The notes beneath the pieces are model-generated. The model was not told the DNA's origin. It saw only the letters and a program-made list of their open reading frames with translations, and searched no databases. Shown here piece by piece: positions 1-64,000 of a DNA stretch of 64,000 nucleotides; within the stretch, counting starts at the first letter, position 1, and every line of letters begins with the position of its first letter. Both the position numbers and the translations under genes were made by a program. The stretch covers positions 1,469,488-1,533,487 of the forward strand of contig NZ_CP070608.1 in NCBI RefSeq assembly GCF_017068455.1. The letters are read 5' to 3'. The DNA is from Fulvivirga lutea. Its GTDB lineage: Bacteria; Bacteroidota; Bacteroidia; Cytophagales; Cyclobacteriaceae.

Positions 1-1799
1 ATGGCTCCTATGATATTCATTTAAGAGGTTTTGACAACATTAACAGGTACGGTGACGGAACAAGTTCTGCTAACCAAATTACCTTGGTAATGATTGACGG
101 CAGACCTGTATTTAACTACAACTTAGGCGGAACTAACTGGGAAGCATTGCCGGTAGACTTAGTGGATGTTGAGCGAATTGAAGTAGTTAGAGGTCCTTCA
201 GCACCACTTTACGGACCAAATGCAGTAGCAGGTGTTATTAACATTATTACAAAAGATGTAGACGGTGATGGCGTAGTTGCCAATGCCAATGTTTCAGCCG
301 GAACGGATAATACGTATATCGGTGGTGTTAGATTAGGCTACCAATTCAATGAGAAATTCTCTGCTCAGGTGTCTGGTAATTTCCAGCGTAGAGACAGACA
401 AGACGATGAAATTTTCTTGTATCAGCAAAATGCATATGGCGATCCGGGTAACGACAATTTTGAAACAGGTGTAGAAAGAAATGGTGTAAATCTAATGTTA
501 GATTATGCTGTTGCTGAAGATTTTAATATCGGAGTACAAACAGGATTGCAAAGAGCAGAAGTTGTTAAGCCGTTTACTCAAAATGCTACCACACCATTTT
601 CACAGTCAGTGTATGAGTCAGAATATGTGAACTTAGCTGTAAACAAAGGTGGATTATCAGGTAGATTTTCTTATACAACAGGTTTTGATGACCTTAATAA
701 GGGAGCAGCACAGGTGTTGTTAAAATACGATTACTCCATTGTAGATGCCAATCTGGAATATAATTGGAATTTGTCAGATAAAATCTCTGTTCGTCCGGGG
801 TTCAGTTATCAAAGTGCAGCATATAATAATGAAGATTATGTGGATTTATCACAGGGTACAATAGGCGTATTTCAAGGCGAGCAAACGGTAGAAAATATAG
901 CCGGATCTTTAATGGCTGACATTGAAGTAACTGAAAAACTAAGATTGGTTGCTGGCGGTCGAGTAGATAAATTTAACTCACCTGACGAAGCGTATTTTGC
1001 TTATCAATTTGCTGCAACATATGACATTAACGATAAGAACTTGATTAGAGCAGTTGTTTCAAAATCTAACAGTGGATCATTTATAGGGCCCAACTTTTTA
1101 GATGTACAATTACCTCCTGCTAACCTGTACTATCAGGGAGATAAAAACCTAGATTTATTTCAGATTCAAATGTTTGAATTAGGTTATAGAACTAAATTGA
1201 GCAATAAGTTAGAATTGAATATTGAATTATTCAGACAACAAGCAGAGAATACCAATGCCTTGATTGTAGACATACCACAGGCACCTTATACTCCTGGCGG
1301 TGACTACTTCAGGTATGTAAACATGCCGGTTGAGTCTGTTCAAAATGGTGTTACACTTTCAGCTAATTATGTGCCGTCTACAAAAGTGCAGCTAAAGCCA
1401 TTTGTAACATTCCAAAAAACAGAATCTGAGAACCTGGCATCATCCCAAAGCATTTTTGGACTGGCAGATCTTAGTGATGATGAGAACGATCAAACTCCTG
1501 CAGTATATGGTGGGTTCTACTTAAACGTGAAAGCCACAGAAAAGCTAACTGTGAATTTGAACCCTTACTTTATGAGTGAGCAAAATCAGTACAGTTTTTA
1601 TGACAATGTAAACCCAGCTACTACTGTGGGTGAAATAGATAGCCGTTTAATCGTAAATGCAAAAGTGAATTATATGATTAACAACCACTTTAATGTATAT
1701 CTAAACGGAAGAAACTTATTAGGTGATGAAAAGGCAGAGTTTTATGGAACTGACAGAACCAGCATGTTATTGATGGCTGGCGCTTCCATCAAATTCTAA
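1..1799 (+). CDS. TonB-dependent receptor, 5'-truncated by window edge
   Basis: Outer-membrane TonB-dependent receptor for uptake of an unidentified ligand. The reading frame is already open at base 3, with no start codon needed. It encodes a plug domain: the region LRGF, then MIDGRPVF, VERIEVVRGPSAPLYG and AVAGVINIITK is the classic plug signature. A long beta-barrel follows with alternating aromatic strands, ending in GASIKF, a terminal-Phe barrel end typical of outer-membrane insertion. The signal peptide and any carboxypeptidase-regulatory-like domain lie upstream of the window. The first in-window start-like codon (TTG at 84) lies inside the plug and is not the real start. A hairpin terminator follows the stop. 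The ligand cannot be deduced; RGPSAPLYGPNAVAGVINI is common to siderophore, vitamin and glycan receptors alike. Confidence 0.93.
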   Translation, partial: GSYDIHLRGFDNINRYGDGTSSANQITLVMIDGRPVFNYNLGGTNWEALPVDLVDVERIEVVRGPSAPLYGPNAVAGVINIITKDVDGDGVVANANVSAGTDNTYIGGVRLGYQFNEKFSAQVSGNFQRRDRQDDEIFLYQQNAYGDPGNDNFETGVERNGVNLMLDYAVAEDFNIGVQTGLQRAEVVKPFTQNATTPFSQSVYESEYVNLAVNKGGLSGRFSYTTGFDDLNKGAAQVLLKYDYSIVDANLEYNWNLSDKISVRPGFSYQSAAYNNEDYVDLSQGTIGVFQGEQTVENIAGSLMADIEVTEKLRLVAGGRVDKFNSPDEAYFAYQFAATYDINDKNLIRAVVSKSNSGSFIGPNFLDVQLPPANLYYQGDKNLDLFQIQMFELGYRTKLSNKLELNIELFRQQAENTNALIVDIPQAPYTPGGDYFRYVNMPVESVQNGVTLSANYVPSTKVQLKPFVTFQKTESENLASSQSIFGLADLSDDENDQTPAVYGGFYLNVKATEKLTVNLNPYFMSEQNQYSFYDNVNPATTVGEIDSRLIVNAKVNYMINNHFNVYLNGRNLLGDEKAEFYGTDRTSMLLMAGASIKF

Positions 1800-1831
1800 G
1801 ATTTCATGGTAGATTGATTAGTGTTGAGGGC

Positions 1832-1870
1832 GAAAGCTGTGGGGAAACCTGCAGCTTTCTTTGTTTATTT
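1832..1870 (+). terminator. Rho-independent terminator after the TonB receptor
   Basis: An 8-bp perfect stem (GAAAGCTG at 1832-1839 paired with CAGCTTTC at 1852-1859) encloses a 12-base interior that can form further GG/CC pairs. A T-rich run follows at 1860-1870. It sits 32 bases after the receptor stop and runs into the end of the convergent gene, so it may serve both. Confidence 0.75.
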
Positions 1871-2839
1871 TGTCTCGTCAAGTATGGCGTTAATTTCTTT
1901 TACTACACGGTCTAAATCCTCACTTGATTTTTTGATTTTCTCAATGATCTTAAGCCTTTCATGTTCTGAGAGAATGTGAGTTTCAAACAAATTTACCAAC
2001 CCCAGAATAGAGGCCAGCGGGCTTCTTAGTTTGTGCGAGTTAATAAACGCATATTCAGAGAGTTTTACATTTTTATTTATTAGTTCAATATTCTTTTTCT
2101 CTATTTCTGCAGTTCTACGTTTTACCTTTTGGTCTAGTGTATTGTTTAATTCGTAGAGTGTTTTATTCTTTAGCTCTAATTGTTTTGATTGTTCTTCAAG
2201 CTCCTCCAAAAGCTTCTGAGTATACATGTCATTTTTCACGATGATGAGATGAAATGTATAGCTACCCGCATTTAGAATGAAGTAGGCAATGATGGTTCGC
2301 ATTTGCATGAGTGGATAGTCCTCAAGAGGCAGCCCTTGGGTATAGTAACTGAGGTTTACAGCAGAGAATATCTGCTCAAAAAATAGCACCGATATCAGTC
2401 CAGGTAAAATGCCGGCTATCAACGAATATTTAGATCTGTAAGAGAATACTAAAAAAGGTATGGTACTAAATGTGAGAAGAAATATTCGAATTGCACTGTA
2501 AATGGTTGGGTACACAATGGGTAGATTATGCATTTGAGAAATGAACATGAACCATAGGTACAGAATGGGCATCAGACAAATTAAAAATCGACCCAAGTAA
2601 TCAAACCCAAGTCTGTTTAAGAGAATTGGGGATGAAAAAACTAATAGTCCGATAACAAGATTTATTCCTGATACACCATAAGACAAATCGCTGAAATAGA
2701 TAAACCTTACTAGATAAATCATTAAAATGGCAACACTCAGTATGAGACTTATGTAGTTGGATATTAAGATGCCACGTTTATCCTGATAGCTCTTAGCATT
2801 GGTAATCCCACTTTTGACAATATGTTGGACAATATTCAT
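1865..2839 (-). CDS. Membrane protein with C-terminal HisKA-like domain and no ATPase domain
   Basis: This 324-residue protein has about six hydrophobic segments (residues roughly 25-200). A Lys/Glu-rich coiled coil follows (about 205-260), then a histidine-kinase dimerisation/phosphoacceptor-like helix containing NSHKLRSPLASILGL with His269. It stops about 55 residues later, at the point where a HATPase domain would normally begin. The HKLR/SPL form of the H-box is a known Bacteroidota variant of HELRTPL. No downstream frame encodes the N, G1 or G2 boxes, since a terminator and a convergent gene follow. It may be a docking or phosphotransfer partner, or a truncated kinase. The start ATG at 2839 is supported by the hydrophobic N-terminus that follows. 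Confidence 0.8.
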   Translation of the reverse strand: MNIVQHIVKSGITNAKSYQDKRGILISNYISLILSVAILMIYLVRFIYFSDLSYGVSGINLVIGLLVFSSPILLNRLGFDYLGRFLICLMPILYLWFMFISQMHNLPIVYPTIYSAIRIFLLTFSTIPFLVFSYRSKYSLIAGILPGLISVLFFEQIFSAVNLSYYTQGLPLEDYPLMQMRTIIAYFILNAGSYTFHLIIVKNDMYTQKLLEELEEQSKQLELKNKTLYELNNTLDQKVKRRTAEIEKKNIELINKNVKLSEYAFINSHKLRSPLASILGLVNLFETHILSEHERLKIIEKIKKSSEDLDRVVKEINAILDETK

Positions 2840-3049
2840 GGATAGAATGTACTGCCAGATTAAATAATACGAGAATATACTACAATTTAGGGAGTTGTCA
2901 ATGCCGTATTTAATGAAGGAGATGGCAGTTTTATTTTAATGGTATACCGCGTTTCAACATTAAGTATGAGATTATTGCACTCAAAAGGCCTATTTAAAAA
3001 TTATGTTAATAAAAATTTGTAACTTTTGTTGAACAATAAGTTGAATTCC

Positions 3050-3442
3050 ATGAAAACCTTCACTTCCTTATTTTTTAGTATCTGCCTTAGTACTGTAAGT
3101 CAATTATATGCACAAGATTCACAATTAAAACCTCTGAATGATCTGAATCTGAGCATCTCTAAGTTGATGATACAGGGTAATGACATTTCGGACAGCCTTA
3201 AATCAGTAACTATTGTTGATGGCATATGGACAGAGCGCAACATGCGGGATGTAGTAATTGGAAAGGCAAATGTTATAAAGAATAGCAATAATGAAATCCA
3301 TATTAAGTGGATAACTGCTACCAATGGAGCTAAAAAAGACGGTGTTACCATTTATAAAGTGAGGCAGGAAGATGACCAATATACCTTTGACATTTATTTT
3401 GATGATAAAAAGCAAGGGTATTTTATTGGAAAGAATCAATAA
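3050..3442 (+). CDS. Small exported protein of unknown function
   Basis: A 130-residue protein beginning MKTFTSLFFSICLSTVSQ with a signal peptide ending near LYAQ. An upstream in-frame TTG at 3026 would place extra polar residues before the signal peptide, so ATG 3050 is preferred. The mature part is hydrophilic with beta-strand-like alternation (VYKVRQ, YTFDIYFDDKKQGYF) and no cysteine motif. I recognise no family. It stands alone between convergent and co-directional genes, 69 bases before the cyclase, and could be co-transcribed with it. Confidence 0.6.
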   Translation: MKTFTSLFFSICLSTVSQLYAQDSQLKPLNDLNLSISKLMIQGNDISDSLKSVTIVDGIWTERNMRDVVIGKANVIKNSNNEIHIKWITATNGAKKDGVTIYKVRQEDDQYTFDIYFDDKKQGYFIGKNQ

Positions 3443-3519
3443 AGAAGCTTTGTCACAATACCGTTAATTGAAATTCAATTTTAAACTATCTTACAGGTTG
3501 AAATTATAGCTTGGCAGCC

Positions 3520-4614
3520 ATGTTCAACTCACTTTCTCCGGCTACAAAAAGGAATATTATTAGAATTTTGCCATTCGGCTTTATCTGGCTCACCTTGGGT
3601 GTGATATTCATGTTTATTGAATATGCTGCCTTAGGAGGTTTCGACAATGTTTCTTCTACGGCCATACGGGTAAATTCGCAAATATTGGTGTTTGCCAGTA
3701 TTGCAGTAACAATCCTCGGGCTATTGATTGGTACTGTTGAGGTTATTTGGCTCAATAAGGCGTTTTCTAATAAAAGTTTCACTACCAAAATAGTTTACAA
3801 GTTTGCGTTCTACATCGTATTTCTTTTTCTCGTAATATTAATCACCTTTCCTATTGCAGCCAGCATGGAACTGGAAACTGGAATATTCGATAAAAGAGTT
3901 TGGGCTAAGTATATTTATTATCTAACGAGTATAACCAATCTCAGCACATTCGTTCAGATGAGTGTATCATTATTTGCCTGCCTTTTTTATGCTGAAATCA
4001 GCGAGAATATTGGCCAGAATGTTCTTCTGAATTTTTTTACCGGAAAGTATCACCAACCGGTAGAAGAGAAGCGTGTGTTTATGTTTTTGGATATGAAATC
4101 GTCAACCACTATTGCTGAGCAACTAGGCCATATCACCTATTTCAAGCTGTTGAAGGAATATTACAATACACTTACACATGCCATTATTAAACACGGAGGA
4201 GAGGTATATCAATACATAGGTGATGAGATTGTTATTTCTTGGCCGTTTGAAAAAGGCCTGCAAAATCAGAACTGCATCAGGTCTTTTTTGGCAATGAAGC
4301 AAGACCTTGAGAACAGATCGGCATACTTTCAAAAAACATTTGGGGTGATACCCACTTTCAAGGTAGGCATACACGCAGGATTGGTAACAACCGGTGAAAT
4401 TGGAGCATTGAAAAAGGAAATCATCTTTACAGGCGATGTGCTCAATACGACATCCCGAATTCAGGGTTTGTGTAACGAATTGGGCGTTGACAACCTCATC
4501 TCAAAAGAGCTCGCAGATCAATTACCCTATACAGAAAACTTCAGTTTTAAATCGATGGGTACGCATGATCTGAAGGGAAAGATAGCATCTTTGGAGTTGG
4601 TAGCTGTTGTCTGA
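3520..4614 (+). CDS. Membrane class III adenylate/guanylate cyclase
   Basis: Makes a cyclic nucleotide (cAMP or cGMP) from the NTP on the cytoplasmic side of the inner membrane. The 364-residue protein has about four transmembrane helices (residues 10-170) and a C-terminal CHD catalytic domain. FLDMKSST supplies the first metal-binding Asp, YQYIGDEIVISW the second, and TGDVLNTTSRIQG the Asp, Asn and Arg of the base- and transition-state-binding segment, so it looks catalytically intact. ATG 3520 is preferred to an in-frame TTG at 3511. It is unlike the second cyclase at 20.2-21.4 kb outside the catalytic core. Substrate specificity is not certain from sequence. Confidence 0.88.
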   Translation: MFNSLSPATKRNIIRILPFGFIWLTLGVIFMFIEYAALGGFDNVSSTAIRVNSQILVFASIAVTILGLLIGTVEVIWLNKAFSNKSFTTKIVYKFAFYIVFLFLVILITFPIAASMELETGIFDKRVWAKYIYYLTSITNLSTFVQMSVSLFACLFYAEISENIGQNVLLNFFTGKYHQPVEEKRVFMFLDMKSSTTIAEQLGHITYFKLLKEYYNTLTHAIIKHGGEVYQYIGDEIVISWPFEKGLQNQNCIRSFLAMKQDLENRSAYFQKTFGVIPTFKVGIHAGLVTTGEIGALKKEIIFTGDVLNTTSRIQGLCNELGVDNLISKELADQLPYTENFSFKSMGTHDLKGKIASLELVAVV

Positions 4615-4635
4615 TGTGTAACAATGAGCGTGAAT

Positions 4636-5331
4636 TTATTTTCGATATGGAAACTCTTTAATAATATCCTCTCGATAACTGGGGCCTATGCTAATTTTAT
4701 GACCGCTTTGTAATGTTACCTGATGCGATTCGATAATTTTAATATGCCGCTTAGCTACTACAAATGATTTATGAATGCGCATAAAATGCTGCTGAGGGAA
4801 TACATCGTAAATCGTATTCATATTTTCTCTTATCAAATCCTTTCGCCCATCCACCTGATGAATTTCGATGTAATTGCTGTCCTTTTTAAGAAAAAGGATT
4901 TCTTCAAGCCTTATTTTCTGAAGTCCGTGGGCAATTTTTACCATAATAAAGTCATCTTCAGAAACAGATCCTTCTGATGATGATTTAACCTTATTGATGG
5001 CTTTTAGAAATCGTTCAAACCGTATGGGTTTCAAAAGATAGTCTGCCACATCATTTTCGTAACCATCCAAAGCAAACTCTGCATAGGCAGTAGTGAAAAT
5101 AATAGTAGGCTTTTTAGTGAGGGATTGGATAAACTCCACTCCGTTTAGTCCTGGCATATTAATATCCAGAAAAATTATATCAACAGTCTCTGTATGTAAA
5201 AAGTGTAATGCTTTGAGGGGGTCTTTAAATTCCTCTTTTAGTTGCAGCCATTCAACTTGAGAAATGTAACGCTTAATAACTTCTCTGGCGTTATGCTCAT
5301 CATCTACTATTATGCAGTTAAAATTGTTCAT
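4636..5331 (-). CDS. LytTR-family response regulator
   Basis: A 231-residue transcriptional regulator with a receiver domain (residues 1-120; phosphoacceptor Asp56 in FLDINMPG, acidic pair near residues 10-11, conserved Lys in YLLKPI). A LytTR DNA-binding domain follows (about 135-231; FMRIHKSFVVAKRHI signature). It overlaps the upstream sensor kinase by the four bases ATGA at 5328-5331, so the pair is translationally coupled. It should bind direct repeats once phosphorylated by that kinase. Its target genes are not evident nearby. Confidence 0.92.
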   Translation of the reverse strand: MNNFNCIIVDDEHNAREVIKRYISQVEWLQLKEEFKDPLKALHFLHTETVDIIFLDINMPGLNGVEFIQSLTKKPTIIFTTAYAEFALDGYENDVADYLLKPIRFERFLKAINKVKSSSEGSVSEDDFIMVKIAHGLQKIRLEEILFLKKDSNYIEIHQVDGRKDLIRENMNTIYDVFPQQHFMRIHKSFVVAKRHIKIIESHQVTLQSGHKISIGPSYREDIIKEFPYRK

Positions 5332-6395
5332 GGTAACTCCAAAGTAAGTATAACCTCATAATAATTATCTGTCGATTCAATATAAAGCTGGTGTTTATTA
5401 GGATAAAGTAAGTCCAGCCTGTTTTTAGTATTATCCAAACCAACTCCAAAGGAAATATCATCTCTTGCTTTACTACCCACTGAATTCCGAACTTTCATCT
5501 GAAATTTCTCGGCAACATCAATATCGATATGTATATAGGAGCGACCAGAAATATTGATGCCATGTTTAAAGGCATTTTCAATAAAATTAATCAATATCAT
5601 TTGATGGATTTCTTTGCCTTCAAAATCACCTTCTATCTTAAACTGTATATCGACATCATCCCCATCTTTGAACCTCAGGCCTTGTAAATGGACATAAGAT
5701 TTTACGTATTCAATTTCCTTTGTCAGAGGCATTAATGTGGTGTCTTTATTCTCTAAAGTGTATCTGAACATCTCAGATAAAGTTGCTACACCATCTTCAA
5801 TTACAGGTGCCTTATGTTTCTGTGCAAGTGAGAAAAATGTATTTAATGTGTTGAATAAAAAGTGTGGGTTAATTTGTGCACGTAGTAACTGGTTTTCAGC
5901 CTTTATTTTATCCTGTAGTATTAACTTTTTGAGCTGCTGATCCTTTACCCAGCTATCATAAAACGAATAACCAAGTGTAAAAGCGAAGCAATTGACATAG
6001 GTGAGACTGGATGTGTTTAACCCAATTGATTCAATAAAAAAACCTTTGACGCTTACTTTACTATCTGAAGGCAATGTCAGGTATTGAATGAGTAGCGTAT
6101 CTATTAAATACTGCATTGCAGGTACAAATACCATCAATAAAATTAATGAAATGAAATAGGCTAAGTACTTCTTTCTAAGAAACAGTTTAGGGAAAAGTAG
6201 CTGAGAATGGAAGTAGAAAAAAAACATGCAAGAGCCGCCCAACACCCAATAGTAATAAGTATGAGTAATTAAAAAGCCGGTTTCGCCTTCATCGGATTGT
6301 ATAAGAGAGTATGCTGGGAAAAGCTTACATAAAAGTAAAATAAATAGACTCCAGCATGTTATGTGGATGATTATCGTAAATACTTTCCTCCTCAT
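5328..6395 (-). CDS. LytS/YehU-type sensor histidine kinase (PF06580)
   Basis: A 355-residue inner-membrane kinase with four hydrophobic helices (to about residue 150) and a short linker. The His_kinase domain has the motif AQINPHFLFNTLN (phosphoacceptor His178 counting from ATG 6395), followed by a HATPase region with NFIENAFKHG (N box) and FGVGLDNTKNRL (G box). The frame extends to a TTG at 6422, but the ATG at 6395 (MRRKVF) is directly followed by the first helix and is the more likely start. It is the partner of the LytTR regulator with which it overlaps. No periplasmic sensor domain is visible, so the signal is probably membrane-associated. Confidence 0.9.
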   Translation of the reverse strand: MRRKVFTIIIHITCWSLFILLLCKLFPAYSLIQSDEGETGFLITHTYYYWVLGGSCMFFFYFHSQLLFPKLFLRKKYLAYFISLILLMVFVPAMQYLIDTLLIQYLTLPSDSKVSVKGFFIESIGLNTSSLTYVNCFAFTLGYSFYDSWVKDQQLKKLILQDKIKAENQLLRAQINPHFLFNTLNTFFSLAQKHKAPVIEDGVATLSEMFRYTLENKDTTLMPLTKEIEYVKSYVHLQGLRFKDGDDVDIQFKIEGDFEGKEIHQMILINFIENAFKHGINISGRSYIHIDIDVAEKFQMKVRNSVGSKARDDISFGVGLDNTKNRLDLLYPNKHQLYIESTDNYYEVILTLELP

Positions 6396-6462
6396 AATGG
6401 TAAGGTATTCAATAATCCTCAAATTGAGGAAAATACCTTTAAAGAACAGCTTTTCTCTGAAA

Positions 6463-7554
6463 TTAGAGCTCTTTGACTAAATCGTTGACCATATTAATGA
6501 GCTCCTCATTGTTCCATTGGTTATTAATTATGACAACTATATCTCCGGTGGATGGCACGTAGCCCACAAATGAACTGTAAGCGATAGTGAAGCCGGAATG
6601 CCAATAAACAAGCTTGCCACCATATGCACTTCGAAACATACCTGCACCGTAATCCAAACCGTCCGCACCTTTATTAAATGTAGTTATCAGGCTAAGAGAT
6701 GACTCACTGATCACTTCTTTCTGAAAAATGGCATGAAACCAATTGGCCAGATTACCGCAGGATGACCATACATCGCCCGTGTATCTTCCCATACTCTCTA
6801 CTGCAGTACGGTCTAAATCTTTAATTGATTCAGTGTTTACCCATGCAAATGCCTGCTCATTAGTGGGTACCTCCAGCAGCCCTAGAAATGTGTCATTTAA
6901 TTCTAAAGAGTTGAAAAGCTCATTTCTTAACACTTCGCTGAATTCAGCTCCTTTTATTTTTTCAACCACCATGCCTAACACTTTGTAATTAGCATCAGAA
7001 TACAAAAACTTAGTGCCTGGTTCAGAATGTGGGGGCTCCATAAATTCAACAAATTTTTCGAAGGTAATTTCAGTGGAGGGATTGTTGATTACGAAGTTAA
7101 ACAACCCATTGGATCCTGGTAATGGATGATCTAACCCTGAATTATGAATAAGCAATTGTTGGATGGTAATATTACCTGGAATTTTTTCGCTAACAATCTC
7201 TGGTAATAGTTCATTAATGGTCGAAGTTAATTTCAATGAACCCTCTTCTATTAATTGAAGGGTTAATACACACGTAAAGGTTTTGCTAATACTTCCAACG
7301 GCAAAGCTCAGATCTGCACTAAGAGGAGTGCCTTCTTCAGACTCACCAATAGCTCCACTAATAATTTCGCCATTTGACTTTAATATAAGTGCAGCTGCCC
7401 CTCCTTTTACAAAGGTATCCTCAAATTCATTGAGTACGGTCTGAACCATATTAACCGATACACCATCATCATTACTGTCATCACCACATGATGAGAAAAC
7501 CAAAAGTGTAAGAACACTGATTACACTCAGGCAATACTTATTCATTATTTTCAT
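6463..7554 (-). CDS. Serine beta-lactamase-like (class C/PBP4-like) lipoprotein hydrolase
   Basis: A 363-residue exported serine hydrolase of the beta-lactamase/D-alanyl-D-alanine carboxypeptidase fold. It has a lipoprotein signal with a lipobox ending at Cys23 (VFSSC). The catalytic SxxK is SISK (Ser88, Lys91) in FAVGSISKTF, the YxN-like motif is LYSDANYKVLG, and the KTG-equivalent is YWHSGF. Family members act as esterases, peptidases or lactamases, so the substrate cannot be assigned. It lies 104 bases downstream of the metal-efflux gene cluster on the same strand. That gap, and the separate function, argue for an independent unit. Confidence 0.85.
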   Translation of the reverse strand: MKIMNKYCLSVISVLTLLVFSSCGDDSNDDGVSVNMVQTVLNEFEDTFVKGGAAALILKSNGEIISGAIGESEEGTPLSADLSFAVGSISKTFTCVLTLQLIEEGSLKLTSTINELLPEIVSEKIPGNITIQQLLIHNSGLDHPLPGSNGLFNFVINNPSTEITFEKFVEFMEPPHSEPGTKFLYSDANYKVLGMVVEKIKGAEFSEVLRNELFNSLELNDTFLGLLEVPTNEQAFAWVNTESIKDLDRTAVESMGRYTGDVWSSCGNLANWFHAIFQKEVISESSLSLITTFNKGADGLDYGAGMFRSAYGGKLVYWHSGFTIAYSSFVGYVPSTGDIVVIINNQWNNEELINMVNDLVKEL

Positions 7555-7658
7555 AGATGAATAAAACTTGAACCAAATGTTTACTAAAACAATTGGTTGT
7601 GACGAATGTGCTTATTTTGGTGGTGAAATAGTGAAAATTGTGATTTGGTCGTTAGAGC

Positions 7659-8858
7659 TTAAATCTTTACCACCCCCAACTTAACCCTGCCACTAGAAGT
7701 ATCTGTAAAAGCCACAAAAATATCGTCACCATCGGAGGTGATTTGCGGGAAACCGCTGCTTCTGGCTGTTGATGAGCTGGCTATGACAGTTCTTTTTAAG
7801 ACTTCTCCTGAAGCTGACACTAGGGCACCTTCAATGTTTTCACCTTCCATCCAGGTGACAAAGGCCTTTTCATCGTCTAACATCACTGCATCAACGCGGC
7901 CGATGGCTGAGCCTTTATCCAGTCTAACAGGATTCGAAAATGTCTCCCCTCCATCTTTGGTAAATACCACATTCACTCTGGGTTCGTCAGGCGCGGTGAA
8001 CCAGGCTACCACGGCCTGATTGCCATAAGCACTTATTCTTGGTCCATTAACCGGGCAGCCTGCAATATTCCAATTGTCATGATGTACCGCTACAGGTTCT
8101 GTCCATTCATTATCAACAAATCGAACCACATACATATCCCTGATCTCATCCTCGGAGCGGTTTCTGTACACAACTGCCGGCCCCGAAGAAGTAATGGCCA
8201 CCGATGTTTGACAGCAATCGCATACACTATTGTCGAGTTCCCATTCATTCAGTTTTTCACCGTTTGTATTCAAGATGGCTGCTCTTAATGTCATTGCACC
8301 TCCTTGTCCATGCCCATCATGCGATTCTTCCATAACTGTATTTCTTCCATCCAGCCAAACCACTAAAAAATTGTCCATATATGGTGTTACTGATACAAAT
8401 CCATGTTCCGCTTCTTTGCCGTCATCATGTAAAACAAAAGGCGCATTCCAAGCATTACCGCTATCATTCGAAACAGTCACTTTAATGTCATAGCTATATG
8501 TGCCTTCACTACTTTTTTGCAGATAATGGGCCAGAAAATTCTGACCGTGTAGAGTAGATATCATCGGATAATCCGCCCAATTCACAAACCAGTCAGTGCC
8601 TGAGGTGATAGGTTTTGGGTTCATATCCGTTCCAATCTGATCATAAACCAGCCTGGCCGTATCGTCAGATTCAATTACCCATGACAGATAAACGTTGGAA
8701 TCAAGATCGGTATACAAGTGCGGTAATGAGCCCGGAAATTCATCCAGCCAATTAACTTGTGATGGGACATTTTCGCTTACTGTCTCTTGATCAGTTGAAG
8801 ACTTGCAGCCTGCAACAAGTAATGCAATAGCCGCCAAGATTTGTAAATGTTTATTCAT
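7659..8858 (-). CDS. Asp-box (sialidase-fold) propeller lipoprotein with CDCC motif
   Basis: A 399-residue lipoprotein (lipobox AGC, Cys18) with a beta-propeller fold. Asp-box motifs are visible (VSNDSGNAW near the middle, FTKDGGETFSNP later), as are repeated Trp/Asp strands. It carries a striking CDCCQTS segment and a second Cys in NIAGCPVNGP. Both are unnecessary for sialidase chemistry and suggest metal or disulfide function. The frame runs upstream to 8975 inside the TlpA gene, but ATG 8858 (MNKHLQ) starts a proper lipoprotein signal and overlaps the TlpA stop by eight bases, which supports translational coupling. The canonical sialidase arginine triad is not evident, so I do not call it a sialidase. 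A periplasmic or surface metal-handling role is inferred from the operon. Confidence 0.78.
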   Translation of the reverse strand: MNKHLQILAAIALLVAGCKSSTDQETVSENVPSQVNWLDEFPGSLPHLYTDLDSNVYLSWVIESDDTARLVYDQIGTDMNPKPITSGTDWFVNWADYPMISTLHGQNFLAHYLQKSSEGTYSYDIKVTVSNDSGNAWNAPFVLHDDGKEAEHGFVSVTPYMDNFLVVWLDGRNTVMEESHDGHGQGGAMTLRAAILNTNGEKLNEWELDNSVCDCCQTSVAITSSGPAVVYRNRSEDEIRDMYVVRFVDNEWTEPVAVHHDNWNIAGCPVNGPRISAYGNQAVVAWFTAPDEPRVNVVFTKDGGETFSNPVRLDKGSAIGRVDAVMLDDEKAFVTWMEGENIEGALVSASGEVLKRTVIASSSTARSSGFPQITSDGDDIFVAFTDTSSGRVKLGVVKI

Positions 8859-9345
8859 CAGTAATAATTTTCTTGATCTGGCTTTTACTTTCTTCGCTAT
8901 ACCAGTTCCTGCTCCCTTTTTCTTCAAAAGCCAGTTCGCCAGCTCTATTAAAAACAAAAGTGGCGGGTAAAGCAAATACGCCCAGTGATTCAGGTGTATT
9001 TTGCAATTGTACGAAGTTTAATTTGAAAGACTTTTTCTCTTTAAATTGAATGATTTTGTCTACTTCCTCATTGGAGGCTATCAGGAATTCCACGTCATCC
9101 CCATACAATTCAGTCAACTTTTCAATGGAAGGCATTTCTTTAATACAGGGTGCGCACCATGTGGCCCAAATATTTAGAAATACAACCTTACCCTCATAAT
9201 CCTCTAACGTAGACGATTCACCTGAGAGTGTTTTAATATCGATTTGAGGCGTATTTGCCTGCTCCTTCGTTGAGCAGGCTACGCTTACAAGTACAATCGT
9301 GAGTAAGGCTAGTGCAGACTTATATTTCTTCTTCAACCTTACCAC
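8851..9345 (-). CDS. TlpA-like thioredoxin-fold lipoprotein
   Basis: A 164-residue membrane-anchored thiol-disulfide oxidoreductase of the TlpA/ResA type. It has a basic N-terminus, a hydrophobic stretch and a lipobox (VSVACS, Cys24). The thioredoxin fold follows, with active-site WCAPC (Cys64, Cys67) and a cis-Pro loop in VFALPATFVFN. The apparent start is GTG at 9345, inside the preceding gene (26-base overlap); a TTG three codons on is an alternative. It overlaps the following propeller gene by eight bases. Placed between DUF3347 and the CDCC propeller, it probably keeps extracytoplasmic cysteines in those metal proteins reduced. That is inference from context. Confidence 0.85.
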   Translation of the reverse strand: MVRLKKKYKSALALLTIVLVSVACSTKEQANTPQIDIKTLSGESSTLEDYEGKVVFLNIWATWCAPCIKEMPSIEKLTELYGDDVEFLIASNEEVDKIIQFKEKKSFKLNFVQLQNTPESLGVFALPATFVFNRAGELAFEEKGSRNWYSEESKSQIKKIITDE

Positions 9346-9841
9346 ATTTCAACATTTTATCTCCAAAATATGGATTTCTGATTTCTGACGACAAGCTCAC
9401 CCAATTTCCTCCGTTATTGTCAAAAGCCATAGGGCAATACTGCACGTATAATGTTTCATCAGAGCCGTTAGCTTTCACATGGGCGATAAAGGCTGCCGTA
9501 AGGTCGAGGAAAGCTTTTCTTTGCTCTTCAACATCCTCAGTGTTTGAGATTTTCATTGCTGCTGACATTAACTCGCCCTGATTATCATTTTCGGTGATGA
9601 CGTTATGCATTTCTGTGGCTGCAGCTTTTGCTTCTGCCCCGTTAGTTGCTACTAAAGCATCTTTCAGCTTCATGTAAGCCTGCACTAACTCAGCGGAGCT
9701 ATCAGTTGCAGCTTCTTCAGAAGTAGCTTCTTCCTTAACCTCTGTTGTAGCTTCAGTAGTTGTTTCTTTTTCTTCTCCTTTTTGAGCTCCACAAGCCATC
9801 AAAAGACTAACTGTGGCAATTGATAAAAGTGTTGTTTTCAT
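9320..9841 (-). CDS. DUF3347 lipoprotein (putative periplasmic metal-binding protein)
   Basis: A 173-residue lipoprotein (lipobox LLMAC, Cys17) with an acidic Thr/Glu-rich linker (about residues 20-50). A DUF3347 domain follows, with the hallmark YVQYCPMAF, EIRNPYFGDKML and a second Cys in KCGKVEE. The same domain, closely similar over these motifs, occurs inside the CusB-type adaptor encoded 19 bases upstream, so one arose by duplication of the other. Cys-Pro-Met and the Met/Cys pair near the C-terminus are plausible Cu(I) ligands. Family function is not established, and a chaperone or buffering role for the efflux pump is inferred. Confidence 0.85.
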   Translation of the reverse strand: MKTTLLSIATVSLLMACGAQKGEEKETTTEATTEVKEEATSEEAATDSSAELVQAYMKLKDALVATNGAEAKAAATEMHNVITENDNQGELMSAAMKISNTEDVEEQRKAFLDLTAAFIAHVKANGSDETLYVQYCPMAFDNNGGNWVSLSSEIRNPYFGDKMLKCGKVEEEI

Positions 9842-9860
9842 AGTTGTATGTATTAATTGA

Positions 9861-12128
9861 TTAATTGTTTATTACTTTAAATGATACGCTTAAATCAGAC
9901 CAGCTTAACTTGATTACACCTGATTTATCGTTTGATGGAATTACCTCGTACTTAAGAGATTCAACCGGTTCATTGAGCTTTGTCGGTTTTACTTTAAACC
10001 TAAGCAGATCATTGGCTTGTGTATAATCATCAGCTAAGTGCATGTCCCAATCTTTGCTTAAAATGATAGTCCACTGATCTTTACCTGGTATCGTAAAGAA
10101 TCCATATTTGCCCGCAGGCACTTTTGTGTTATTGATCGTTACGTCATTAGAGAAGTCGATGGTCGTAGCTTTGTGCGCACCGCTCGACCAAACTTTGTCA
10201 TACGCAACTAGTCCACCCCAAATTACACGGCCTCTTACACTTGGAGATGAGTAATCGATATGAATGTGTGTATTACCAATGTTACCCATAGCTGATGTTT
10301 TTGGACTTTTTGGTTTGGGTTTGTCGGATTCTGCCGGGGTAGCTTTCGCACTTCCAGCCAACTCTTCCTCCACATTTCCACAAGTGAGCATTGCGTCTCC
10401 AAAATATGGATTTCTAATTTGCTCTTCCATGCTTATCCAGCTTGCACCGGTATTGTTAGCGGCCATCGGACAATATTGCACATATATTTTTTCTCTGTTA
10501 GGATTAAATGCCTTGGTTAAACTGATCAATGTGTTGGAAATGGGAATAAAAGCTGTTCTAATTGCTTCAATATCAGACCAGTGATTGGTATGCTCCAGGC
10601 TTGATTTGAAGTTATCTGACAGTGCCATCCAGGTGTTATGTGCATCGCCTTTAAACAGGGCCATATTCACATTATTTACACTCTTTTTAAGCATGTTAGC
10701 TGCTTCTTTCGCTTGATCAAAATTACTCGCAACCAATGCATCTTTAAGCTTTAAATAATGCGTGTAAATAGGCTTTAAAGCATCCTTGGCTTGTGGATCT
10801 ATGGCTGTTTTTTGAACTTCCACCTTCATTTCGGCCATCTGGCCTGAGCTTCCACCATGATTATGACCAGTCATTACAGCACCACCCGCGGGGTTCATCA
10901 TGCTAGGTTTACCGGCTAGCTGAGCTGCAGCATCTATGCTAAAGGTTCCATTCACTGCAATTTCTTCACCAGCCTCCAGACCTGACTCAATCACATATTC
11001 TTCACCAAGTTCCGGCCCTAAAGTAACTTCCCGCATCATAAAGCTCACGCCTTCGCTGCTTTGGTTCATCACATACACAACAGATCTTTTGCCCGTCCAC
11101 ATAACGGCAGATTTGGGAACGGTTAGCGTGGCATCTTTTCCATCCTGGCTGCTTTTAATTTGACCCGTTGCAAACATCTCCGGCTTTAATGCCAAATCTT
11201 TATTCGCCACTTCCACTCTGGCTTTGGCCACCCTTGTTTTAGGATCAATAGTTGGGTCGATGTAGGTTACTTTGCCTGTAAAGGTTTTACCCGGCAAAGA
11301 CTTTACAGTATAAGAAATTTCATTGCCTTTTTTCACCCATTGCAAGTCCGATTCATATACATCAAACAGTACCCAAACTTTAGAGAGATTGGCTATTTCG
11401 TAAATGGGCTGACCGGCTTTTAGATAATCACCCAAGTTCACCATTTTTTTGGTTACATAGCCGGAAACATTGGCTACAATTGGAAATTCAGTAATCGTTT
11501 TTTTAGAAGTTACTACCTTTTCTACCTGAGCATCGGTAAGCTTCCAATTTTTCAACTTCTCTTTGGCGGCACTGAATAATGCCGGTTGCTTTTCTTTGAT
11601 TTTCTCAGCCTCCAGTAATTCTTCCTGAGCTGTAACTAATTCCGGTGAATAGACATAGGCGATCACCTGACCTTTATTTACATAATCGCCAGTAAAGTTT
11701 ACATTCAACTTTTCGACACGCCCCGGAATGTGCGATGATTGCGTAAACAGTTGTCTTTCATCAGCTTGAACTTTACCTGTTAGTCTTACCGATTTATTTG
11801 CTGCATTCGTACCAACAATCAACGTTCTCACATTAGCGAGTTGCATGGCTGTGGGTGACATAGAAATGGCATTCGGATCTAAATTTCCGGCATCTTCCTC
11901 CAGAGGAATTAAGTCCATTCCACAAATAGGGCAATCACCTGCTTCATTTTGTCGAATCTGTGGATGCATGGAGCAAGTCCAAACGGTTTCAACACCTACT
12001 GCGGCAGCCGAATGATCGTGTTCTGCATTATTGGTATCGTTGGAATTACCAAAGATCAACCAGCCTATTAGCAAACCAATCAAAAGTGTGCTGACGGCAA
12101 CCAGTATAGTTTTAGTGATGTTTTTCAT
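9861..12128 (-). CDS. cusB: CusB-type RND periplasmic adaptor fused to DUF3347 and DUF2911
   Basis: Membrane-fusion protein joining the CusA-like pump to the TolC-like channel. It has 755 residues from ATG 12128; an in-frame TTG at 12140 overlaps the permease stop and is less likely. In order: an N-terminal membrane anchor, a heavy-metal-binding domain (about 50-76; WTCSMHPQ and CPICGMDL), HlyD-like barrel-sandwich/alpha-hairpin domains (about 95-395), a His/Gly/Met linker (TGHNHGGSSGQM), DUF3347 (about 435-585; YVQYCPMAANN, RNPYFGDAML), and a C-terminal DUF2911 (about 610-755; YSSPSVRGRVIWGG, PAGKYGFFTIPG). Ordinary CusB proteins are about 400 residues. The two extra domains nearly double it. 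Confidence 0.92.
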   Translation of the reverse strand: MKNITKTILVAVSTLLIGLLIGWLIFGNSNDTNNAEHDHSAAAVGVETVWTCSMHPQIRQNEAGDCPICGMDLIPLEEDAGNLDPNAISMSPTAMQLANVRTLIVGTNAANKSVRLTGKVQADERQLFTQSSHIPGRVEKLNVNFTGDYVNKGQVIAYVYSPELVTAQEELLEAEKIKEKQPALFSAAKEKLKNWKLTDAQVEKVVTSKKTITEFPIVANVSGYVTKKMVNLGDYLKAGQPIYEIANLSKVWVLFDVYESDLQWVKKGNEISYTVKSLPGKTFTGKVTYIDPTIDPKTRVAKARVEVANKDLALKPEMFATGQIKSSQDGKDATLTVPKSAVMWTGKRSVVYVMNQSSEGVSFMMREVTLGPELGEEYVIESGLEAGEEIAVNGTFSIDAAAQLAGKPSMMNPAGGAVMTGHNHGGSSGQMAEMKVEVQKTAIDPQAKDALKPIYTHYLKLKDALVASNFDQAKEAANMLKKSVNNVNMALFKGDAHNTWMALSDNFKSSLEHTNHWSDIEAIRTAFIPISNTLISLTKAFNPNREKIYVQYCPMAANNTGASWISMEEQIRNPYFGDAMLTCGNVEEELAGSAKATPAESDKPKPKSPKTSAMGNIGNTHIHIDYSSPSVRGRVIWGGLVAYDKVWSSGAHKATTIDFSNDVTINNTKVPAGKYGFFTIPGKDQWTIILSKDWDMHLADDYTQANDLLRFKVKPTKLNEPVESLKYEVIPSNDKSGVIKLSWSDLSVSFKVINN

Positions 12129-12132
12129 TTCT

Positions 12133-13359
12133 TTATTCAATTACAAATTTTAGTAGCAAGCCTACTGCTAACCATAAGTAGCAAGTAAGGGCAAGCCATT
12201 TAAGAATTTTTTCGAGTAAGGGACTTTTGGGAGCCATTTCTTTATGATGCATTACATCTTTTCCTTTTATCAAACCGAAATAGAGGAGCGCCCCGGATAT
12301 GAGTAGAAAGCCTAGGTTCATGTAAAATGTATAGTCAATAGCAAAGTGATCATTTTCTGCAATGCTTACACCGCTGCTCTGAGGAATTAAATTGAATAGT
12401 TCAAATCCATAATGCAGAATTAGTGAGGTGCCAATGAGCGATGTAAATAATAGGAAGAGGATAAAAAACGACATCTTCCAACCATAATATTTAGCATTGA
12501 TTCTAAGCACTGGAAAAACCACTAAATCGCTAAATATGAAGGCTATTACACCGGCAAAACTTACACCTTTACCAAATAGCAAGGCCGCTAATGGAATATT
12601 ACCCATTGAGCCAATAAATGTTAAAAAGGCAGCTACCGGACCTACAATAACATGCTCCAGCAACGTAAAAAAGTCATACGATTGTTTGCCAACACCTGTA
12701 TTGATAAATAGAGTTTGAAAGAAAGAATCTGGCACAAAAGCAGATACAATTCCGGCAATAGTAAAACCGACTGTTACATCTTTCCAAACCATCTTCCACT
12801 CCATAAAATACTGTTTACCTACTTTGGCCCAGCTTTCTTCGGAGGTTAACTTTTGATTAAATGATTTGTCATCACCTGCTTCATCTTTCGAATCGCTTAG
12901 TTTATTGCGTGCATTCTGAATAAGCTTGGTAGGGTTTATCAGTTTAATTAATAACCAGCTGAATAGAATAAGCAAAATACCCCCGACATACTCGCCTACA
13001 AGAAATTGCCAACCAAGGAAAATTGAAATGATAATTCCTAATTCAATTACCAGGTTGGTAGATGCCAGTAAAAAGGCAATAGAAGATACAAAGCTTGCTC
13101 CTTTTTGAAACAACGACTTAGAAGTGGCAAGTGCTGAGAAACTGCAGGAGCTACTTATAAATCCAAAGAATGCTCCAAGGAAAACACTCTTACCGCCTGC
13201 ATCGCCCATGGTTTTTTGCATGCGCTTTTCAGTCACGAATATTTGAATAATTGAACTGATTGCATAACCCAGAATAAAGGCCCATAAAGCCATCCAGAAG
13301 AAACCTACACTTGTATGGGCTGCATCACTCCAATGTCTTAAAAAGCTTGTCTGTTCCAT
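12133..13359 (-). CDS. ArsP-like/PF03773 permease
   Basis: A 408-residue polytopic inner-membrane protein of the permease family that includes ArsP. It has eight to ten hydrophobic helices, an intramembrane SSSCSFSALATSKSLFQKGA segment and a mirrored second half (FLTFIGSMGNIPLAALLFGKG), plus a charged cytoplasmic loop around residues 145-185. ArsP exports organoarsenicals; other family members are uncharacterised. The gene is packed between the TolC-like gene (2 bases) and the CusB-like gene (4 bases), so it is part of the efflux operon. It may move a metal, metalloid or ligand across the inner membrane. The substrate is not deducible. Confidence 0.88.
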   Translation of the reverse strand: MEQTSFLRHWSDAAHTSVGFFWMALWAFILGYAISSIIQIFVTEKRMQKTMGDAGGKSVFLGAFFGFISSSCSFSALATSKSLFQKGASFVSSIAFLLASTNLVIELGIIISIFLGWQFLVGEYVGGILLILFSWLLIKLINPTKLIQNARNKLSDSKDEAGDDKSFNQKLTSEESWAKVGKQYFMEWKMVWKDVTVGFTIAGIVSAFVPDSFFQTLFINTGVGKQSYDFFTLLEHVIVGPVAAFLTFIGSMGNIPLAALLFGKGVSFAGVIAFIFSDLVVFPVLRINAKYYGWKMSFFILFLLFTSLIGTSLILHYGFELFNLIPQSSGVSIAENDHFAIDYTFYMNLGFLLISGALLYFGLIKGKDVMHHKEMAPKSPLLEKILKWLALTCYLWLAVGLLLKFVIE

Positions 13360-13361
13360 GA

Positions 13362-14591
13362 TTATTTCGTTTTAGCAGTGATATATTCTAGTTCAGCTAA
13401 TGCTATATGATAAGATGCAACAGCACTCGCTTTCAGCTTTTGGTACTTTAATATTTGCTGCTGCATACTTAAAACTTCATCAAAATCATTCCCTGAGTTG
13501 CTATAGCCACTATATAGTAAGTTCAATGATTGTTGAGACGTTTCTATCTGATCATTGTATAACTGAATGAGTTCGACTTGTTTTTGAATTTCAAACCAGG
13601 TCATTTCGTAAGAGCTTACCAGTCGGTTAGATACCTCTTCTTTTTGCAGAGCATAAGATTCTTGCATAAGCACCGCTTCTTTTTTAGCGGCAGTGTACTT
13701 GGCTCTGAAAATGGGTAAGCTCAACGTAACCATAGGCATGAATACATCCTGGCCATTATCGGGCATGGACACATCCGATCGCTCTCCAACAATAACATAG
13801 TCTACCCCAACACCAAGCTTTGGCAAGCCCTGTTTGTGGGCAATTTTTTCCTGAGCCTCACTTGCCTGATACTTTAAATTAAGTTCTTCCAACAGCGGAT
13901 TTGAAGTTAGTAATGAATCTTTTTGATAGTTAACACCTAAGTCTTGAACCGATAAAGAATCTGATACAATAACCTCTTCATCACTATTTCTATTGAGCAA
14001 ACTATTAAACCTAGCCTTTAAAGGCATTTCTTTTTTCTCAAGTATCGAAAGGTTAGTCGTAGCATCTTTAAGCATAATATCTACTCTAAGAACATCTACC
14101 ATAGACCCTTTTCCATTTTGGAATTTGGCAGTAGAAATATCTTTATAGGTGGATAGTATGGCAATGTTTTCTTTTTCAATGCCTTTAATCTGCTGAAGCT
14201 CATACAGCGGATAATAGGCAGCCGAAACACTGTAGTAAAGTTTGTTCCTCTCATCAATAAATTCCTGATACTTCGCTTCAGCCATTAGTGTAGAAGCATT
14301 TTTCTGAGCTTTAAGTGTTCCAAACCATGGAAACATCTGCGTTAAAGAAAACCGTGCTTTTTGAGGCCCAACTCTGGTTTCTACCGGAGAAATGAAATAG
14401 CCAAATGACAAACTAGGATCTGGTAGGCTGCTTACTTGCGTTACCTTCTGCATGGCTGCCTCAAAGTTTTTAAACTTAGCCTGTAACCCCGGATTGTTCT
14501 CCGCAGCTATTTTGTAGTAGTCATCTAACTTCTGAGCATTTGAAATACCCAATCTTAGTGTAATTGTTAAAAGTAAGGCAAGTGTTTTCAT
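13362..14591 (-). CDS. cusC: TolC-family outer-membrane efflux protein (CusC-like)
   Basis: A 409-residue outer-membrane channel component with a signal peptide ending near ISNAQ. Two TolC-type repeats of long alpha-helical hairpin and strand follow (LPDPSLSFGYFIS early in repeat 1, LPKLGVGVDYVIVG early in repeat 2). Its ATG overlaps the TGA of the CusA-like gene (ATGA, 14588-14591), and the next gene begins 2 bases after its stop. It is shorter than E. coli CusC, as is usual for this Bacteroidota subfamily, and shows no obvious lipobox. It completes the tripartite pump with the CusA- and CusB-like proteins. Confidence 0.9.
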   Translation of the reverse strand: MKTLALLLTITLRLGISNAQKLDDYYKIAAENNPGLQAKFKNFEAAMQKVTQVSSLPDPSLSFGYFISPVETRVGPQKARFSLTQMFPWFGTLKAQKNASTLMAEAKYQEFIDERNKLYYSVSAAYYPLYELQQIKGIEKENIAILSTYKDISTAKFQNGKGSMVDVLRVDIMLKDATTNLSILEKKEMPLKARFNSLLNRNSDEEVIVSDSLSVQDLGVNYQKDSLLTSNPLLEELNLKYQASEAQEKIAHKQGLPKLGVGVDYVIVGERSDVSMPDNGQDVFMPMVTLSLPIFRAKYTAAKKEAVLMQESYALQKEEVSNRLVSSYEMTWFEIQKQVELIQLYNDQIETSQQSLNLLYSGYSNSGNDFDEVLSMQQQILKYQKLKASAVASYHIALAELEYITAKTK

Positions 14592-17500
14592 GATGCTGAT
14601 TGATTAAGTTTTCTTTCCTCACGTATTGAATAAAGTACAGGCACAATAAAATAAGTAATCGCAGCCACCAACATGCCTCCAAAAGCTGGGATGGCCATTG
14701 GGATCATAATATCAGAACCTCTACCTGTTGACGTGAGAATTGGTAATAAGGCTATGATGGTAGTAGCTGAGGTCATAATCGCGGGCTTAATTCTGCGCTG
14801 GCCTGCTTCTACAATTGCTGCTCTAATTCCTTTTAAGTCGGTTGTTTTATTTTTATCGAAACTCTGATCGAGATAAGTGGCCATAAGTACTCCATCATCT
14901 GTGGCGATACCAAATAGGGCGATAAAACCGACCCAAACGGCCACACTCAAGTTAATGGTCTGCACCTGAAATAGATCTCTGAAATTGGTGTCGAACAACG
15001 AGAAATTTAATAACCACGATTGATCGTACAACCACAAGACTATAAATCCACCACTAAACGCCATGGCAATACCGGTGAATACCATCAGAGAAGTTGTTAC
15101 CGATCGGAATTGGAAATACAAGATCAAAAACACGATACCAAGCACCACAGGGACTATTATCATCAGGCGTTTTTCTGCTCTCACCTGGTTCTCATAGCTT
15201 CCTGAGAATTTATAACTTACACCCGAAGGCACCTTCAACTGCCCTGATTCGATCATTGTTCGAATTCTTTCCTGAGCATCGTTCACAACCGTTATCTCAG
15301 AGTAGCCATCACGTTTATCGAACAGTACATAACCCACCAAAAATGTCTCTTCACTTTTAATGGCTTGAGGGCCTCTTACGTACTCAAAATCAATTAATTG
15401 TGATAATGGAATTTGCGCACCGGTAGGCGTAGGCATTAGTATTCTACCTAAAGCCTGTGGGTCATCCCTTAGCTCTCTTGGATAGCGAACCCGTATCGGG
15501 AAACGCTCTCTACCTTCCACAGTAGAGCTTATTTTCATACCACCAATAGCCGTTTCTATTGCTTGTTGTACATCTTCGATATTTAATCCGTAGCGGGCAA
15601 TTTCTTCACGATTGATATTGAGGTGGATATATGGTTTGCCTACAATTCTATCTGCAAAAACGGCCTCTTTTTTTACGGAAGGAACTTGTTGTAAAATACT
15701 TTCCAGCTCCAGGCCAAATTGTTCGATAGTCTTTAAATCGGGTCCATAAACTTTGATACCCATGGGTGCTCGCATTCCTGTTTGCAGCATTACCAATCGT
15801 GTTTCGATAGGTTGCAGTTTTGGTGCGGAAGTAACGCCCGGAATTTTGGTCACCTTCACAATTTCCTCCCAGATATCATCCGGTGATTGAATGTGATCCC
15901 TCCAGTTTCGATAGTACTCACCATTCTCATCCGGAGTTAACTGATCGGCCTTAATGCCAAGAGCCAGACCTTCTTCATTGGTGATGGAATCATCTTTTCT
16001 GGTGATAAACTTTCCGTTATCATCTACTTTAAACCGTTGTCTGTGTCCTTTTTTGTTGAGGATATACTCTGGCTTATAGTTGATGATGTTTTCGTACATT
16101 GAAATTGGAGCTGGATCTAATGCTGATTCCACTCTACCAAGTTTTCCAACGGTTAAATCCACTTCAGGAATGTTGGTAAGCAGCATATCCAGTTGCCCTA
16201 CAACTTTTCGGTTGAATTCAATACCGGAATGTGGCATAGAAGTAGGCATAAGCAGGAAACTTCCTTCATCGAGTGAAGGCATAAATTCCTTACCAATGCC
16301 GGGGAAAGTGTGGGCAAGGGTAGACCAGGCTTTTGTTGTAGCTACATTCACTCCAATCGCATTAAAACCCTTAGAAACAACCCCAAACACTTTGTTAAAG
16401 CCTAACCAAATCGTAGCTCCTGTAATAATGAGTACCGTTGGCAGGATCAAAAACTTGAATTTATTATTCAGGCACCAGTTTAAAACACGCTTATACTGAT
16501 ATTCTAAAAGTGAAAAGCCACCCAATATGGCACCTACCAACATGGTGACAAACAAGAAGTTAGTTAGCAAAGAGTGTGATGGACCCAATGGCAGCCAGTA
16601 TTTGGCTAGTAACCAAACCACACCGATCAACACAATGATCAATTCCGCATAGTTATAAAGGAATTTTGCCCAACCGGGTAAGGCATCAACTTTAGTAGCC
16701 AAAAGCTGTTTTGTAAGCGCGATGCCACCAAAAAGAATCAATAAAACCCCCGCCCATAGTTGTCCGCTGATTAAGCCAGTAACACCAATTACGATAAGGG
16801 CATAAGGCCCATATTTTTTGAATAGCTTATTTTCTATTTTGAAGCCAAAGAACCAGTGGGCCAGGGTTGGCAGAATTAATAACGATACAATTAATGCGGC
16901 TATTAAAGCAAATGTTTTAGTGAATGCTAACGGCCCGAATAGTTTACCCTCCGCAGCTTCCATGGTAAAGACAGGAATAAAACTGACTATGGTTGTGGAA
17001 ACGGCAGTAAGAATGGCAGTTGATACTTCCGAGGCGCCATTGTAAATAGTTGTAATTAGTTTCTGCTCTTTCGGTGCTTCATCCAGATGTTTAATGATAT
17101 TCTCCGAAAGTATAATTCCCAGATCGACCATGGTGCCGATGGCAATGGCGATACCCGACAGTGCCACAATGTTGGCATCTATACCAAAGTATCGCATGGC
17201 AATGAAGACCATCAACACTGCTATTGGCAGCAGACAGGAAATCAGCAGAGAAGCTCTCAGGTTGTACACCATCACGATCACTACCAGAATGGTAATTAAA
17301 ATCTCCAGTGATAAGGCTTCTTCAAGAGTGCCGAGTGTCTCATAAATCAACTCTGACCGATCGTAAAAAGGAACAATTGTTAGTTGACTCTCTCTGCCGT
17401 CAGCTAAAGTTCTTGTAGGTAAGCCAGGAGCAATTTCCTTAATCTTATCTTTAACATTGTTGATTACCTGCAAAGGATTCGCGCCATATCTGGCTACTAC

Positions 17501-18412
17501 CACACCACCAACTACTTCGGCTCCATCTTTGTCCAAAAGTCCTCTGCGGGTGGCAGGCCCTAAGGAAACAACAGCCACATCTTTAATTCTAATTGGTACA
17601 TTGTCCTGAACAGCCACCACTGCTTTTTCTATATCTTCTACCTTTTTTACATACCCTAAGCCACGCACCAGATATTCAGCCTGGTTAATTTCAATGGTTT
17701 TGGCGCCCACATCTCTATTAGACTTCTGCACAGCCTGCATGACCTTGTACAATGGAATATTATAGGCCTTCAAAGCATCGGGATTTACATCTACCTGATA
17801 TTCTTTAATGAAACCCCCAATCGAAGCCACTTCAGAAACCCCCTCAGTGGCATTTAATCCATATTTGATGTAAAAATCCTGGACGGTTCTAATCTCGTGC
17901 AAGTCCCAACCACCTGTTGGATTGCCGTCTTTATCTCGCCCTTCAATAGTATACCAAAATACCTGTCCGAGGGCTGTAGCATCTGGACCGAGTGCAGGTT
18001 GCACACCATCAGGCAGTAACCCTGAAGGCAGTGAGTTGAGTTTTTCCAGAATTCTGGATCGTGACCAGTAGAATTCAACATCTTCTGAAAAAATGACATA
18101 AATGCTCGAAAACCCGAATATGGAAGAACTTCTGATGGACTTCACACCGGGTATACCTAATAAATAGGTGGTAAGCGGATAGGAGATTTGATCCTCAATA
18201 TCCTGTGGCGAACGACCCGGCCATTGGGTAAATACAATCTGCTGATTCTCACCAATATCTGGAATGGCATCAACAGGAACCGGATCGGAGGGTAGAAAAT
18301 CTACCTGCCAACCAAATGGAGCCGTTATTATTCCCCACAGCACAAAGCCCGAGAGAACGAGAACGGTCACCAGTTTATTTTCCAAAAAATATTTAATTAA
18401 TCTGTTAAGCAT
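14588..18412 (-). CDS. cusA: CusA-type heavy-metal RND efflux pump
   Basis: Proton-driven inner-membrane pump exporting monovalent copper/silver from periplasm and cytoplasm. It has 1274 residues from ATG 18412; an in-frame TTG lies at 18421. The proton-relay TM4 segment is AIGTMVDLGIILSENII, and the other half has the matching ATDDGVLMATYLDQS. The periplasmic segment holds methionines placed as in the CusA metal site (SFLLMPTSMPH and MLQTGMRAPMG). It is about 230 residues longer than E. coli CusA. The extra length lies in additional hydrophobic helices (about 540-660) and an inserted hydrophilic loop (KKGHRQRF to YYRNWRDHI), common in Bacteroidota CusA. It is the first gene of the tightly packed efflux operon. 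Confidence 0.94.
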   Translation of the reverse strand: MLNRLIKYFLENKLVTVLVLSGFVLWGIITAPFGWQVDFLPSDPVPVDAIPDIGENQQIVFTQWPGRSPQDIEDQISYPLTTYLLGIPGVKSIRSSSIFGFSSIYVIFSEDVEFYWSRSRILEKLNSLPSGLLPDGVQPALGPDATALGQVFWYTIEGRDKDGNPTGGWDLHEIRTVQDFYIKYGLNATEGVSEVASIGGFIKEYQVDVNPDALKAYNIPLYKVMQAVQKSNRDVGAKTIEINQAEYLVRGLGYVKKVEDIEKAVVAVQDNVPIRIKDVAVVSLGPATRRGLLDKDGAEVVGGVVVARYGANPLQVINNVKDKIKEIAPGLPTRTLADGRESQLTIVPFYDRSELIYETLGTLEEALSLEILITILVVIVMVYNLRASLLISCLLPIAVLMVFIAMRYFGIDANIVALSGIAIAIGTMVDLGIILSENIIKHLDEAPKEQKLITTIYNGASEVSTAILTAVSTTIVSFIPVFTMEAAEGKLFGPLAFTKTFALIAALIVSLLILPTLAHWFFGFKIENKLFKKYGPYALIVIGVTGLISGQLWAGVLLILFGGIALTKQLLATKVDALPGWAKFLYNYAELIIVLIGVVWLLAKYWLPLGPSHSLLTNFLFVTMLVGAILGGFSLLEYQYKRVLNWCLNNKFKFLILPTVLIITGATIWLGFNKVFGVVSKGFNAIGVNVATTKAWSTLAHTFPGIGKEFMPSLDEGSFLLMPTSMPHSGIEFNRKVVGQLDMLLTNIPEVDLTVGKLGRVESALDPAPISMYENIINYKPEYILNKKGHRQRFKVDDNGKFITRKDDSITNEEGLALGIKADQLTPDENGEYYRNWRDHIQSPDDIWEEIVKVTKIPGVTSAPKLQPIETRLVMLQTGMRAPMGIKVYGPDLKTIEQFGLELESILQQVPSVKKEAVFADRIVGKPYIHLNINREEIARYGLNIEDVQQAIETAIGGMKISSTVEGRERFPIRVRYPRELRDDPQALGRILMPTPTGAQIPLSQLIDFEYVRGPQAIKSEETFLVGYVLFDKRDGYSEITVVNDAQERIRTMIESGQLKVPSGVSYKFSGSYENQVRAEKRLMIIVPVVLGIVFLILYFQFRSVTTSLMVFTGIAMAFSGGFIVLWLYDQSWLLNFSLFDTNFRDLFQVQTINLSVAVWVGFIALFGIATDDGVLMATYLDQSFDKNKTTDLKGIRAAIVEAGQRRIKPAIMTSATTIIALLPILTSTGRGSDIMIPMAIPAFGGMLVAAITYFIVPVLYSIREERKLNQSAS

Positions 18413-18510
18413 AGTATTCAAAATAAAAATCGAACGTGTGTTCTAAAGAGCAGAATAGCTCTCGTCAACCCAATGGTTTTATCAGGTTGTTTTTGAATGA
18501 AAATGCCGGG

Positions 18511-18924
18511 CTATAAGCGGAATACTTGATGTAGGGTCAATATATCTTTATCGACCAGAGGTGGAGCGTCTCCTGAAATTGGTGTTTTTACATCAAGTGC
18601 GATGTAATTCGGAATTACTAGAAATTGCGGAACTGCTGGAGCTAGTTCGTTGATGAAATGCTGTACTTTAGATTTAAAACTATCTTCAGTATCCAAGTAC
18701 TGAAATTTATTATCACAGCATTTTGCTTTGCTATAGTGTGTGGCAGAGTGCTCATCTTCATGGTGTTCTTCGTCCATGTTGGGCATTCCACAGTCGAGTT
18801 TCTCGTGCCCATAAATCAATTTAGATTCAACAGCATGGCCACCACAATAATGTGTAGTCATGGCAAAACCCAGCTGACTAATCAGCAAAACGAGGGAAAG
18901 CGATATGGAAATAATCTTTCTCAA
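18511..18924 (-). CDS. Cys/His-rich small exported protein of the efflux locus
   Basis: A 137-residue exported protein whose signal peptide ends near QLGFA. The mature region is rich in potential metal ligands: THYCGGHAVES, LDCGMPNMDEEHHEDEHS, KAKCCDN, followed by a C-terminal hydrophobic stretch. The HYCGG start just after the signal peptide is a recurring arrangement in small proteins beside Bacteroidota CusA genes (recalled, not checked). The start appears to be TTG at 18924, because an in-frame stop lies 15 bases upstream and no ATG precedes the signal peptide. It lies 98 bases before the pump gene. A periplasmic metal sponge or chaperone role is inferred. Confidence 0.68.
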   Translation of the reverse strand: MRKIISISLSLVLLISQLGFAMTTHYCGGHAVESKLIYGHEKLDCGMPNMDEEHHEDEHSATHYSKAKCCDNKFQYLDTEDSFKSKVQHFINELAPAVPQFLVIPNYIALDVKTPISGDAPPLVDKDILTLHQVFRL

Positions 18925-18981
18925 AGCTGTACTAAGTTACGAAATACCTCAGTTAAATCGAACTTGGCGAGATTAGACATG

Positions 18982-19194
18982 TCAATGAATTATCTGTTGT
19001 CTGATGTTGGAGCCCAAAACTTGATAGTCTTCTTTAGATAAAATACCATTTACATATCTATCAGTAACTTCTTCATCTGTTACCTTAAGCATTTTGTTTT
19101 CGCCACTTATATCAACCGACCAATTTTTTATGGAATGGTCACCATCCAAATGCGGAGATAATTTATCGACACAGCCCATATAACGCATATCCAT
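18982..19194 (-). CDS. Degenerate HMA-like metallochaperone
   Basis: A 70-residue product from ATG 19194 resembling heavy-metal-associated (Atx1-like) domains: MGCVDKLSPHLDGD, then NWSVDISGENKMLKV. The usual CxxC reads YMGC, so the first metal-binding Cys is replaced by Tyr. The six codons upstream still encode the expected first beta-strand (KAIQVP). They are cut from a good ATG at 19214-19216 by one extra A in the run at 19210-19213, which throws that start out of frame. As written, translation must begin inside the domain. The gene is therefore either a recent pseudogene, a base-call error, or initiated at a non-standard codon. Confidence 0.55.
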   Translation of the reverse strand: MDMRYMGCVDKLSPHLDGDHSIKNWSVDISGENKMLKVTDEEVTDRYVNGILSKEDYQVLGSNIRQQIIH

Positions 19195-19307
19195 AGGTAC
19201 TTGAATTGCTTTTCATCTTTCTAAACTGATTTCATTTACGATACAAATAACGACAGAAACCAGAGTAATCGTTTTACAAAATTCCGGGTATGATTTATAA
19301 GATTTTG

Positions 19308-19871
19308 TCAGAGCTTATCCAACTCGTTTCTATTACCTATCTCCAACTTTTTAAATTCTGAAGGGGTCATGCCGGTCTCCTTTTTAAACTGAGATGAAAG
19401 ATGGGCTACACTGCTATAATTTAATTGATAAGAAATTTCAGATAGGTTTAACTCATCATAAATGATCAGTTCCTTTACTTTCTCAATCTTAAGCTTGAGA
19501 AGGTACTTTTCAACGGTAATGCCCTCTACTGATGAAAACAAGCGACTTAATGATGAATAGTCATGTTTTAACTTATCCGAAAGTAATGTGGAGAAATTTA
19601 CCTTGGGCATTTGGCCTTTATGATGAATTTGGTCTACCAAAATGGACTTAATCTGAGTGATTAGTTTTGAGTTGTTATCTTTTAATAATTCAAACCCGCG
19701 AATGCTCAGAGCTTTGGATAGTTGATCCATTTGATTTGAAGAGAGCTCGGAAGGAACTATGGCCTCACCTAATGCTATACTTTGTATTGGAATATTCAGT
19801 TTACTAAATTCCTCGCTTACCGCTTCAATGCAGCGGTTGCATACCATGTTTTTGATATAGAGCGTTGACAT
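19308..19871 (-). CDS. HMA-AraC fusion regulator, probable metal-responsive regulator
   Basis: A 187-residue protein combining an N-terminal HMA-like fold (YIKNMVCNRCIEAV, with CNRC as CxxC) and a C-terminal AraC/XylS helix-turn-helix pair (about 95-185; EKVKELIIYDELNLSEISYQ, YSSVAHLSSQFKKETGMTPSEFKK). The single-domain sensor and its position at the head of the efflux locus suggest that it senses Cu(I) or a similar thiophilic metal and controls the downstream genes. Family function is inferred from context rather than established here. A decayed relative of the same protein lies at 42.07-42.39 kb, directly upstream of the P1B ATPase. Confidence 0.87.
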   Translation of the reverse strand: MSTLYIKNMVCNRCIEAVSEEFSKLNIPIQSIALGEAIVPSELSSNQMDQLSKALSIRGFELLKDNNSKLITQIKSILVDQIHHKGQMPKVNFSTLLSDKLKHDYSSLSRLFSSVEGITVEKYLLKLKIEKVKELIIYDELNLSEISYQLNYSSVAHLSSQFKKETGMTPSEFKKLEIGNRNELDKL

Positions 19872-20037
19872 ACTTGAATATATCCATTTGGAATGAAATC
19901 AACTTAGAATTTTTATAAGAAGTTCCTATCACTAAACAATAAAGAAATCCTAGGAACGCATTAAACGGCATTTTCTTTGACTGGGGTGAGGGGTGTTGGT
20001 TGGGTGAGTGGAGTGATTACAAAATGATAGAATTTAC

Positions 20038-20144
20038 GAAGCTGTCTCAAAAATACCTCATATTGCAGGGCTGAGCTTGTCGAAGTCCGTTTTGTGTAAA
20101 TAAAATTGCATTAGTGTCAAAAATTTAAGTTTTGAGAAAGCTTC
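20038..20144. repeat. MITE-like element with 15-bp terminal inverted repeats
   Basis: GAAGCTGTCTCAAAA at 20038-20052 is the inverse complement of TTTTGAGAAAGCTTC at 20130-20144 at 14 of 15 positions. The interior (77 bases) has no coding potential and includes GGCTGAGCTTGTCGAAGTCC (about 20069-20088), a phrase I recognise as widely repeated in Bacteroidota intergenic DNA. The element ends 7 bases past the stop of the cyclase gene. Terminal inverted repeats without a transposase fit a miniature inverted-repeat element. No clear target-site duplication is visible. Confidence 0.5.
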
Positions 20145-20151
20145 ATTAGCA

Positions 20152-21363
20152 CTATCCTACAAAATACATGTCCAATTCCCCTTTTCCCTTGGCAAAGATT
20201 TTTCCGCGAGCAATACAATTGAATTCGTTCTTTACCAGTTCAAAGGTGGATGAGGAGATATTAATTCTGCCAGATTCACCTGCAGATTCCATTCTGCTGG
20301 CAGTGTTTATCGTATCTCCAAAAAGGTCATAGGCAAACTTTTTTTTGCCTACCACACCGGCAACTACAGTTCCTGAATGTATACCAACCCGCATTTTCCA
20401 TTGTAATTCATGGTTCTTATTCCTTTCCTCAAGGTAGGATAGCATCTTTTTTGCCGCTCTGATACAAATTACTGCATGATTTGTGGCCTCATCTTCAAGA
20501 CCACATGCGGCCATATAGGCATCACCAATGGTTTCAATTTTTTCCATGCCGGTTTCCTCCATGATTTCATCAAATCGCCCGAAGATTTCATTCAGCTCAT
20601 TCACTAAGGTGATTGCGGGAATGGTTGCCACTATTTCGGTAAAACCTTCAAAATCAGTGAATAGTATCGAAACATTCTCATGCCTTTTAGGAATGGTCTT
20701 ACCATGTATTTTCAAGTCGTGTATGATCTTTTTAGGTAGAATATTATGTAGAAGGTCATCTGATTTTTTCTGTTCTGCCATTAATGAATCTTCGGATCGA
20801 TCAATCAGCACTGACAAGCTCCAAATTAATGCGAGACAAATGAATGCCGTCATGCCCATATTCACAATCTGTGATAAATAGGGATCCATGCCCTCGTTGT
20901 GCGCATAGAATTCTGATTGAAAAACAACGGCAAAAATTAAAGTTAGGCAGGCCAATACACTGAAACCATGGGCAAGGGCTCTTGCCTTGCGCGGGAAAGT
21001 CATGTAGGGCAAGATGATGATCAAAAAACAAACTGTGGTAATCCCTGAACCGTATCCTGACAAGTAAAGAAATACGAGAACGGAAATGTATGCAGAGATG
21101 GCCAGCCAGACCGAAGCAGCTACCCGACTTCCTTTCTTGTTTAAAACCAATACCATCAGAAACATCAAGCCCAATACTCCATTCCATACAGCACTTGTTA
21201 TTTCCGAAATGGATAGGGCAATGGACATCCATAACGTATTGAAAAGCACCCCCAGCATGGCGGCTATATTGGATACCTGTAAATACCTTTTCTTAGTTCC
21301 TAAGAAATTCTCCCTTACGCCAATATCAGCAACTCTTTGCAAAAGAGTTTTTTTTCGTGTCAT
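20152..21363 (-). CDS. Membrane class III adenylate/guanylate cyclase
   Basis: A 403-residue cyclase with six to seven hydrophobic segments in the first 190 residues, then a signalling-helix-like linker (LLHNILPKKIIHDLKIHG, typical of membrane and soluble class III cyclases). The catalytic domain has VSILFTDFEGFTEI for metal Asp 1, MEKIETIGDAYMAACG for Asp 2, and FGDTINTASRMES for the base/transition-state residues. All catalytic residues appear to be present. It is transcribed alone; the MITE-like repeat follows its stop. Whether it produces cAMP or cGMP is unclear. Its architecture differs from the first cyclase at 3.5-4.6 kb, so the two are not recent duplicates. Confidence 0.9.
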   Translation of the reverse strand: MTRKKTLLQRVADIGVRENFLGTKKRYLQVSNIAAMLGVLFNTLWMSIALSISEITSAVWNGVLGLMFLMVLVLNKKGSRVAASVWLAISAYISVLVFLYLSGYGSGITTVCFLIIILPYMTFPRKARALAHGFSVLACLTLIFAVVFQSEFYAHNEGMDPYLSQIVNMGMTAFICLALIWSLSVLIDRSEDSLMAEQKKSDDLLHNILPKKIIHDLKIHGKTIPKRHENVSILFTDFEGFTEIVATIPAITLVNELNEIFGRFDEIMEETGMEKIETIGDAYMAACGLEDEATNHAVICIRAAKKMLSYLEERNKNHELQWKMRVGIHSGTVVAGVVGKKKFAYDLFGDTINTASRMESAGESGRINISSSTFELVKNEFNCIARGKIFAKGKGELDMYFVG

Positions 21364-21533
21364 CTTCGGCCGTTTAGTTATTCTGATTTTTTGAAGTTAA
21401 CTGATTATTATTAGATATGGCTAAACGCGAAGGTATGGCACGGCTCTTCCTTTGACAGGGGGTGAGGTTTAGTTAGTTGAATGGGGTAAACAAATAGAAT
21501 ATTAATAAGACGAAATTCAAAATCGGGTTACTA

Positions 21534-21791
21534 TTAGTCAATTTCTGACAGAAAGAGGCAATTATTAAATATAGCTTCCTTGAAAAAAAAATTATTCAGC
21601 AATTCCAAACTGTTAAGCTCCACGTGGGATTCATCAATCTCATGAATTATGTCAAAAGTATCCGAATCTCTATGGTAAGAAATTCGTAGTCCAGACTTTG
21701 CTAAACCACCAGCTAAAATGACATAAAAGTGCTGCATGTCATCATTTTTGGAAGCAAGTTCCTTTAAATGATTAAAGTTCCGTACTTTCAT
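21534..21791 (-). CDS. Small protein of unknown function divergent from the Mrr-like gene
   Basis: An 85-residue acidic protein (MKVRNFNHLKELA at the N-terminus, then FYVILAGGLAKSGLRISYH and FDIIHEIDESHVEL). The alternation suggests a compact alpha/beta fold with no signal peptide or Cys motif. Its start is only 15 bases from the oppositely oriented Mrr-like start at 21807, so the two genes must share one promoter region. I do not recognise a family with certainty. Close head-to-head pairing with a nuclease gene suggests a modulator, partner or antitoxin, but this is only positional inference. Confidence 0.6.
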   Translation of the reverse strand: MKVRNFNHLKELASKNDDMQHFYVILAGGLAKSGLRISYHRDSDTFDIIHEIDESHVELNSLELLNNFFFKEAIFNNCLFLSEID

Positions 21792-21806
21792 AATTGATAT
21801 AATACT

Positions 21807-22610
21807 ATGAAAAGTTTACCTAAAAGAGAAGATTTTTTCAAACCTGTGTTAAAAGCGATATATGAGCTAGGCGGTTCAGGAAGAAATGATGAAATAAATA
21901 ATAAAGTAATTGAGCTGCTTCAATTACCTGCAGACCTTTTGGAAATTCAACATACTGAGACACAAACAAAATTTGAGTATGAGATGGCTTGGGTACGAAC
22001 TATGTTGGAAAACCAAGGATATTTGGAAAATTCAGCAAGAGGAATTTGGGCAATTAAAACCGATCATAAGGTAGATCTGAATTTTTCTGTGAGCTTGAAA
22101 GAAGAAAAACAAATTGCGAATGAAATTTCTGAGCGTGAGAATTGGAAAGATGAACTAATTAAAACGATCACAGATGAATTATCACCTAATGCTTTTGAGA
22201 GATTAGTCAAAAGATTATTGAGAGAAAAAGGATTTATTCAGGTAGAGGTCACAGGCAGATCTGGTGATGGAGGTATAGATGGGCGAGGTGTTGCAACAAT
22301 AAATGGTATTCTTAGCTTCCATATAATATTTCAGTGCAAACGCTATAAAGGAAAAGTGAGCTCAAAAGAGATCAGAGATTTTAGAGGAGCCATGGTCGGG
22401 CGAACTGATAAAGGATTATTTATTACGACAGGTCAATTCACAAGGGATGCTATTTTTGAGGCTTCTCGTGATGGAGCGCCAGCAATAGATTTAATGGATG
22501 GCGAAAAGTTAGCTGAGAAGCTTAAGGAACTAAGTCTTGGTGTTCATATTGAAATCAGAGAAAAAATAAGTATCGATAAAAATTGGTTTAGGAATTTTGA
22601 AAATGGTTGA
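21807..22610 (+). CDS. Mrr-like type IV restriction endonuclease
   Basis: A 267-residue protein with an N-terminal winged-helix domain (Mrr_N-like, residues about 5-85) and a C-terminal PD-(D/E)xK nuclease domain (about 120-235). LVKRLLREKGFIQVEVTGRSGDGGIDG gives the catalytic Asp region across two short motifs (positions about 22200-22275). FQCKRYKG gives the Q-x-K motif, and GLFITTGQFTRDA the usual Mrr C-terminal helix. Mrr enzymes cleave modified DNA and are a barrier to incoming methylated DNA. No methyltransferase is adjacent, which fits a type IV enzyme. Confidence 0.88.
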   Translation: MKSLPKREDFFKPVLKAIYELGGSGRNDEINNKVIELLQLPADLLEIQHTETQTKFEYEMAWVRTMLENQGYLENSARGIWAIKTDHKVDLNFSVSLKEEKQIANEISERENWKDELIKTITDELSPNAFERLVKRLLREKGFIQVEVTGRSGDGGIDGRGVATINGILSFHIIFQCKRYKGKVSSKEIRDFRGAMVGRTDKGLFITTGQFTRDAIFEASRDGAPAIDLMDGEKLAEKLKELSLGVHIEIREKISIDKNWFRNFENG

Positions 22611-22789
22611 AAAATAAATTCTTTTTGGAATACAGAAATGTTATCAATTTGATTTCAATAAATGACTTAGTTTCAAATGCCAAAACATTTCAATTCAATA
22701 TTATTTCAGAAAAGGACGCATTTCTTAGAGGATTAGAAGCTAGTCAAGGTTGGGATAGATTTTTAGTTTTAAATAAGGAAGTAACATAA
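22607..22789 (+). CDS. Possible small protein after the Mrr-like gene
   Basis: A 60-codon frame starting at TTG 22607 that overlaps the Mrr stop (TTGA), ending in GWDRFLVLNKEVT. It has mixed hydrophobic/hydrophilic composition, with neither a signal peptide nor a recognised domain. The overlap would fit translational coupling, but the non-ATG start and short length make it uncertain. It may be a chance frame in a 345-base intergenic stretch. Confidence 0.25.
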   Translation: MKNKFFLEYRNVINLISINDLVSNAKTFQFNIISEKDAFLRGLEASQGWDRFLVLNKEVT

Positions 22790-22872
22790 TCATTTCTTTT
22801 GAAGTTCTCAGCCAAAAATACAAACCCATCCCACCAACCTAACCCAAGAATCCCATCTCACCACACCTACAA

Positions 22873-22903
22873 AATGATCATTTCAATAGACGAAATGATC
22901 ATT
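22873..22903. promoter_or_regulatory. Perfect 12-bp inverted repeat upstream of an exported-protein gene
   Basis: AATGATCATTTC (22873-22884) and GAAATGATCATT (22892-22903) are exact inverse complements with a 7-base spacer. Each arm contains the palindrome AATGATCATT. No T-run follows, so this is more like a dimeric operator than a terminator. A promoter-like TACTTTG lies 13 bases downstream (22917-22923) and the gene starts at 22956. Confidence 0.5.
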
Positions 22904-22955
22904 GATTCAGAGTTTCTACTTTGCTTAGTTTTGATTTATTAACCATCTTTCATAC

Positions 22956-23471
22956 ATGTTTCGATTTGCCCTGACTATTTTTTGTTGTTCCGTCATTCAG
23001 TCTGGCTTTGCCCAAGAACTGGAAAAGCAAATTATCATAGATGGCATAACAGCTTCCTACTATTGCAAAACCCAGCAATTTAGTGAACTAGATAGCTATT
23101 TAGAGGACAAAGGCTACGTGTTAGATCACAAGCCCGGCACAAAAAAAGTGTTTAGACATCAGGACGATAGTAAAGGTGAAATTCTGTTGCTCATCATGGG
23201 TTATGAGTGGGTTGAAATCCTACATACTCAGGATGAAACCGGAGCTTTTAAAACTACCATGGATGAAATCTTAAAGAACAAGCCTTTTGTACGCATTGAA
23301 GACCAGTACGAATTGGCGCTTCCAGACCATGAGAATCCGGGTTTTAAAACTGTACTAACTTGGGAAGGGGAAAACAAATCCAACCTTACCTTTTCTCCTC
23401 CCGAAATCCAAAATGAAACCAAATCGTGGGATTTGTATTTTGAGGAGGTGTTTGCTGGAAGGCCTCGGTGA
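22956..23471 (+). CDS. Exported protein of unknown function
   Basis: A 171-residue protein with a short signal peptide (MFRFALTIFCCSVIQSGFAQ, likely cleaved after AQ). The mature part is mixed alpha/beta with several Trp/Tyr-rich strands (LLLIMGYEWVEIL, KTVLTWEGENKSN). No conserved active-site motif is apparent. It is convergent with the HipA gene, leaving nine bases between the stops. The 12-bp inverted repeat upstream may control it. Function is unknown to me. Confidence 0.65.
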   Translation: MFRFALTIFCCSVIQSGFAQELEKQIIIDGITASYYCKTQQFSELDSYLEDKGYVLDHKPGTKKVFRHQDDSKGEILLLIMGYEWVEILHTQDETGAFKTTMDEILKNKPFVRIEDQYELALPDHENPGFKTVLTWEGENKSNLTFSPPEIQNETKSWDLYFEEVFAGRPR

Positions 23472-23480
23472 GAATAGGTT

Positions 23481-24749
23481 TCAATTTTCATCAGCCTGTT
23501 TAAAAGCCATAGATTTTAATTCCTGCTCTGTTTTTGATATGCCATACTTGGTGGCAATTTGTCGCCAATTTTTTACAGCCTCCTTTACTTCTTTAATTAT
23601 TGCTAAAGCTTGATCCTTTGATATTCGGAAAAATGGGTATACCTCCAATGCAAGTTTGAGGTCTAGAGCATTATCAGTGTCTGAGATATTTAATTTGAGT
23701 CCATTACCTGACTCAACGGGATTGATATCATAGGCAGGAGACAGCAGCCAGCCTTTTTCTGATAGCATAAAGCCATGATTACGTAAATGGTCATCTACAT
23801 TAGAAACGCAAATGCTGAATACGATTCTGCGCCATAATTGCTCGAGATCCTGATTAACATTTGAACCTCGGGTCATAATAAACTCCACTAATTCAAGGTA
23901 ACTTACATTTGCCTTGTAATCGGCACCATCAGTATGACCTAATAGGGTCATGGCAGAAGCAAAATGCAAACGCCTCCCTCTTGTTGTACGATCAAACCTT
24001 TTTGTTAAAAATGTATGATGTTTACTGGAAAACTTAATTGCCTGGCTTTGCGCCATTGTTATTCCAGCTGCAAGTGCCAATTCATATGTTACTATCTCCC
24101 ATCCGCCAATGTCCATATCATCTTTTTGACTTGGAAACTTAGCAATCCATAAGTGATTGTCTTGATCCAATACACTTGCTTTTGGTCGTGCACCACCTAA
24201 TGAAGAGCCTGGAGCCACCAACATATTAAGCCATTTAATATATTCAGGATGATCAATTATATCATCATCTTCTAACTTCAAACTAATTTGTTCGAGTTCG
24301 CGGATTGAAGTCCAGGGGGGACTTGCTAAAATCTTATCATCGCTTAAAAATGGTTGGTTTGGATCAAGTTTAAATCGTAATGCACCCATGCGATGTTCAT
24401 CATATACACCTAGTAAATAGTCAGTTTCAAACAAGGTTTTTTTGTTACGATTTTCAGCCCTGGCCAGTGCAGCTTCTTTACGCAGCATCAAAACCCGCCC
24501 CCATCGATCGGGTGAAGAATCTAGAAATAAGCCGAAATTCGTTTTCTCTTGATCATTCAGGTATTGAACCCCTGCGTAGAGCTTCAAGTCGGGATCGAGT
24601 AATTGAGTATGCCCAGATTTCAACCAATTTGAATCATACTCAAATGAAAATATCTCATTTCCGCGTAGTAAATCTGCATGTAATATACCCATAAGGCTTG
24701 GTTTATGTAACCCTTCCCAATCTGCGTATACATAAATATTTTTCCTCAT
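23481..24749 (-). CDS. hipA: HipA-family toxin kinase
   Basis: A Ser/Thr kinase of the HipA family, whose E. coli member phosphorylates GltX and causes persistence. Its 422 residues contain the phosphate-binding loop-like GSSLGGARPKAS, a conserved Lys in LWIAKFPS, the catalytic-loop motif NVDDHLRNHGF (Asp and Asn present) and the metal-binding Asp in SPAYDINP. It thus looks intact. Its ATG overlaps the HipB-like stop (ATGA, 24746-24749), so the pair is coupled. The target substrate in this organism cannot be predicted. The N-terminal region before the kinase core (about 110 residues) is of normal HipA length. Confidence 0.93.
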   Translation of the reverse strand: MRKNIYVYADWEGLHKPSLMGILHADLLRGNEIFSFEYDSNWLKSGHTQLLDPDLKLYAGVQYLNDQEKTNFGLFLDSSPDRWGRVLMLRKEAALARAENRNKKTLFETDYLLGVYDEHRMGALRFKLDPNQPFLSDDKILASPPWTSIRELEQISLKLEDDDIIDHPEYIKWLNMLVAPGSSLGGARPKASVLDQDNHLWIAKFPSQKDDMDIGGWEIVTYELALAAGITMAQSQAIKFSSKHHTFLTKRFDRTTRGRRLHFASAMTLLGHTDGADYKANVSYLELVEFIMTRGSNVNQDLEQLWRRIVFSICVSNVDDHLRNHGFMLSEKGWLLSPAYDINPVESGNGLKLNISDTDNALDLKLALEVYPFFRISKDQALAIIKEVKEAVKNWRQIATKYGISKTEQELKSMAFKQADEN

Positions 24750-25066
24750 CCGCTATTCTCTTTAGGAGCCCGTTCTTTTACTCTTAATTCCGCATCCTGC
24801 AGTTTTCTGCCCAATTCATCATCTTTTGCAATTAATGATAAGTCCTTTTCCAACCCAAGCACAATGAGTACCTGCAGATAGAGACCTATACTCACACTCT
24901 CTGATCCTTTTTCTATAGATAATAACGTAGGGCGACTGATATTTGCACGTTCTGAAACCTGCTCAGCACTAAATTTTCTTCTTAGCCTTGCCAGCTTAAT
25001 ATTCTCACCTAGTTCTGTTAGCAGTTTCTTATGTTTTGGTAATAATATTGGCTTTTCTCTTCCCAT
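24746..25066 (-). CDS. hipB: HipB-family XRE antitoxin/autorepressor
   Basis: A 106-residue DNA-binding protein with a lambda-repressor-like helix-turn-helix (about 12-70: LGENIKLARLRRKFSAEQV, ANISRPTLLSIEKGSESVS). A C-terminal extension follows (QDAELRVKERAPKENSG) that probably contacts HipA. The HipB family neutralises HipA and represses the operon by binding upstream palindromes, and a 48-bp palindrome lies 3 bases before the start codon here. ATG 25066 is directly in range of that operator. Confidence 0.92.
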   Translation of the reverse strand: MGREKPILLPKHKKLLTELGENIKLARLRRKFSAEQVSERANISRPTLLSIEKGSESVSIGLYLQVLIVLGLEKDLSLIAKDDELGRKLQDAELRVKERAPKENSG

Positions 25067-25069
25067 AAC

Positions 25070-25117
25070 GTTAAATTGTATTTACAAATATAATATCTAT
25101 TGTAAAAAGTATTTAAC
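25070..25117. promoter_or_regulatory. 48-bp symmetric palindrome, candidate hipBA operator
   Basis: Two nested inverted-repeat pairs share one centre near 25093.5: GTTAAAT (25070-25076) with ATTTAAC (25111-25117), and TTTACAA (25081-25087) with TTGTAAA (25100-25106). The left half also contains the exact palindrome TTGTA-TT-TACAA (25076-25087). It occupies the region directly upstream of the hipB start, where an autorepressor should bind. The two half-elements would be spaced about two helical turns apart. Confidence 0.6.
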
Positions 25118-25165
25118 ATTATACTTAAAAAATTTATACTCTTTTACCTATTAAACCTGAAGCCT

Positions 25166-25921
25166 TCAAGCATCCAACCACTCCTTAAACTTCTGTACCT
25201 TCTCCCGGCTGATTAAGATGTTATCATCGTCACTGTTTTTAAGGGTGACTTTTAAACGGCTATTACTGAAAGAAAATACCGAATCAATGGCGTTGTGGTG
25301 GGTGATGTATTTTCTGTTTAATCTAAAATAGACTGCCGGGTCTAAAAGCTCTTCTAACTGATCCAACGGATAATCAATGAGGTATTTTTTATTGTCTTTG
25401 GTTTTTAGAAACGTGGCTTTTTGGTCACTGTAAAAGTAGTCGATAGAGGCAATGTTGATACTTTGTATTTTCTCGCCAATCTTGACCATAAACCGCTGCT
25501 TATAGTCTTTTTTGGGTTGTGTAAGTATTTCCTGAAGCTTCTGTAAATCTATCTGATTTTTAGTGCCGTAATTCTTCTGAAACTTCTTTAGTGCAGCTTC
25601 TAAATCAGCCTGATCTATTGGTTTAAGCAGGTAATCGATACTGTTATGCTTGAAGGCTTTGATGGCATATTCATCATATGCCGTACAGAAAATAATGGGG
25701 CATTCCGTTTTTACCTGCTCGAGTATTTTAAAGCTCAAGCCATCGGCCAGTTGGATGTCTAAAAACAGCAGGTCTGGATCGGGGTTATTTTGAAACCATG
25801 CAATGCCACTTGAAATAGAATCCAGGCAATCCAGCACCTCAATGAACTCGTCAATTTCTGCTAGTTGCCGCTTTAACCGCTTTTGTGCCGGTAGTTCATC
25901 CTCTATTATCAGAACTTTCAT
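25166..25921 (-). CDS. LytTR-family response regulator
   Basis: A 251-residue regulator with a receiver domain (phosphoacceptor Asp55 in LLFLDIQLADG, acidic pair Glu7-Asp8, Lys in YLLKPID) and a C-terminal LytTR DNA-binding domain (about 140-251; YFRLNRKYITHHNAI). It overlaps its kinase gene by ATGA at 25918-25921. It is the last gene of a minus-strand series: TonB receptor, TPR-like protein, kinase, regulator. Autoregulation of that operon is a reasonable inference. An extended linker of about 20 residues separates the two domains. Confidence 0.92.
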   Translation of the reverse strand: MKVLIIEDELPAQKRLKRQLAEIDEFIEVLDCLDSISSGIAWFQNNPDPDLLFLDIQLADGLSFKILEQVKTECPIIFCTAYDEYAIKAFKHNSIDYLLKPIDQADLEAALKKFQKNYGTKNQIDLQKLQEILTQPKKDYKQRFMVKIGEKIQSINIASIDYFYSDQKATFLKTKDNKKYLIDYPLDQLEELLDPAVYFRLNRKYITHHNAIDSVFSFSNSRLKVTLKNSDDDNILISREKVQKFKEWLDA

Positions 25922-26976
25922 AGGTCTTTGAGTAAGGGTACTTCTACAACAAAGGCATCATCCGATTTGATAACATTTAATTTGCTGCTGGTAAAATAGT
26001 TTAACTGTGATCGGATATTCTCCAAGCCAATGCCGGTTGAGTTTTCCCCTACATCTTTAGGCTGTAGATTATTCGAAATTGTAATTGAATCTTCCTTATC
26101 GAAGATTTTAATCTCTAAGGGTTGGTCTTTAGAAATAATGTTATGCTTGATGGCATTTTCAAGCAATAGCTGAAGTGTAAGTGGAGGTATTAATAGATTT
26201 TTGTGTTTAACATCCATACTCACTAATAAACTATCTCCAAATCGTAACTTTTGGAGTCCGATATAGCTTTCTAAAAACGACAACTCTTGACCTAAACTGA
26301 CTAGCTCTTCCTTTTGTACTTCAAGCACATAGCGGTAAATCTTGGACAGCTTCTGAATAAACTCAGTGGCCTTATCCTGATCTTCATGAACAAGGTTACT
26401 CAGCGTATTAAAAGAATTGAATAGAAAATGCGGATTCAATTGATTTTTTAAGGACTGATATTGCCCTTCAAACTTATCTGCACGCATTTTTTCCGAAGCA
26501 ATGGCAGCTGATCTCCACTCAAACAAAAAGGCCCTGCTGGTAAATATGAGTGTAATAAATAGTGAAATCAAAATGGCATAACGGGTGCGCCACATCAATG
26601 TTTGCCAGGGTAGGGTTTCAAAATTATGGTCATAAAAAGAAACCAAAATGAGGGTTGAAAATAGCAGGCTGACAATGAATGCAAATAATGATACGGCCGT
26701 AACTTCAACCAATAGCCTCTTAAGCGGGTTTTGAATCCAACTTATCCGCTGATCTGTTTTGTCTGTTATAAATGATATACCATAACTTAAGGTAAATGAT
26801 ATGAGAAAAGAATAAATGAACTCCGGCCATTTTGTGAAAAAAGCCGAAGTTCCGATTGTATCAAGATTGAAAGAAATGGTAATTACCAACGCGATTATCA
26901 AGTTTATTAAGATTAATAACCTTAGGTTTTTATAGTATTTCCAGCTTCTGGGTGCGTTAGAATTATATTCATCCAT
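25918..26976 (-). CDS. LytS/YehU-type sensor histidine kinase (PF06580)
   Basis: A 352-residue inner-membrane kinase with four hydrophobic helices between about 20 and 150. A short coiled segment leads into LKNQLNPHFLFNSFN (His183), then a HATPase domain with LLLENAIKHN (N box) and GIGLENIRSQLNY (G box). It overlaps the response-regulator gene and follows the TPR-like gene by 28 bases. The sensor part has no obvious periplasmic domain, so it may respond to membrane status or to the neighbouring TonB receptor system. Confidence 0.9.
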   Translation of the reverse strand: MDEYNSNAPRSWKYYKNLRLLILINLIIALVITISFNLDTIGTSAFFTKWPEFIYSFLISFTLSYGISFITDKTDQRISWIQNPLKRLLVEVTAVSLFAFIVSLLFSTLILVSFYDHNFETLPWQTLMWRTRYAILISLFITLIFTSRAFLFEWRSAAIASEKMRADKFEGQYQSLKNQLNPHFLFNSFNTLSNLVHEDQDKATEFIQKLSKIYRYVLEVQKEELVSLGQELSFLESYIGLQKLRFGDSLLVSMDVKHKNLLIPPLTLQLLLENAIKHNIISKDQPLEIKIFDKEDSITISNNLQPKDVGENSTGIGLENIRSQLNYFTSSKLNVIKSDDAFVVEVPLLKDL

Positions 26977-27004
26977 ACTTAAAACCTAAAATAGCTCTTT
27001 TTTA

Positions 27005-27646
27005 TTATTTACACTTAGAAAGCAATGCTTGAGCCTGACCAGCTCCCCAGGTAGGGTTAATACCTTCAGATGCTTCTGCCTCGAATAAGGCAAGACTGCC
27101 ATTGGCCATTCCGCAAGCTTTTTCTGTGCCATTGCCAAAGAATTGGGCCATACCAAATTCCATTTGAGCCATTAAAACAAGCGCTCTTGGGTTTTCTGGG
27201 TTTTGCTGCATGGCCTGTCCGAATGTTTGCATTACCAACGGGCTCATAGTTTGACCTCTGTTGGCAGGATCAGCAGATAATTTTCCCATCAGGGCAAATC
27301 CTTTTAAGGCGGTTAGCTCTGAATTGTTTGGTGAGATTTCTCCTGCCTTTTCTATCAACGCGATAGCCTTATCAAAATAACTATCCCTTTCATCTAATGA
27401 TAATGTGTTGTTAAAGCCTATTTTAATATAAGCATGGGCAGCGTAGTAAAGCGGCAGCCATTCCTCATTTTCTTTTTGTGCTATTCGTTCAAAAGCATTG
27501 GCCGAGGCCTGCAATTCTTCCTGGCTTTTAGAGCCTTTGAAAGTCTCAATTTGGTCTTGCATTGCATTAATATATGCAGATTTGTCTTTGGCATTAGTGA
27601 ATAATGCACCTACTAAAAGGGTTAAGATTAGAGTTAATTTTTTCAT
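27005..27646 (-). CDS. Exported TPR-like protein
   Basis: A 213-residue protein with a signal peptide (MKKLTLILTLLVGALFTNA). Degenerate tetratricopeptide helices follow: WLPLYYAAHAYIKIG, YFDKAIALIEKAGEIS, SELTALKGFALMGKL, ALVLMAQMEFGMAQF. One Cys near the middle of the last segment (EKACGMA) and one at the end (LLSKCK) could form a disulfide. It lies between the TonB receptor gene (22 bases away) and the kinase gene. A role in receptor assembly, cargo handling or signal relay to the kinase is possible. None is demonstrated. Confidence 0.8.
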   Translation of the reverse strand: MKKLTLILTLLVGALFTNAKDKSAYINAMQDQIETFKGSKSQEELQASANAFERIAQKENEEWLPLYYAAHAYIKIGFNNTLSLDERDSYFDKAIALIEKAGEISPNNSELTALKGFALMGKLSADPANRGQTMSPLVMQTFGQAMQQNPENPRALVLMAQMEFGMAQFFGNGTEKACGMANGSLALFEAEASEGINPTWGAGQAQALLSKCK

Positions 27647-27668
27647 GGTATTTGTATTTAATATTGAT

Positions 27669-29828
27669 TTATAAATTGTTTAATTGATTTGCTTTTTTGT
27701 CTTTAGATAAAGTCAGAAATACACCTAAAAAGATGAACCGATCTGCTACCATGCCTTGTGGTCTTCCTTCAAACACACCATTTTCATTTGCTTGGTTGGT
27801 GTATTGATAACCGAAAATGTTATCGCTGCCTAGCACATTGCTACACTCAAAATGGATGATGAGGTTCGGTGTAGGAAGGTAGCTCCAGCTTAAGCTCAGG
27901 TTATTGAAAGCAGGTGTTTCGGATTGCATTTCACCTTCCAGGTTCGGGTTGTGATAGGTGTAACCGCTATTCCAGCTATAGGAAAATCCCAACTGAGAAC
28001 GTAGCTCTCGAAAGAACTTTTTCATCACCAACGAAGCATTGTGCAAAGGCGCAAAGCCAGGGCGTACTTGGGACTCAAACCCGCTCAGATTTCTTTTGCT
28101 GTCTGTATAGGAGTAAGTGATCCAGAAGTCAGTATTTTTTAACGATTTGTTGTCCCGATAAAATAAATCGAAACCTTGCGCATAGCCAGAGCCATCATTG
28201 GTTAAGTCAGTAAAATCTAACCCATCAGATTGACCGAAAAGAACCAAGTTGTCATAGGATTTGTAAAAAGCTTCTGTACGAAAAGTTCGACCTTCTTTGC
28301 TGTACAAATAGTTGGCAATATAATGGGTAGACTGAGTATTTTCCAGTGCCGTGTTTTGTATTCTTACTTCGTTTGCGGGCAGCTGATTAAATGTGCCTGA
28401 TGCAACTGATACCTGTGAATACTTTGAAAATTTATAACCTAATGAGGCACGGTAAGTACTCCAGTTATCTTCTAAAAGATCATTGTAAGTACTTCTGATT
28501 CCAGCTCGTAATACCAGATTGCTGCTGAAGTAATAGTCGGCCTCAATAAAATGATTGATCGTGAGCTCATCCAGCTTTCTGCTCATCCCGTCATTCAAAA
28601 CAGTTTCTTCGTATTGGTTGGCATAAGCCTCTAATCCATTCTTAAGAGAAAACTTGTCACTGAAATCTTTGATGAGCACCGCTTTGTTATGATTTAACAG
28701 GCTTGTTCTGGTGTAATTTTCATTGTCTATGGAAATACGGTCTTCATTATTAGAAATCGAGGCTCCTCCGTAATACGACCAGCCATTGCCAGCAACATTT
28801 CTGAAGCTAACGTTGCCAAACTGATAGCTATTCTCAATAGTTGTAGCTTGTATTTCACCGCTGTTAATGTCTTCTCTGTTTAAGGACATTTTTGCACCTT
28901 CGATATGCATGAAGCCTTTCAATATGCCTGATTTGCCAATTTTTTGTCTACCCAAAACCTCAGCATCCCAGTTGCTTGGCGCATCGGTAAAGTCCATGTT
29001 TTGGTTAATGATAGACATGTAAGGGGATAAATCTGTGAAATTTGCTGAAGCAGTAAATGCTCTATTTTCACCCACCATGGTGTGACTCAGGCCACCACCA
29101 ACAGACATAAGACTGATGTCGGTTTGATCTCTGATCGGCATATCGATACTATTTAAAACCAAAGCCGAGGATAGTGCCTGACCGTATTCAGCCGAATAGC
29201 CACCCGTGCTAAAAAAGCTACCTCTAAACAGGTTTGGGTTAAAACGTGATCGGGTAGGCACATTTTGTGCAGTGCTACCGTAAGCATTACCAACCTGCAA
29301 GCCGTCAAAGTAGATATTGGTTTCAGAAGCATCACCACCTCGAACGAAAAGCCGCCCGTCATTCCCTACCGTTGATGTTCCCGGTAGCTTCGTGAGTGCA
29401 CCAATCACATCTCCCAAAGCTCCCGATGTTGTAACTATATCCAAAGGTTTCATCACAACGGCCTTTTTCTCATCACTGGCGTCCATGGCACCAGCCGTGA
29501 TGGTCACGGCAGTCATTTCATCGATCTTTTCACGAAGGTTTACCGTAAATTGAAGTGGCTGACCGTTGCAGTTGATTATTTCTCTATACTCATGATACCC
29601 AATCATAGAGACCACTAGTGTCTGTTCATTTTTTTCATTGGTCTTGAATGTGAATTGACCATTGATATCTGATGAAGTGCCATCGTATGTGTTGTCAAGG
29701 TAAATATTGGCACCTATGAGTTGCTCACCTTTGGCCGAAAGCACCTGACCTTTGATGGTGGTTTGGCCGAAGGCAAACTGAGCATAGAGTGTTGTTATTA
29801 GGAGCGATAAGTAGATAAACCTTTTCAT
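27669..29828 (-). CDS. TonB-dependent receptor with carboxypeptidase-regulatory-like domain
   Basis: A 719-residue outer-membrane receptor with a signal peptide and an N-terminal CarboxypepD_reg-like beta-sandwich (about 22-105; TTIKGQVLSAKGEQLIGANI, typical of SusC-like and related receptors). The plug has VGNDGRLFVRGGDASETNIYFDGLQVG, interrupted here after RGGD, and STGGYSAEYGQALS. A 22-strand-like barrel follows, ending LGVFLTLSKDKK. It lacks the large size of SusC proteins (about 1000 residues) and has no SusD neighbour, so it is closer to siderophore/vitamin or metal-complex receptors. It heads the operon with the TPR-like protein and the LytTR pair. Confidence 0.92.
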   Translation of the reverse strand: MKRFIYLSLLITTLYAQFAFGQTTIKGQVLSAKGEQLIGANIYLDNTYDGTSSDINGQFTFKTNEKNEQTLVVSMIGYHEYREIINCNGQPLQFTVNLREKIDEMTAVTITAGAMDASDEKKAVVMKPLDIVTTSGALGDVIGALTKLPGTSTVGNDGRLFVRGGDASETNIYFDGLQVGNAYGSTAQNVPTRSRFNPNLFRGSFFSTGGYSAEYGQALSSALVLNSIDMPIRDQTDISLMSVGGGLSHTMVGENRAFTASANFTDLSPYMSIINQNMDFTDAPSNWDAEVLGRQKIGKSGILKGFMHIEGAKMSLNREDINSGEIQATTIENSYQFGNVSFRNVAGNGWSYYGGASISNNEDRISIDNENYTRTSLLNHNKAVLIKDFSDKFSLKNGLEAYANQYEETVLNDGMSRKLDELTINHFIEADYYFSSNLVLRAGIRSTYNDLLEDNWSTYRASLGYKFSKYSQVSVASGTFNQLPANEVRIQNTALENTQSTHYIANYLYSKEGRTFRTEAFYKSYDNLVLFGQSDGLDFTDLTNDGSGYAQGFDLFYRDNKSLKNTDFWITYSYTDSKRNLSGFESQVRPGFAPLHNASLVMKKFFRELRSQLGFSYSWNSGYTYHNPNLEGEMQSETPAFNNLSLSWSYLPTPNLIIHFECSNVLGSDNIFGYQYTNQANENGVFEGRPQGMVADRFIFLGVFLTLSKDKKANQLNNL

Positions 29829-30077
29829 GTCTTTAGCATTTTGATGGTGCTAAATTGAGAGAAGGTTATGCGGTTTAGTAATTAACCTTACCGAAGTGTA
29901 GGATTGGGAGGATGAAGTTTAGATTGGACTGACTGAAATTATGGTGGTGATAAACTCACTAAATCTCTTTTACTTCTATGACGAATAATCAGTCCATGTT
30001 TGCAACTTTATCGATGGAAAATTCTGAAATTAAATAAATCGGATATTTTTAAACTCTGAAATAAGCTGCCACAAACC

Positions 30078-32099
30078 ATGAAGAAAACTTTTTTACTACT
30101 CACTTGCCTGTTGTATCTCACCAAGTCTGGGGCTGCACAAAACCTTGCAATGATTGATAGCCTCAAGTCTGTTTTGCTGGGTCTCTCTGGAGAGGAAAAG
30201 GTAAAAGTGCTTAGGGATTTATGCTACTACAGCGGCTTTAAAACTGATTTTGAAGAGGCTGTCTCCTACGGACTTGAGGCCATTGCCTATGCCTCCGAAA
30301 TTGGGGATAAAAATGGAATGGGTGCTTCTTATCAGGATTTGGGGACTGTGTACAAGCACTCTGGCAGATTGGAAATGGCTTTGGATTTATATGAAAAGGC
30401 CAGGTTGATATTTAAGGAAACAGCAAATTACGAGAGCGAGGCTTTCGTAATGCATAATATTGGGGTAACCTACAGTATAAAAGAGGATTATCCAACTGCC
30501 ATGGGATACCTGTTTAAAGCATTGGACATGAAAGACTCCCTGGGTGGGGTGGCAATATCAAGTACACTGAATTCAATAGGAGAAGTGTATAGGAAGAGAA
30601 GGGATGATGACAAAGCATTGGAATATTATTTCCGCGCGCTGGAGGAAGGAAATAAAACACAAAATAAAGACCATATTTCTCAGGCGCTTAACAACATTGA
30701 GATCATTTATCGGCAAAAGGGCGATTACGAAAAAGCCCAGGAGTATAGAATGCAAGTTATAAGGATCAAAACTGAGTTAGGAGATGATTATGGTCTGGCA
30801 ATCAGTTATAACAATCTTGGTGAGTTGTATGCTGTGCAAGGTCAATTAAAGAAAGCGGTAGAGTATTTTCAGAAATCGCTTGAGATCAAAGTACGCTTGG
30901 ATAACCAGGAAGGAATAGCATTTACCTCAAGGCAGCTAGCTTCGGTTTACAGTAGGCTAAATGATTTCAAAAACGCAGATAAATTTGCCAAAAAAAGCCT
31001 TGCCTTTTACAACGAGGTTGGCAATGTAAACATGGAGTCTAAAACTTACAAGACACTGTCTGAAATTTACAAGTCCTTTGGTCGATTTGAGCAGGCACTA
31101 CAGTATTATGAAAGATACTCTTCGCTGAAGGATTCGGTATTTAATAAAGCCAAGGAAGTTATCATGTCAGATATGGCGACAAAATACGAAACCGCTAAAA
31201 AAGAAGCTGAAAATAACTTGCTGAAAATGGAAACAGAACAACAACTGGCCACCATTGCACAGAAAAATCAGCAGGTTACGTTAACCATTATCGGTTTATT
31301 AATCCTGCTAGCACTTGCAGGTTTACTTTTTCGGGCATATCGACAAAAAAATAGGAGTAATGAGGTATTGAAAGCTCAGAAAGAAGAGCTGGCTAGGCTC
31401 AATGCCACGAAGGACCGGTTTTTTGGTATCATAGCCCACGACCTTCGCGGGCCATTGACTGCCCTACAGGGTATTTCGGGGCTACTCAATTACAATATCA
31501 AAAAAGGGAACATCGACAATTTAAATAAGATCGCTTTGCAGATTGAGGATTCTGCCCAGAAAGTAAACACGTTGCTGGACAATTTGCTGAAGTGGGCCTT
31601 AAGTCAGGGAGGGGCTATGCCGCATCGGCCACAACGATTGGCACTAAAACCTATAATTGAGGAAAATCTTCATTACTTTAAAGACATGGCAGCAGCTAAA
31701 GACATTCATCTACATGCTGACATTGCGCAAGACGTGCACATCCATGCAGATAAAGAAACCTTGAGCACCATTTTTAGAAATTTGATCAACAATAGTATCA
31801 AGTTCACTCCTCGTGGTGGTGCTGTAAACTTAGCAGTGACTGATAAAGAGGATCAGGTGCAAATAGATGTACAAGACAATGGCGCTGGAATTGAAGAAGA
31901 AAGGCTGAAAAATTTATTTGTGTTGGATGATAACAAAAGCACTTCAGGAACAGCCAATGAAAAAGGTACAGGCCTGGGTCTTGTGCTTGTAGATGATTTT
32001 GTACGTTTGAATCAGGGTACAATCAGGGTAGCGAGCAAGCCTGGTGATGGGAGTGTTTTTTCGATTACCCTCCCAACAAAATACGCTAAGGCAGGTTAA
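30078..32099 (+). CDS. TPR-containing sensor histidine kinase
   Basis: A 673-residue kinase with a signal peptide (MKKTFLLLTCLLYLTKSGAAQ). At least five tetratricopeptide repeats lie in the exported N-terminal part (about 60-370; NGMGASYQDLGTVYKHSGRLEMA-like units, split by gaps). One transmembrane helix follows (QVTLTIIGLLILLALAGLLF, near 400-420), then a coiled coil, HisKA with GIIAHDLRGPL (His454) and HATPase with NLINNSIKFTP (N box) and NEKGTGLGLVLVDDF (G2). This is the standard Bacteroidota TPR-kinase layout. A LytTR regulator gene follows in the same direction, 22 bases after its stop. Confidence 0.92.
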   Translation: MKKTFLLLTCLLYLTKSGAAQNLAMIDSLKSVLLGLSGEEKVKVLRDLCYYSGFKTDFEEAVSYGLEAIAYASEIGDKNGMGASYQDLGTVYKHSGRLEMALDLYEKARLIFKETANYESEAFVMHNIGVTYSIKEDYPTAMGYLFKALDMKDSLGGVAISSTLNSIGEVYRKRRDDDKALEYYFRALEEGNKTQNKDHISQALNNIEIIYRQKGDYEKAQEYRMQVIRIKTELGDDYGLAISYNNLGELYAVQGQLKKAVEYFQKSLEIKVRLDNQEGIAFTSRQLASVYSRLNDFKNADKFAKKSLAFYNEVGNVNMESKTYKTLSEIYKSFGRFEQALQYYERYSSLKDSVFNKAKEVIMSDMATKYETAKKEAENNLLKMETEQQLATIAQKNQQVTLTIIGLLILLALAGLLFRAYRQKNRSNEVLKAQKEELARLNATKDRFFGIIAHDLRGPLTALQGISGLLNYNIKKGNIDNLNKIALQIEDSAQKVNTLLDNLLKWALSQGGAMPHRPQRLALKPIIEENLHYFKDMAAAKDIHLHADIAQDVHIHADKETLSTIFRNLINNSIKFTPRGGAVNLAVTDKEDQVQIDVQDNGAGIEEERLKNLFVLDDNKSTSGTANEKGTGLGLVLVDDFVRLNQGTIRVASKPGDGSVFSITLPTKYAKAG

Positions 32100-32121
32100 T
32101 GAAAAGATAACTTTATCAGCT

Positions 32122-32889
32122 ATGTCGAAAGTAAGAGTCTTTATTGTAGAAGATGATTTTATACACGCCAATCGCCTGGAAATGTATCTGGAAGAAATGG
32201 GGTATGAACTGGCTGGATTGGTAGCCAATGCAGAAGAAGCTATCAATTTGATCGCGGCTACAAAGCCTGACTTACTACTAGTAGATATTCATCTGGAGGG
32301 CAATCGGGATGGGGTGCAAATGGTAGAACAGCTCAACAAGAAAAATCCCATCCCCGCTATATTCATCACCTCCTTTAGAGACAAAGAGACTTTTGACAGA
32401 GCCAAGCTGACTGACCCTTATGCGTACATCATCAAACCTTATGATAAAGATATGCTTCAAGCTGCCATTGAACTGGCAGTGTACAAGTTTTCAAAAACGT
32501 CTAAGCACCTAGATACTATTCACACTCAAACTGACTATCAGGGATGGAACGAAGATCAACTGGTGAATGACACCATGTACGTAAAAAGCAATGGAAGCCT
32601 GGTAAAAATAAAATTGAGTGACATCCTTTGTGTGGAAGCGAAAGACAAGATTTGCCAGATAGGCCTTATCAAAGAAAGCATCGACACAAGAATATCACTA
32701 CAAAAGCTCGAAGAACAACTGATCAGCGATCGTTTTTTGAGGGTACATCGATCATTCATTATCAACAAAGAAGCAATCTCACAAGTAAACCTTTCTGAAA
32801 GTAAGGTAAGTGTGGGGCAATATGCCGTACCGATTGGCCGATCTTACAAAGCTTCCTTTCTCAACAGCCTTGGTCAACTCCCTGATTAA
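32122..32889 (+). CDS. LytTR-family response regulator
   Basis: A 255-residue regulator with a receiver (Asp55 in LLLVDIHLEGNRDG; acidic pair Glu10-Asp11; Lys in YIIKPYDK) and a LytTR domain (about 160-250; FLRVHRSFIINKEAI). The frame is open upstream to 32044 within the kinase gene, but MSKVRVFIVEDD from ATG 32122 begins exactly at the first receiver strand. It is the presumed partner of the TPR kinase, though the kinase is of the HisKA class rather than the PF06580 class that usually pairs with LytTR. Confidence 0.92.
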   Translation: MSKVRVFIVEDDFIHANRLEMYLEEMGYELAGLVANAEEAINLIAATKPDLLLVDIHLEGNRDGVQMVEQLNKKNPIPAIFITSFRDKETFDRAKLTDPYAYIIKPYDKDMLQAAIELAVYKFSKTSKHLDTIHTQTDYQGWNEDQLVNDTMYVKSNGSLVKIKLSDILCVEAKDKICQIGLIKESIDTRISLQKLEEQLISDRFLRVHRSFIINKEAISQVNLSESKVSVGQYAVPIGRSYKASFLNSLGQLPD

Positions 32890-32959
32890 GCACCCTGCAT
32901 CTGTCCACCTGCAATAAGAAATCAGCCACTAGTAACAAGGAAAAATTTTCAACCCTTTA

Positions 32960-32987
32960 CTCTAAGCTCTAAGCTCCAAGCTCTTCG
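32960..32987. repeat. Heptanucleotide tandem repeat
   Basis: Four 7-bp units in tandem: CTCTAAG twice, CTCCAAG, then CTCTTCG. They lie in the 286-base gap between the LytTR regulator and the FG-GAP/HYR protein gene. Nothing else was recognised in that gap beyond AT-rich DNA near its right end. The unit has no coding or hairpin role that I can see. Confidence 0.6.
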
Positions 32988-33175
32988 CACTAAGCAAGCA
33001 AAAGCCACCATCATTCCCTGTCATTCACGCCTTATTCCGGTTGTCTACGCCAAAAAGTTAGAACATAACAATCTATCAATTTTCTTCGCATGAAGGCTAT
33101 CGTAAACAATTTAAGTGTAATGGCATCTTGCCTGGCCACCATGAAATAAATTGAACAGAATATTCTGATCTGGTA

Positions 33176-36100
33176 ATGGAGGCAAATAAAATTAACAAGA
33201 TGGCTCACGTAAATAAAATTAAAAAAGACATGATCAAATCAGCTTTAACTACCCTTTTTTTGCTACTTCTGAATTGGCAAATATTTGCTCAATTGCCAAT
33301 ACAACTCACGGCCACTAACCCTTCTAATAATGCCACTGCGGTGACAAACACCGCCAACATAAGCGTCACGTTTGATAAAGAGGTAAACCCCACCACGCTC
33401 ACTACAGGCGGTGTGGTTATCCACGGAGGCAATGGCCCTGTTTTGGATTTCCCTATGCCCACCGTGTCAGGTTCTACAGCTACCTTTGACCCAGTCAGGA
33501 ATTTCTTTCCGGGTGAGGTAGTCTCCATCTCATTTACTTCAGGCGTAACCGCTACCGATGGCGGGATTTTGGAAACTCCTTTTGTATCCCGGTTTACTAC
33601 AGCGGTAAGCCCAGCGAGCCCTGGCGTCTTCGCCAATGGGCAAAATAGGATTAATTCCGATGCAGGTAACCAAGGTGGTACCAGAAGTGTCCATGCCGCG
33701 GACTTGGATGGTGATGGTGACTTGGATGTGCTTTCTGCATCTCAAAATAATGGACTCATTGCGTGGTATGAAAACGATGGGTCAGGCAGTTTCGGTACAA
33801 CGCAGACCATTACTACCGCAGTGTTTGGTGCTATAAGTGTCTATGCCGCGGATTTGGATGGAGATGGTGACTTGGATGTGCTGTCAGCTGCTGAAGGAGG
33901 TGGCTTCATTGCATGGCATGAAAATGATGGATCAGGCACTTTTGGAGCAATGCAGACCATTACTAACGGAGCACCTACTGCCTCAAGTGTCTATGCCGCG
34001 GACCTGGATGGTGATGGGGACCTGGATGTGCTGTCTGCTTCAGAAGCAAATGGTATTGCATGGTATGAAAACGATGGGTCAGGCAGTTTTGGGGCACTAC
34101 AGACCATTACTACCGAGGCAAGTGGTGCCAAAAGTGTCTATGCCGCAGATCTGGATGGTGACGGGGACCTGGACGTGCTGTCTGCTTCTCAATTCGATAA
34201 CCGCATCGCATGGTGCGAAAATGATGGGTCAGGTAGTTTCGGGCCACTACAGACTATTACTACCGGGGCAAGTGCTGCTTGGAGTGTCTATGCTGCAGAC
34301 CTGGACGGGGACGGGGATTTGGACGTACTGTCTGCTTCTCTAGTTGACGATCGCATCGCATGGTACGAAAACGATGGTTCAGGCAGTTTCGGTTCACAGC
34401 AAACCATTACTACAAGTGCGAATGATGCCTTCAGTGTCTATGCCGCGGATCTGGATGGTGACGGAGACCTGGACGTGCTTTCAGCTTCTCAAGCTGATGC
34501 CCGCATCGCATGGTACGAAAACGATGGTTCAGGCAGTTTCGGGTCACAGCAGACCATTACTACGAGCGCAAATGGTGCCATCAGTGTCTATGCCGCGGAT
34601 CTCGATGGAGACGGAGATCTGGACGTGCTTTCTGCTTCTGAATTTGATAACCAAATCGCGTGGTATGAGAATGCGCTTCCAATTTCTATCACCTGCCCAG
34701 CAAATCAAAATGTGAATTTTAATGCCAATTGTGAATTTGTCATTCCTGATTTTAGCGAGTTAGTCAGTGTAGAAAATAATGTATCTCCTACACCAACCCT
34801 TGTTCAATCACCTATAGCAGGTACAGTCATTACAACCAGTCAAACAGTTACATTTACGGTAACTGATAGTAATGGTAATACAGATCAATGCACCTTTGAA
34901 TTAATCCCGGCAGACAATACCGAACCGGTGATTTCTGCAGTAGCGGATCAAAATGTGAACTGCCAGTTTGTACTGATTGATTATACTGGATTGGCCACCG
35001 CTACAGATAATTGTACCGCTACTCCGGTCATTACGCAAAGCCCGGTAGTTGGTACGGTGATCAATACTACCCAAACGGTGACTTTAACCGCTACTGATGA
35101 TGCAGGTAATACCGCTACTACCACCTTTGAGGTCATCCCTTCTGATACTAACGATCCGGTGATTTCTGCAGTAGCGGATCAAAATGTAGATTTTGATACA
35201 AACTGCCAGTTCGCACTGATTGATTATACCGGATTGGCCACCGCCACAGATAATTGTACCGCAACGCCAGTCATTACGCAAAGCCCGGTAGTTGGTACAG
35301 TGATCACCACTACCCAAACAGTGACCTTGACCGCCACTGATGATTCAGGCAACACAGCTACAACCACGTTTGAGGTCATCCCTGCTGATACTAGCGAACC
35401 GATCATTTCTGCAGTAGCGGATCAAAATGTAGAATTTGATGCAAACTGCCAGTTCACACTGCTTGATTATACTGGATTGGCCACAGTTACTGATAATTGC
35501 ACCAACACCCTGGTTATTACGCAAAGCCCTGCGGTAGGCACGGAGATTACTTCAAGTCAAACAGTTACATTGATGGCCACTGACGATGCAGGCAATACAG
35601 CCACTATCACCTTTGAGGTTATCATTGTCGATACTACCGATCCGGTTATTTCTACCGTAGCAGACCAAAATGTAGAATTTGATGCAAACTGCCAGTTTAC
35701 ACTGCTTGATTATACCGGATTGGCCACCGCTACTGATTTTTGTAACACTACTCCGATCATAACACAAAGCCCGGCAGTTGGTACGGTGATCACTACTACT
35801 CAAATGGTGACATTAACGGCTACTGATGATGCAGGTAATACCGCGACTACCACCTTTGAGGTCATCCCTACGGACGATACGCCACCTTCAGTGATTGCTA
35901 GGGACATCACCATACAATTGGATGTGAATGGACAGGCATCTATTGCAACGAGTGATATTGATAACGGCAGTACGGATAACTGTTCTTTATCTCTGGCCCT
36001 GGATCAAACCAACTTTACTTGTGCAGATATTGGCACTAATATAGTTACCTTAACGGCTACTGATGGAAGTGGGAATTCGAGCTTCGCTACCGCTACGGTT

Positions 36101-36643
36101 ACGGTGGAGGACAACATTGCCCCCACAGTTATCACTCGGAACATCACCCTACCTCTAGATGAAAGCGGTCAAGCTTCCATTATACCTGAAGATATCGACA
36201 ATGGAAGTACGGACAATTGTGGCATAGCCAGCTTGGAATTGGACATTACTACATTTAACATTCCTACAACATCATCCACAGTAACACTTACCGTAACCGA
36301 TGTAAACGGCAACAGCTCTTCAGGAACAGCTATAGTCTCTTTCGAAATGTTTGGCACTGACCTGTTCTTACCCACTTTATTTACTCCAAATGGAGATTCG
36401 AATAATGACTTTTTTATCGTAAGAGGCGGAGGTAACGTGGCAAGCATTCAAATGAAAATATTTGATAGGGAAAATAATCTTGTATACAGTTCTGAAAGTT
36501 TAACAGAGCTCTTTCAGACAGGTTGGGACGGAGGGGGCCAACCGCAGGGCGCTTATCTGTGGGGCATCAGCGGTAGTTTTACTGATGGGTCGCCACTATT
36601 AGTAAACGGAAAAAATACCGGCATCATAAGACTCCTTAGATAA
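33176..36643 (+). CDS. T9SS-secreted FG-GAP/HYR repeat protein with type B sorting domain
   Basis: A 1155-residue surface or extracellular protein. In order: a signal peptide (hydrophobic segment then IFAQ, about residue 38; ATGs at 33200 or 33230 could also start it); a Big_5/SbsA-like Ig domain (about 42-145); seven FG-GAP/VCBS-like units (about 170-500) each with AADLDGDGDLDVLSA and W.ENDGSGSFG; five HYR-like Ig units (about 502-905; DQNV, NCQF, DYTGLATATD, VTLTATDDAGNT); two divergent units with DNGSTDNC; and a gliding-motility-associated C-terminal domain (about 1061-1155; FLPTLFTPNGDSNNDFF), the type B T9SS signal. FG-GAP loops bind Ca2+. A PorP/SprF gene follows 31 bases downstream. 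Confidence 0.92.
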   Translation: MEANKINKMAHVNKIKKDMIKSALTTLFLLLLNWQIFAQLPIQLTATNPSNNATAVTNTANISVTFDKEVNPTTLTTGGVVIHGGNGPVLDFPMPTVSGSTATFDPVRNFFPGEVVSISFTSGVTATDGGILETPFVSRFTTAVSPASPGVFANGQNRINSDAGNQGGTRSVHAADLDGDGDLDVLSASQNNGLIAWYENDGSGSFGTTQTITTAVFGAISVYAADLDGDGDLDVLSAAEGGGFIAWHENDGSGTFGAMQTITNGAPTASSVYAADLDGDGDLDVLSASEANGIAWYENDGSGSFGALQTITTEASGAKSVYAADLDGDGDLDVLSASQFDNRIAWCENDGSGSFGPLQTITTGASAAWSVYAADLDGDGDLDVLSASLVDDRIAWYENDGSGSFGSQQTITTSANDAFSVYAADLDGDGDLDVLSASQADARIAWYENDGSGSFGSQQTITTSANGAISVYAADLDGDGDLDVLSASEFDNQIAWYENALPISITCPANQNVNFNANCEFVIPDFSELVSVENNVSPTPTLVQSPIAGTVITTSQTVTFTVTDSNGNTDQCTFELIPADNTEPVISAVADQNVNCQFVLIDYTGLATATDNCTATPVITQSPVVGTVINTTQTVTLTATDDAGNTATTTFEVIPSDTNDPVISAVADQNVDFDTNCQFALIDYTGLATATDNCTATPVITQSPVVGTVITTTQTVTLTATDDSGNTATTTFEVIPADTSEPIISAVADQNVEFDANCQFTLLDYTGLATVTDNCTNTLVITQSPAVGTEITSSQTVTLMATDDAGNTATITFEVIIVDTTDPVISTVADQNVEFDANCQFTLLDYTGLATATDFCNTTPIITQSPAVGTVITTTQMVTLTATDDAGNTATTTFEVIPTDDTPPSVIARDITIQLDVNGQASIATSDIDNGSTDNCSLSLALDQTNFTCADIGTNIVTLTATDGSGNSSFATATVTVEDNIAPTVITRNITLPLDESGQASIIPEDIDNGSTDNCGIASLELDITTFNIPTTSSTVTLTVTDVNGNSSSGTAIVSFEMFGTDLFLPTLFTPNGDSNNDFFIVRGGGNVASIQMKIFDRENNLVYSSESLTELFQTGWDGGGQPQGAYLWGISGSFTDGSPLLVNGKNTGIIRLLR
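33685..34680 (+). repeat. Seven tandem ~150-bp coding repeats
   Basis: Units of about 147-150 bp each encode SVYAADLDGDGDLDVLSA and ending IAWYENDGSGSFG plus a variable QTIT linker. The DNA itself is strongly conserved between units (for example the GATGGTGATGGTGACTTGGA type core), with mostly third-position changes. Unit 4 has CENDG in place of YENDG. Recombination between units could change copy number. Confidence 0.85.
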
Positions 36644-36674
36644 ATTTTAAAATTCAAAAAAAACACATTTAGAT

Positions 36675-37643
36675 ATGGTTTCAATCAATAAAATTATAGC
36701 CTTGAGTGTATTCACTCTGCTGCTATCAATCGTCAAGGTGAGTGCACAGGATCCTAATTTTTCTATGTACCACTACACACCTTTATTTACTAATCCGGGT
36801 AGTATTGGCCTACAAGAGAATGTTAGCATCATGTTAAACTATCGATCTCAGTCAGTAGAAGTAGGTGAAAATTTCAGGGCATCTTCCTTATCTGGTTATT
36901 ACCCGATTAAAATAAGAAATCATCGTCTGGTGGTTGCGGGAAACTTTTTGAACGACCAGATAGCTGATTTTGCCCAGGTTAATGGTGGGCTTTTAGGCGT
37001 GGCATACGCTATCCAAATTACTCCTTTATCAGAATTAAGTTTTGGGGCACAGTCTGGATTTTACCAACGCAGGATTAACAATAACTTCACTACAGACGAT
37101 CAGTTTGTGGATGGAGTGTTTAACCCCAACATTGTTTCTGGCGATGCAGTACTAGGTCAGACAGTAAGCTATCCAACGCTTAGCTTAGGAATACAATACC
37201 AGCTTAATGATGAACAAGGCCAAGAAAAGGCTTTTGTCGGGGTAGCCCTTTTCAATGCTACAGAGCCGAATGTTTCCCTAGATGAAAGCGGCAAGGACAA
37301 ATTGCCATCCAGTATTCGTGCATCTGTAGGATATAGAATTTATCAAGGATATAAATTTTCTGTAATGCCTACCGCAAGGTTAGTAAGACAGGCCAGTAAC
37401 AATTTTCTCAATATCGGTTCACGATTTGGTTATGAATTGGATAATTCAGAAGAAGGAGTAAAAAAAATTGATTTAGGAATCTGGTACAATACCAATAACC
37501 TAGGTGTCTTTTCCATCGCCTACGAGCAGCCAAATCTTACGATTGGTGTGAGTTATGACCTTCCTGTTGGAGCCGATTTGAATACTGCTCAGAATGGAAT
37601 TTTTGAATTGGCCGTGTCTTTCAGAATAAAGAAGAAGAGCTAA
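36675..37643 (+). CDS. PorP/SprF-family type IX secretion protein
   Basis: A 322-residue outer-membrane beta-barrel with a signal peptide ending VSAQ, then the family hallmark DPNFSMYHYTPLFTNPG and a barrel ending LAVSFRIKKKS. PorP/SprF proteins are dedicated partners for type B T9SS cargo. In Flavobacterium johnsoniae, SprF is needed for SprB secretion. Here it directly follows a cargo gene with a type B domain, so it most likely serves that protein. It is a paralogue of the protein at 59.5-60.5 kb, though they diverge well outside the N-terminal motif. Confidence 0.92.
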   Translation: MVSINKIIALSVFTLLLSIVKVSAQDPNFSMYHYTPLFTNPGSIGLQENVSIMLNYRSQSVEVGENFRASSLSGYYPIKIRNHRLVVAGNFLNDQIADFAQVNGGLLGVAYAIQITPLSELSFGAQSGFYQRRINNNFTTDDQFVDGVFNPNIVSGDAVLGQTVSYPTLSLGIQYQLNDEQGQEKAFVGVALFNATEPNVSLDESGKDKLPSSIRASVGYRIYQGYKFSVMPTARLVRQASNNFLNIGSRFGYELDNSEEGVKKIDLGIWYNTNNLGVFSIAYEQPNLTIGVSYDLPVGADLNTAQNGIFELAVSFRIKKKS

Positions 37644-37682
37644 CCCAATCTTCAGAAATAAAAGTCTTAGGTATCGATGAAT

Positions 37683-37714
37683 AAAAAAAGCAGAGACTCA
37701 ATAGAATCTCTGCT
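37683..37714 (-). terminator. Terminator for the minus-strand operon
   Basis: AGCAGAGA (37689-37696) and TCTCTGCT (37707-37714) form an 8-bp stem with a 10-base loop. On the minus strand the hairpin is followed by seven T residues (A-run 37683-37689 on the plus strand). It lies 26 bases past the stop of the last minus-strand gene at 37741 and also 45 bases past the convergent PorP/SprF stop. Confidence 0.75.
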
Positions 37715-37740
37715 TAGTAAAATTATCTCGAAGAATGCTA

Positions 37741-38148
37741 TTAATCTGTCTTCAATCTTCCCGTCATTCGTTCAACCTTCCAATAGGCCGCCACTACGCT
37801 TATGTACTCAACGGCTATAAGCCAAAATCCGGGGTCACCAAAAAAGGATAGGTAATCACCACCATTGGGGATGATAAAAACCGGAACAGTGATTATTGCA
37901 TCCAGTAACATCGCGCCCAAAAACATCATTGTTCCTAATAAAAATCCATTGGTTTGGTAGCCTCTGCGATAATACAAGTACGCACCAATAAGCGCAGCAG
38001 GAATGATGGCCAACATCAAAACATAGTTTGCCTGTTGGTTGGCATTTTCTAAGATCTCAACGAAGTAAGAGCCTACAAAAGCTGTAATTCCTATAATGTA
38101 AACTACCAATGAACTGATCACCACTTGTTTCAAGTTCAAGCTTTTCAT
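37741..38148 (-). CDS. Four-helix membrane protein, DUF5367-like
   Basis: A 135-residue inner-membrane protein with four hydrophobic helices: about 10-30, 40-58, 68-92 and 105-125. The N-terminal stretch MKSLNLKQVVISSLVVY and the motif LYYRRGYQTNGFLLG resemble DUF5367 proteins, but I hold this only moderately. It is the last gene of the four-gene unit begun by the cytochrome-like gene at 39838, 11 bases after the NmrA-like gene, and is followed by a terminator. Function is unknown. Confidence 0.65.
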   Translation of the reverse strand: MKSLNLKQVVISSLVVYIIGITAFVGSYFVEILENANQQANYVLMLAIIPAALIGAYLYYRRGYQTNGFLLGTMMFLGAMLLDAIITVPVFIIPNGGDYLSFFGDPGFWLIAVEYISVVAAYWKVERMTGRLKTD

Positions 38149-38159
38149 GCTAGTTAGAT

Positions 38160-39002
38160 TTAAATGCTCTGTGGAATTTCTTCATTCCAGATACCCGATG
38201 CCGCAGTTTTCTCAGCGAATGCTTTAAAGTCAATGGCCTTTCTGCTCAAAACTCTTTCTACATCATCAGAAACTTCCTGATTATCAGGATTGCCTAATAC
38301 TTCTTTAAACAAGTATCCAAAAAGCCAAACGTAAGAGTCCGGCAATCCGGCTGCTTTCATACCGGCCTTAAATTCTTCAATTGAAATAGGCTGATAGTGA
38401 ATTTCTCTGCCTACAGCTTCAGACATGGTTTCTACTACTTCCCTAAAAGTCATTTTCCTCGGGCCTGTCACTGTTACAGTTTGTCCGTTGTAACTATCAT
38501 CAAGCAAAACTTTTGTCACGACTTCTGCGATGTCATTCGCATCTACAAAAGGGATTTCTGCATCAGGCATAGGCAATGCCACAGCGCCAGCCAAAATAAA
38601 ATCTCGAAAGGCACCTTCACTGAAGTTCTGATTAAACCAGGAGGCACGTACCAATGTATAATTCAAACCGGAATGAGCGACAATTTCTTCACAAGCTTCT
38701 GCTTCTGTTTCGCCCTTACCTGATAGTAGTACTACTTTTTCCAGCCCTTCTTTTAGAGCTGCTGCAGTCAATTGTTCGATTGCAGTTCTTGCACCCGGCA
38801 CTGCCAGATCAGGATAGTAAACAATGTAAGCTCTATCCATACCCTTGAGGGCAGGTGCGTAAGTGCTTGGGTCGTCCCAGTCGAAAGCCGGACTGCCGTT
38901 TCTGGAGCCGATGGTTACATCGTGGCCCAATTTTGTTAAGTTTTCAACTACGCGGCTTCCGGTCTTACCGGTGCCACCGATTACTAAGATGTTGTGTGTC
39001 AT
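38160..39002 (-). CDS. NmrA-like NAD(P)-binding oxidoreductase/sensor
   Basis: A 280-residue atypical short-chain dehydrogenase with an N-terminal Rossmann motif (ILVIGGTGKTGSRVVENL, GxxGxxG). YTLVRASWFNQNF and PFVDANDIAEV are typical of the NmrA/HSCARG/QOR2 group. The classical Tyr-x-x-x-Lys pair is absent, as usual for this branch, which includes NADPH sensors and quinone reductases. The start is one base after the end of the preceding DUF1772 gene, indicating tight co-transcription. The substrate is not predictable. Confidence 0.87.
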   Translation of the reverse strand: MTHNILVIGGTGKTGSRVVENLTKLGHDVTIGSRNGSPAFDWDDPSTYAPALKGMDRAYIVYYPDLAVPGARTAIEQLTAAALKEGLEKVVLLSGKGETEAEACEEIVAHSGLNYTLVRASWFNQNFSEGAFRDFILAGAVALPMPDAEIPFVDANDIAEVVTKVLLDDSYNGQTVTVTGPRKMTFREVVETMSEAVGREIHYQPISIEEFKAGMKAAGLPDSYVWLFGYLFKEVLGNPDNQEVSDDVERVLSRKAIDFKAFAEKTAASGIWNEEIPQSI

Positions 39003-39003
39003 T

Positions 39004-39495
39004 TTATTTATTGTTTATAGTTCCAAGAATTATGAAAATGAAAGCCATCACGGAAGCCCACGTGCGATACAGATGGTATTTGTTCCAGAGGACTTCGTAA
39101 TAGTTTCTGAAGTTTTTGAGCTCATCAGCATTCAAATCATTGAGTTTGAGTGCTTCCAGAGCATCATTGAGCGGCACATTGCCAAAGGCAGTTATTCCAA
39201 ATGTTATAGCGTAAAAAATAGCTGCTAGAACTACCCAAAATGTTGCCATGCTCCATGTGTTGAAGAGATGAATCCCTGCATCTGTAATGGCCAACAGCAG
39301 TGCGCCAAAAAATATGATAAAGAAATAAGGGTTTAGAATCTCCTTGTTGATGGATTTCATTGTTTCCAGATATGAAGCATCAGAGATTTTCAATGTGCCG
39401 GGAATGACAGATACTTGCCACGCGTAAAAAAAGCCACCTGAAAGTCCGAGGAGCAGGATTGTTATGATGTGTATTGTTGTTTTTGAGTATTCCAT
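39004..39495 (-). CDS. DUF1772 (anthrone oxygenase-like) membrane protein
   Basis: A 163-residue protein with four transmembrane helices. The first is followed by GGFFYAWQVSVIPG, and a conserved NVPLND region and WNKYHLYRTWASVMAF at the end are hallmarks of DUF1772. Eukaryotic relatives are anthrone oxygenases, but bacterial function is unknown. It lies between the cytochrome-like gene (4 bases) and the NmrA-like gene (1 base), so a redox or quinone-related operon is plausible. Confidence 0.82.
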   Translation of the reverse strand: MEYSKTTIHIITILLLGLSGGFFYAWQVSVIPGTLKISDASYLETMKSINKEILNPYFFIIFFGALLLAITDAGIHLFNTWSMATFWVVLAAIFYAITFGITAFGNVPLNDALEALKLNDLNADELKNFRNYYEVLWNKYHLYRTWASVMAFIFIILGTINNK

Positions 39496-39499
39496 GAGT

Positions 39500-39838
39500 T
39501 TATATGTTTGATTCCAACCATGCTTTCAGTAATTCACTTTCACTGTAGGACAGCTTACTTCCCTTGGGCATTCGCTTTTTTACAAATACTTGCTTATAGA
39601 TTTTTCCTGCCCGCTTATTCATGTTCTTTTTAGTAAATACCATGAATGGGTTTTTCTTTCTGTGACAGGAATTGCACTTTGCCTCTAATAGGCTCATTAC
39701 TTCTGCCGACAAGGTTGTGTTGATGGCAAAAGGTTGATGCTTTGCTGGCGCCTCTGCCTTAATCATATGTGTTAGGAGAATTATAATAACGGTTATAATT
39801 CCTATTAAAATGGTTTTTAGGGGTTGTCGTGTTTTCAT
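39500..39838 (-). CDS. Small membrane-anchored c-type cytochrome / haem-binding protein
   Basis: A 112-residue protein with an N-terminal membrane anchor (about 8-24) and a single c-type haem site, CNSCH, near residue 55. A Met-containing KKRMPKG (about 88) is a possible distal ligand. It resembles the small haem-binding (PF14376) proteins of Bacteroidota, which act in the periplasm. It is the first gene of the operon under the 27-bp upstream element, 64 bases from the start. Redox partner unknown. Confidence 0.8.
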   Translation of the reverse strand: MKTRQPLKTILIGIITVIIILLTHMIKAEAPAKHQPFAINTTLSAEVMSLLEAKCNSCHRKKNPFMVFTKKNMNKRAGKIYKQVFVKKRMPKGSKLSYSESELLKAWLESNI

Positions 39839-39897
39839 CTTACATCAAATTGATCATGATGTAAAGATGAGTGCTTGCTTTAGTGATAACTTGACCA

Positions 39898-39928
39898 TTT
39901 AAGCCAAGTTTTTGGCAGTTTAAGCCAT
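39898..39928. promoter_or_regulatory. Upstream element A, candidate AraC-regulator binding site
   Basis: Two direct copies of TTTAAGCCA (39898-39906 and 39919-39927) are spaced 21 bp apart, about two helical turns. The enclosed 27 bases at 39902-39928 match those at 40922-40948 in 23 positions. It lies 64-90 bases upstream of the cytochrome-like start, the position expected of an activator site. Adjacency to an AraC gene suggests that AraC protein as the binder. Confidence 0.6.
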
Positions 39929-39932
39929 GCGG

Positions 39933-40862
39933 TTATTTACTTTGGGAAAGGAGGTCCTTTTTTAAGCGAATGAAGTCGATCCAGTAAATATCTCCTGTTT
40001 CATCATCACCCCTATGAAAGAATAAGTACTGGCCATCGGGTGATACACTGGCACACATTTCGGTCAATGGAGTATTTACTTTTGGACCCATGTTAACTGC
40101 TTTTGTCCAATTGCCATTTTGATTAAAGCTGATATACAAATCATTTTCACCAAAGCCTGACTCACTTTCTCCATCGTAAATGAGATAGCTTTCATCTGGG
40201 GCAATGTAGGGGTGAGCTATCCATTTACCATCAAAGTTTACTTCATCGCCTAGTTTTTTAACCTTATTATATTGTCCATTTTCATTGATCGAATAATAAA
40301 TACCGCCATCTTCCATTTCATCTTCCTCTTCCTGAGATGTAAAATATAGATTCCCATTTTTTGATGTGGTCAGGTACATCATAAACCGATCTTCAAAGTT
40401 TTTTTCAATAGGTTTTGGAGTACTCCAACCATGATCACTTTTTTCTGCATACCATTGGTACAGCGCTCTCGGTTTTAAGGTATCCAAGTGTGGCCTGATG
40501 CTTCCGAAGTATAGCTTGTCTCCAGTAGGGTTAATGTGTGGCTCAAAATCCCAACCTACTTCAGCTTTAAAGAATACTGGCGATGGGTTGGACCATTGCC
40601 CATTTTTGTATTGCATGGTTATTATCTCATTGGCACCCTCAGGTTTTCTACTCGTGTAGAACAATTCGTCCATCTCCGGACTAAAGGTGATGGCAAACTC
40701 AAAGTTCTCTTTTGATATAATACCTTCCCCAAAAATTAAAGCAGAGTCCTGAGGTATCTGCTCACTGAATAGGGTCAGGTTAGATTCAGCTTCTTTTTGA
40801 CATGATGAAGCGAAAATGATAGTGATAAAGAAAAGTAGTAAAACTGTTTTTGATTGATTCAT
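39933..40862 (-). CDS. PD40/WD40-like beta-propeller lipoprotein
   Basis: A 309-residue lipoprotein (lipobox ending at Cys21, FASSC) made of PD40-like propeller repeats: FAITFSPEMDELFYTSR, PHINPTGDKLYFGS, AHPYIAPDESYLIYDGE, ASVSPDGQYLFFHRG. Such proteins bind or sense extracellular ligands, or act as OmpA/TolB-type accessories. No catalytic motif is visible. A copy of the shared upstream element lies 60-86 bases before its start, so it should be co-regulated with the next operon. Confidence 0.82.
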   Translation of the reverse strand: MNQSKTVLLLFFITIIFASSCQKEAESNLTLFSEQIPQDSALIFGEGIISKENFEFAITFSPEMDELFYTSRKPEGANEIITMQYKNGQWSNPSPVFFKAEVGWDFEPHINPTGDKLYFGSIRPHLDTLKPRALYQWYAEKSDHGWSTPKPIEKNFEDRFMMYLTTSKNGNLYFTSQEEEDEMEDGGIYYSINENGQYNKVKKLGDEVNFDGKWIAHPYIAPDESYLIYDGESESGFGENDLYISFNQNGNWTKAVNMGPKVNTPLTEMCASVSPDGQYLFFHRGDDETGDIYWIDFIRLKKDLLSQSK

Positions 40863-40921
40863 GTGATTGTTTTTTTACAGCAAAGGTGTGCTTTGATGAC
40901 TTTTGCCCACTTAACTTTTTC

Positions 40922-40948
40922 GGCCAAGTCTTTGACAGTTTACGCCAT
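40922..40948. promoter_or_regulatory. Upstream element B, candidate AraC-regulator binding site
   Basis: The 27-base sequence at 40922-40948 is identical to that at 39902-39928 except at positions 1, 9, 14 and 22. GCCA half-sites recur 21 bases apart (40923 and 40944). It sits 60-86 bases upstream of the PD40 lipoprotein start. A near-consensus Bacteroidota -7 box (CACCTTTG on the minus strand, about 40882-40889) lies between it and the gene. Confidence 0.6.
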
Positions 40949-40961
40949 ACCACTAAATAGG

Positions 40962-41948
40962 TTAGCTATTTCTGAATTCGAGAGGCGATTGATCAGTCCA
41001 TCGCTTAAAAGCACGATTAAAGGAGCTTTGTTCTGAGAAACCGGTTTCAAAAGCGATTTCTGCAATACTACGATTTGAATGAGCAAGTAGGTCTTTGGCA
41101 ATAGCTTCCTGTGTCTTTTTAATGAGATCCCGAAAGGTAACTCCGTGTTCTGCCAGTCTTCGGGTAAGCGTGCGGTTGCTCATGCCCATATGCTCTGCAA
41201 TATGTATAACACCTGGAATTCCACTTGGAAGTGCCTCCTTAATAAGCTGTTCTACATCCTTGGTAAACTGGACTAAATCGGCTTGTATTCCTTCGGTTTC
41301 TTCTTTCACACGATCGACTAGAAACTTATTGATGCTCTCATCGGCCTTAGCCGTTCTCAACTCGAGGTCTTTGGTTTTATAGGCTATATAGTAGTGTGGC
41401 TGTTCAAAAAGTAATTCACAGCGAAATCCTTTTTTATGACTGGAGAGATCTTTTGGAGCTTTATGCTTGAATGCCACCTGAACAGGAAGGATGTCAGTTT
41501 CAGTGATAGCCTGCAACACCACAACGGTGGCTGATAAAGTAGCTTCATTAGAAAGTTGTACACCTCGTCTATGCGGTTCTCGGTGGAGGTAAATGTAAGA
41601 CCAATCGCCTCTTTTTTCTACTTTGAAAACATACGTGTCGGAAAGTAATTTGAAGTACCGTTCACTTCTCACAAAGATTTCCCCCGCCCAGGAGCAGGTA
41701 CGCCAGGATAATCCCAGAACGCCATAATCATCAATCTTCATTTCCTGACCAACACGAACAGCGAAACCGGGGCCCAATTTATCATCCAGTAATTCATGCG
41801 TAGCAAAAAACTGATCTGAGGGCACTGCTTGCAATTGCTCCATCTTCTCCAAAGAAACTGGTATGTCAGACAAGTCTTCACTGGTAAGGCCTTCTGCTAA
41901 TCCATGATTCACAATTTTCTTGTATAGACTGATGGAGATATAACTCAT
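40962..41948 (-). CDS. AraC-family regulator (OruR/Arabinose_bd type)
   Basis: A 328-residue regulator with an N-terminal Arabinose_bd-like sensory domain (about 15-200; VGQEMKIDDYGVLGLSW region) and a C-terminal AraC double helix-turn-helix (about 235-325; IPGVIHIAEHMGMSNRTLTR, SIAEIAFETGFSEQSSFNRA, split between motifs). This architecture is found in OruR/ArgR- and GadX-like activators that bind an effector. It is transcribed in the same direction as the two downstream units whose upstream regions share a 27-bp element, and is their likely activator. The effector is unknown. Confidence 0.88.
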   Translation of the reverse strand: MSYISISLYKKIVNHGLAEGLTSEDLSDIPVSLEKMEQLQAVPSDQFFATHELLDDKLGPGFAVRVGQEMKIDDYGVLGLSWRTCSWAGEIFVRSERYFKLLSDTYVFKVEKRGDWSYIYLHREPHRRGVQLSNEATLSATVVVLQAITETDILPVQVAFKHKAPKDLSSHKKGFRCELLFEQPHYYIAYKTKDLELRTAKADESINKFLVDRVKEETEGIQADLVQFTKDVEQLIKEALPSGIPGVIHIAEHMGMSNRTLTRRLAEHGVTFRDLIKKTQEAIAKDLLAHSNRSIAEIAFETGFSEQSSFNRAFKRWTDQSPLEFRNS

Positions 41949-42066
41949 TAGCTATGAATGCTTTGGCTAACCATTGAAGTTACAAAAAAATGACTATTGC
42001 ATTTACAGATTGTAACAGAAGTCAATCCTGAGATTTAAACCATCGCTTCCTGTTTTTATTTAATAA

Positions 42067-42388
42067 GCTAAAATTAACAACCTACTTGCTGGCTTGATTC
42101 AGAACAAATACGGCCATCTGCAAATAACTCTTTCCGACTATTTAACACAGGAGCTTCAACAGGCTTAGTGGACAATAAGTATTCTGTTTTCAGATGCGGA
42201 AAGTGTAACTATAGAAAAGTGTTATACCCTTTTAAAAATAGAGAAGGTTAAGGAGCTCTTAGTGTATGATGATTTACCTCGAGTGCGCTTTTAGGTTTAA
42301 ATACTCAAGCATGGAATATTTGAATAACCCATTTTAAGAAGTTATCGGTCTTGCTCCGAATCGTTTTAAAAAAACTTCTAACAGTTAA
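42067..42388 (+). pseudogene. Decayed HMA-AraC regulator, C-terminal part
   Basis: In the frame starting at 42067 the translation contains ITLSDYLTQELQQA, then an in-frame stop, then SILFSDAESVTIEKC and LLKIEKVKELLVYDDL. These match the AraC part of the intact protein at 19.3-19.9 kb (IEKVKELIIYDEL). After about 42275 the match continues in another frame as LECAFRFKYSSMEYLNNPF, stop, EVIGLAPNRFKKT, aligning with YSSVAHLSSQFKKETGMTPSEFKK. At least two in-frame stops and one frameshift are present. The N-terminal HMA part is missing. It lies directly upstream of the P1B ATPase on the same strand. Confidence 0.8.
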
Positions 42389-42508
42389 TCGTAAACCCCT
42401 GGATAGCTAGTAAATCTTATAACTTTTTTCCAAAATTATGTAATACTTATGCAATCAAGGGTGCTGTACTTTGTTTCATAGTTTTGAATAATTGAAAAGT
42501 CAAGAGTT

Positions 42509-45010
42509 ATGAAACATACATATCATATACATGGAATGACCTGCAATGGTTGTCGAAGTCACGTAGAAGAGACGCTTTCAAAAGTAAAAGGGGTTTCTAA
42601 CGCATCCGTTAATCTTGAAGATGCTGAAGCAACCATAGAAATGGAACAGCACATTTCTTTGGAAACTTTTCAACAGGCTTTGAAGGATGATGGCGGAAGG
42701 TATACCATTCATAATCCGGGAGAGCATCACCACCACCATCCTGAGACAAAAAAAGAGAAACCATCAGGTAAAGGCACAGGCACATTTTATTGCCCCATGC
42801 ATTGTGAGGGTGAAAAAACATATAATCAACCAGGTGATTGTCCTGTTTGTGGAATGGATTTAGTAGAAGAACAAAGTTTATCATCGGCTTCGGCAGAAAA
42901 ATGGACTTGTCCTATGCATCCCGAAGTAGTAAAAGATGAAGCAGGTTCATGCCCAATTTGTGGAATGGATTTAGTGCCTATGGAACCAGACCTATCTTCA
43001 GAAGAAAAGACCTATAAAAGGCTGTTGAAAAAATTCTGGATTGCTACGGTATTCACATTGCCCATTTTCTTGATAGCAATGAGTGAAATGATTACTAACA
43101 ATCCACTATATGATTTAATGGAACAGAAATACTGGAACTGGGTACAGTTTACCCTTTCCTTACCAGTTGTATTTTATGCTACATGGATGTTCTTTGAACG
43201 TGCTTATAAGAGTATTAAGACATGGAACCTCAACATGTTTACACTTATTGGTATAGGCGCTGGAGTGGCTTGGCTGTTTAGTGTAGTTGGAATGTCATTT
43301 CCAGATTTATTTCCAGAGCAATTTAAATCGGAATCAGGTGCCGTTCACGTGTATTTTGAAGCTGCGTCAGTTATTCTGACTTTGGTTTTGTTAGGCCAAT
43401 TATTGGAAGCGCGAGCTCATAGTAAAACCAACTCCGCTGTAAAGGAGTTGCTCAAATTAGCACCTAACAAAGCAATTAAAATTGTTGATGGTGAAGAAGT
43501 TGAAGTGAGTATTGATGAGATTGAACTTAATGATATACTAAAAGTAAAACCTGGAGATAAAATACCTGTAGATGGTATCATCACAGAAGGTGAAACCAGT
43601 ATTGATGAATCAATGATTACAGGTGAGCCCATTCCCGTCAATAAAGCTAAAAATGACAAGGTGAGTAGTGGCACAATCAATGGCAATCAAACTTTTTTCA
43701 TGAAAGCTGAAAAGGTTGGTAGTGATACGCTATTATCACAAATCATTCATATGGTAAATGATGCCAGTAGAAGTCGTGCGCCAATTCAAAATCTAGCTGA
43801 TAAAGTGTCCGCATATTTCGTTCCTGTAGTGGTAATTATTTCTATTATCACGTTTATCGTTTGGGCCATTTTGGGTCCTGAACCAGCATATGTTTTTGCA
43901 TTGGTTAATGCAATTGCTGTTTTAATTATTGCCTGCCCATGTGCCTTAGGGTTAGCAACGCCAATGTCCGTAATGGTTGGTGTAGGTAAAGGTGCTCAAA
44001 ATGGTGTACTCATCAAAAATGCAGAGGCATTGGAAAAAATGAATAAAGTTAATACGCTTATAGTAGACAAAACCGGAACAATTACAGAAGGTAAACCAAC
44101 CGTAGAAAAGGTAGGAGCTTTTGGAAGTGAATACAGCGAAAAAGAAGTATTGAATTACATTGTATCATTAAACACCAATAGCGAACATCCTTTGGCAGAG
44201 GCAACTGTTAACTATGGCAAAGAGCACAACGCTGAAATGTTAGAATCAGCCAAATTTAGTGCGGTTACAGGGAAAGGTGTAGAAGCTGAAATAAATAACA
44301 AAAAGATTGCTTTGGGTAATCCCAAAATGATGGAATATGCTAATGCTGAAATCAGCTCAAAAATGGATGAAGAAGCAAAGTCCTATCAAAAACAAGGGAA
44401 GACTGTTTCTTATCTCGCCATTGATTCTACCGTGGTAGGATATGTAGTAATAGGTGATAAAATTAAAGATACCAGTGCAAAAGCTATCAAAGAATTGCAG
44501 AGTAAAGGCATCGATGTGGTTATGCTTACCGGTGATAATCATGAAACAGCACAAGCGGTAGCAGCAGAGCTTAATCTTGCAGACTTTAAAGCAAGTATGT
44601 TACCAGAGGATAAATTGAAAGAAGTAGAGAAACTTCAGAACAGTGGCAAAGTGGTGTCTATGGCAGGAGATGGTATTAACGATGCACCAGCATTAACAAA
44701 AAGTGATGTTGGTATAGCTATGGGAACAGGAACTGATGTAGCTATTGAAAGTGCAATGATAACACTGGTTAAAGGTGATTTAAATGGCATAGTAAAAGCA
44801 CGTAATTTAAGCGAAGCAGTAATGAAGAATATTAAGCAGAATCTATTTTTTGCATTAATTTATAATACTTTGGGTGTGCCTATTGCAGCGGGTGTGTTGT
44901 TCCCGTTTTTTGGAATTTTATTATCACCTATGATTGCAGCCTTGGCAATGAGTTTTAGTTCAGTATCTGTAATTGGGAATGCCTTGAGATTAAGAGGTAA
45001 AAGTATTTAG
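42509..45010 (+). CDS. copA: Copper/heavy-metal P1B-type ATPase with HMA and two HMBD
   Basis: An ATP-driven exporter of monovalent copper (or a similar soft metal) across the inner membrane. Its 833 residues contain an HMA domain (about 3-65; GMTCNGCRSH), a His-rich linker, two heavy-metal-binding YHS-like motifs (YCPMHCEGE...CPVCGMDL and WTCPMHPE...CPICGMDL), then the catalytic core. The transport motif is IACPCALG (Cys476 and Cys478), the phosphorylation site DKTGT (Asp520), the hinge AGDGINDAPAL. The ATG at 42509 begins directly with the HMA strand. No Shine-Dalgarno is visible. The pseudogene upstream was probably its regulator. Substrate is inferred from motifs. Confidence 0.95.
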   Translation: MKHTYHIHGMTCNGCRSHVEETLSKVKGVSNASVNLEDAEATIEMEQHISLETFQQALKDDGGRYTIHNPGEHHHHHPETKKEKPSGKGTGTFYCPMHCEGEKTYNQPGDCPVCGMDLVEEQSLSSASAEKWTCPMHPEVVKDEAGSCPICGMDLVPMEPDLSSEEKTYKRLLKKFWIATVFTLPIFLIAMSEMITNNPLYDLMEQKYWNWVQFTLSLPVVFYATWMFFERAYKSIKTWNLNMFTLIGIGAGVAWLFSVVGMSFPDLFPEQFKSESGAVHVYFEAASVILTLVLLGQLLEARAHSKTNSAVKELLKLAPNKAIKIVDGEEVEVSIDEIELNDILKVKPGDKIPVDGIITEGETSIDESMITGEPIPVNKAKNDKVSSGTINGNQTFFMKAEKVGSDTLLSQIIHMVNDASRSRAPIQNLADKVSAYFVPVVVIISIITFIVWAILGPEPAYVFALVNAIAVLIIACPCALGLATPMSVMVGVGKGAQNGVLIKNAEALEKMNKVNTLIVDKTGTITEGKPTVEKVGAFGSEYSEKEVLNYIVSLNTNSEHPLAEATVNYGKEHNAEMLESAKFSAVTGKGVEAEINNKKIALGNPKMMEYANAEISSKMDEEAKSYQKQGKTVSYLAIDSTVVGYVVIGDKIKDTSAKAIKELQSKGIDVVMLTGDNHETAQAVAAELNLADFKASMLPEDKLKEVEKLQNSGKVVSMAGDGINDAPALTKSDVGIAMGTGTDVAIESAMITLVKGDLNGIVKARNLSEAVMKNIKQNLFFALIYNTLGVPIAAGVLFPFFGILLSPMIAALAMSFSSVSVIGNALRLRGKSI

Positions 45011-45058
45011 GTTCTGGAAATGGTTACTGATTCAAACCTATAACTATGCTGAAACCGG

Positions 45059-45093
45059 AGCACTTACGAGATCAAAATCGTAAGTGCTTTTAT
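45059..45093 (+). terminator. Rho-independent terminator after the P1B ATPase
   Basis: AGCACTTACGA (45059-45069) and TCGTAAGTGCT (45078-45088) form an 11-bp perfect stem with an 8-base loop. The T-run TTTTA follows immediately on the plus strand. It ends the ATPase transcript 49 bases after the stop. Confidence 0.9.
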
Positions 45094-45353
45094 GTTACAT
45101 GCAATTTAAATTTTGCTTAATTATTTTTCTAACCGTAATAGTGCACTGTCTAATTTAAAAGAATCAGAGATAGGTGCTAATAAATTGAAAGTTAAACGAG
45201 CGTTTTGTGAGACATCACAGATTTAACTTCAAATCAATCTTTTAATAATTACGATCATTACACTTCATAGTGTATAAATATTAATGATAGGCTGATTAAA
45301 ATTTATTAACTTAATAATGTTTCTATTTTGATTTTTTCAATAACAATACGTTG
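45094..45353. other. AT-rich intergenic region with TGTGA-N4-TCACA palindrome
   Basis: No gene is visible. TGTGA-GACA-TCACA at 45206-45219 is a perfect palindrome with a Crp/Fnr-type half-site but a 4-base spacer. The twelve bases GAGCGTTTTGTG at 45198-45209 recur exactly at 46456-46467, just after the following kinase gene, where TGTG and CACA again face each other. Confidence 0.35.
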
Positions 45354-46445
45354 ATGAGTTTAAATGAAAAACGGAAAAATCAGCCTTATAAAAATGATAA
45401 AGACCCTTTAAAGGATTTCAAATATCTTGATCCTAATAAGGATATTTATAAACAAATTTTTGAGTTTTCCATCATTCCCACTATTGTGCATGATCTTAAC
45501 ATGAACATAATAGATGTTAATAATTCAGCACTAAAAGAATTCGGCTATTCAAAGGAAGAATTCTTATCTAAAAGTGTTTTTGAACTTCATACAGAAGGCC
45601 AGTTAAATCATTCTGAGGAAGTTCGGAAAAAGATGAAGACAGAAGATACAATTAGTGTAGAAACTAAATTTAAAAGAAAAGACGGGTCAGTATTTGATGC
45701 AGAAGTAACTCCATGTCGCTATCTTATTGGACAAACTCCTATAATTCATGTGTACATTAAAAATATTACAAGTAGAAAAGTAGAGGAGAAGAATTTAAAT
45801 GCTCTCAATAAGAAACTGTTAAGTACAAATCAAGAATTGAAAGATTCAATAAATTTAAATGATTACCTAACGAAAGAAATCCATCACAGGACAAAAAATA
45901 ACTTACAAATGCTTAATAGCATTATTTCTTTGCAAGCTTTAAAGCAGAAGAATTATGATACTCAGGTTTTCATTAAATCCGTAAGTAGCAAAATATATTC
46001 TATAGCAAAAATCCATGAACTCCTTTTACAGTCGGAAAATCACGATAATTTATTGATCAAAGATTATATTCTGTCTATAACAAATAATATTTTGCAGAAT
46101 AGCTCCAAATTTAAACATACCGTTCGTTCTGATTTCGAAAAACATTCTTTACAATCAGATTATGCATTAAATCTAGGATTCATAACGAATGAGCTAATTA
46201 CTAATGTTATAAAACATGCTTATCCTGATGGTAAAGGATTCATTGATTTAAAATTGAGCAAGACCAATGACACTTATACTTTCTCTGTAAAGGATTATTC
46301 CGCCCAAAGTTTTAATGAAAAGGCTAATCAAGGGATTGAATCCTCTGGTTGGGAATTAATAAATATATTTACAGAGCAACTAAAAGGTAAAATGGAAGTA
46401 AAATATGATAACGGAAATGAATTTATTCTAACCTTTCCAGAATAG
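45354..46445 (+). CDS. PAS-containing HisKA_2-type sensor histidine kinase
   Basis: A soluble kinase of 363 residues with a PAS domain (about 32-145; FEFSIIPTIVHDLNMNI, FKRKDGSVFDAEVTP) and a coiled linker. The HisKA_2 H-box is LTKEIHHRTKNNLQML (His177/His178), as in LytR-independent and light/energy-sensing kinases. A HATPase domain contains NELITNVIKHAYP. No transmembrane segment is present, so it senses a cytosolic cue. The ATG at 45354 follows a TTG three bases upstream. No response regulator is adjacent, so its partner is elsewhere. Confidence 0.88.
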   Translation: MSLNEKRKNQPYKNDKDPLKDFKYLDPNKDIYKQIFEFSIIPTIVHDLNMNIIDVNNSALKEFGYSKEEFLSKSVFELHTEGQLNHSEEVRKKMKTEDTISVETKFKRKDGSVFDAEVTPCRYLIGQTPIIHVYIKNITSRKVEEKNLNALNKKLLSTNQELKDSINLNDYLTKEIHHRTKNNLQMLNSIISLQALKQKNYDTQVFIKSVSSKIYSIAKIHELLLQSENHDNLLIKDYILSITNNILQNSSKFKHTVRSDFEKHSLQSDYALNLGFITNELITNVIKHAYPDGKGFIDLKLSKTNDTYTFSVKDYSAQSFNEKANQGIESSGWELINIFTEQLKGKMEVKYDNGNEFILTFPE

Positions 46446-46512
46446 TTCTTTCTAAGAGCGTTTTGTGTTACTTATCACATTACTTTTTAAAAGATCTTAT
46501 CAATTTTACGAG

Positions 46513-47169
46513 TTACCACTCTCTGATCGTTCCTCTATGCCAGAACTTCCCCGTTTTCAAATTCCCTTCGAGTAGTTCAAAGATTTCCTTGGCCACTTCG
46601 TCAGGTTTTCTGGAGGCATTAGCACCTCCCATGTCGGTCTGTGTCCATCCGGGATCGAGCGCAGATACTTTTATATTATTAGGCCTCAGTCTATTAGCCA
46701 ACAGCTTTGTATACATATTTAATGCAGCTTTTGACATCTTATAATGAGGTTGAAATTCATCGAAATAAGGATCACTAAATGAACCCCAAGCCGAACTGAT
46801 ATTAATAATATGGCCTCCCATATTGAGGTATGGCAACAATTTTTCAGTTAGTTCTATTGTGCCAAACACGTTTACATTAAAAGTATCTCGTAACTGTTGA
46901 AGGTTGATGTTTGTGTTATCCCATTGTTCTAATAATATGCCCGCATTGTTAATGATGAAATCAATTTTTTCTGACTGTAGTTTTTGAGTCAGTGCATGAA
47001 TTGAATTAGGTTCCGCCAAATCCAATTGATACCATTTTGTATTATCCAATTTTTGGGTCACATCAACATTTCTGGCAGTGCCTATTACGTTATAGTTTCT
47101 GTCAGCCAAATATTTAAACGTTGCCTTACCAATACCTCTGTTGGCACCCGTTACTATTCCTGTTTTCAT
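46513..47169 (-). CDS. Short-chain dehydrogenase/reductase
   Basis: A 218-residue SDR with the NAD(P)-binding TGANRGIGKA, the substrate Ser in NISSAWGS and the catalytic YKMSK (Tyr-x-x-x-Lys). The Asn-Ala-Gly motif is NNAG. ATG is at 47169, where it shares one base with the stop of the upstream CHMI-like gene (TAATG), indicating translational coupling. The substrate is unknown. Its place in the operon suggests reduction of a carbonyl product of the isomerase or cyclase reactions. Confidence 0.9.
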   Translation of the reverse strand: MKTGIVTGANRGIGKATFKYLADRNYNVIGTARNVDVTQKLDNTKWYQLDLAEPNSIHALTQKLQSEKIDFIINNAGILLEQWDNTNINLQQLRDTFNVNVFGTIELTEKLLPYLNMGGHIINISSAWGSFSDPYFDEFQPHYKMSKAALNMYTKLLANRLRPNNIKVSALDPGWTQTDMGGANASRKPDEVAKEIFELLEGNLKTGKFWHRGTIREW

Positions 47170-47516
47170 TACATTACCATTGATTTGTTACAGTAAGAGG
47201 CTTTTTCAAAATCCCTGATATTCATTGAAATTATAGCTATATCAGGAAACATTACATTCAGAGCAGAAACAATCTTTTGAGACAAACCTTGTTTCTGTTC
47301 TGCTGTTCTACCTTCCATAATGTTGGCAAATACGTGAATAAACCCATTTTTACCCTTACCTAAACGGTAGTTGCTAAAGGGATTAATTCTCACTTTAATG
47401 TCTCCTTCGGCAAAGAGGCCTGTGGATTCAGCAGCGCTGTAAACGGACTCCATTATTTCTTCTGGAGACTTCCTGTTAATTATATTGTCTGAGCAATCTA
47501 TGATGAAATGTGGCAT
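47169..47516 (-). CDS. 5-carboxymethyl-2-hydroxymuconate isomerase-like protein (paralogue 1)
   Basis: A 115-residue tautomerase-superfamily protein resembling HpaF/CHMI (PF02962). It begins MPHFIIDCSDNI, so Pro2 would become the catalytic N-terminal Pro after Met removal. IKVRINPF and ANIMEGRTAEQK are the rest of the family signature. True CHMI acts in homoprotocatechuate breakdown, but no other genes of that pathway are visible here, so its substrate is probably different. A close paralogue lies 5.7 kb away at 53219-53560 on the other strand. Confidence 0.86.
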   Translation of the reverse strand: MPHFIIDCSDNIINRKSPEEIMESVYSAAESTGLFAEGDIKVRINPFSNYRLGKGKNGFIHVFANIMEGRTAEQKQGLSQKIVSALNVMFPDIAIISMNIRDFEKASYCNKSMVM

Positions 47517-47534
47517 GTATTACGTTGTTTAAAA

Positions 47535-48215
47535 TCAGTTTAAAATTTGTTTGCGTGTACCAGCAATTAGTAGATAAAAGGTTAATGTAATTTCTCCGAT
47601 GGCAGCAGAAATACCAACAATTGTTGCTAACAGCATCTCGTTGCCAGGGAATAAAAAGTTACCAAATGTCTCAATTAAATAGCCACCAGCAGCCAAGACC
47701 ATTAATATTCCAAGTATTCTCGGAAAATAGCTGGATTTGTATAACAAGATACCTAGAAGTAGACAATGCACACCAAAGAAAGCTCCTGCAATTAAGTATC
47801 CGGTAGTGTGTGCAGTCATAAAGTTCATTACAGTACCTGCCAGTTCTGAGGTGGCTGCATTACCATCAGTAACTTTGAGCGCCATGTAATGATTAACCAA
47901 ATTAATACTTGCAATGGCGGGCTGGGCAATTAATCGAAAGGCCGAAGCAACCATGGCAATGGTTTTGTTTGTATCTTTTAATAGTTGATAGAGTAAAATT
48001 GAAATCACGGCATCCAGCATAAAAGCAATCAGGTCCGCCACCAACCCAAAACGAAAAAGAAAATCAGCGTTAAGAATATTAGTAAGCGTAGCGTTTGCAT
48101 CATTCGGGATCACAAGTGTTCCTCTCACATAGCCTTGGGCAAATCCGGCACAGATGATTACAAGCAAATAAAGTAATCCGGTTAGCCTTGCCTTTTTTTG
48201 AATGTTGTTTTCCAT
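47535..48215 (-). CDS. DUF4386 membrane protein
   Basis: A 226-residue inner-membrane protein with six hydrophobic helices. It starts KARLTGLLYLLVIICAGFAQGYVRG, split here only by the signal-anchor-like first helix, and includes RLIAQPAIASINLVNHY, typical of DUF4386. Function is unknown for the family. It lies 2 bases from the nitroreductase gene and 18 from the CHMI-like gene, so it is part of the same operon. Confidence 0.83.
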   Translation of the reverse strand: MENNIQKKARLTGLLYLLVIICAGFAQGYVRGTLVIPNDANATLTNILNADFLFRFGLVADLIAFMLDAVISILLYQLLKDTNKTIAMVASAFRLIAQPAIASINLVNHYMALKVTDGNAATSELAGTVMNFMTAHTTGYLIAGAFFGVHCLLLGILLYKSSYFPRILGILMVLAAGGYLIETFGNFLFPGNEMLLATIVGISAAIGEITLTFYLLIAGTRKQILN

Positions 48216-48217
48216 GA

Positions 48218-48847
48218 TTATGTATGTATGAATAGTTCTTTTTTTGGTTTTCTTACCTTTTTCCTGTTTTGTGTATGGTCATTCACTGAGCGATAACCAA
48301 TCGGAGCAATCACAGCTGCATTTAGCCCTAATTTGTCTAAACCAAGTATTTTATTGTAATCTTCACTTTCAAAACCTTCCATAGGGCAGGCATCTATCTT
48401 AAGCTCGGCACAAGCAATTAACAAATTGTTTAAGGCCAGGTAGGTCTGCTTTTCAGACCAACTTTTTCTCTTGTCCGATTCCATGTTTCCCACGGCCTGC
48501 TTAATAAATTCACCGTAGTTTATTACACCCTCTTTGTCATTATCATCCACTTCAATAATACGTTTGACGAAACCATCTATGTGCTGATCAAAGCTGGTAG
48601 TATAGTTACAAAAAACGAATAAATGCGATGCGTCTGTGATCTGACTCTGATCCCAGGAAGCCTTTCTTAGCTGTTTTCTTAGTTCAGGATCTTTGATGAT
48701 GAACACCTTATACAATTGCAACCCGTAAGAAGATACTGATAGTCTTATAGCTTCCTTCAGAAACTCCAATTGCTCATCATTCACTTTTTTCTCTGTGTCG
48801 AATAATTTTGTTGCATATCGCCAATTTAATTTATCTAGTAAGTTCAT
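48218..48847 (-). CDS. Nitroreductase-family NAD(P)H oxidoreductase
   Basis: A 209-residue flavin-dependent enzyme of the NfsB/FRP nitroreductase fold. It starts with RYATKLFD, then SSYGLQLYKVFII for FMN contacts and LNNLLIACAELKIDACPMEGF in the dimer and active-site region (split in two here). It reduces quinones, nitro compounds or other electrophiles with NAD(P)H. Full length and no truncation. The operon context points to detoxification or redox stress. Confidence 0.9.
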   Translation of the reverse strand: MNLLDKLNWRYATKLFDTEKKVNDEQLEFLKEAIRLSVSSYGLQLYKVFIIKDPELRKQLRKASWDQSQITDASHLFVFCNYTTSFDQHIDGFVKRIIEVDDNDKEGVINYGEFIKQAVGNMESDKRKSWSEKQTYLALNNLLIACAELKIDACPMEGFESEDYNKILGLDKLGLNAAVIAPIGYRSVNDHTQNRKKVRKPKKELFIHT

Positions 48848-48851
48848 TTTT

Positions 48852-49580
48852 TTATATGTTAGATTTAATGAAATTTTTGAGTTTAAAATCTTCTTTAAAC
48901 CCCGTTTTTAAATAAAGGCCTTTGCCCATTTCTGAAGCCTGAAGGGTGGCTAGTGTAGCTCCTTTTTTTTCAGCAATACTCAATACATGGTGTAGCAACT
49001 CTTTGGCGTAGCCTTTTCTGCGTTGCTCGGGGATAATGCCCATGGAATGTATTCCTATTACGTTTAGATTATCCTGATATAGTACTGCTGTGCCTACCTG
49101 CTTTTCTTTACTATGGGCAATAAAGTAATTAACCATGTGCATGGTGTTAATTATGGTGCTGACAGTAATCTGATACCCAAATGCTTTTAAAAACAGGTCC
49201 GACCAAATGACAGCTTGTTCTAAGTTGTTTACCCTTACTAAATCCAGGTTATCGGATGTCCTAAATTTAGATTTAAGAGAGACTGACATACCTGTCAACT
49301 CATTCTTTAATTCAAAACCATTAGACGTTAACAGGTCTTCAGCTTTATTGAATGGGTTATCCCAAATGGCAATTGAAATGTTGTTCAGTTTCCATTGTTC
49401 CTGGATTTCATCCATCAATGGTTGGTCAGGTTTTCGATGAAACCATAGTTTATTTGGCCATTCTGACTGTTTTACAACACTCATGGAATAATCCTGGTTA
49501 GCAAATAATTGGCCTGCTAACTTTCCGCCAAGGTTCCACAGGCTGACCAGGTTGTTTATATTCTCAGTTATTTGTTTCAT
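48852..49580 (-). CDS. GNAT-family acetyltransferase
   Basis: A 242-residue protein whose C-terminal half has the acetyl-CoA-binding motif GIIPEQRRKGYAKELLHHVL. The first half (about 1-105) is a less conserved substrate domain that keeps the fold but no known motif. Such two-part GNATs acetylate small molecules, peptides or antibiotics. It is co-directional in the operon 4 bases before the nitroreductase gene and 5 bases after the DMT gene. Confidence 0.86.
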   Translation of the reverse strand: MKQITENINNLVSLWNLGGKLAGQLFANQDYSMSVVKQSEWPNKLWFHRKPDQPLMDEIQEQWKLNNISIAIWDNPFNKAEDLLTSNGFELKNELTGMSVSLKSKFRTSDNLDLVRVNNLEQAVIWSDLFLKAFGYQITVSTIINTMHMVNYFIAHSKEKQVGTAVLYQDNLNVIGIHSMGIIPEQRRKGYAKELLHHVLSIAEKKGATLATLQASEMGKGLYLKTGFKEDFKLKNFIKSNI

Positions 49581-49585
49581 TTATT

Positions 49586-50029
49586 TTAAATTTTAATCAG
49601 AAATACTCCGGTGATCATGATGATCATTCCAATCAACTTTTTTATTGACATCAGTTCTACCGGCATCCCAAACCACCCATAGTGCGCGGCTATTGATGCG
49701 AATATGATCTGGCCTGTTAAGCCGAATGTTACCACTGTGGATATTCCTAATCTTGGAATCACATAATAGAAGAGAGCCAGGGCAGAAAAGCTGAATACAC
49801 CACCCAAAAACAAATGAAGTGGTATAGACTTCAATTGCTGAAGCGTAGGGTAGGATCTGGTAGTTATAAGAAATGCCGCCAGCGTAATAGTAGCACTTGT
49901 GATTAACGCTATGGTAGTTGCCAATAGCGTATTACTTAACATCAAACCTAGTCTGGCATTAATACCACCTTGAATTACAACAAGAACACCTACTGAAACA
50001 GACATGATCAATAAATAAGAAGTATTCAT
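49586..50029 (-). CDS. DMT-superfamily transporter (DUF606/YdcZ)
   Basis: A 147-residue inner-membrane protein with five hydrophobic helices, matching the DUF606 half-size member of the drug/metabolite transporter superfamily (GVLVVIQGGINARLG at the start, FGLTGQIIFASIAAHYG near the end). Half-size DMT proteins function as dimers and export small molecules. It lies 8 bases from the cyclase-family gene. Its substrate is unknown. Confidence 0.87.
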   Translation of the reverse strand: MNTSYLLIMSVSVGVLVVIQGGINARLGLMLSNTLLATTIALITSATITLAAFLITTRSYPTLQQLKSIPLHLFLGGVFSFSALALFYYVIPRLGISTVVTFGLTGQIIFASIAAHYGWFGMPVELMSIKKLIGMIIMITGVFLIKI

Positions 50030-50037
50030 GACCTGTA

Positions 50038-51024
50038 TTAGTTACTGTTTATTGGAATAGCTAAAGGTCGCATAGGACTACCTGATGCTCCTTTTAACTT
50101 TAGCGAGGCTGCGATAAATGCAAACTCATAAATTTCCGCTTTGGAAAGCTCTTCCAGGTTCATTTGTTCAATAAACATGACCCCTTTTTCAGCTAGTAAA
50201 TAGGTATGGACGGGTACCCAATTGTCTTCACTTTCTGGCGGGAAAGTCTCAAAACTGAGATTGTCAGCTCCTAAAAGCATCACACCTTGTTCTTCAATTA
50301 ACCATTTTACCGCATCCATGTTAATACCGGGAAAGTGATGGAAATACGTAGTTGCATCTTCATAAAATTGGGCCTGACCCGTCCGAATAAGGACAACATC
50401 GCCATTCTTTAATTCAATGCCCTGTTGCTTTATTGCTCCTTTCAAATCATCAGAGTTAATGCGATAGTTGTCCTTTATATTTTCATAGCCTTTGTAAGAA
50501 GCGATATCGATTAACACACCTCGGGCAATTATTGGGGGAATAGTTTCCGCACCGGTTTTCTGCCAGCCTTTATCGCCAAGATATTGATCAGGAGTAAAAC
50601 CATTCCATATTTTACCATTTAGCCCAAAATGGTTGAGCGCGTCTATATGTGTACCCATGTGGGTATACATGGATATAGCGTCACCCGTGTAGCTAACCTT
50701 TTCATTCATGGCTTTTCCTAACCCATTTGGGTTGTCAACCACTGTGCCATGTGGAGTATGCGTTAACCAGTACTGATAGCCGGGATCGCCCAATGCACTA
50801 AAGCTTGGCATACCCACAAAATAATCCACGCTCAAGTCAAATACTTCACCGGATACTATCTGACTTAATACTGACAGTTTTGAAGCATCAGACATCATGT
50901 TTAGCGTGCCTATTTCATCATCAGGTCCCCAGGGACTTTTTCCTACTGATTCTTTTTGCTGTGCGATTGATGGACTCACCAAGAGCACCAGCATTGTTAA
51001 TTTTGTTAATATGATTTTCTTCAT
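50038..51024 (-). CDS. Cyclase-family (PF04199) metal-dependent hydrolase, exported
   Basis: A 328-residue enzyme of the kynurenine formamidase/polyketide cyclase family. It has a signal peptide (MKKIILTKLTMLVLL, ending near IAQQ), then the metal site MGTHIDALNHFG (HxGTHxD variant) and GVLIDIASYKG. Members hydrolyse formyl- or acyl-anilides and cyclic esters. An upstream in-frame ATG at 51051 (MYCNQ) would precede the signal peptide, so ATG 51024 is preferred. It is the first gene of the operon and divergent from no other; the Crp-family gene lies 64 bases upstream on the same strand. Confidence 0.87.
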   Translation of the reverse strand: MKKIILTKLTMLVLLVSPSIAQQKESVGKSPWGPDDEIGTLNMMSDASKLSVLSQIVSGEVFDLSVDYFVGMPSFSALGDPGYQYWLTHTPHGTVVDNPNGLGKAMNEKVSYTGDAISMYTHMGTHIDALNHFGLNGKIWNGFTPDQYLGDKGWQKTGAETIPPIIARGVLIDIASYKGYENIKDNYRINSDDLKGAIKQQGIELKNGDVVLIRTGQAQFYEDATTYFHHFPGINMDAVKWLIEEQGVMLLGADNLSFETFPPESEDNWVPVHTYLLAEKGVMFIEQMNLEELSKAEIYEFAFIAASLKLKGASGSPMRPLAIPINSN

Positions 51025-51088
51025 TGTACTGTGTTTTTGATTACAGTACAAAGGTTGGAAGCGGTACCTTACTAAAAATTAAGGTATC

Positions 51089-51676
51089 TTAAGAAAGATC
51101 TTGTCTCATCCTATTTTTGCGAATAGTGCTCAAATGTTCAGGGGTAATCCCCAAATAAGAAGCAATCATATATTGCGGCACTCTTTGCTCTATTTCCCGA
51201 TATGTTTTTATAAATTCCAGGTAACGGGTTTCAGCAGAGTCACTCATAGTATGTATGGTTCGGTTTTGAAGAGATACATATGCATTTTGCATTTTAAACC
51301 TGAAAAACCGATCTATTGAAGGCACATCATCAAATAACGTATTTAGTTTATTTCGGTGGACTTGTAATACAGTAGTGGGTTCCAGCGCCTGAACAAAAAG
51401 TTGTGCCGGAGTTTCAGTTAGATAGCTGTATAAATCATTTACCCACCAGCCTTCAATTCCAAATTGCAATATTCGCTCATGGGCCTGTTCGTTAATGTAA
51501 TAGGAGCGGAGGCAGCCATTTTCTATAAATCGCATATGGTTTGAGATATCCCCTTTATAGAGAAGGTATTCTTTCTTTTTAAGATGCCGAGGCTCGAATG
51601 ACCCCTTTACCAATTCCTCCTCCTCACTAGAAAGGGTTACAAGTTCCCTGATATTTCTAATAAGCTCAATTGACAT
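51089..51676 (-). CDS. Crp/Fnr-family transcriptional regulator
   Basis: A 195-residue regulator with a cNMP-binding-like beta-barrel (about 25-115; KKEYLLYKGDISNHMRFIENG) and a C-terminal helix-turn-helix (about 160-190; VPQYMIASYLGITPEHLSTIRKN, split here). The cAMP-contacting Arg/Glu of Crp are not obvious, so it may sense something else. It reads in the same direction as the operon it precedes and may control it. No Fe-S cysteines are present. Confidence 0.88.
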   Translation of the reverse strand: MSIELIRNIRELVTLSSEEEELVKGSFEPRHLKKKEYLLYKGDISNHMRFIENGCLRSYYINEQAHERILQFGIEGWWVNDLYSYLTETPAQLFVQALEPTTVLQVHRNKLNTLFDDVPSIDRFFRFKMQNAYVSLQNRTIHTMSDSAETRYLEFIKTYREIEQRVPQYMIASYLGITPEHLSTIRKNRMRQDLS

Positions 51677-51773
51677 AATTCAATAAAACTATTTCTAAGT
51701 TAATGATTTACGATCTTCATTTTTTCTTTGAACTTTTATAATTAAGCAGCAATCGAAATAACAAAAGGCCAAA

Positions 51774-52415
51774 TTGCGGTTTAAACTAATATCTTCCTAT
51801 TTTTATTTTGATGAAAGAACTGGAAACAAGGTTTCATTCAGAGCCGGAGATATTGAATACCTACAAGCTGGTTCAGGGGCATGGCATAAGGGCATGCTGC
51901 TTAAAGATCAGCCTACACTAGGATTCCAGCTCTGGATTTCACTTCCTCCTGAGCTTGAAACGGCTGATGCAAAAAGCGTTTATGTAACACCTGATGAAAT
52001 ATTTCGTAATGAAAGGTTTAAAATTCTTCTTGGTGAGCATGAAAGAATCAAAAGCAAAATTGATCCTCCTAACGATATGAATTACCTGGACGTTAATCTC
52101 GGTCCTGAAGAGAAATGGACGTATACTCCACCGGAATCTCATGATATTTTATGGTTGGTGGTGTATGAGGGAAAGTTGAGTGGGGCACTCATTGCTTCAG
52201 TTGGGGAGTTAATTGTGTTTGAAGAAGGTAATCAACCGGTTGAATTTTCATCGGAGCATGGTGCCAGCTTTTTATTAGGCTCTGCGAAGAAGTTTGAACA
52301 TGATCTGGTGTTTGGGAGAGGCTCAATACATACCTCTGAATCTAATTTGCAGGCTAGCCAAATGAAGATTAATAAAATCTACGGTGAGCTAGTACAAAAA
52401 GGTACATTGAATTGA
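51774..52415 (+). pseudogene. N-terminally truncated pirin-like bicupin
   Basis: A 213-codon frame (TTG start at 51774; in-frame stop at 51759) resembling pirin from the region VSFRAGDIEYLQAGSGAWHKG to the C-terminus (GELIVFEEGN, ASFLLGSAKKFEHDLVFG). Functional pirins are about 230-290 residues with the metal ligands HxH, His and Glu in the N-terminal cupin. Here the first roughly 60 residues, including the HxH pair, are absent, and the equivalent of Glu after the third His is Gly (WHKG). Without the metal site, it is probably non-functional or altered in function. The C-terminal cupin is intact. Confidence 0.65.
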
Positions 52416-52438
52416 AAATAGACTAACTATTGTAAAAA

Positions 52439-53212
52439 ATGACTAAAAAGATGAATAGAGGATTCATAATACTATCGTTGCTGTTACTTTTTAATTCTTG
52501 TAACAACGATACAAATGAAAAAGGCAGAATACTGATTGTTGTATCAAATACAGAGGATATGGGTGATACTGAAAAACACTTTGCTGGGAACAATCTTTGG
52601 GAAGTAGCTCCCCCATATCACATATTTGTTTCTCATGGTTATGCAGTAGATTTTGTATCTCCAACTGGTGGAAAAGTACCTTTTTCGATGGATCCTGTTG
52701 GCATTAGTAGTTATACCATTAAGTATGAAAAATTTAATGAGAAGGTTGAAAATTCATCAACACCTGATGAGGTAGATTATAAAAACTATAAAGCAGTATT
52801 TGTTGGTGGCGGTTATGGACCGTTATTCGATGTGGCCTATAACAAAGAAATACAATCAATAATTGCTGGTATTTACGAAAATGGGGGAATAGTGGGTGGT
52901 TATGGGCATGGGCCGGGTGCTTTAGCCAATGTTAAACTGAGTAATGGGGAGTTTATGGTTAAGGGCAAAAAAGTAACGGGTTTCCCAAATTCAACCGAGG
53001 TAACTAAAAGTTGGGCAAAAGAAGGAACTCTATTACCAATAATGCTGGAAGATCAATTGAGAGCTAATGGAGGCATTTTTCAAACTAAAAATGATTTGAA
53101 CGATAAACACGATGTGGTTATTGATCAAAGAATTGTAACCACCATGTTTCTTCCATCTTCGGCTATAGTAGCCAAGGAAATGATTATTGAAATTGAAAAA
53201 GAACTAAAATAA
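52439..53212 (+). CDS. DJ-1/PfpI-family lipoprotein lacking the nucleophilic Cys
   Basis: A 257-residue lipoprotein (lipobox ending at Cys21) with the fold of DJ-1/PfpI/Hsp31 class I glutamine-amidotransferase-like proteins. VFVGGGYGPLFDV and KVTGFPNSTE are well conserved. The usual nucleophile motif (A-x-C-H-G-P) is YGHGPGAL, with Gly at the Cys position but the following His retained. It therefore cannot be a cysteine-dependent glyoxalase or protease by the known mechanism. It lies 23 bases after the pirin-like gene and 6 before the second CHMI paralogue, so the three may be co-transcribed. Confidence 0.85.
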   Translation: MTKKMNRGFIILSLLLLFNSCNNDTNEKGRILIVVSNTEDMGDTEKHFAGNNLWEVAPPYHIFVSHGYAVDFVSPTGGKVPFSMDPVGISSYTIKYEKFNEKVENSSTPDEVDYKNYKAVFVGGGYGPLFDVAYNKEIQSIIAGIYENGGIVGGYGHGPGALANVKLSNGEFMVKGKKVTGFPNSTEVTKSWAKEGTLLPIMLEDQLRANGGIFQTKNDLNDKHDVVIDQRIVTTMFLPSSAIVAKEMIIEIEKELK

Positions 53213-53218
53213 ACAACC

Positions 53219-53560
53219 ATGCCACATTTTATAATAGACTGTTCAGAGAATGTGTTGAATCAGGAATCTCCGGAAAGAATTATGCAAAAGGTGTATGACA
53301 CTGCAGATTCATCGAGCCTTTTCGCTAAAGGAGACATTAAAGTGAGAATAAACCCATTTAAACATTATAATATTGGTGAGTCAGAAGCCTTTTTGAACGT
53401 ATTTGGCAACATCATGGAAGGGAGAACGGATGAGCAAAAACTGAAACTTTCCGAATCGATTGTCGCAGCGCTTAAAAACATGCTACCTAATGTGCCTTTT
53501 ATTTCCATGAACGTTAGAGACTTTGAAAAGGCCAATTATTGTAATCGATCGATGGTTTAA
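53219..53560 (+). CDS. 5-carboxymethyl-2-hydroxymuconate isomerase-like protein (paralogue 2)
   Basis: A 113-residue protein beginning MPHFIIDCSENV, with IKVRINPF, NIMEGRTDEQK and ISMNVRDFEKANYCN shared with the paralogue at 47169-47516; most residues are identical. Pro2 would be the catalytic base. It follows the DJ-1-like gene by 6 bases and precedes a terminator. The two paralogues flank the redox cluster in opposite orientations. No homoprotocatechuate pathway genes are present. Confidence 0.86.
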   Translation: MPHFIIDCSENVLNQESPERIMQKVYDTADSSSLFAKGDIKVRINPFKHYNIGESEAFLNVFGNIMEGRTDEQKLKLSESIVAALKNMLPNVPFISMNVRDFEKANYCNRSMV

Positions 53561-53613
53561 ATACTTCAATATCACTAAAATATCTTCATAAGCAACATGG
53601 ACGAAAATTAAAC

Positions 53614-53650
53614 AAAAGGCATCATATAATTATCGATGCCTTTTGTTTTA
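53614..53650. terminator. Bidirectional-type terminator
   Basis: AAAAGGCATC (53614-53623) and GATGCCTTTT (53635-53644) form a 10-bp stem with an 11-base loop, with the T-rich tail TTTTGTTTTA reaching 53650. The A-run at the 5' side would provide a U-run for the opposite strand, so it may end both the CHMI gene and the convergent PKD gene. Confidence 0.8.
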
Positions 53651-53775
53651 GTCGGATAACGAAAATTTACCCTCTTCCCATATATCATTGTTTATCAATA
53701 AGTTACATAATTATTCTTATTTAAAGATTAAGAATTGAAGCCGTATGTTTTAATCGAAACTGACTTAAAGAGATT

Positions 53776-56700
53776 TTATTCCTTCGACAAATCTATAACT
53801 GTCTTAAAATTCGTACTGTCTATCTCTTCAACTGTGATCCACTGACCGTATTCATCTAACTTTTGAAGTTTGTATTTACTAACCCCACCATGCCATCCCT
53901 GATATGGCGTCCAATTTAATTTGTTTACGTAATTGTCAGTTGTTTTTTGAAGTAAAATAGAATTACTTTCACCGCTAAGTGTAGTTTCAATATCGCATTC
54001 GTTGATTACCCGTATCTGATAAGTAAAACTTTCGGATTGTACATCTACCTCTTCATCATAATAGCTGGTAATACCTTTGGGCACATAATCTATTAGTTCA
54101 AATTCATTTCCATTTTTTCGTAGAATATCATAACCAACAACTTTGTCAGAAGCTATAGTTGGTTCATTCCATTCGGTTAATATACTTTGATCATCCACAA
54201 CTGTAGTCCTAACGATATTCACATGTTGCTGCTCAAACATGTTTTTTTCGACTGTAATGCTGGAGAAATTACTTTCTGAATAATATTGACTTCCATTCAA
54301 ATTCAATGCCCGTACACAATAATAATATTCACCTGGGCAGAGAGCCTCATTCTCTTTATAACTATTTTGATCTTTTGAAATGACTTCCACGGGCTCCCAA
54401 TCGCCTCCTTCTGGTCTTCTCGATACTAAATAGTTTTCAAAATCATGCCCTTCGTAGTGGTTCCAAGTGAGTTGAATTGAATCCCGGATAAGTTCCGATT
54501 TAACATAAATTGTTTTGTACTGAATTAAGTCCTCTAATGGTGCAGGCTCATAACAATACCCTTGAGATTGAATTTTATAGTGATACGGATTTTCATTTAG
54601 TTTAACATTTAAATCCCGATATAAATCATTAGATGTAGACCATAATGTATCATATGGAAGGTAGTCGGGTTCAAATGTGCATTTCTTATACAATACATGA
54701 TACTTTAAATTATTCAATTTGTATTCATCATAATTTATATCTATTTCCTGATTGTCGATAACTGATATTCGGTAGATATCAGGTTGTTTTCTAAAAGTAG
54801 TGTCGTACACGGTAATTTTTTCTGAGAGCTCAAAGCTATCTGTACAGAATCCTTCGTTTGAGACCTCCATCTTTATTTGATATACACCGGGCTTCGTGTA
54901 AGTATGTTCGGGGTTCTCTAAAGTTGATGTTTCATCATCACCAAATAACCATTTAAATGTGGGGTTCTGTAAGTTGCTGGACTTGTTGGTAATATCTATG
55001 GAAACTGGTAAGCACTGGTTATATGTATCAACCTCAAACGATGCTTTAGGTGTAGGTATAACAACAACTGAATCAAATTTGGTAAATTGATTACAGCCAT
55101 TGTCATCATATGAAACTAATGATATGTCATAAACCCCAGGTAATTCATATTCATGGCTAGGACTTTTTAACGAGGAAGAATTACCATCACCAAAGAGCCA
55201 TTCCCATCGTACTGCAACAGTCGATGTATCGTTAAAAGTAATTTGATCTGGATGACAAACAATAGAGTCTGAAAGTACAATCTTAGAATTCGGTCCTTTT
55301 GAGCTGATTGCATCTTTAACTATTAATGTATCTGAACAACCGATATCATCACTGGCAATAATGGTAACGTCAAATTGCCCTATGTCTGAATAAACATGGA
55401 TTGGATCAACACTGGAAGAGAAGGCCCCATCCCCAAAATCCCAATGATACTGTGTGGCATTCTTTGAATTATTAGTGAAGTCAATTAAGAGAGGAGCACA
55501 TTTTGAGTCAGTCTCACCAATTTCAAACTCAGCTTCTACGTAATTAACCTTTATATAGCTCGTTTTTACTACTTTGTCATTGCAACCATCTATACTTGTT
55601 GCGATGAGTGTAATGTCGTACAGGCCTGGTTCAGAAAATGTATGAACTGGATTAATGAGGTCCGAAGTTGTTCCATCACCAAAGTCCCAGATATAGCTTT
55701 TTGCACCCTTAGACTGATTATTAAATACCAATTCTTGACCCTTACAAATTTCGGTGTTTGAAACTGCAAAATCTACTGTAAGGAAGGAGTTTATTTGTTT
55801 TTTGACTGTAATAGAACATCCACTATCTGATATTGCTGTAAGTTGAACAGGTTTATCAGGTACAGAATTGAATATGTGGCTTGGATTTTCTTCAGTTGAA
55901 ATTGTTCCATCCCCAAAGTCCCACTGCCAACTGACTGCATTTTTACTATTATTGATAAAATCTACCTTAGCAGGAAGACAGGTTTGTTCTTGGCTGTAAG
56001 AGAAGTCAGCGCTGATAGAATCAACTACGATCAGATTTTTTCGACTTAGTGTATTGCTACAAGAATTGTTTGTAGCAATCAGTTCAACATCGTACGTACC
56101 AGAATTATACTGATGGCTTACATTTACTTTTGATGAAGTACTAGAATCTCCAAATAGCCAAAGAAAGCTTGAAGCATCTGTAGAATTGTTTGTGAATGTA
56201 ACGTTCAATGAATTACACCCATCAGTTTTATTCACAATAAAATCAGCCTTTGGCGTATTATATGTTACTTCCTCTGGCAAAGTAATGTTCTGAGAGCAAC
56301 CATCTAACCCATGAGCTTTTACTTGAATTTGATAGGTCCCTGCATTTTTGTAAGCATGAACTGGCAGGTCTTCGGTGCTTACTTCACCATCACCAAAATC
56401 CCATACCAAAGTCTCAAACCCTTTAATATTATGGTTGATAATTAAGGAGTCATTCTCACATAAATTGGTTGGATAATCGAAAATCACATAGTCATTTCCA
56501 ACGATCACATTTTTAAGAACTTTTGAAGTACAGCCTGAGGCATCTTCTACTTTTAATGAAACTTGATACACTCCCTGTTCTTTGTAGGTATGTGTTGGAT
56601 TTGAATCTAGGCTCAATTGTCCATCACCAAAATCCCATGTTGTTGATTTATAATTGTCGATGTCTTGATTGAATGTGACCGTATAGCCAGAGCAATTAAA

Positions 56701-59028
56701 TTCTTCTAAATAACTAAAATTAGCGTTTGGTTTTTCGATGATCACTTCTGAGTAAACATCTAGTGTATCAATATTCCCATTATCATAGTAAGAGATTAAA
56801 CCAACATAATAATGACCGTCATTTGTATAGATATGTGAAGGAAATTTTTCGGTTGAATTAGTACCGTCACCAAAATCCCACAGCCATGATTCTGCCTGCC
56901 ATCTTGGGTTTGTAAAATTCACTTCAGCCGGGCTTCCACATAATTTAATGATATGTTTATATACAAATGTTGTGTCTGCGAATTGATTATCACCTTCTTC
57001 ATCATCCAATGAGCAATACGGCCAAGGAGAACTAATTAATTGAGACGTAGTATTAGAACAGCCGTTTTCATTTGTTACTGTTAGCTGTACGTTAGTTTGT
57101 CCATTGGTAGAGAAATCAATTATCGGATTTTGATCCGTGCTGGTAGTGCCATTCTCAAAATCCCAGAAGTAAGAGGCTCCGGTTTTTTTCTCAGTATTAA
57201 ACTGAATGGTAAAATTGGGACATCCGGCTGTAGTATCAACTAAATTAGAAGTTATTTTGGCTTCTACTTTATCAACCTCAATTTGATTATAGTTGTCAAT
57301 GTAGCTCTCACAGCCATGAATGTTATTAGTTCTTAAAGTAACTGTGTAGGTTCCAATTTTCTCATATGAATGTACTGGGTGAGGTTCGTTTGATTTTACA
57401 CCATCACCAAAATCCCACTCCCAAAAATCTTTGCCAACATCACCATTAAAGAAAACCTCCGTTGACTGACAGGTAGTTACTTGTTCAGGGGTGTCGTATT
57501 CAATTTCGTTAGGAAATACCCTGATCATATTTTTTAAGTTAAGTTGCTGATCACATCCAAACTTGTTTATAAAATGCACACTTACAGGATATTCTCCAGG
57601 ATTATCAAATGTTAAAACAGGATTGATTTCTGTACTTGTAATACCTCCAATTTCCCAAAATGGATTAGTTACTTTCTGGTCTTCCAGGGTGAATTCAATT
57701 TCTACAGGACTGCAACCACTGATTGATGATGCTATGATTTTGTTCTTAGCAGAGTAAATATTAAAAATGGAGTCATATTCTACAGTTTTAGTGCAACCTG
57801 AACTATACGTTAATATGGCTTTAAGGGAATATTTTCCAGGATCATTTAATTCAAAATCAGTAGAAGGCCCAACTAATTTTTTGCCATTAATAACCCATTC
57901 GGATGATAACACTCCAGGTGTATTATTCACTAAATGACCTACAAACGGAATACAGCCCTCTGTTATGCCTAAATCAATATCTGGTTGAGAAATATTTTTT
58001 ACATCAATAGAATTCTCTGGAATAATAGTGTTAGTACAGCCTTCTTTACTCGTTACTTGAACTGTATAAGTATAAATACCAGCATCTGTAAAATCTTTTG
58101 AGAATTGTTTTTTATCCGTTGTAAAGCCATCACTAAATTGCCACAATACAGCATCAGTAGTTTTAAAGTTTCCTGAGAAATCAATGACACTTCCTTCGCA
58201 AATAATGGAATCAGATTGAGCAATTATAGGATTGGGTAAGTCGTAAATGTGTATGAATTTGTCAAAAGATTTCTTGGCTGAACATCCATTTTCAGAAGTT
58301 ACTTCAACGGAAATATCGTAAGCCCCTGTTTGAGTATAGGTATGTACAGGGTTCGAAAGGTTTGAAGTGCCACCATCCCCAAAATCCCATGCGTAGGAGT
58401 CATAATCCACTGAAGTATCAAAACTTACAGTAGGGGAACTAATACATGAATTACGATCATCAGCAGCTATTAGAATTTCCTCAACACCAATAACCTCAAC
58501 AAGGTTAGTTTTGGTGAGTACCTTAGAACACTCTTCTTCATTATAGGCAATTAGTGACACTGTGTATTTACCACTTTTAGTATAAGTGTGTTGAGGATTC
58601 TTTTCAACTGAGGTTTTTCCATCACCAAAATCCCAAACATATCGTACCGCATCTGTAGTGGTATTAAAAAAATCTATTGGCGAATTAATACATACGGAAG
58701 TGGCTGCTGTACTGAATTTAACTTCTGGGTATGCAATGGCCTTTATTATTTTTGGTAGTGTTAATTGACTTGATGATCCATCTGATTTATTCACTGTCAA
58801 TTTAACTTCATAACTGCCCAAGGCCTCATAAGATATTGACGGAGATGCTACAGTAGAGGTTTTGCCATTCCCAAAATCCCATAAATACGAAGTGGCACTT
58901 CCTCCTGTATAAGAAAAACTTACACTAAATGGGATGCATCCTGTATATTTTGAGGCAGAAATAGATTCAGATTGTCCAAAAGTTGGCACAAAGCTGATAC
59001 AAATTAATAGCGATAATAAAGCTCTCAT
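53776..59028 (-). CDS. Giant PKD-repeat surface protein without its own T9SS sorting domain
   Basis: A 1750-residue exported protein: signal peptide (MRALLSLLICISFVPTFGQ), about 17 PKD-type Ig domains (about 20-1410; WDFGDG and DFGNG motifs, HTYT ends), then about four fibronectin-III-like domains (about 1415-1750). It ends in KLDEYGQWITVEEIDS and IDLSKE, after the first strands of a last Fn3-like domain. PKD repeat proteins in Bacteroidota are usually T9SS adhesins with a type B C-terminal domain, and this one has none. The missing domain is encoded separately, 13 bases upstream (59042-59470). Several PKD units have an altered motif (WQFSDG, WEIGGI). Confidence 0.92.
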   Translation of the reverse strand: MRALLSLLICISFVPTFGQSESISASKYTGCIPFSVSFSYTGGSATSYLWDFGNGKTSTVASPSISYEALGSYEVKLTVNKSDGSSSQLTLPKIIKAIAYPEVKFSTAATSVCINSPIDFFNTTTDAVRYVWDFGDGKTSVEKNPQHTYTKSGKYTVSLIAYNEEECSKVLTKTNLVEVIGVEEILIAADDRNSCISSPTVSFDTSVDYDSYAWDFGDGGTSNLSNPVHTYTQTGAYDISVEVTSENGCSAKKSFDKFIHIYDLPNPIIAQSDSIICEGSVIDFSGNFKTTDAVLWQFSDGFTTDKKQFSKDFTDAGIYTYTVQVTSKEGCTNTIIPENSIDVKNISQPDIDLGITEGCIPFVGHLVNNTPGVLSSEWVINGKKLVGPSTDFELNDPGKYSLKAILTYSSGCTKTVEYDSIFNIYSAKNKIIASSISGCSPVEIEFTLEDQKVTNPFWEIGGITSTEINPVLTFDNPGEYPVSVHFINKFGCDQQLNLKNMIRVFPNEIEYDTPEQVTTCQSTEVFFNGDVGKDFWEWDFGDGVKSNEPHPVHSYEKIGTYTVTLRTNNIHGCESYIDNYNQIEVDKVEAKITSNLVDTTAGCPNFTIQFNTEKKTGASYFWDFENGTTSTDQNPIIDFSTNGQTNVQLTVTNENGCSNTTSQLISSPWPYCSLDDEEGDNQFADTTFVYKHIIKLCGSPAEVNFTNPRWQAESWLWDFGDGTNSTEKFPSHIYTNDGHYYVGLISYYDNGNIDTLDVYSEVIIEKPNANFSYLEEFNCSGYTVTFNQDIDNYKSTTWDFGDGQLSLDSNPTHTYKEQGVYQVSLKVEDASGCTSKVLKNVIVGNDYVIFDYPTNLCENDSLIINHNIKGFETLVWDFGDGEVSTEDLPVHAYKNAGTYQIQVKAHGLDGCSQNITLPEEVTYNTPKADFIVNKTDGCNSLNVTFTNNSTDASSFLWLFGDSSTSSKVNVSHQYNSGTYDVELIATNNSCSNTLSRKNLIVVDSISADFSYSQEQTCLPAKVDFINNSKNAVSWQWDFGDGTISTEENPSHIFNSVPDKPVQLTAISDSGCSITVKKQINSFLTVDFAVSNTEICKGQELVFNNQSKGAKSYIWDFGDGTTSDLINPVHTFSEPGLYDITLIATSIDGCNDKVVKTSYIKVNYVEAEFEIGETDSKCAPLLIDFTNNSKNATQYHWDFGDGAFSSSVDPIHVYSDIGQFDVTIIASDDIGCSDTLIVKDAISSKGPNSKIVLSDSIVCHPDQITFNDTSTVAVRWEWLFGDGNSSSLKSPSHEYELPGVYDISLVSYDDNGCNQFTKFDSVVVIPTPKASFEVDTYNQCLPVSIDITNKSSNLQNPTFKWLFGDDETSTLENPEHTYTKPGVYQIKMEVSNEGFCTDSFELSEKITVYDTTFRKQPDIYRISVIDNQEIDINYDEYKLNNLKYHVLYKKCTFEPDYLPYDTLWSTSNDLYRDLNVKLNENPYHYKIQSQGYCYEPAPLEDLIQYKTIYVKSELIRDSIQLTWNHYEGHDFENYLVSRRPEGGDWEPVEVISKDQNSYKENEALCPGEYYYCVRALNLNGSQYYSESNFSSITVEKNMFEQQHVNIVRTTVVDDQSILTEWNEPTIASDKVVGYDILRKNGNEFELIDYVPKGITSYYDEEVDVQSESFTYQIRVINECDIETTLSGESNSILLQKTTDNYVNKLNWTPYQGWHGGVSKYKLQKLDEYGQWITVEEIDSTNFKTVIDLSKE

Positions 59029-59041
59029 TATTCTTTGATTT

Positions 59042-59470
59042 TTAATTGATGACCATCACACTTCCGGTCTTATTCACCTGACCAAACTCTTTACCATATG
59101 CCACGAGTTTGTAGGTGTAGCTTCCAAACGGTACAGGCGTTCCATGGTAGGTACCATCCCATTTTGCGCTTGCGCTGTTAGTTTCAAATACTGGTTCTCC
59201 CCACCTGTTATATACTACCAGATTGTATTTCTCAATGCCCTCACCAACAGCACCAAAGGTGTCATTCAAACCGTCATTATTTGGGGTAAAGGCCGATGGC
59301 AAATAAAGCTTCATTGGTAAGAAGAGTTTTACTTCATTAGAAACACTTTCTATGCGTGGATTATCATTGCTTACGGCCACAATTCTATAATTAATAGACT
59401 GATTATCATGTAGTTGCGCAAATACATGAGTACTTAAACATATCAAGATGGTTGTAATTAGAGTTTTCAT
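59042..59470 (-). CDS. Stand-alone gliding-motility-associated C-terminal (type B T9SS) domain protein
   Basis: A 142-residue exported protein with a signal peptide (MKTLITTILICLSTHVFAQ) and only about 30 residues before a type B CTD (about 54-142; LYLPSAFTPNNDGLNDTF, FGSYTYKLVAYGK). The 30 residues (INYRIVAVSNDN, SVSNEVKLFLP) look like the last strands of an Fn3-like domain, and are missing from the C-terminus of the PKD protein encoded just after it. The start is ATG 59470. It lies 35 bases after the PorP/SprF gene. Its stop is 13 bases before the PKD gene, so the three genes form one unit. Confidence 0.9.
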   Translation of the reverse strand: MKTLITTILICLSTHVFAQLHDNQSINYRIVAVSNDNPRIESVSNEVKLFLPMKLYLPSAFTPNNDGLNDTFGAVGEGIEKYNLVVYNRWGEPVFETNSASAKWDGTYHGTPVPFGSYTYKLVAYGKEFGQVNKTGSVMVIN

Positions 59471-59505
59471 GTTTTTCTTATTTAAGCATTGTTATACATG
59501 GTTTA

Positions 59506-60480
59506 CTAGAAGAGGTATTTTTGGAATGAAGGACACTTACCTTTGTACTTGTTCTTGACCTTAAATTTTTTTACGACATCAAACTGGTAGCCTATCGATA
59601 TTTCATGCGCATTATCATTGGTAGTTTTATAACCACTAATTGCAAAATCATAACTGTAACCGATTTTGAATTTTGAAATATTGACACCAAGAGAAGTAAT
59701 GATTGCATCATTTAGTCGGTACCACATTCCGGCAGTCCAAATACCATTTCCATAATAGAGCCCAAGATGCAGGTAATCAAATTCGGCCTGTTTTTCATAA
59801 ATCACATTGGGCGAAACATATTGACCATCATTTCTTAATCCTGAAATTGGAAGCATGGCTCCCAAATGAACCGTTGTTTTAATCGGAATAGTAGTTTCAG
59901 AATCAAGTGAAAAGTTCTCCTTAGGCTTGTTTAAATGGCTCAATTTAAGTCCACCATAAATGGTTTCTGATGAATATGATAAACCAACATGAACGTCAGC
60001 CTGGGTAACATTTTCATTTCCAAACCGCTCCTGAGTATTAACTACAACCCCATTTCTTTGATGTAACTGATCCTCAAAGGTCAAAGAGCTCCAGTCTAGT
60101 TTTTTTTGATACGCCCCAACCTGAATACCAAATGCAAGTTTTGAATCTCTGTTGATGTCTATACGATGACCTAAGGTGGCAGCGTAAGAAACAGATTTCA
60201 AAACACCATTCATTTGGCTATCATTAATAATTTGAATACCCCAACCTGAACGCCCACCTAAGGAAGCATCAAATGAGAACATGGAAGTTGAATATTTGTA
60301 GGTATCAGTGCCTTGTTCTCTATGAGCGACCGTAGTTCTTATATTTCCAGCCATTCCAACTAGCGATGGGTTCAAATAGGTAGGGTTCGCATAGAATTGG
60401 GAGAAGTGTGCGTCTTGAGCAGTAGAGTAAGAATAAGAAACAAATCCTAAGATGAAGGTTAATAATATCTGACGTGCCAT
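59506..60480 (-). CDS. PorP/SprF-family type IX secretion protein
   Basis: A 324-residue outer-membrane protein with a signal peptide ending near YSTAQ, then DAHFSQFYANPTYLNPS, the PorP/SprF hallmark, and a barrel ending in the unusual polar tail KVKNKYKGKCPSFQKYLF. It belongs with type B T9SS cargo. It is the first gene of the unit with the stand-alone CTD protein and the PKD protein. It differs from the other copy at 36.7-37.6 kb in its tail, including one Cys near the C-terminus. Confidence 0.92.
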   Translation of the reverse strand: MARQILLTFILGFVSYSYSTAQDAHFSQFYANPTYLNPSLVGMAGNIRTTVAHREQGTDTYKYSTSMFSFDASLGGRSGWGIQIINDSQMNGVLKSVSYAATLGHRIDINRDSKLAFGIQVGAYQKKLDWSSLTFEDQLHQRNGVVVNTQERFGNENVTQADVHVGLSYSSETIYGGLKLSHLNKPKENFSLDSETTIPIKTTVHLGAMLPISGLRNDGQYVSPNVIYEKQAEFDYLHLGLYYGNGIWTAGMWYRLNDAIITSLGVNISKFKIGYSYDFAISGYKTTNDNAHEISIGYQFDVVKKFKVKNKYKGKCPSFQKYLF

Positions 60481-60724
60481 ATTCGTATTTTTAAAATTGA
60501 TACTCCAAATATGAAGTATTAGGTACCGCCAGAAATCAGAGATTTTCTCAATTTGAAAAATCAGTAAAACACTTAAAATATCAGGTTTATATACTACTCT
60601 TATTTACTAGAATTCAGAAAAAGTGTATTGACCCACTCTTATAAAGGGGTTGACTACCAGGTGCTTTAACTAGTAATGACCTTAAACCTAAGTTAGGTGG
60701 GGGCTTAGTAAGTGAGGTTAGAAA

Positions 60725-61330
60725 CTATAAATGAAACATATTAGGAAGCTGAATCTTTAAATGACTACCAACCTGAAAAGCTGAATCAAAATAAATACTT
60801 CCATTCATTTCTTCGACAAACTGCTTCACCAGGGCTAATCCGATGCCAAATCCTTTAGATTTATGAGATAAGCGAAAATAGCAGGTGAAGATATTGGGAA
60901 TATGCTCTTTCGGAACTCCGATGCCATTATCTATAACATCAATAAATAGTTTTTCTTTTTCAATATTTAACTCTATGTCTAAAAACGAATTGGTCTTTCT
61001 TTGATCATAATAAATGATGCCATTTTCGATAATTTGATTCAAAATAAATTGAAAATAATCTGGGTAAGAGTAGAATGTAAAAGCTCCTTTTACACGTTGT
61101 GAAATACTTATTCGAGAAGTATCAAGATATTTTTTAGCTCTTATTACAGCACGGTTGAGGTGGGCACTAACATCTACTTTTACCATATTTATATTAGGTT
61201 CATACCCGGATAAATGCCCTTTTAGATGTCTTATATAGTTTTCTTCAAACGTGCTTACTGGTTCTTCTAATGAATCAATAGGAAATTTTATTTGATGATT
61301 AAGTAGCCCCATATTTTTCGTTTTAGTCAT
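60725..61330 (-). CDS. HATPase-domain protein without a phosphoacceptor domain
   Basis: A 201-residue protein with a HATPase_c (kinase/Hsp90-like) domain: ILNQIIENGIIYYD (N box), DVIDNGIGVPKEHIPNIF (G1/F box) and SKGFGIGLALVKQFVEEM (G2). The first 95 residues have no HisKA signature. Residues about 45-80 are predicted helical and might dimerise. It is transcribed alone, 95 bases from the NarL-type regulator. It may act on another protein's His, as an anti-sigma kinase-like ATPase would, or be a truncated kinase. Confidence 0.78.
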   Translation of the reverse strand: MTKTKNMGLLNHQIKFPIDSLEEPVSTFEENYIRHLKGHLSGYEPNINMVKVDVSAHLNRAVIRAKKYLDTSRISISQRVKGAFTFYSYPDYFQFILNQIIENGIIYYDQRKTNSFLDIELNIEKEKLFIDVIDNGIGVPKEHIPNIFTCYFRLSHKSKGFGIGLALVKQFVEEMNGSIYFDSAFQVGSHLKIQLPNMFHL

Positions 61331-61425
61331 GAGGTAAATATGAGCATACCAAATGAAATAGAAATTAGGGAATTGCTGATTTTGATTGCAGGGAAATCCT
61401 TATAAAAAGGTACGTATTCTACTTA

Positions 61426-62082
61426 TCAGATCTCAATAATCTTATTCTTTATGGCATATTTTACAAGATCAACCGCATTTTTTAAATCTAACTTTGCCAT
61501 TAAATTTCCCTTATGGGTCTCAACAGTCTTTACACTTATAAACAATTCATCAGCAATTTCATGATTTGATTTTCCTAAGGCTAGTTGTTGAAGTACCTCA
61601 AATTCTCGATTAGTAAGTTCGCTGGATTTAGTGGGTTTTGATTTGGGTTTATTCTTTGCATTGTACATGGCATCCATTACAACTTTAGTGACATCCTTTG
61701 AAAAAAATCGTTCACCATCATGTACTGTTTTTACTGCTTCAACAAGTGTTTTTTTGTCAACATTCTTGGGCAAATACCCATCAACACCAGCTTGAATAGC
61801 CAATTGCACTAACTCTTCAGAGACATCACTTGATATTAGAATGATTTTAATTTCTGAGTTCTGCTCTTTAATCCATTTTGATGCCTCTATTCCGGTCATC
61901 CCATGCATAATAATATCCATGAGCACCACATCAGGGTTTTTGTCATTTGCTTCATTAATAGCTTCTTCACCACTTGTAGCCTTACCAATGATTTTGATGA
62001 ATTCCAGATTACTAAGCATAGCATCTATACCTTCTAAGAGAAGCTTGTGATCATCTACTAAAAGCACTTTAATACTCTTCAT
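61426..62082 (-). CDS. NarL/FixJ-family response regulator
   Basis: A 218-residue regulator with a receiver (phosphoacceptor Asp56 in VVLMDIIMHGMTG; Lys in YLPKNVD) and a LuxR-type helix-turn-helix (about 155-215; LTNREFEVLQQLALGKSNHE, KTVETHKGNLMAKLDLKN). The ATG at 62082 overlaps the TGA of the upstream receiver gene by one base (TGATG); a GTG one codon upstream is possible. It is probably the output of the adjacent kinase operon. Confidence 0.91.
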   Translation of the reverse strand: MKSIKVLLVDDHKLLLEGIDAMLSNLEFIKIIGKATSGEEAINEANDKNPDVVLMDIIMHGMTGIEASKWIKEQNSEIKIILISSDVSEELVQLAIQAGVDGYLPKNVDKKTLVEAVKTVHDGERFFSKDVTKVVMDAMYNAKNKPKSKPTKSSELTNREFEVLQQLALGKSNHEIADELFISVKTVETHKGNLMAKLDLKNAVDLVKYAIKNKIIEI

Positions 62083-62447
62083 CACACATTAATTATTTTA
62101 TGAATTTCGTCCAATAAGTCAGTAGAGGAGCAAGGTTTTGTTATATACCCATCCACATTAAGTGATTTTGCGATTTCCATATTTATTGGATCAGTAAGAG
62201 CTGAGAATATAATTACAGGTATATCCTTCGTTGCGTCCGTTTCTTTTACTTTCTGTAAAAGTTCGAGGCCAGTCATCTCAGGCATAAGTAAATCAGTAAT
62301 TACTAAATCCGGTTTCTCCATCATAATTTTTTCTAAACCCTCCAGTCCGTTTCGAGCTGTAGAAATTTGAAAATTTTCCATTTCAAGTATATCTCGAATA
62401 TTTTCGCGCAAGTCATCGATATCGTCAACAATTAATATTCTTTTCAT
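62082..62447 (-). CDS. CheY-like single-domain response regulator
   Basis: A 121-residue receiver with no output domain: phosphoacceptor Asp52 in LVITDLLMPEMTG, acidic pair Asp8-Asp9 and Lys in YITKPCSS. Its start overlaps the kinase stop (ATGA, 62444-62447) and its stop overlaps the start of the NarL-type regulator. It may carry phosphate to a His-phosphotransfer protein, or adjust the kinase. Single receivers between a kinase and a full regulator often serve as a phosphate sink. Confidence 0.9.
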   Translation of the reverse strand: MKRILIVDDIDDLRENIRDILEMENFQISTARNGLEGLEKIMMEKPDLVITDLLMPEMTGLELLQKVKETDATKDIPVIIFSALTDPINMEIAKSLNVDGYITKPCSSTDLLDEIHKIINV

Positions 62448-64000
62448 TCTTTAAGAGGCAATGTCACCTTGAATTTGGTACCCTTTTCTATTTTACTTTC
62501 TAATTCGATGGTGCCTTTTAAAAGATTCACGGCCTTTTTAATTATAGACAATCCTAACCCGGTACCCTGAATTGATGTAGCATTTTTGCTTCTATAAAAC
62601 TCGTTATAAATATTACCTAATTCATTTTCAGGGATACCAATCCCTTTGTCTTCAACTATAATTATAATTAAGTCATTATTTATCGAAACGTCCAATTTGA
62701 CTACATCTCGTTCAGGGCTAAATTTGATTGCATTGTTGAGTAAATTGTTTATTATGTTTCGAATAAGCTTATTATCTAAATATACCTCTTCTTTTGTTGA
62801 TGAGAATTTAAAATCAACAACATGAGAATTTTTACTTTGATTTTGAACTTCAATAATGAGCTTTTCACAATGTTCTTTTAAATTGAATACACTTTTTTCA
62901 ACTTTAATCTTACCTGCCTTATCCTTACCAATTTCCAGAATATCATCCAGGAGATGCGTCATATGATCAGCTTGCTCTATAATGTTTTCCAACTTCACAT
63001 TAACTTTCTCCCAATCTATTTTAAGGTAATAATTCTTGATATAATCAGCTGCAAACTTGATACTTGACAATGGTGTCCTAAATTCATGAGAAGCCATAGA
63101 AACAAATTTGGTTTGCATGAGAACCAATTCTTTTTCCTTCTCAAGTGCCGCTTTCAAATCCCTGGTGCGTTCTTCAACCCGATATTCAAGATGATTTCGA
63201 TATTCAATTAATTCGGTAATGTCCTGTCCAACACAGATTATCCCCACATCTCCAGTTTCGAAATCTATCCTTGTATTACCACTGAAAAGAAAAATAACTA
63301 TTTCACCTGATTTGGTCTTTAGAGATAATTCACAATTACTTGTAATGCCATCCTCGATGATGAACGAAATGAAATCTCTTACTTTTTCTTGTTCATTGAC
63401 CATTACGAACTTCTCAAAGAGGTTCTTTCCTAAAACCTCTTTTTTGGCATAACCTGTAATATTCTGGGCGAAATCATTCCATTCTGTGATTTTACCATCT
63501 TTATCAATACCAAATATGGGGGCGTTTGCAGTCTTGATTAACTGTACAAGTTCTTGAGCAAGCCTGTTTAATTTCTTTTCACTTTCATAAGAGCTGGTTA
63601 CATCCCTAAATGAAATAACTGCTCCAAGTTTTTCTTCATGGATGCTATAAGGAGCACTATTAAAGATCAACCATTTGTGTTTAGAGCCATTTTTTAGCTT
63701 ATAAATAAAATTAAATTGAGTCTTTTCGTTAATGTCCTCTTTAACTGTAAAAAAGTCGGATCTCTGCAAAGGATTGTTTTCACTATCAAATACTGCAAAA
63801 TTATTGAAAATCAATTTTGAAAAAGTTATTTGGTCCAACTCTTCGATTTTCAAAAAGTGTTTGGCACTCTTGTTTGCATTTAAAATTTTTTCTTCTGAGT
63901 CAACTAAGGCTACTCCTTCAGTCATAGATTCCAGTACACTTTCATATTTGGCCTGATTTTCTTCAAGTAGCTTGTAAGCCTGTATTTGTTCAGTGATATC
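62444..64000 (-). CDS. Multi-PAS histidine kinase, 5'-truncated by window edge
   Basis: A sensor kinase whose N-terminus lies beyond base 64000; the frame is open through the whole last 75 bases. In the window: end of a PAS/PAC domain (DITEQIQAYK), then two or three further PAS domains (MTEGVALVDSEEKIL; PIFGIDKDGKITEWND), a coiled linker (HLEYRVEERTRDLKAALEKE, split here), HisKA with SMASHEFRTPLSSIKF, and HATPase with NLLNNAIKFSP (N box), DKGIGIP (G1) and GTGLGLSIIKKA (G2). No transmembrane helix is seen in this part. The 4-base overlap with the CheY-like gene indicates one operon. Confidence 0.92.
   Translation of the reverse strand, partial: DITEQIQAYKLLEENQAKYESVLESMTEGVALVDSEEKILNANKSAKHFLKIEELDQITFSKLIFNNFAVFDSENNPLQRSDFFTVKEDINEKTQFNFIYKLKNGSKHKWLIFNSAPYSIHEEKLGAVISFRDVTSSYESEKKLNRLAQELVQLIKTANAPIFGIDKDGKITEWNDFAQNITGYAKKEVLGKNLFEKFVMVNEQEKVRDFISFIIEDGITSNCELSLKTKSGEIVIFLFSGNTRIDFETGDVGIICVGQDITELIEYRNHLEYRVEERTRDLKAALEKEKELVLMQTKFVSMASHEFRTPLSSIKFAADYIKNYYLKIDWEKVNVKLENIIEQADHMTHLLDDILEIGKDKAGKIKVEKSVFNLKEHCEKLIIEVQNQSKNSHVVDFKFSSTKEEVYLDNKLIRNIINNLLNNAIKFSPERDVVKLDVSINNDLIIIIVEDKGIGIPENELGNIYNEFYRSKNATSIQGTGLGLSIIKKAVNLLKGTIELESKIEKGTKFKVTLPLKE

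What the first reader, a model, noticed from the sequence alone, without database searches (positions are those of the whole stretch)
53776..59470. T9SS adhesin whose sorting domain is encoded separately and upstream (split, order-inverted)
Seen: the 1750-residue PKD protein ends part-way through its last Fn3-like domain and has no type B CTD. The 142-residue protein encoded immediately upstream on the same strand has its own signal peptide, about 30 residues that look like the final strands of an Fn3-like domain, and then a complete type B CTD. No CTD remnant follows the PKD stop. Known: PorP/SprF plus type B CTD cargo is the normal T9SS pair. Inference: the pieces could reassemble in trans through Fn3 strand complementation, so that the small protein carries the large one through the T9SS. 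An alternative is that rearrangement between tandem copies left each gene incomplete. If trans-sorting is real it is a new way to use the T9SS.
Basis: partly seen in the sequence, partly recalled or inferred. Interest (0 to 1): 0.8.

Follow-up and report, generated by a model that had tools for sequence, protein, structure and literature searches.

The report
Split adhesin with a separate export tag
A giant surface protein of Bacteroidota lacks the tail that marks it for export; the tail is a small separate protein carrying the missing piece of the giant's last domain, and because the two always occur together across many species, the export tag probably clips on from outside.

Summary
The 1750-aa PKD/Fn3 protein stops after five strands of its last Fn3 domain and has no CTD. 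The 142-aa protein upstream has a signal peptide, exactly the two missing strands (F, G), and a complete type B CTD. The split sits at the same point in every relative checked. Among 395 class-wide genomes, 41 of 41 with the standalone small protein also have a split giant (broken in one); none has the giant alone; 354 have neither. They span 13 families. Usually the small gene lies directly upstream, once downstream, and in at least four families it lies elsewhere in the genome. Some genomes have two giants and one small protein. Natural fused homologues exist; against them the giant covers the first half and the mature small protein the second, without gap or overlap. The split giants form one clade (SH-aLRT 97). 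Both half-domains are under purifying selection. The best reading is that strand complementation completes the Fn3 domain in the periplasm, giving the giant a type B CTD in trans for T9SS export. Physical contact and secretion were not tested. I found no literature on a T9SS sorting domain acting in trans.

The parts
59042..59470 (-). small sorting protein, 142 aa: signal peptide (res 1-19), Fn3 strands F-G (res 28-57), type B CTD (res 57-140)
59300..59389 (-). codons of the 30-residue F-G segment (YRIVAVSNDNPRIESVSNEVKLFLPMKLYL); length invariant in 23 pairs; R2, S15, S17, N18 invariant
59051..59302 (-). type B CTD (PF13585 / TIGR04131)
53776..59028 (-). giant PKD/Fn3 protein, 1750 aa, signal peptide by sequence, no CTD
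53779..53960 (-). incomplete last Fn3 domain of the giant (strands A, B, C, C', E; F and G absent)
59506..60480 (-). PorP/SprF-family outer membrane carrier; C-tail 'YKGKCPSFQKYLF' with one conserved Cys
60725..63925 (-). sensor kinase and response-regulator genes that precede the trio in the genus too; probable regulators (inference)

Best explanation
A two-chain T9SS cargo. Both proteins enter the periplasm by their own signal peptides (inferred from sequence). The F-G strands at the N-terminus of the small protein insert into the incomplete last Fn3 domain of the giant and complete it (inferred from homology, structure models and co-evolution). The giant then carries a type B CTD in trans. 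The PorP/SprF carrier, encoded beside the pair here, accepts that CTD, and the T9SS translocon exports the complex and leaves it anchored on the cell surface (inferred from known type B biology). Shown here: the exact complementarity, its conservation, the obligate co-occurrence, the single origin and the purifying selection. Not shown: contact, order of events, secretion.
For: (1) Same split in 13 species of three genera of the family. (2) Class-wide: the split giant in 40 genomes and the standalone small protein in the same 40 plus one whose giant is broken, out of 395; 354 have neither; Fisher p about 4e-54, not corrected for phylogeny. Within the genus 6 of 15 species have both and 9 have neither; families f26, f41 and f54 are also mixed. 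(3) The small protein is present even where unlinked; every giant tail read stops at the split. (4) Fused homologues align to giant tail plus mature small protein with no gap or overlap. (5) Joining the halves raises the Fn3 match in the PDB from E 1.1e-3 (8 chains) to 2.5e-20 (29 chains); the 1uey match extends from residues 29-79 to 28-107; a reversed F-G control gives only 2.8e-4. (6) AlphaFold2: the giant's last domain ends after strand E; in a fused homologue strands F and G follow at the expected place. (7) dN/dS 0.00-0.11 for F-G and 0.01-0.08 for the giant's last 60 codons. (8) One clade of split tails, SH-aLRT 97. (9) A CTD is needed for T9SS export and type B cargos need PorP/SprF carriers (PMC10994853, PMC12618676, PMC9143113).
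Against: No complex was predicted and no experiment exists. Outside genera g1 and g104 PorP is usually not adjacent, so the carrier is unknown there. Strand complementation before export is assumed, not shown. Only a few F-G residues are invariant, so specificity is unproven. The half-domain is conserved above the protein's average but is not its most conserved part.
Confidence: 0.7

Rival explanations
1. Surface dock: the small protein is exported alone by T9SS and stays on PorP as an anchor; the giant leaves by some other route and clips onto it outside by the same Fn3 complementation.
For: Type B CTD proteins remain bound to PorP/SprF on the surface (PMC9143113). All complementarity and co-occurrence data fit this equally well.
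Against: The giant has a signal peptide and no other export signal found; no route other than T9SS is evident. It needs an extra unknown step.
Confidence: 0.17
2. Covalent joining: the two chains are ligated, or joined at RNA level, into one full-length protein.
For: The halves match fused homologues end to end.
Against: No intein, ligase or spliced-RNA feature was seen; the small gene has its own signal peptide and is often unlinked. Not searched for systematically.
Confidence: 0.04
3. Independent proteins: the small protein caps or tunes PorP or serves other cargos, and the giant is a periplasmic protein.
For: A cap role for PorP has been proposed for PG1035 (PMC9143113).
Against: Does not explain the exactly complementary split, the 40-of-40 co-occurrence or the selection on both half-domains.
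Confidence: 0.06
4. Rearrangement damage between tandem copies, or an assembly error, leaving two incomplete genes.
For: The inverted order could have arisen by duplication and reciprocal loss long ago.
Against: Conserved in 13 families with dN/dS well below 1 and the same stop site throughout.
Confidence: 0.01

Closest known systems
T9SS type B cargos with PorP/SprF carriers (SprB/SprF, PG1035/PorP)
   Same: Type B CTD of the same families, PorP/SprF gene beside it, large repeat-rich adhesin-like cargo
   Different: Here the CTD is on a separate polypeptide; in known cases it is the C-terminus of the cargo itself (PMC12618676, PMC9143113)
Fused PKD/Fn3/CTD homologues (L250 1742 aa; the 630-670 aa paralogue found throughout the family; L221-L233)
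   Same: Same Fn3 tail, same F-G strands, same CTD, contiguous in one ORF
   Different: One chain; a separate clade in the tree
Donor-strand complementation in pili (chaperone-usher, Mfa/Fim fimbriae)
   Same: An incomplete Ig-like domain completed by a strand from another chain
   Different: There a single strand joins repeating subunits; here two strands (F-G) would bring a secretion signal. Resemblance of principle only, no homology claimed
GhpA grappling hook of Aureispira (9flp)
   Same: Only solved-structure chain matching the small-protein profile, at its C-terminal region (E 2.6e-13)
   Different: CTD is part of the 5898-aa chain

Membership tests
T9SS type B CTD protein | Complete C-terminal PF13585/TIGR04131 domain at the very C-terminus, above cut-off | tested here: met
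   small protein: 61.9 bits (cut-off 27), profile 3-86/86; 55 bits (cut-off 35)
T9SS type B CTD protein | N-terminal Sec signal peptide | tested here: inconclusive
   clear by eye in both proteins and all orthologues; no predictor available
T9SS type B CTD protein | Cognate PorP/SprF carrier encoded nearby | tested here: met
   window, six species of the genus and g104, and G909; absent beside the pair in g76 and most others
T9SS type B CTD protein | Exported by T9SS in a carrier-dependent way | not testable with these tools
   needs a bench test
Conventional single-chain T9SS cargo (the giant) | CTD at the C-terminus of the same chain | tested here: not met
   no CTD family in the giant; every tail read stops before strand F
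Fn3 domain (split) | Seven-strand A-G sandwich | tested here: met
   only for the two chains together, by homology:
Donor-strand complementation | Physical completion of an Ig-like fold by another chain | not testable with these tools
   no complex prediction offered; both halves modelled only apart or as a natural fusion

The most novel reading that the evidence does not exclude
The T9SS sorting domain can be a separate, reusable subunit. A small adaptor completes a split Fn3 domain and carries one, or in some genomes two, giant adhesins through the translocon, so CTD and cargo need not be one chain.
Probability: 0.65. Interest if true: 0.9.

Novelty: new variant of a known kind. Interest (0 to 1): 0.85.

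Why it matters
T9SS cargos are defined by a C-terminal domain on the cargo itself. A conserved cargo whose CTD comes in trans would mean the translocon can export a two-chain, at least partly folded assembly. It would also mean CTD-based cargo lists miss proteins like this giant, and it gives a natural split-domain tag for delivering proteins to the surface. It would make the open question of cargo folding before T9SS export directly testable: the small gene can be removed or its F-G strands changed without touching the cargo.

Tried and rejected
Damage or misassembly: rejected by conservation. Read-through or frameshift joining the ORFs: rejected because the order is inverted and in the window the two frames differ (13-nt gap). 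Fused orthologue inside the split clade: looked for, none found. Phylum-wide search (395 genomes) found no further small protein at E<=1e-41. Paper searches for a CTD in trans or piggyback T9SS export found nothing relevant; searches of that library cannot prove absence. I first suspected the half-domain to be the most conserved part of the giant; the sliding window showed it is only above average. Short type A CTD ORFs elsewhere in this genome (L018, L028) do not look like split partners.

Full report
What is there. On the minus strand lie PorP/SprF (60480-59506), a 142-aa protein (59470-59042) and a 1750-aa protein (59028-53776). Pfam and NCBIfam give PorP_SprF, a complete type B CTD in the small protein, and PKD domains but no CTD in the giant. 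The genome is a single 4.14-Mb contig with 14 type B matches; the small ORF is the only one at this locus.

Not a lesion. A relatives search found short standalone ORFs 54-61% identical in five other species of the genus. All five have the same operon: kinase and regulator genes, PorP, small protein, giant. The giants are 40-55% identical across the six species and stop within a few residues of each other; the small proteins are 55-69% identical. The same pair occurs in two more genera of the family, in one of them beside biotin genes and without PorP. Named records place the genus with Fulvivirga (GTDB Cyclobacteriaceae), order Cytophagales (the family and order names rest on record titles and my own knowledge).

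Breadth and co-occurrence. A class-wide search with the giant's tail and a second with the small protein on the same 395 genomes gave the split giant in 40 genomes and the standalone small protein in 41: the same 40 plus one (G665) whose giant is broken by stops. 354 genomes have neither. Fisher p is about 4e-54, without correction for phylogeny; but the trait varies within the genus (6 of 15) and within families f26, f41 and f54, always jointly. There is a clean gap between the 41 full-length hits (E<=4e-43, frames 140-209 aa) and all other CTDs, which are weaker and, in nearly every case, start after the signal peptide inside longer frames. Twenty of the 41 pairs lie within about 10 kb on one contig; in families f81, f43, f78 and f76 the small gene is elsewhere, and for some fragmented assemblies linkage cannot be judged. 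Every giant tail read stops at the split. In f43 genomes and in G629 two giants share one small protein. In G909 the order is giant, small, PorP, so inversion is not part of the mechanism.

Complementarity. In 23 pairs the segment between the signal-peptide region and the CTD motif is exactly 30 residues from the F-strand tyrosine; R2, S15, S17 and N18 never vary. Natural fused homologues align to giant tail plus mature small protein with no gap and no overlap. A profile of the joined halves matches Fn3 structures far better than the giant's half alone, with the match running on into the F-G strands of 1uey; reversing the small protein's part removes the gain. AlphaFold2 of the giant's tail (pLDDT 89.3) ends after the fifth strand of the last Fn3 domain, whereas earlier domains in the same model go on to F and G. 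In the fused homologue L250 (pLDDT 82.5) strand E ends at residue 103 and F and G lie at 116-123 and 136-139; the split site falls in the E-F loop. Foldseek confirms Fn3 neighbours for both models.

Selection and history. In four close genomes dN/dS is 0.00-0.11 for F-G and 0.01-0.08 for the giant's last 60 codons, against 0.15-0.46 for the signal peptide region (several comparisons are saturated at synonymous sites). Identity of giant tails and small proteins across 23 species is correlated, r = 0.84, as expected for joint descent. In a tree of 75 tails the 40 split ones are one group (SH-aLRT 97) apart from 35 fused ones (quick method, some long branches), so one ancient split is the simplest history; no re-fusion was seen.

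Mechanism. Known: a test protein without a CTD serves as the non-exported control in T9SS assays (PMC10994853), type B cargos need cognate PorP/SprF carriers (PMC12618676) and stay bound to them (PMC9143113). Inference: the small protein completes the giant's Fn3 domain in the periplasm and lends it the CTD. The main rival, docking outside the cell, fits the sequence data equally but needs an unknown export route for the giant. Both are separable by deleting the small gene.

Novelty. I found no paper on a T9SS sorting domain acting in trans; the library holds open-licence papers only. I rate it a new variant of type B T9SS cargo.

Noticed in passing
L152, L154, L156-L159, L162-L164 (families f44, f27, f81, f43, f78): A third small secreted Fn3-like protein ('GKVYLNWV..CIYVIERS.DG.EYEPVG.KEGI..LLYSWVD') sits beside the giant in lineages outside the window's family; it has no CTD and may be another partner.
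   Followed up: partly
window 59506-59550 (-) and orthologues: The PorP C-tail is 'YKGKCPSFQKYLF' with one Cys conserved in the genus and g104; SprF uses a Cys-X-Cys tail to bond to the GldK gliding track (PMC12635249), so this adhesin might be track-linked.
   Followed up: partly
G602, G645, G796, G959, G680 (f43) and G629 (f24): Two split giants but only one standalone small protein per genome, suggesting a shared adaptor.
   Followed up: partly
G665:C3:84400-92000 (L272): Giant broken by in-frame stops next to an intact small protein; pseudogene or sequencing error.
   Followed up: no
window 60725-63925 (-): Hybrid kinase, response regulators and a small kinase precede the trio in all six species of the genus, a likely dedicated regulator.
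   Followed up: partly
window 33176-36643 (+): Another type B CTD protein (1155 aa, fused, ordinary layout).
   Followed up: no
G000:C1:2284312-2286200: 654-aa fused Fn3-CTD paralogue present in almost every genome of the family; function unknown.
   Followed up: partly
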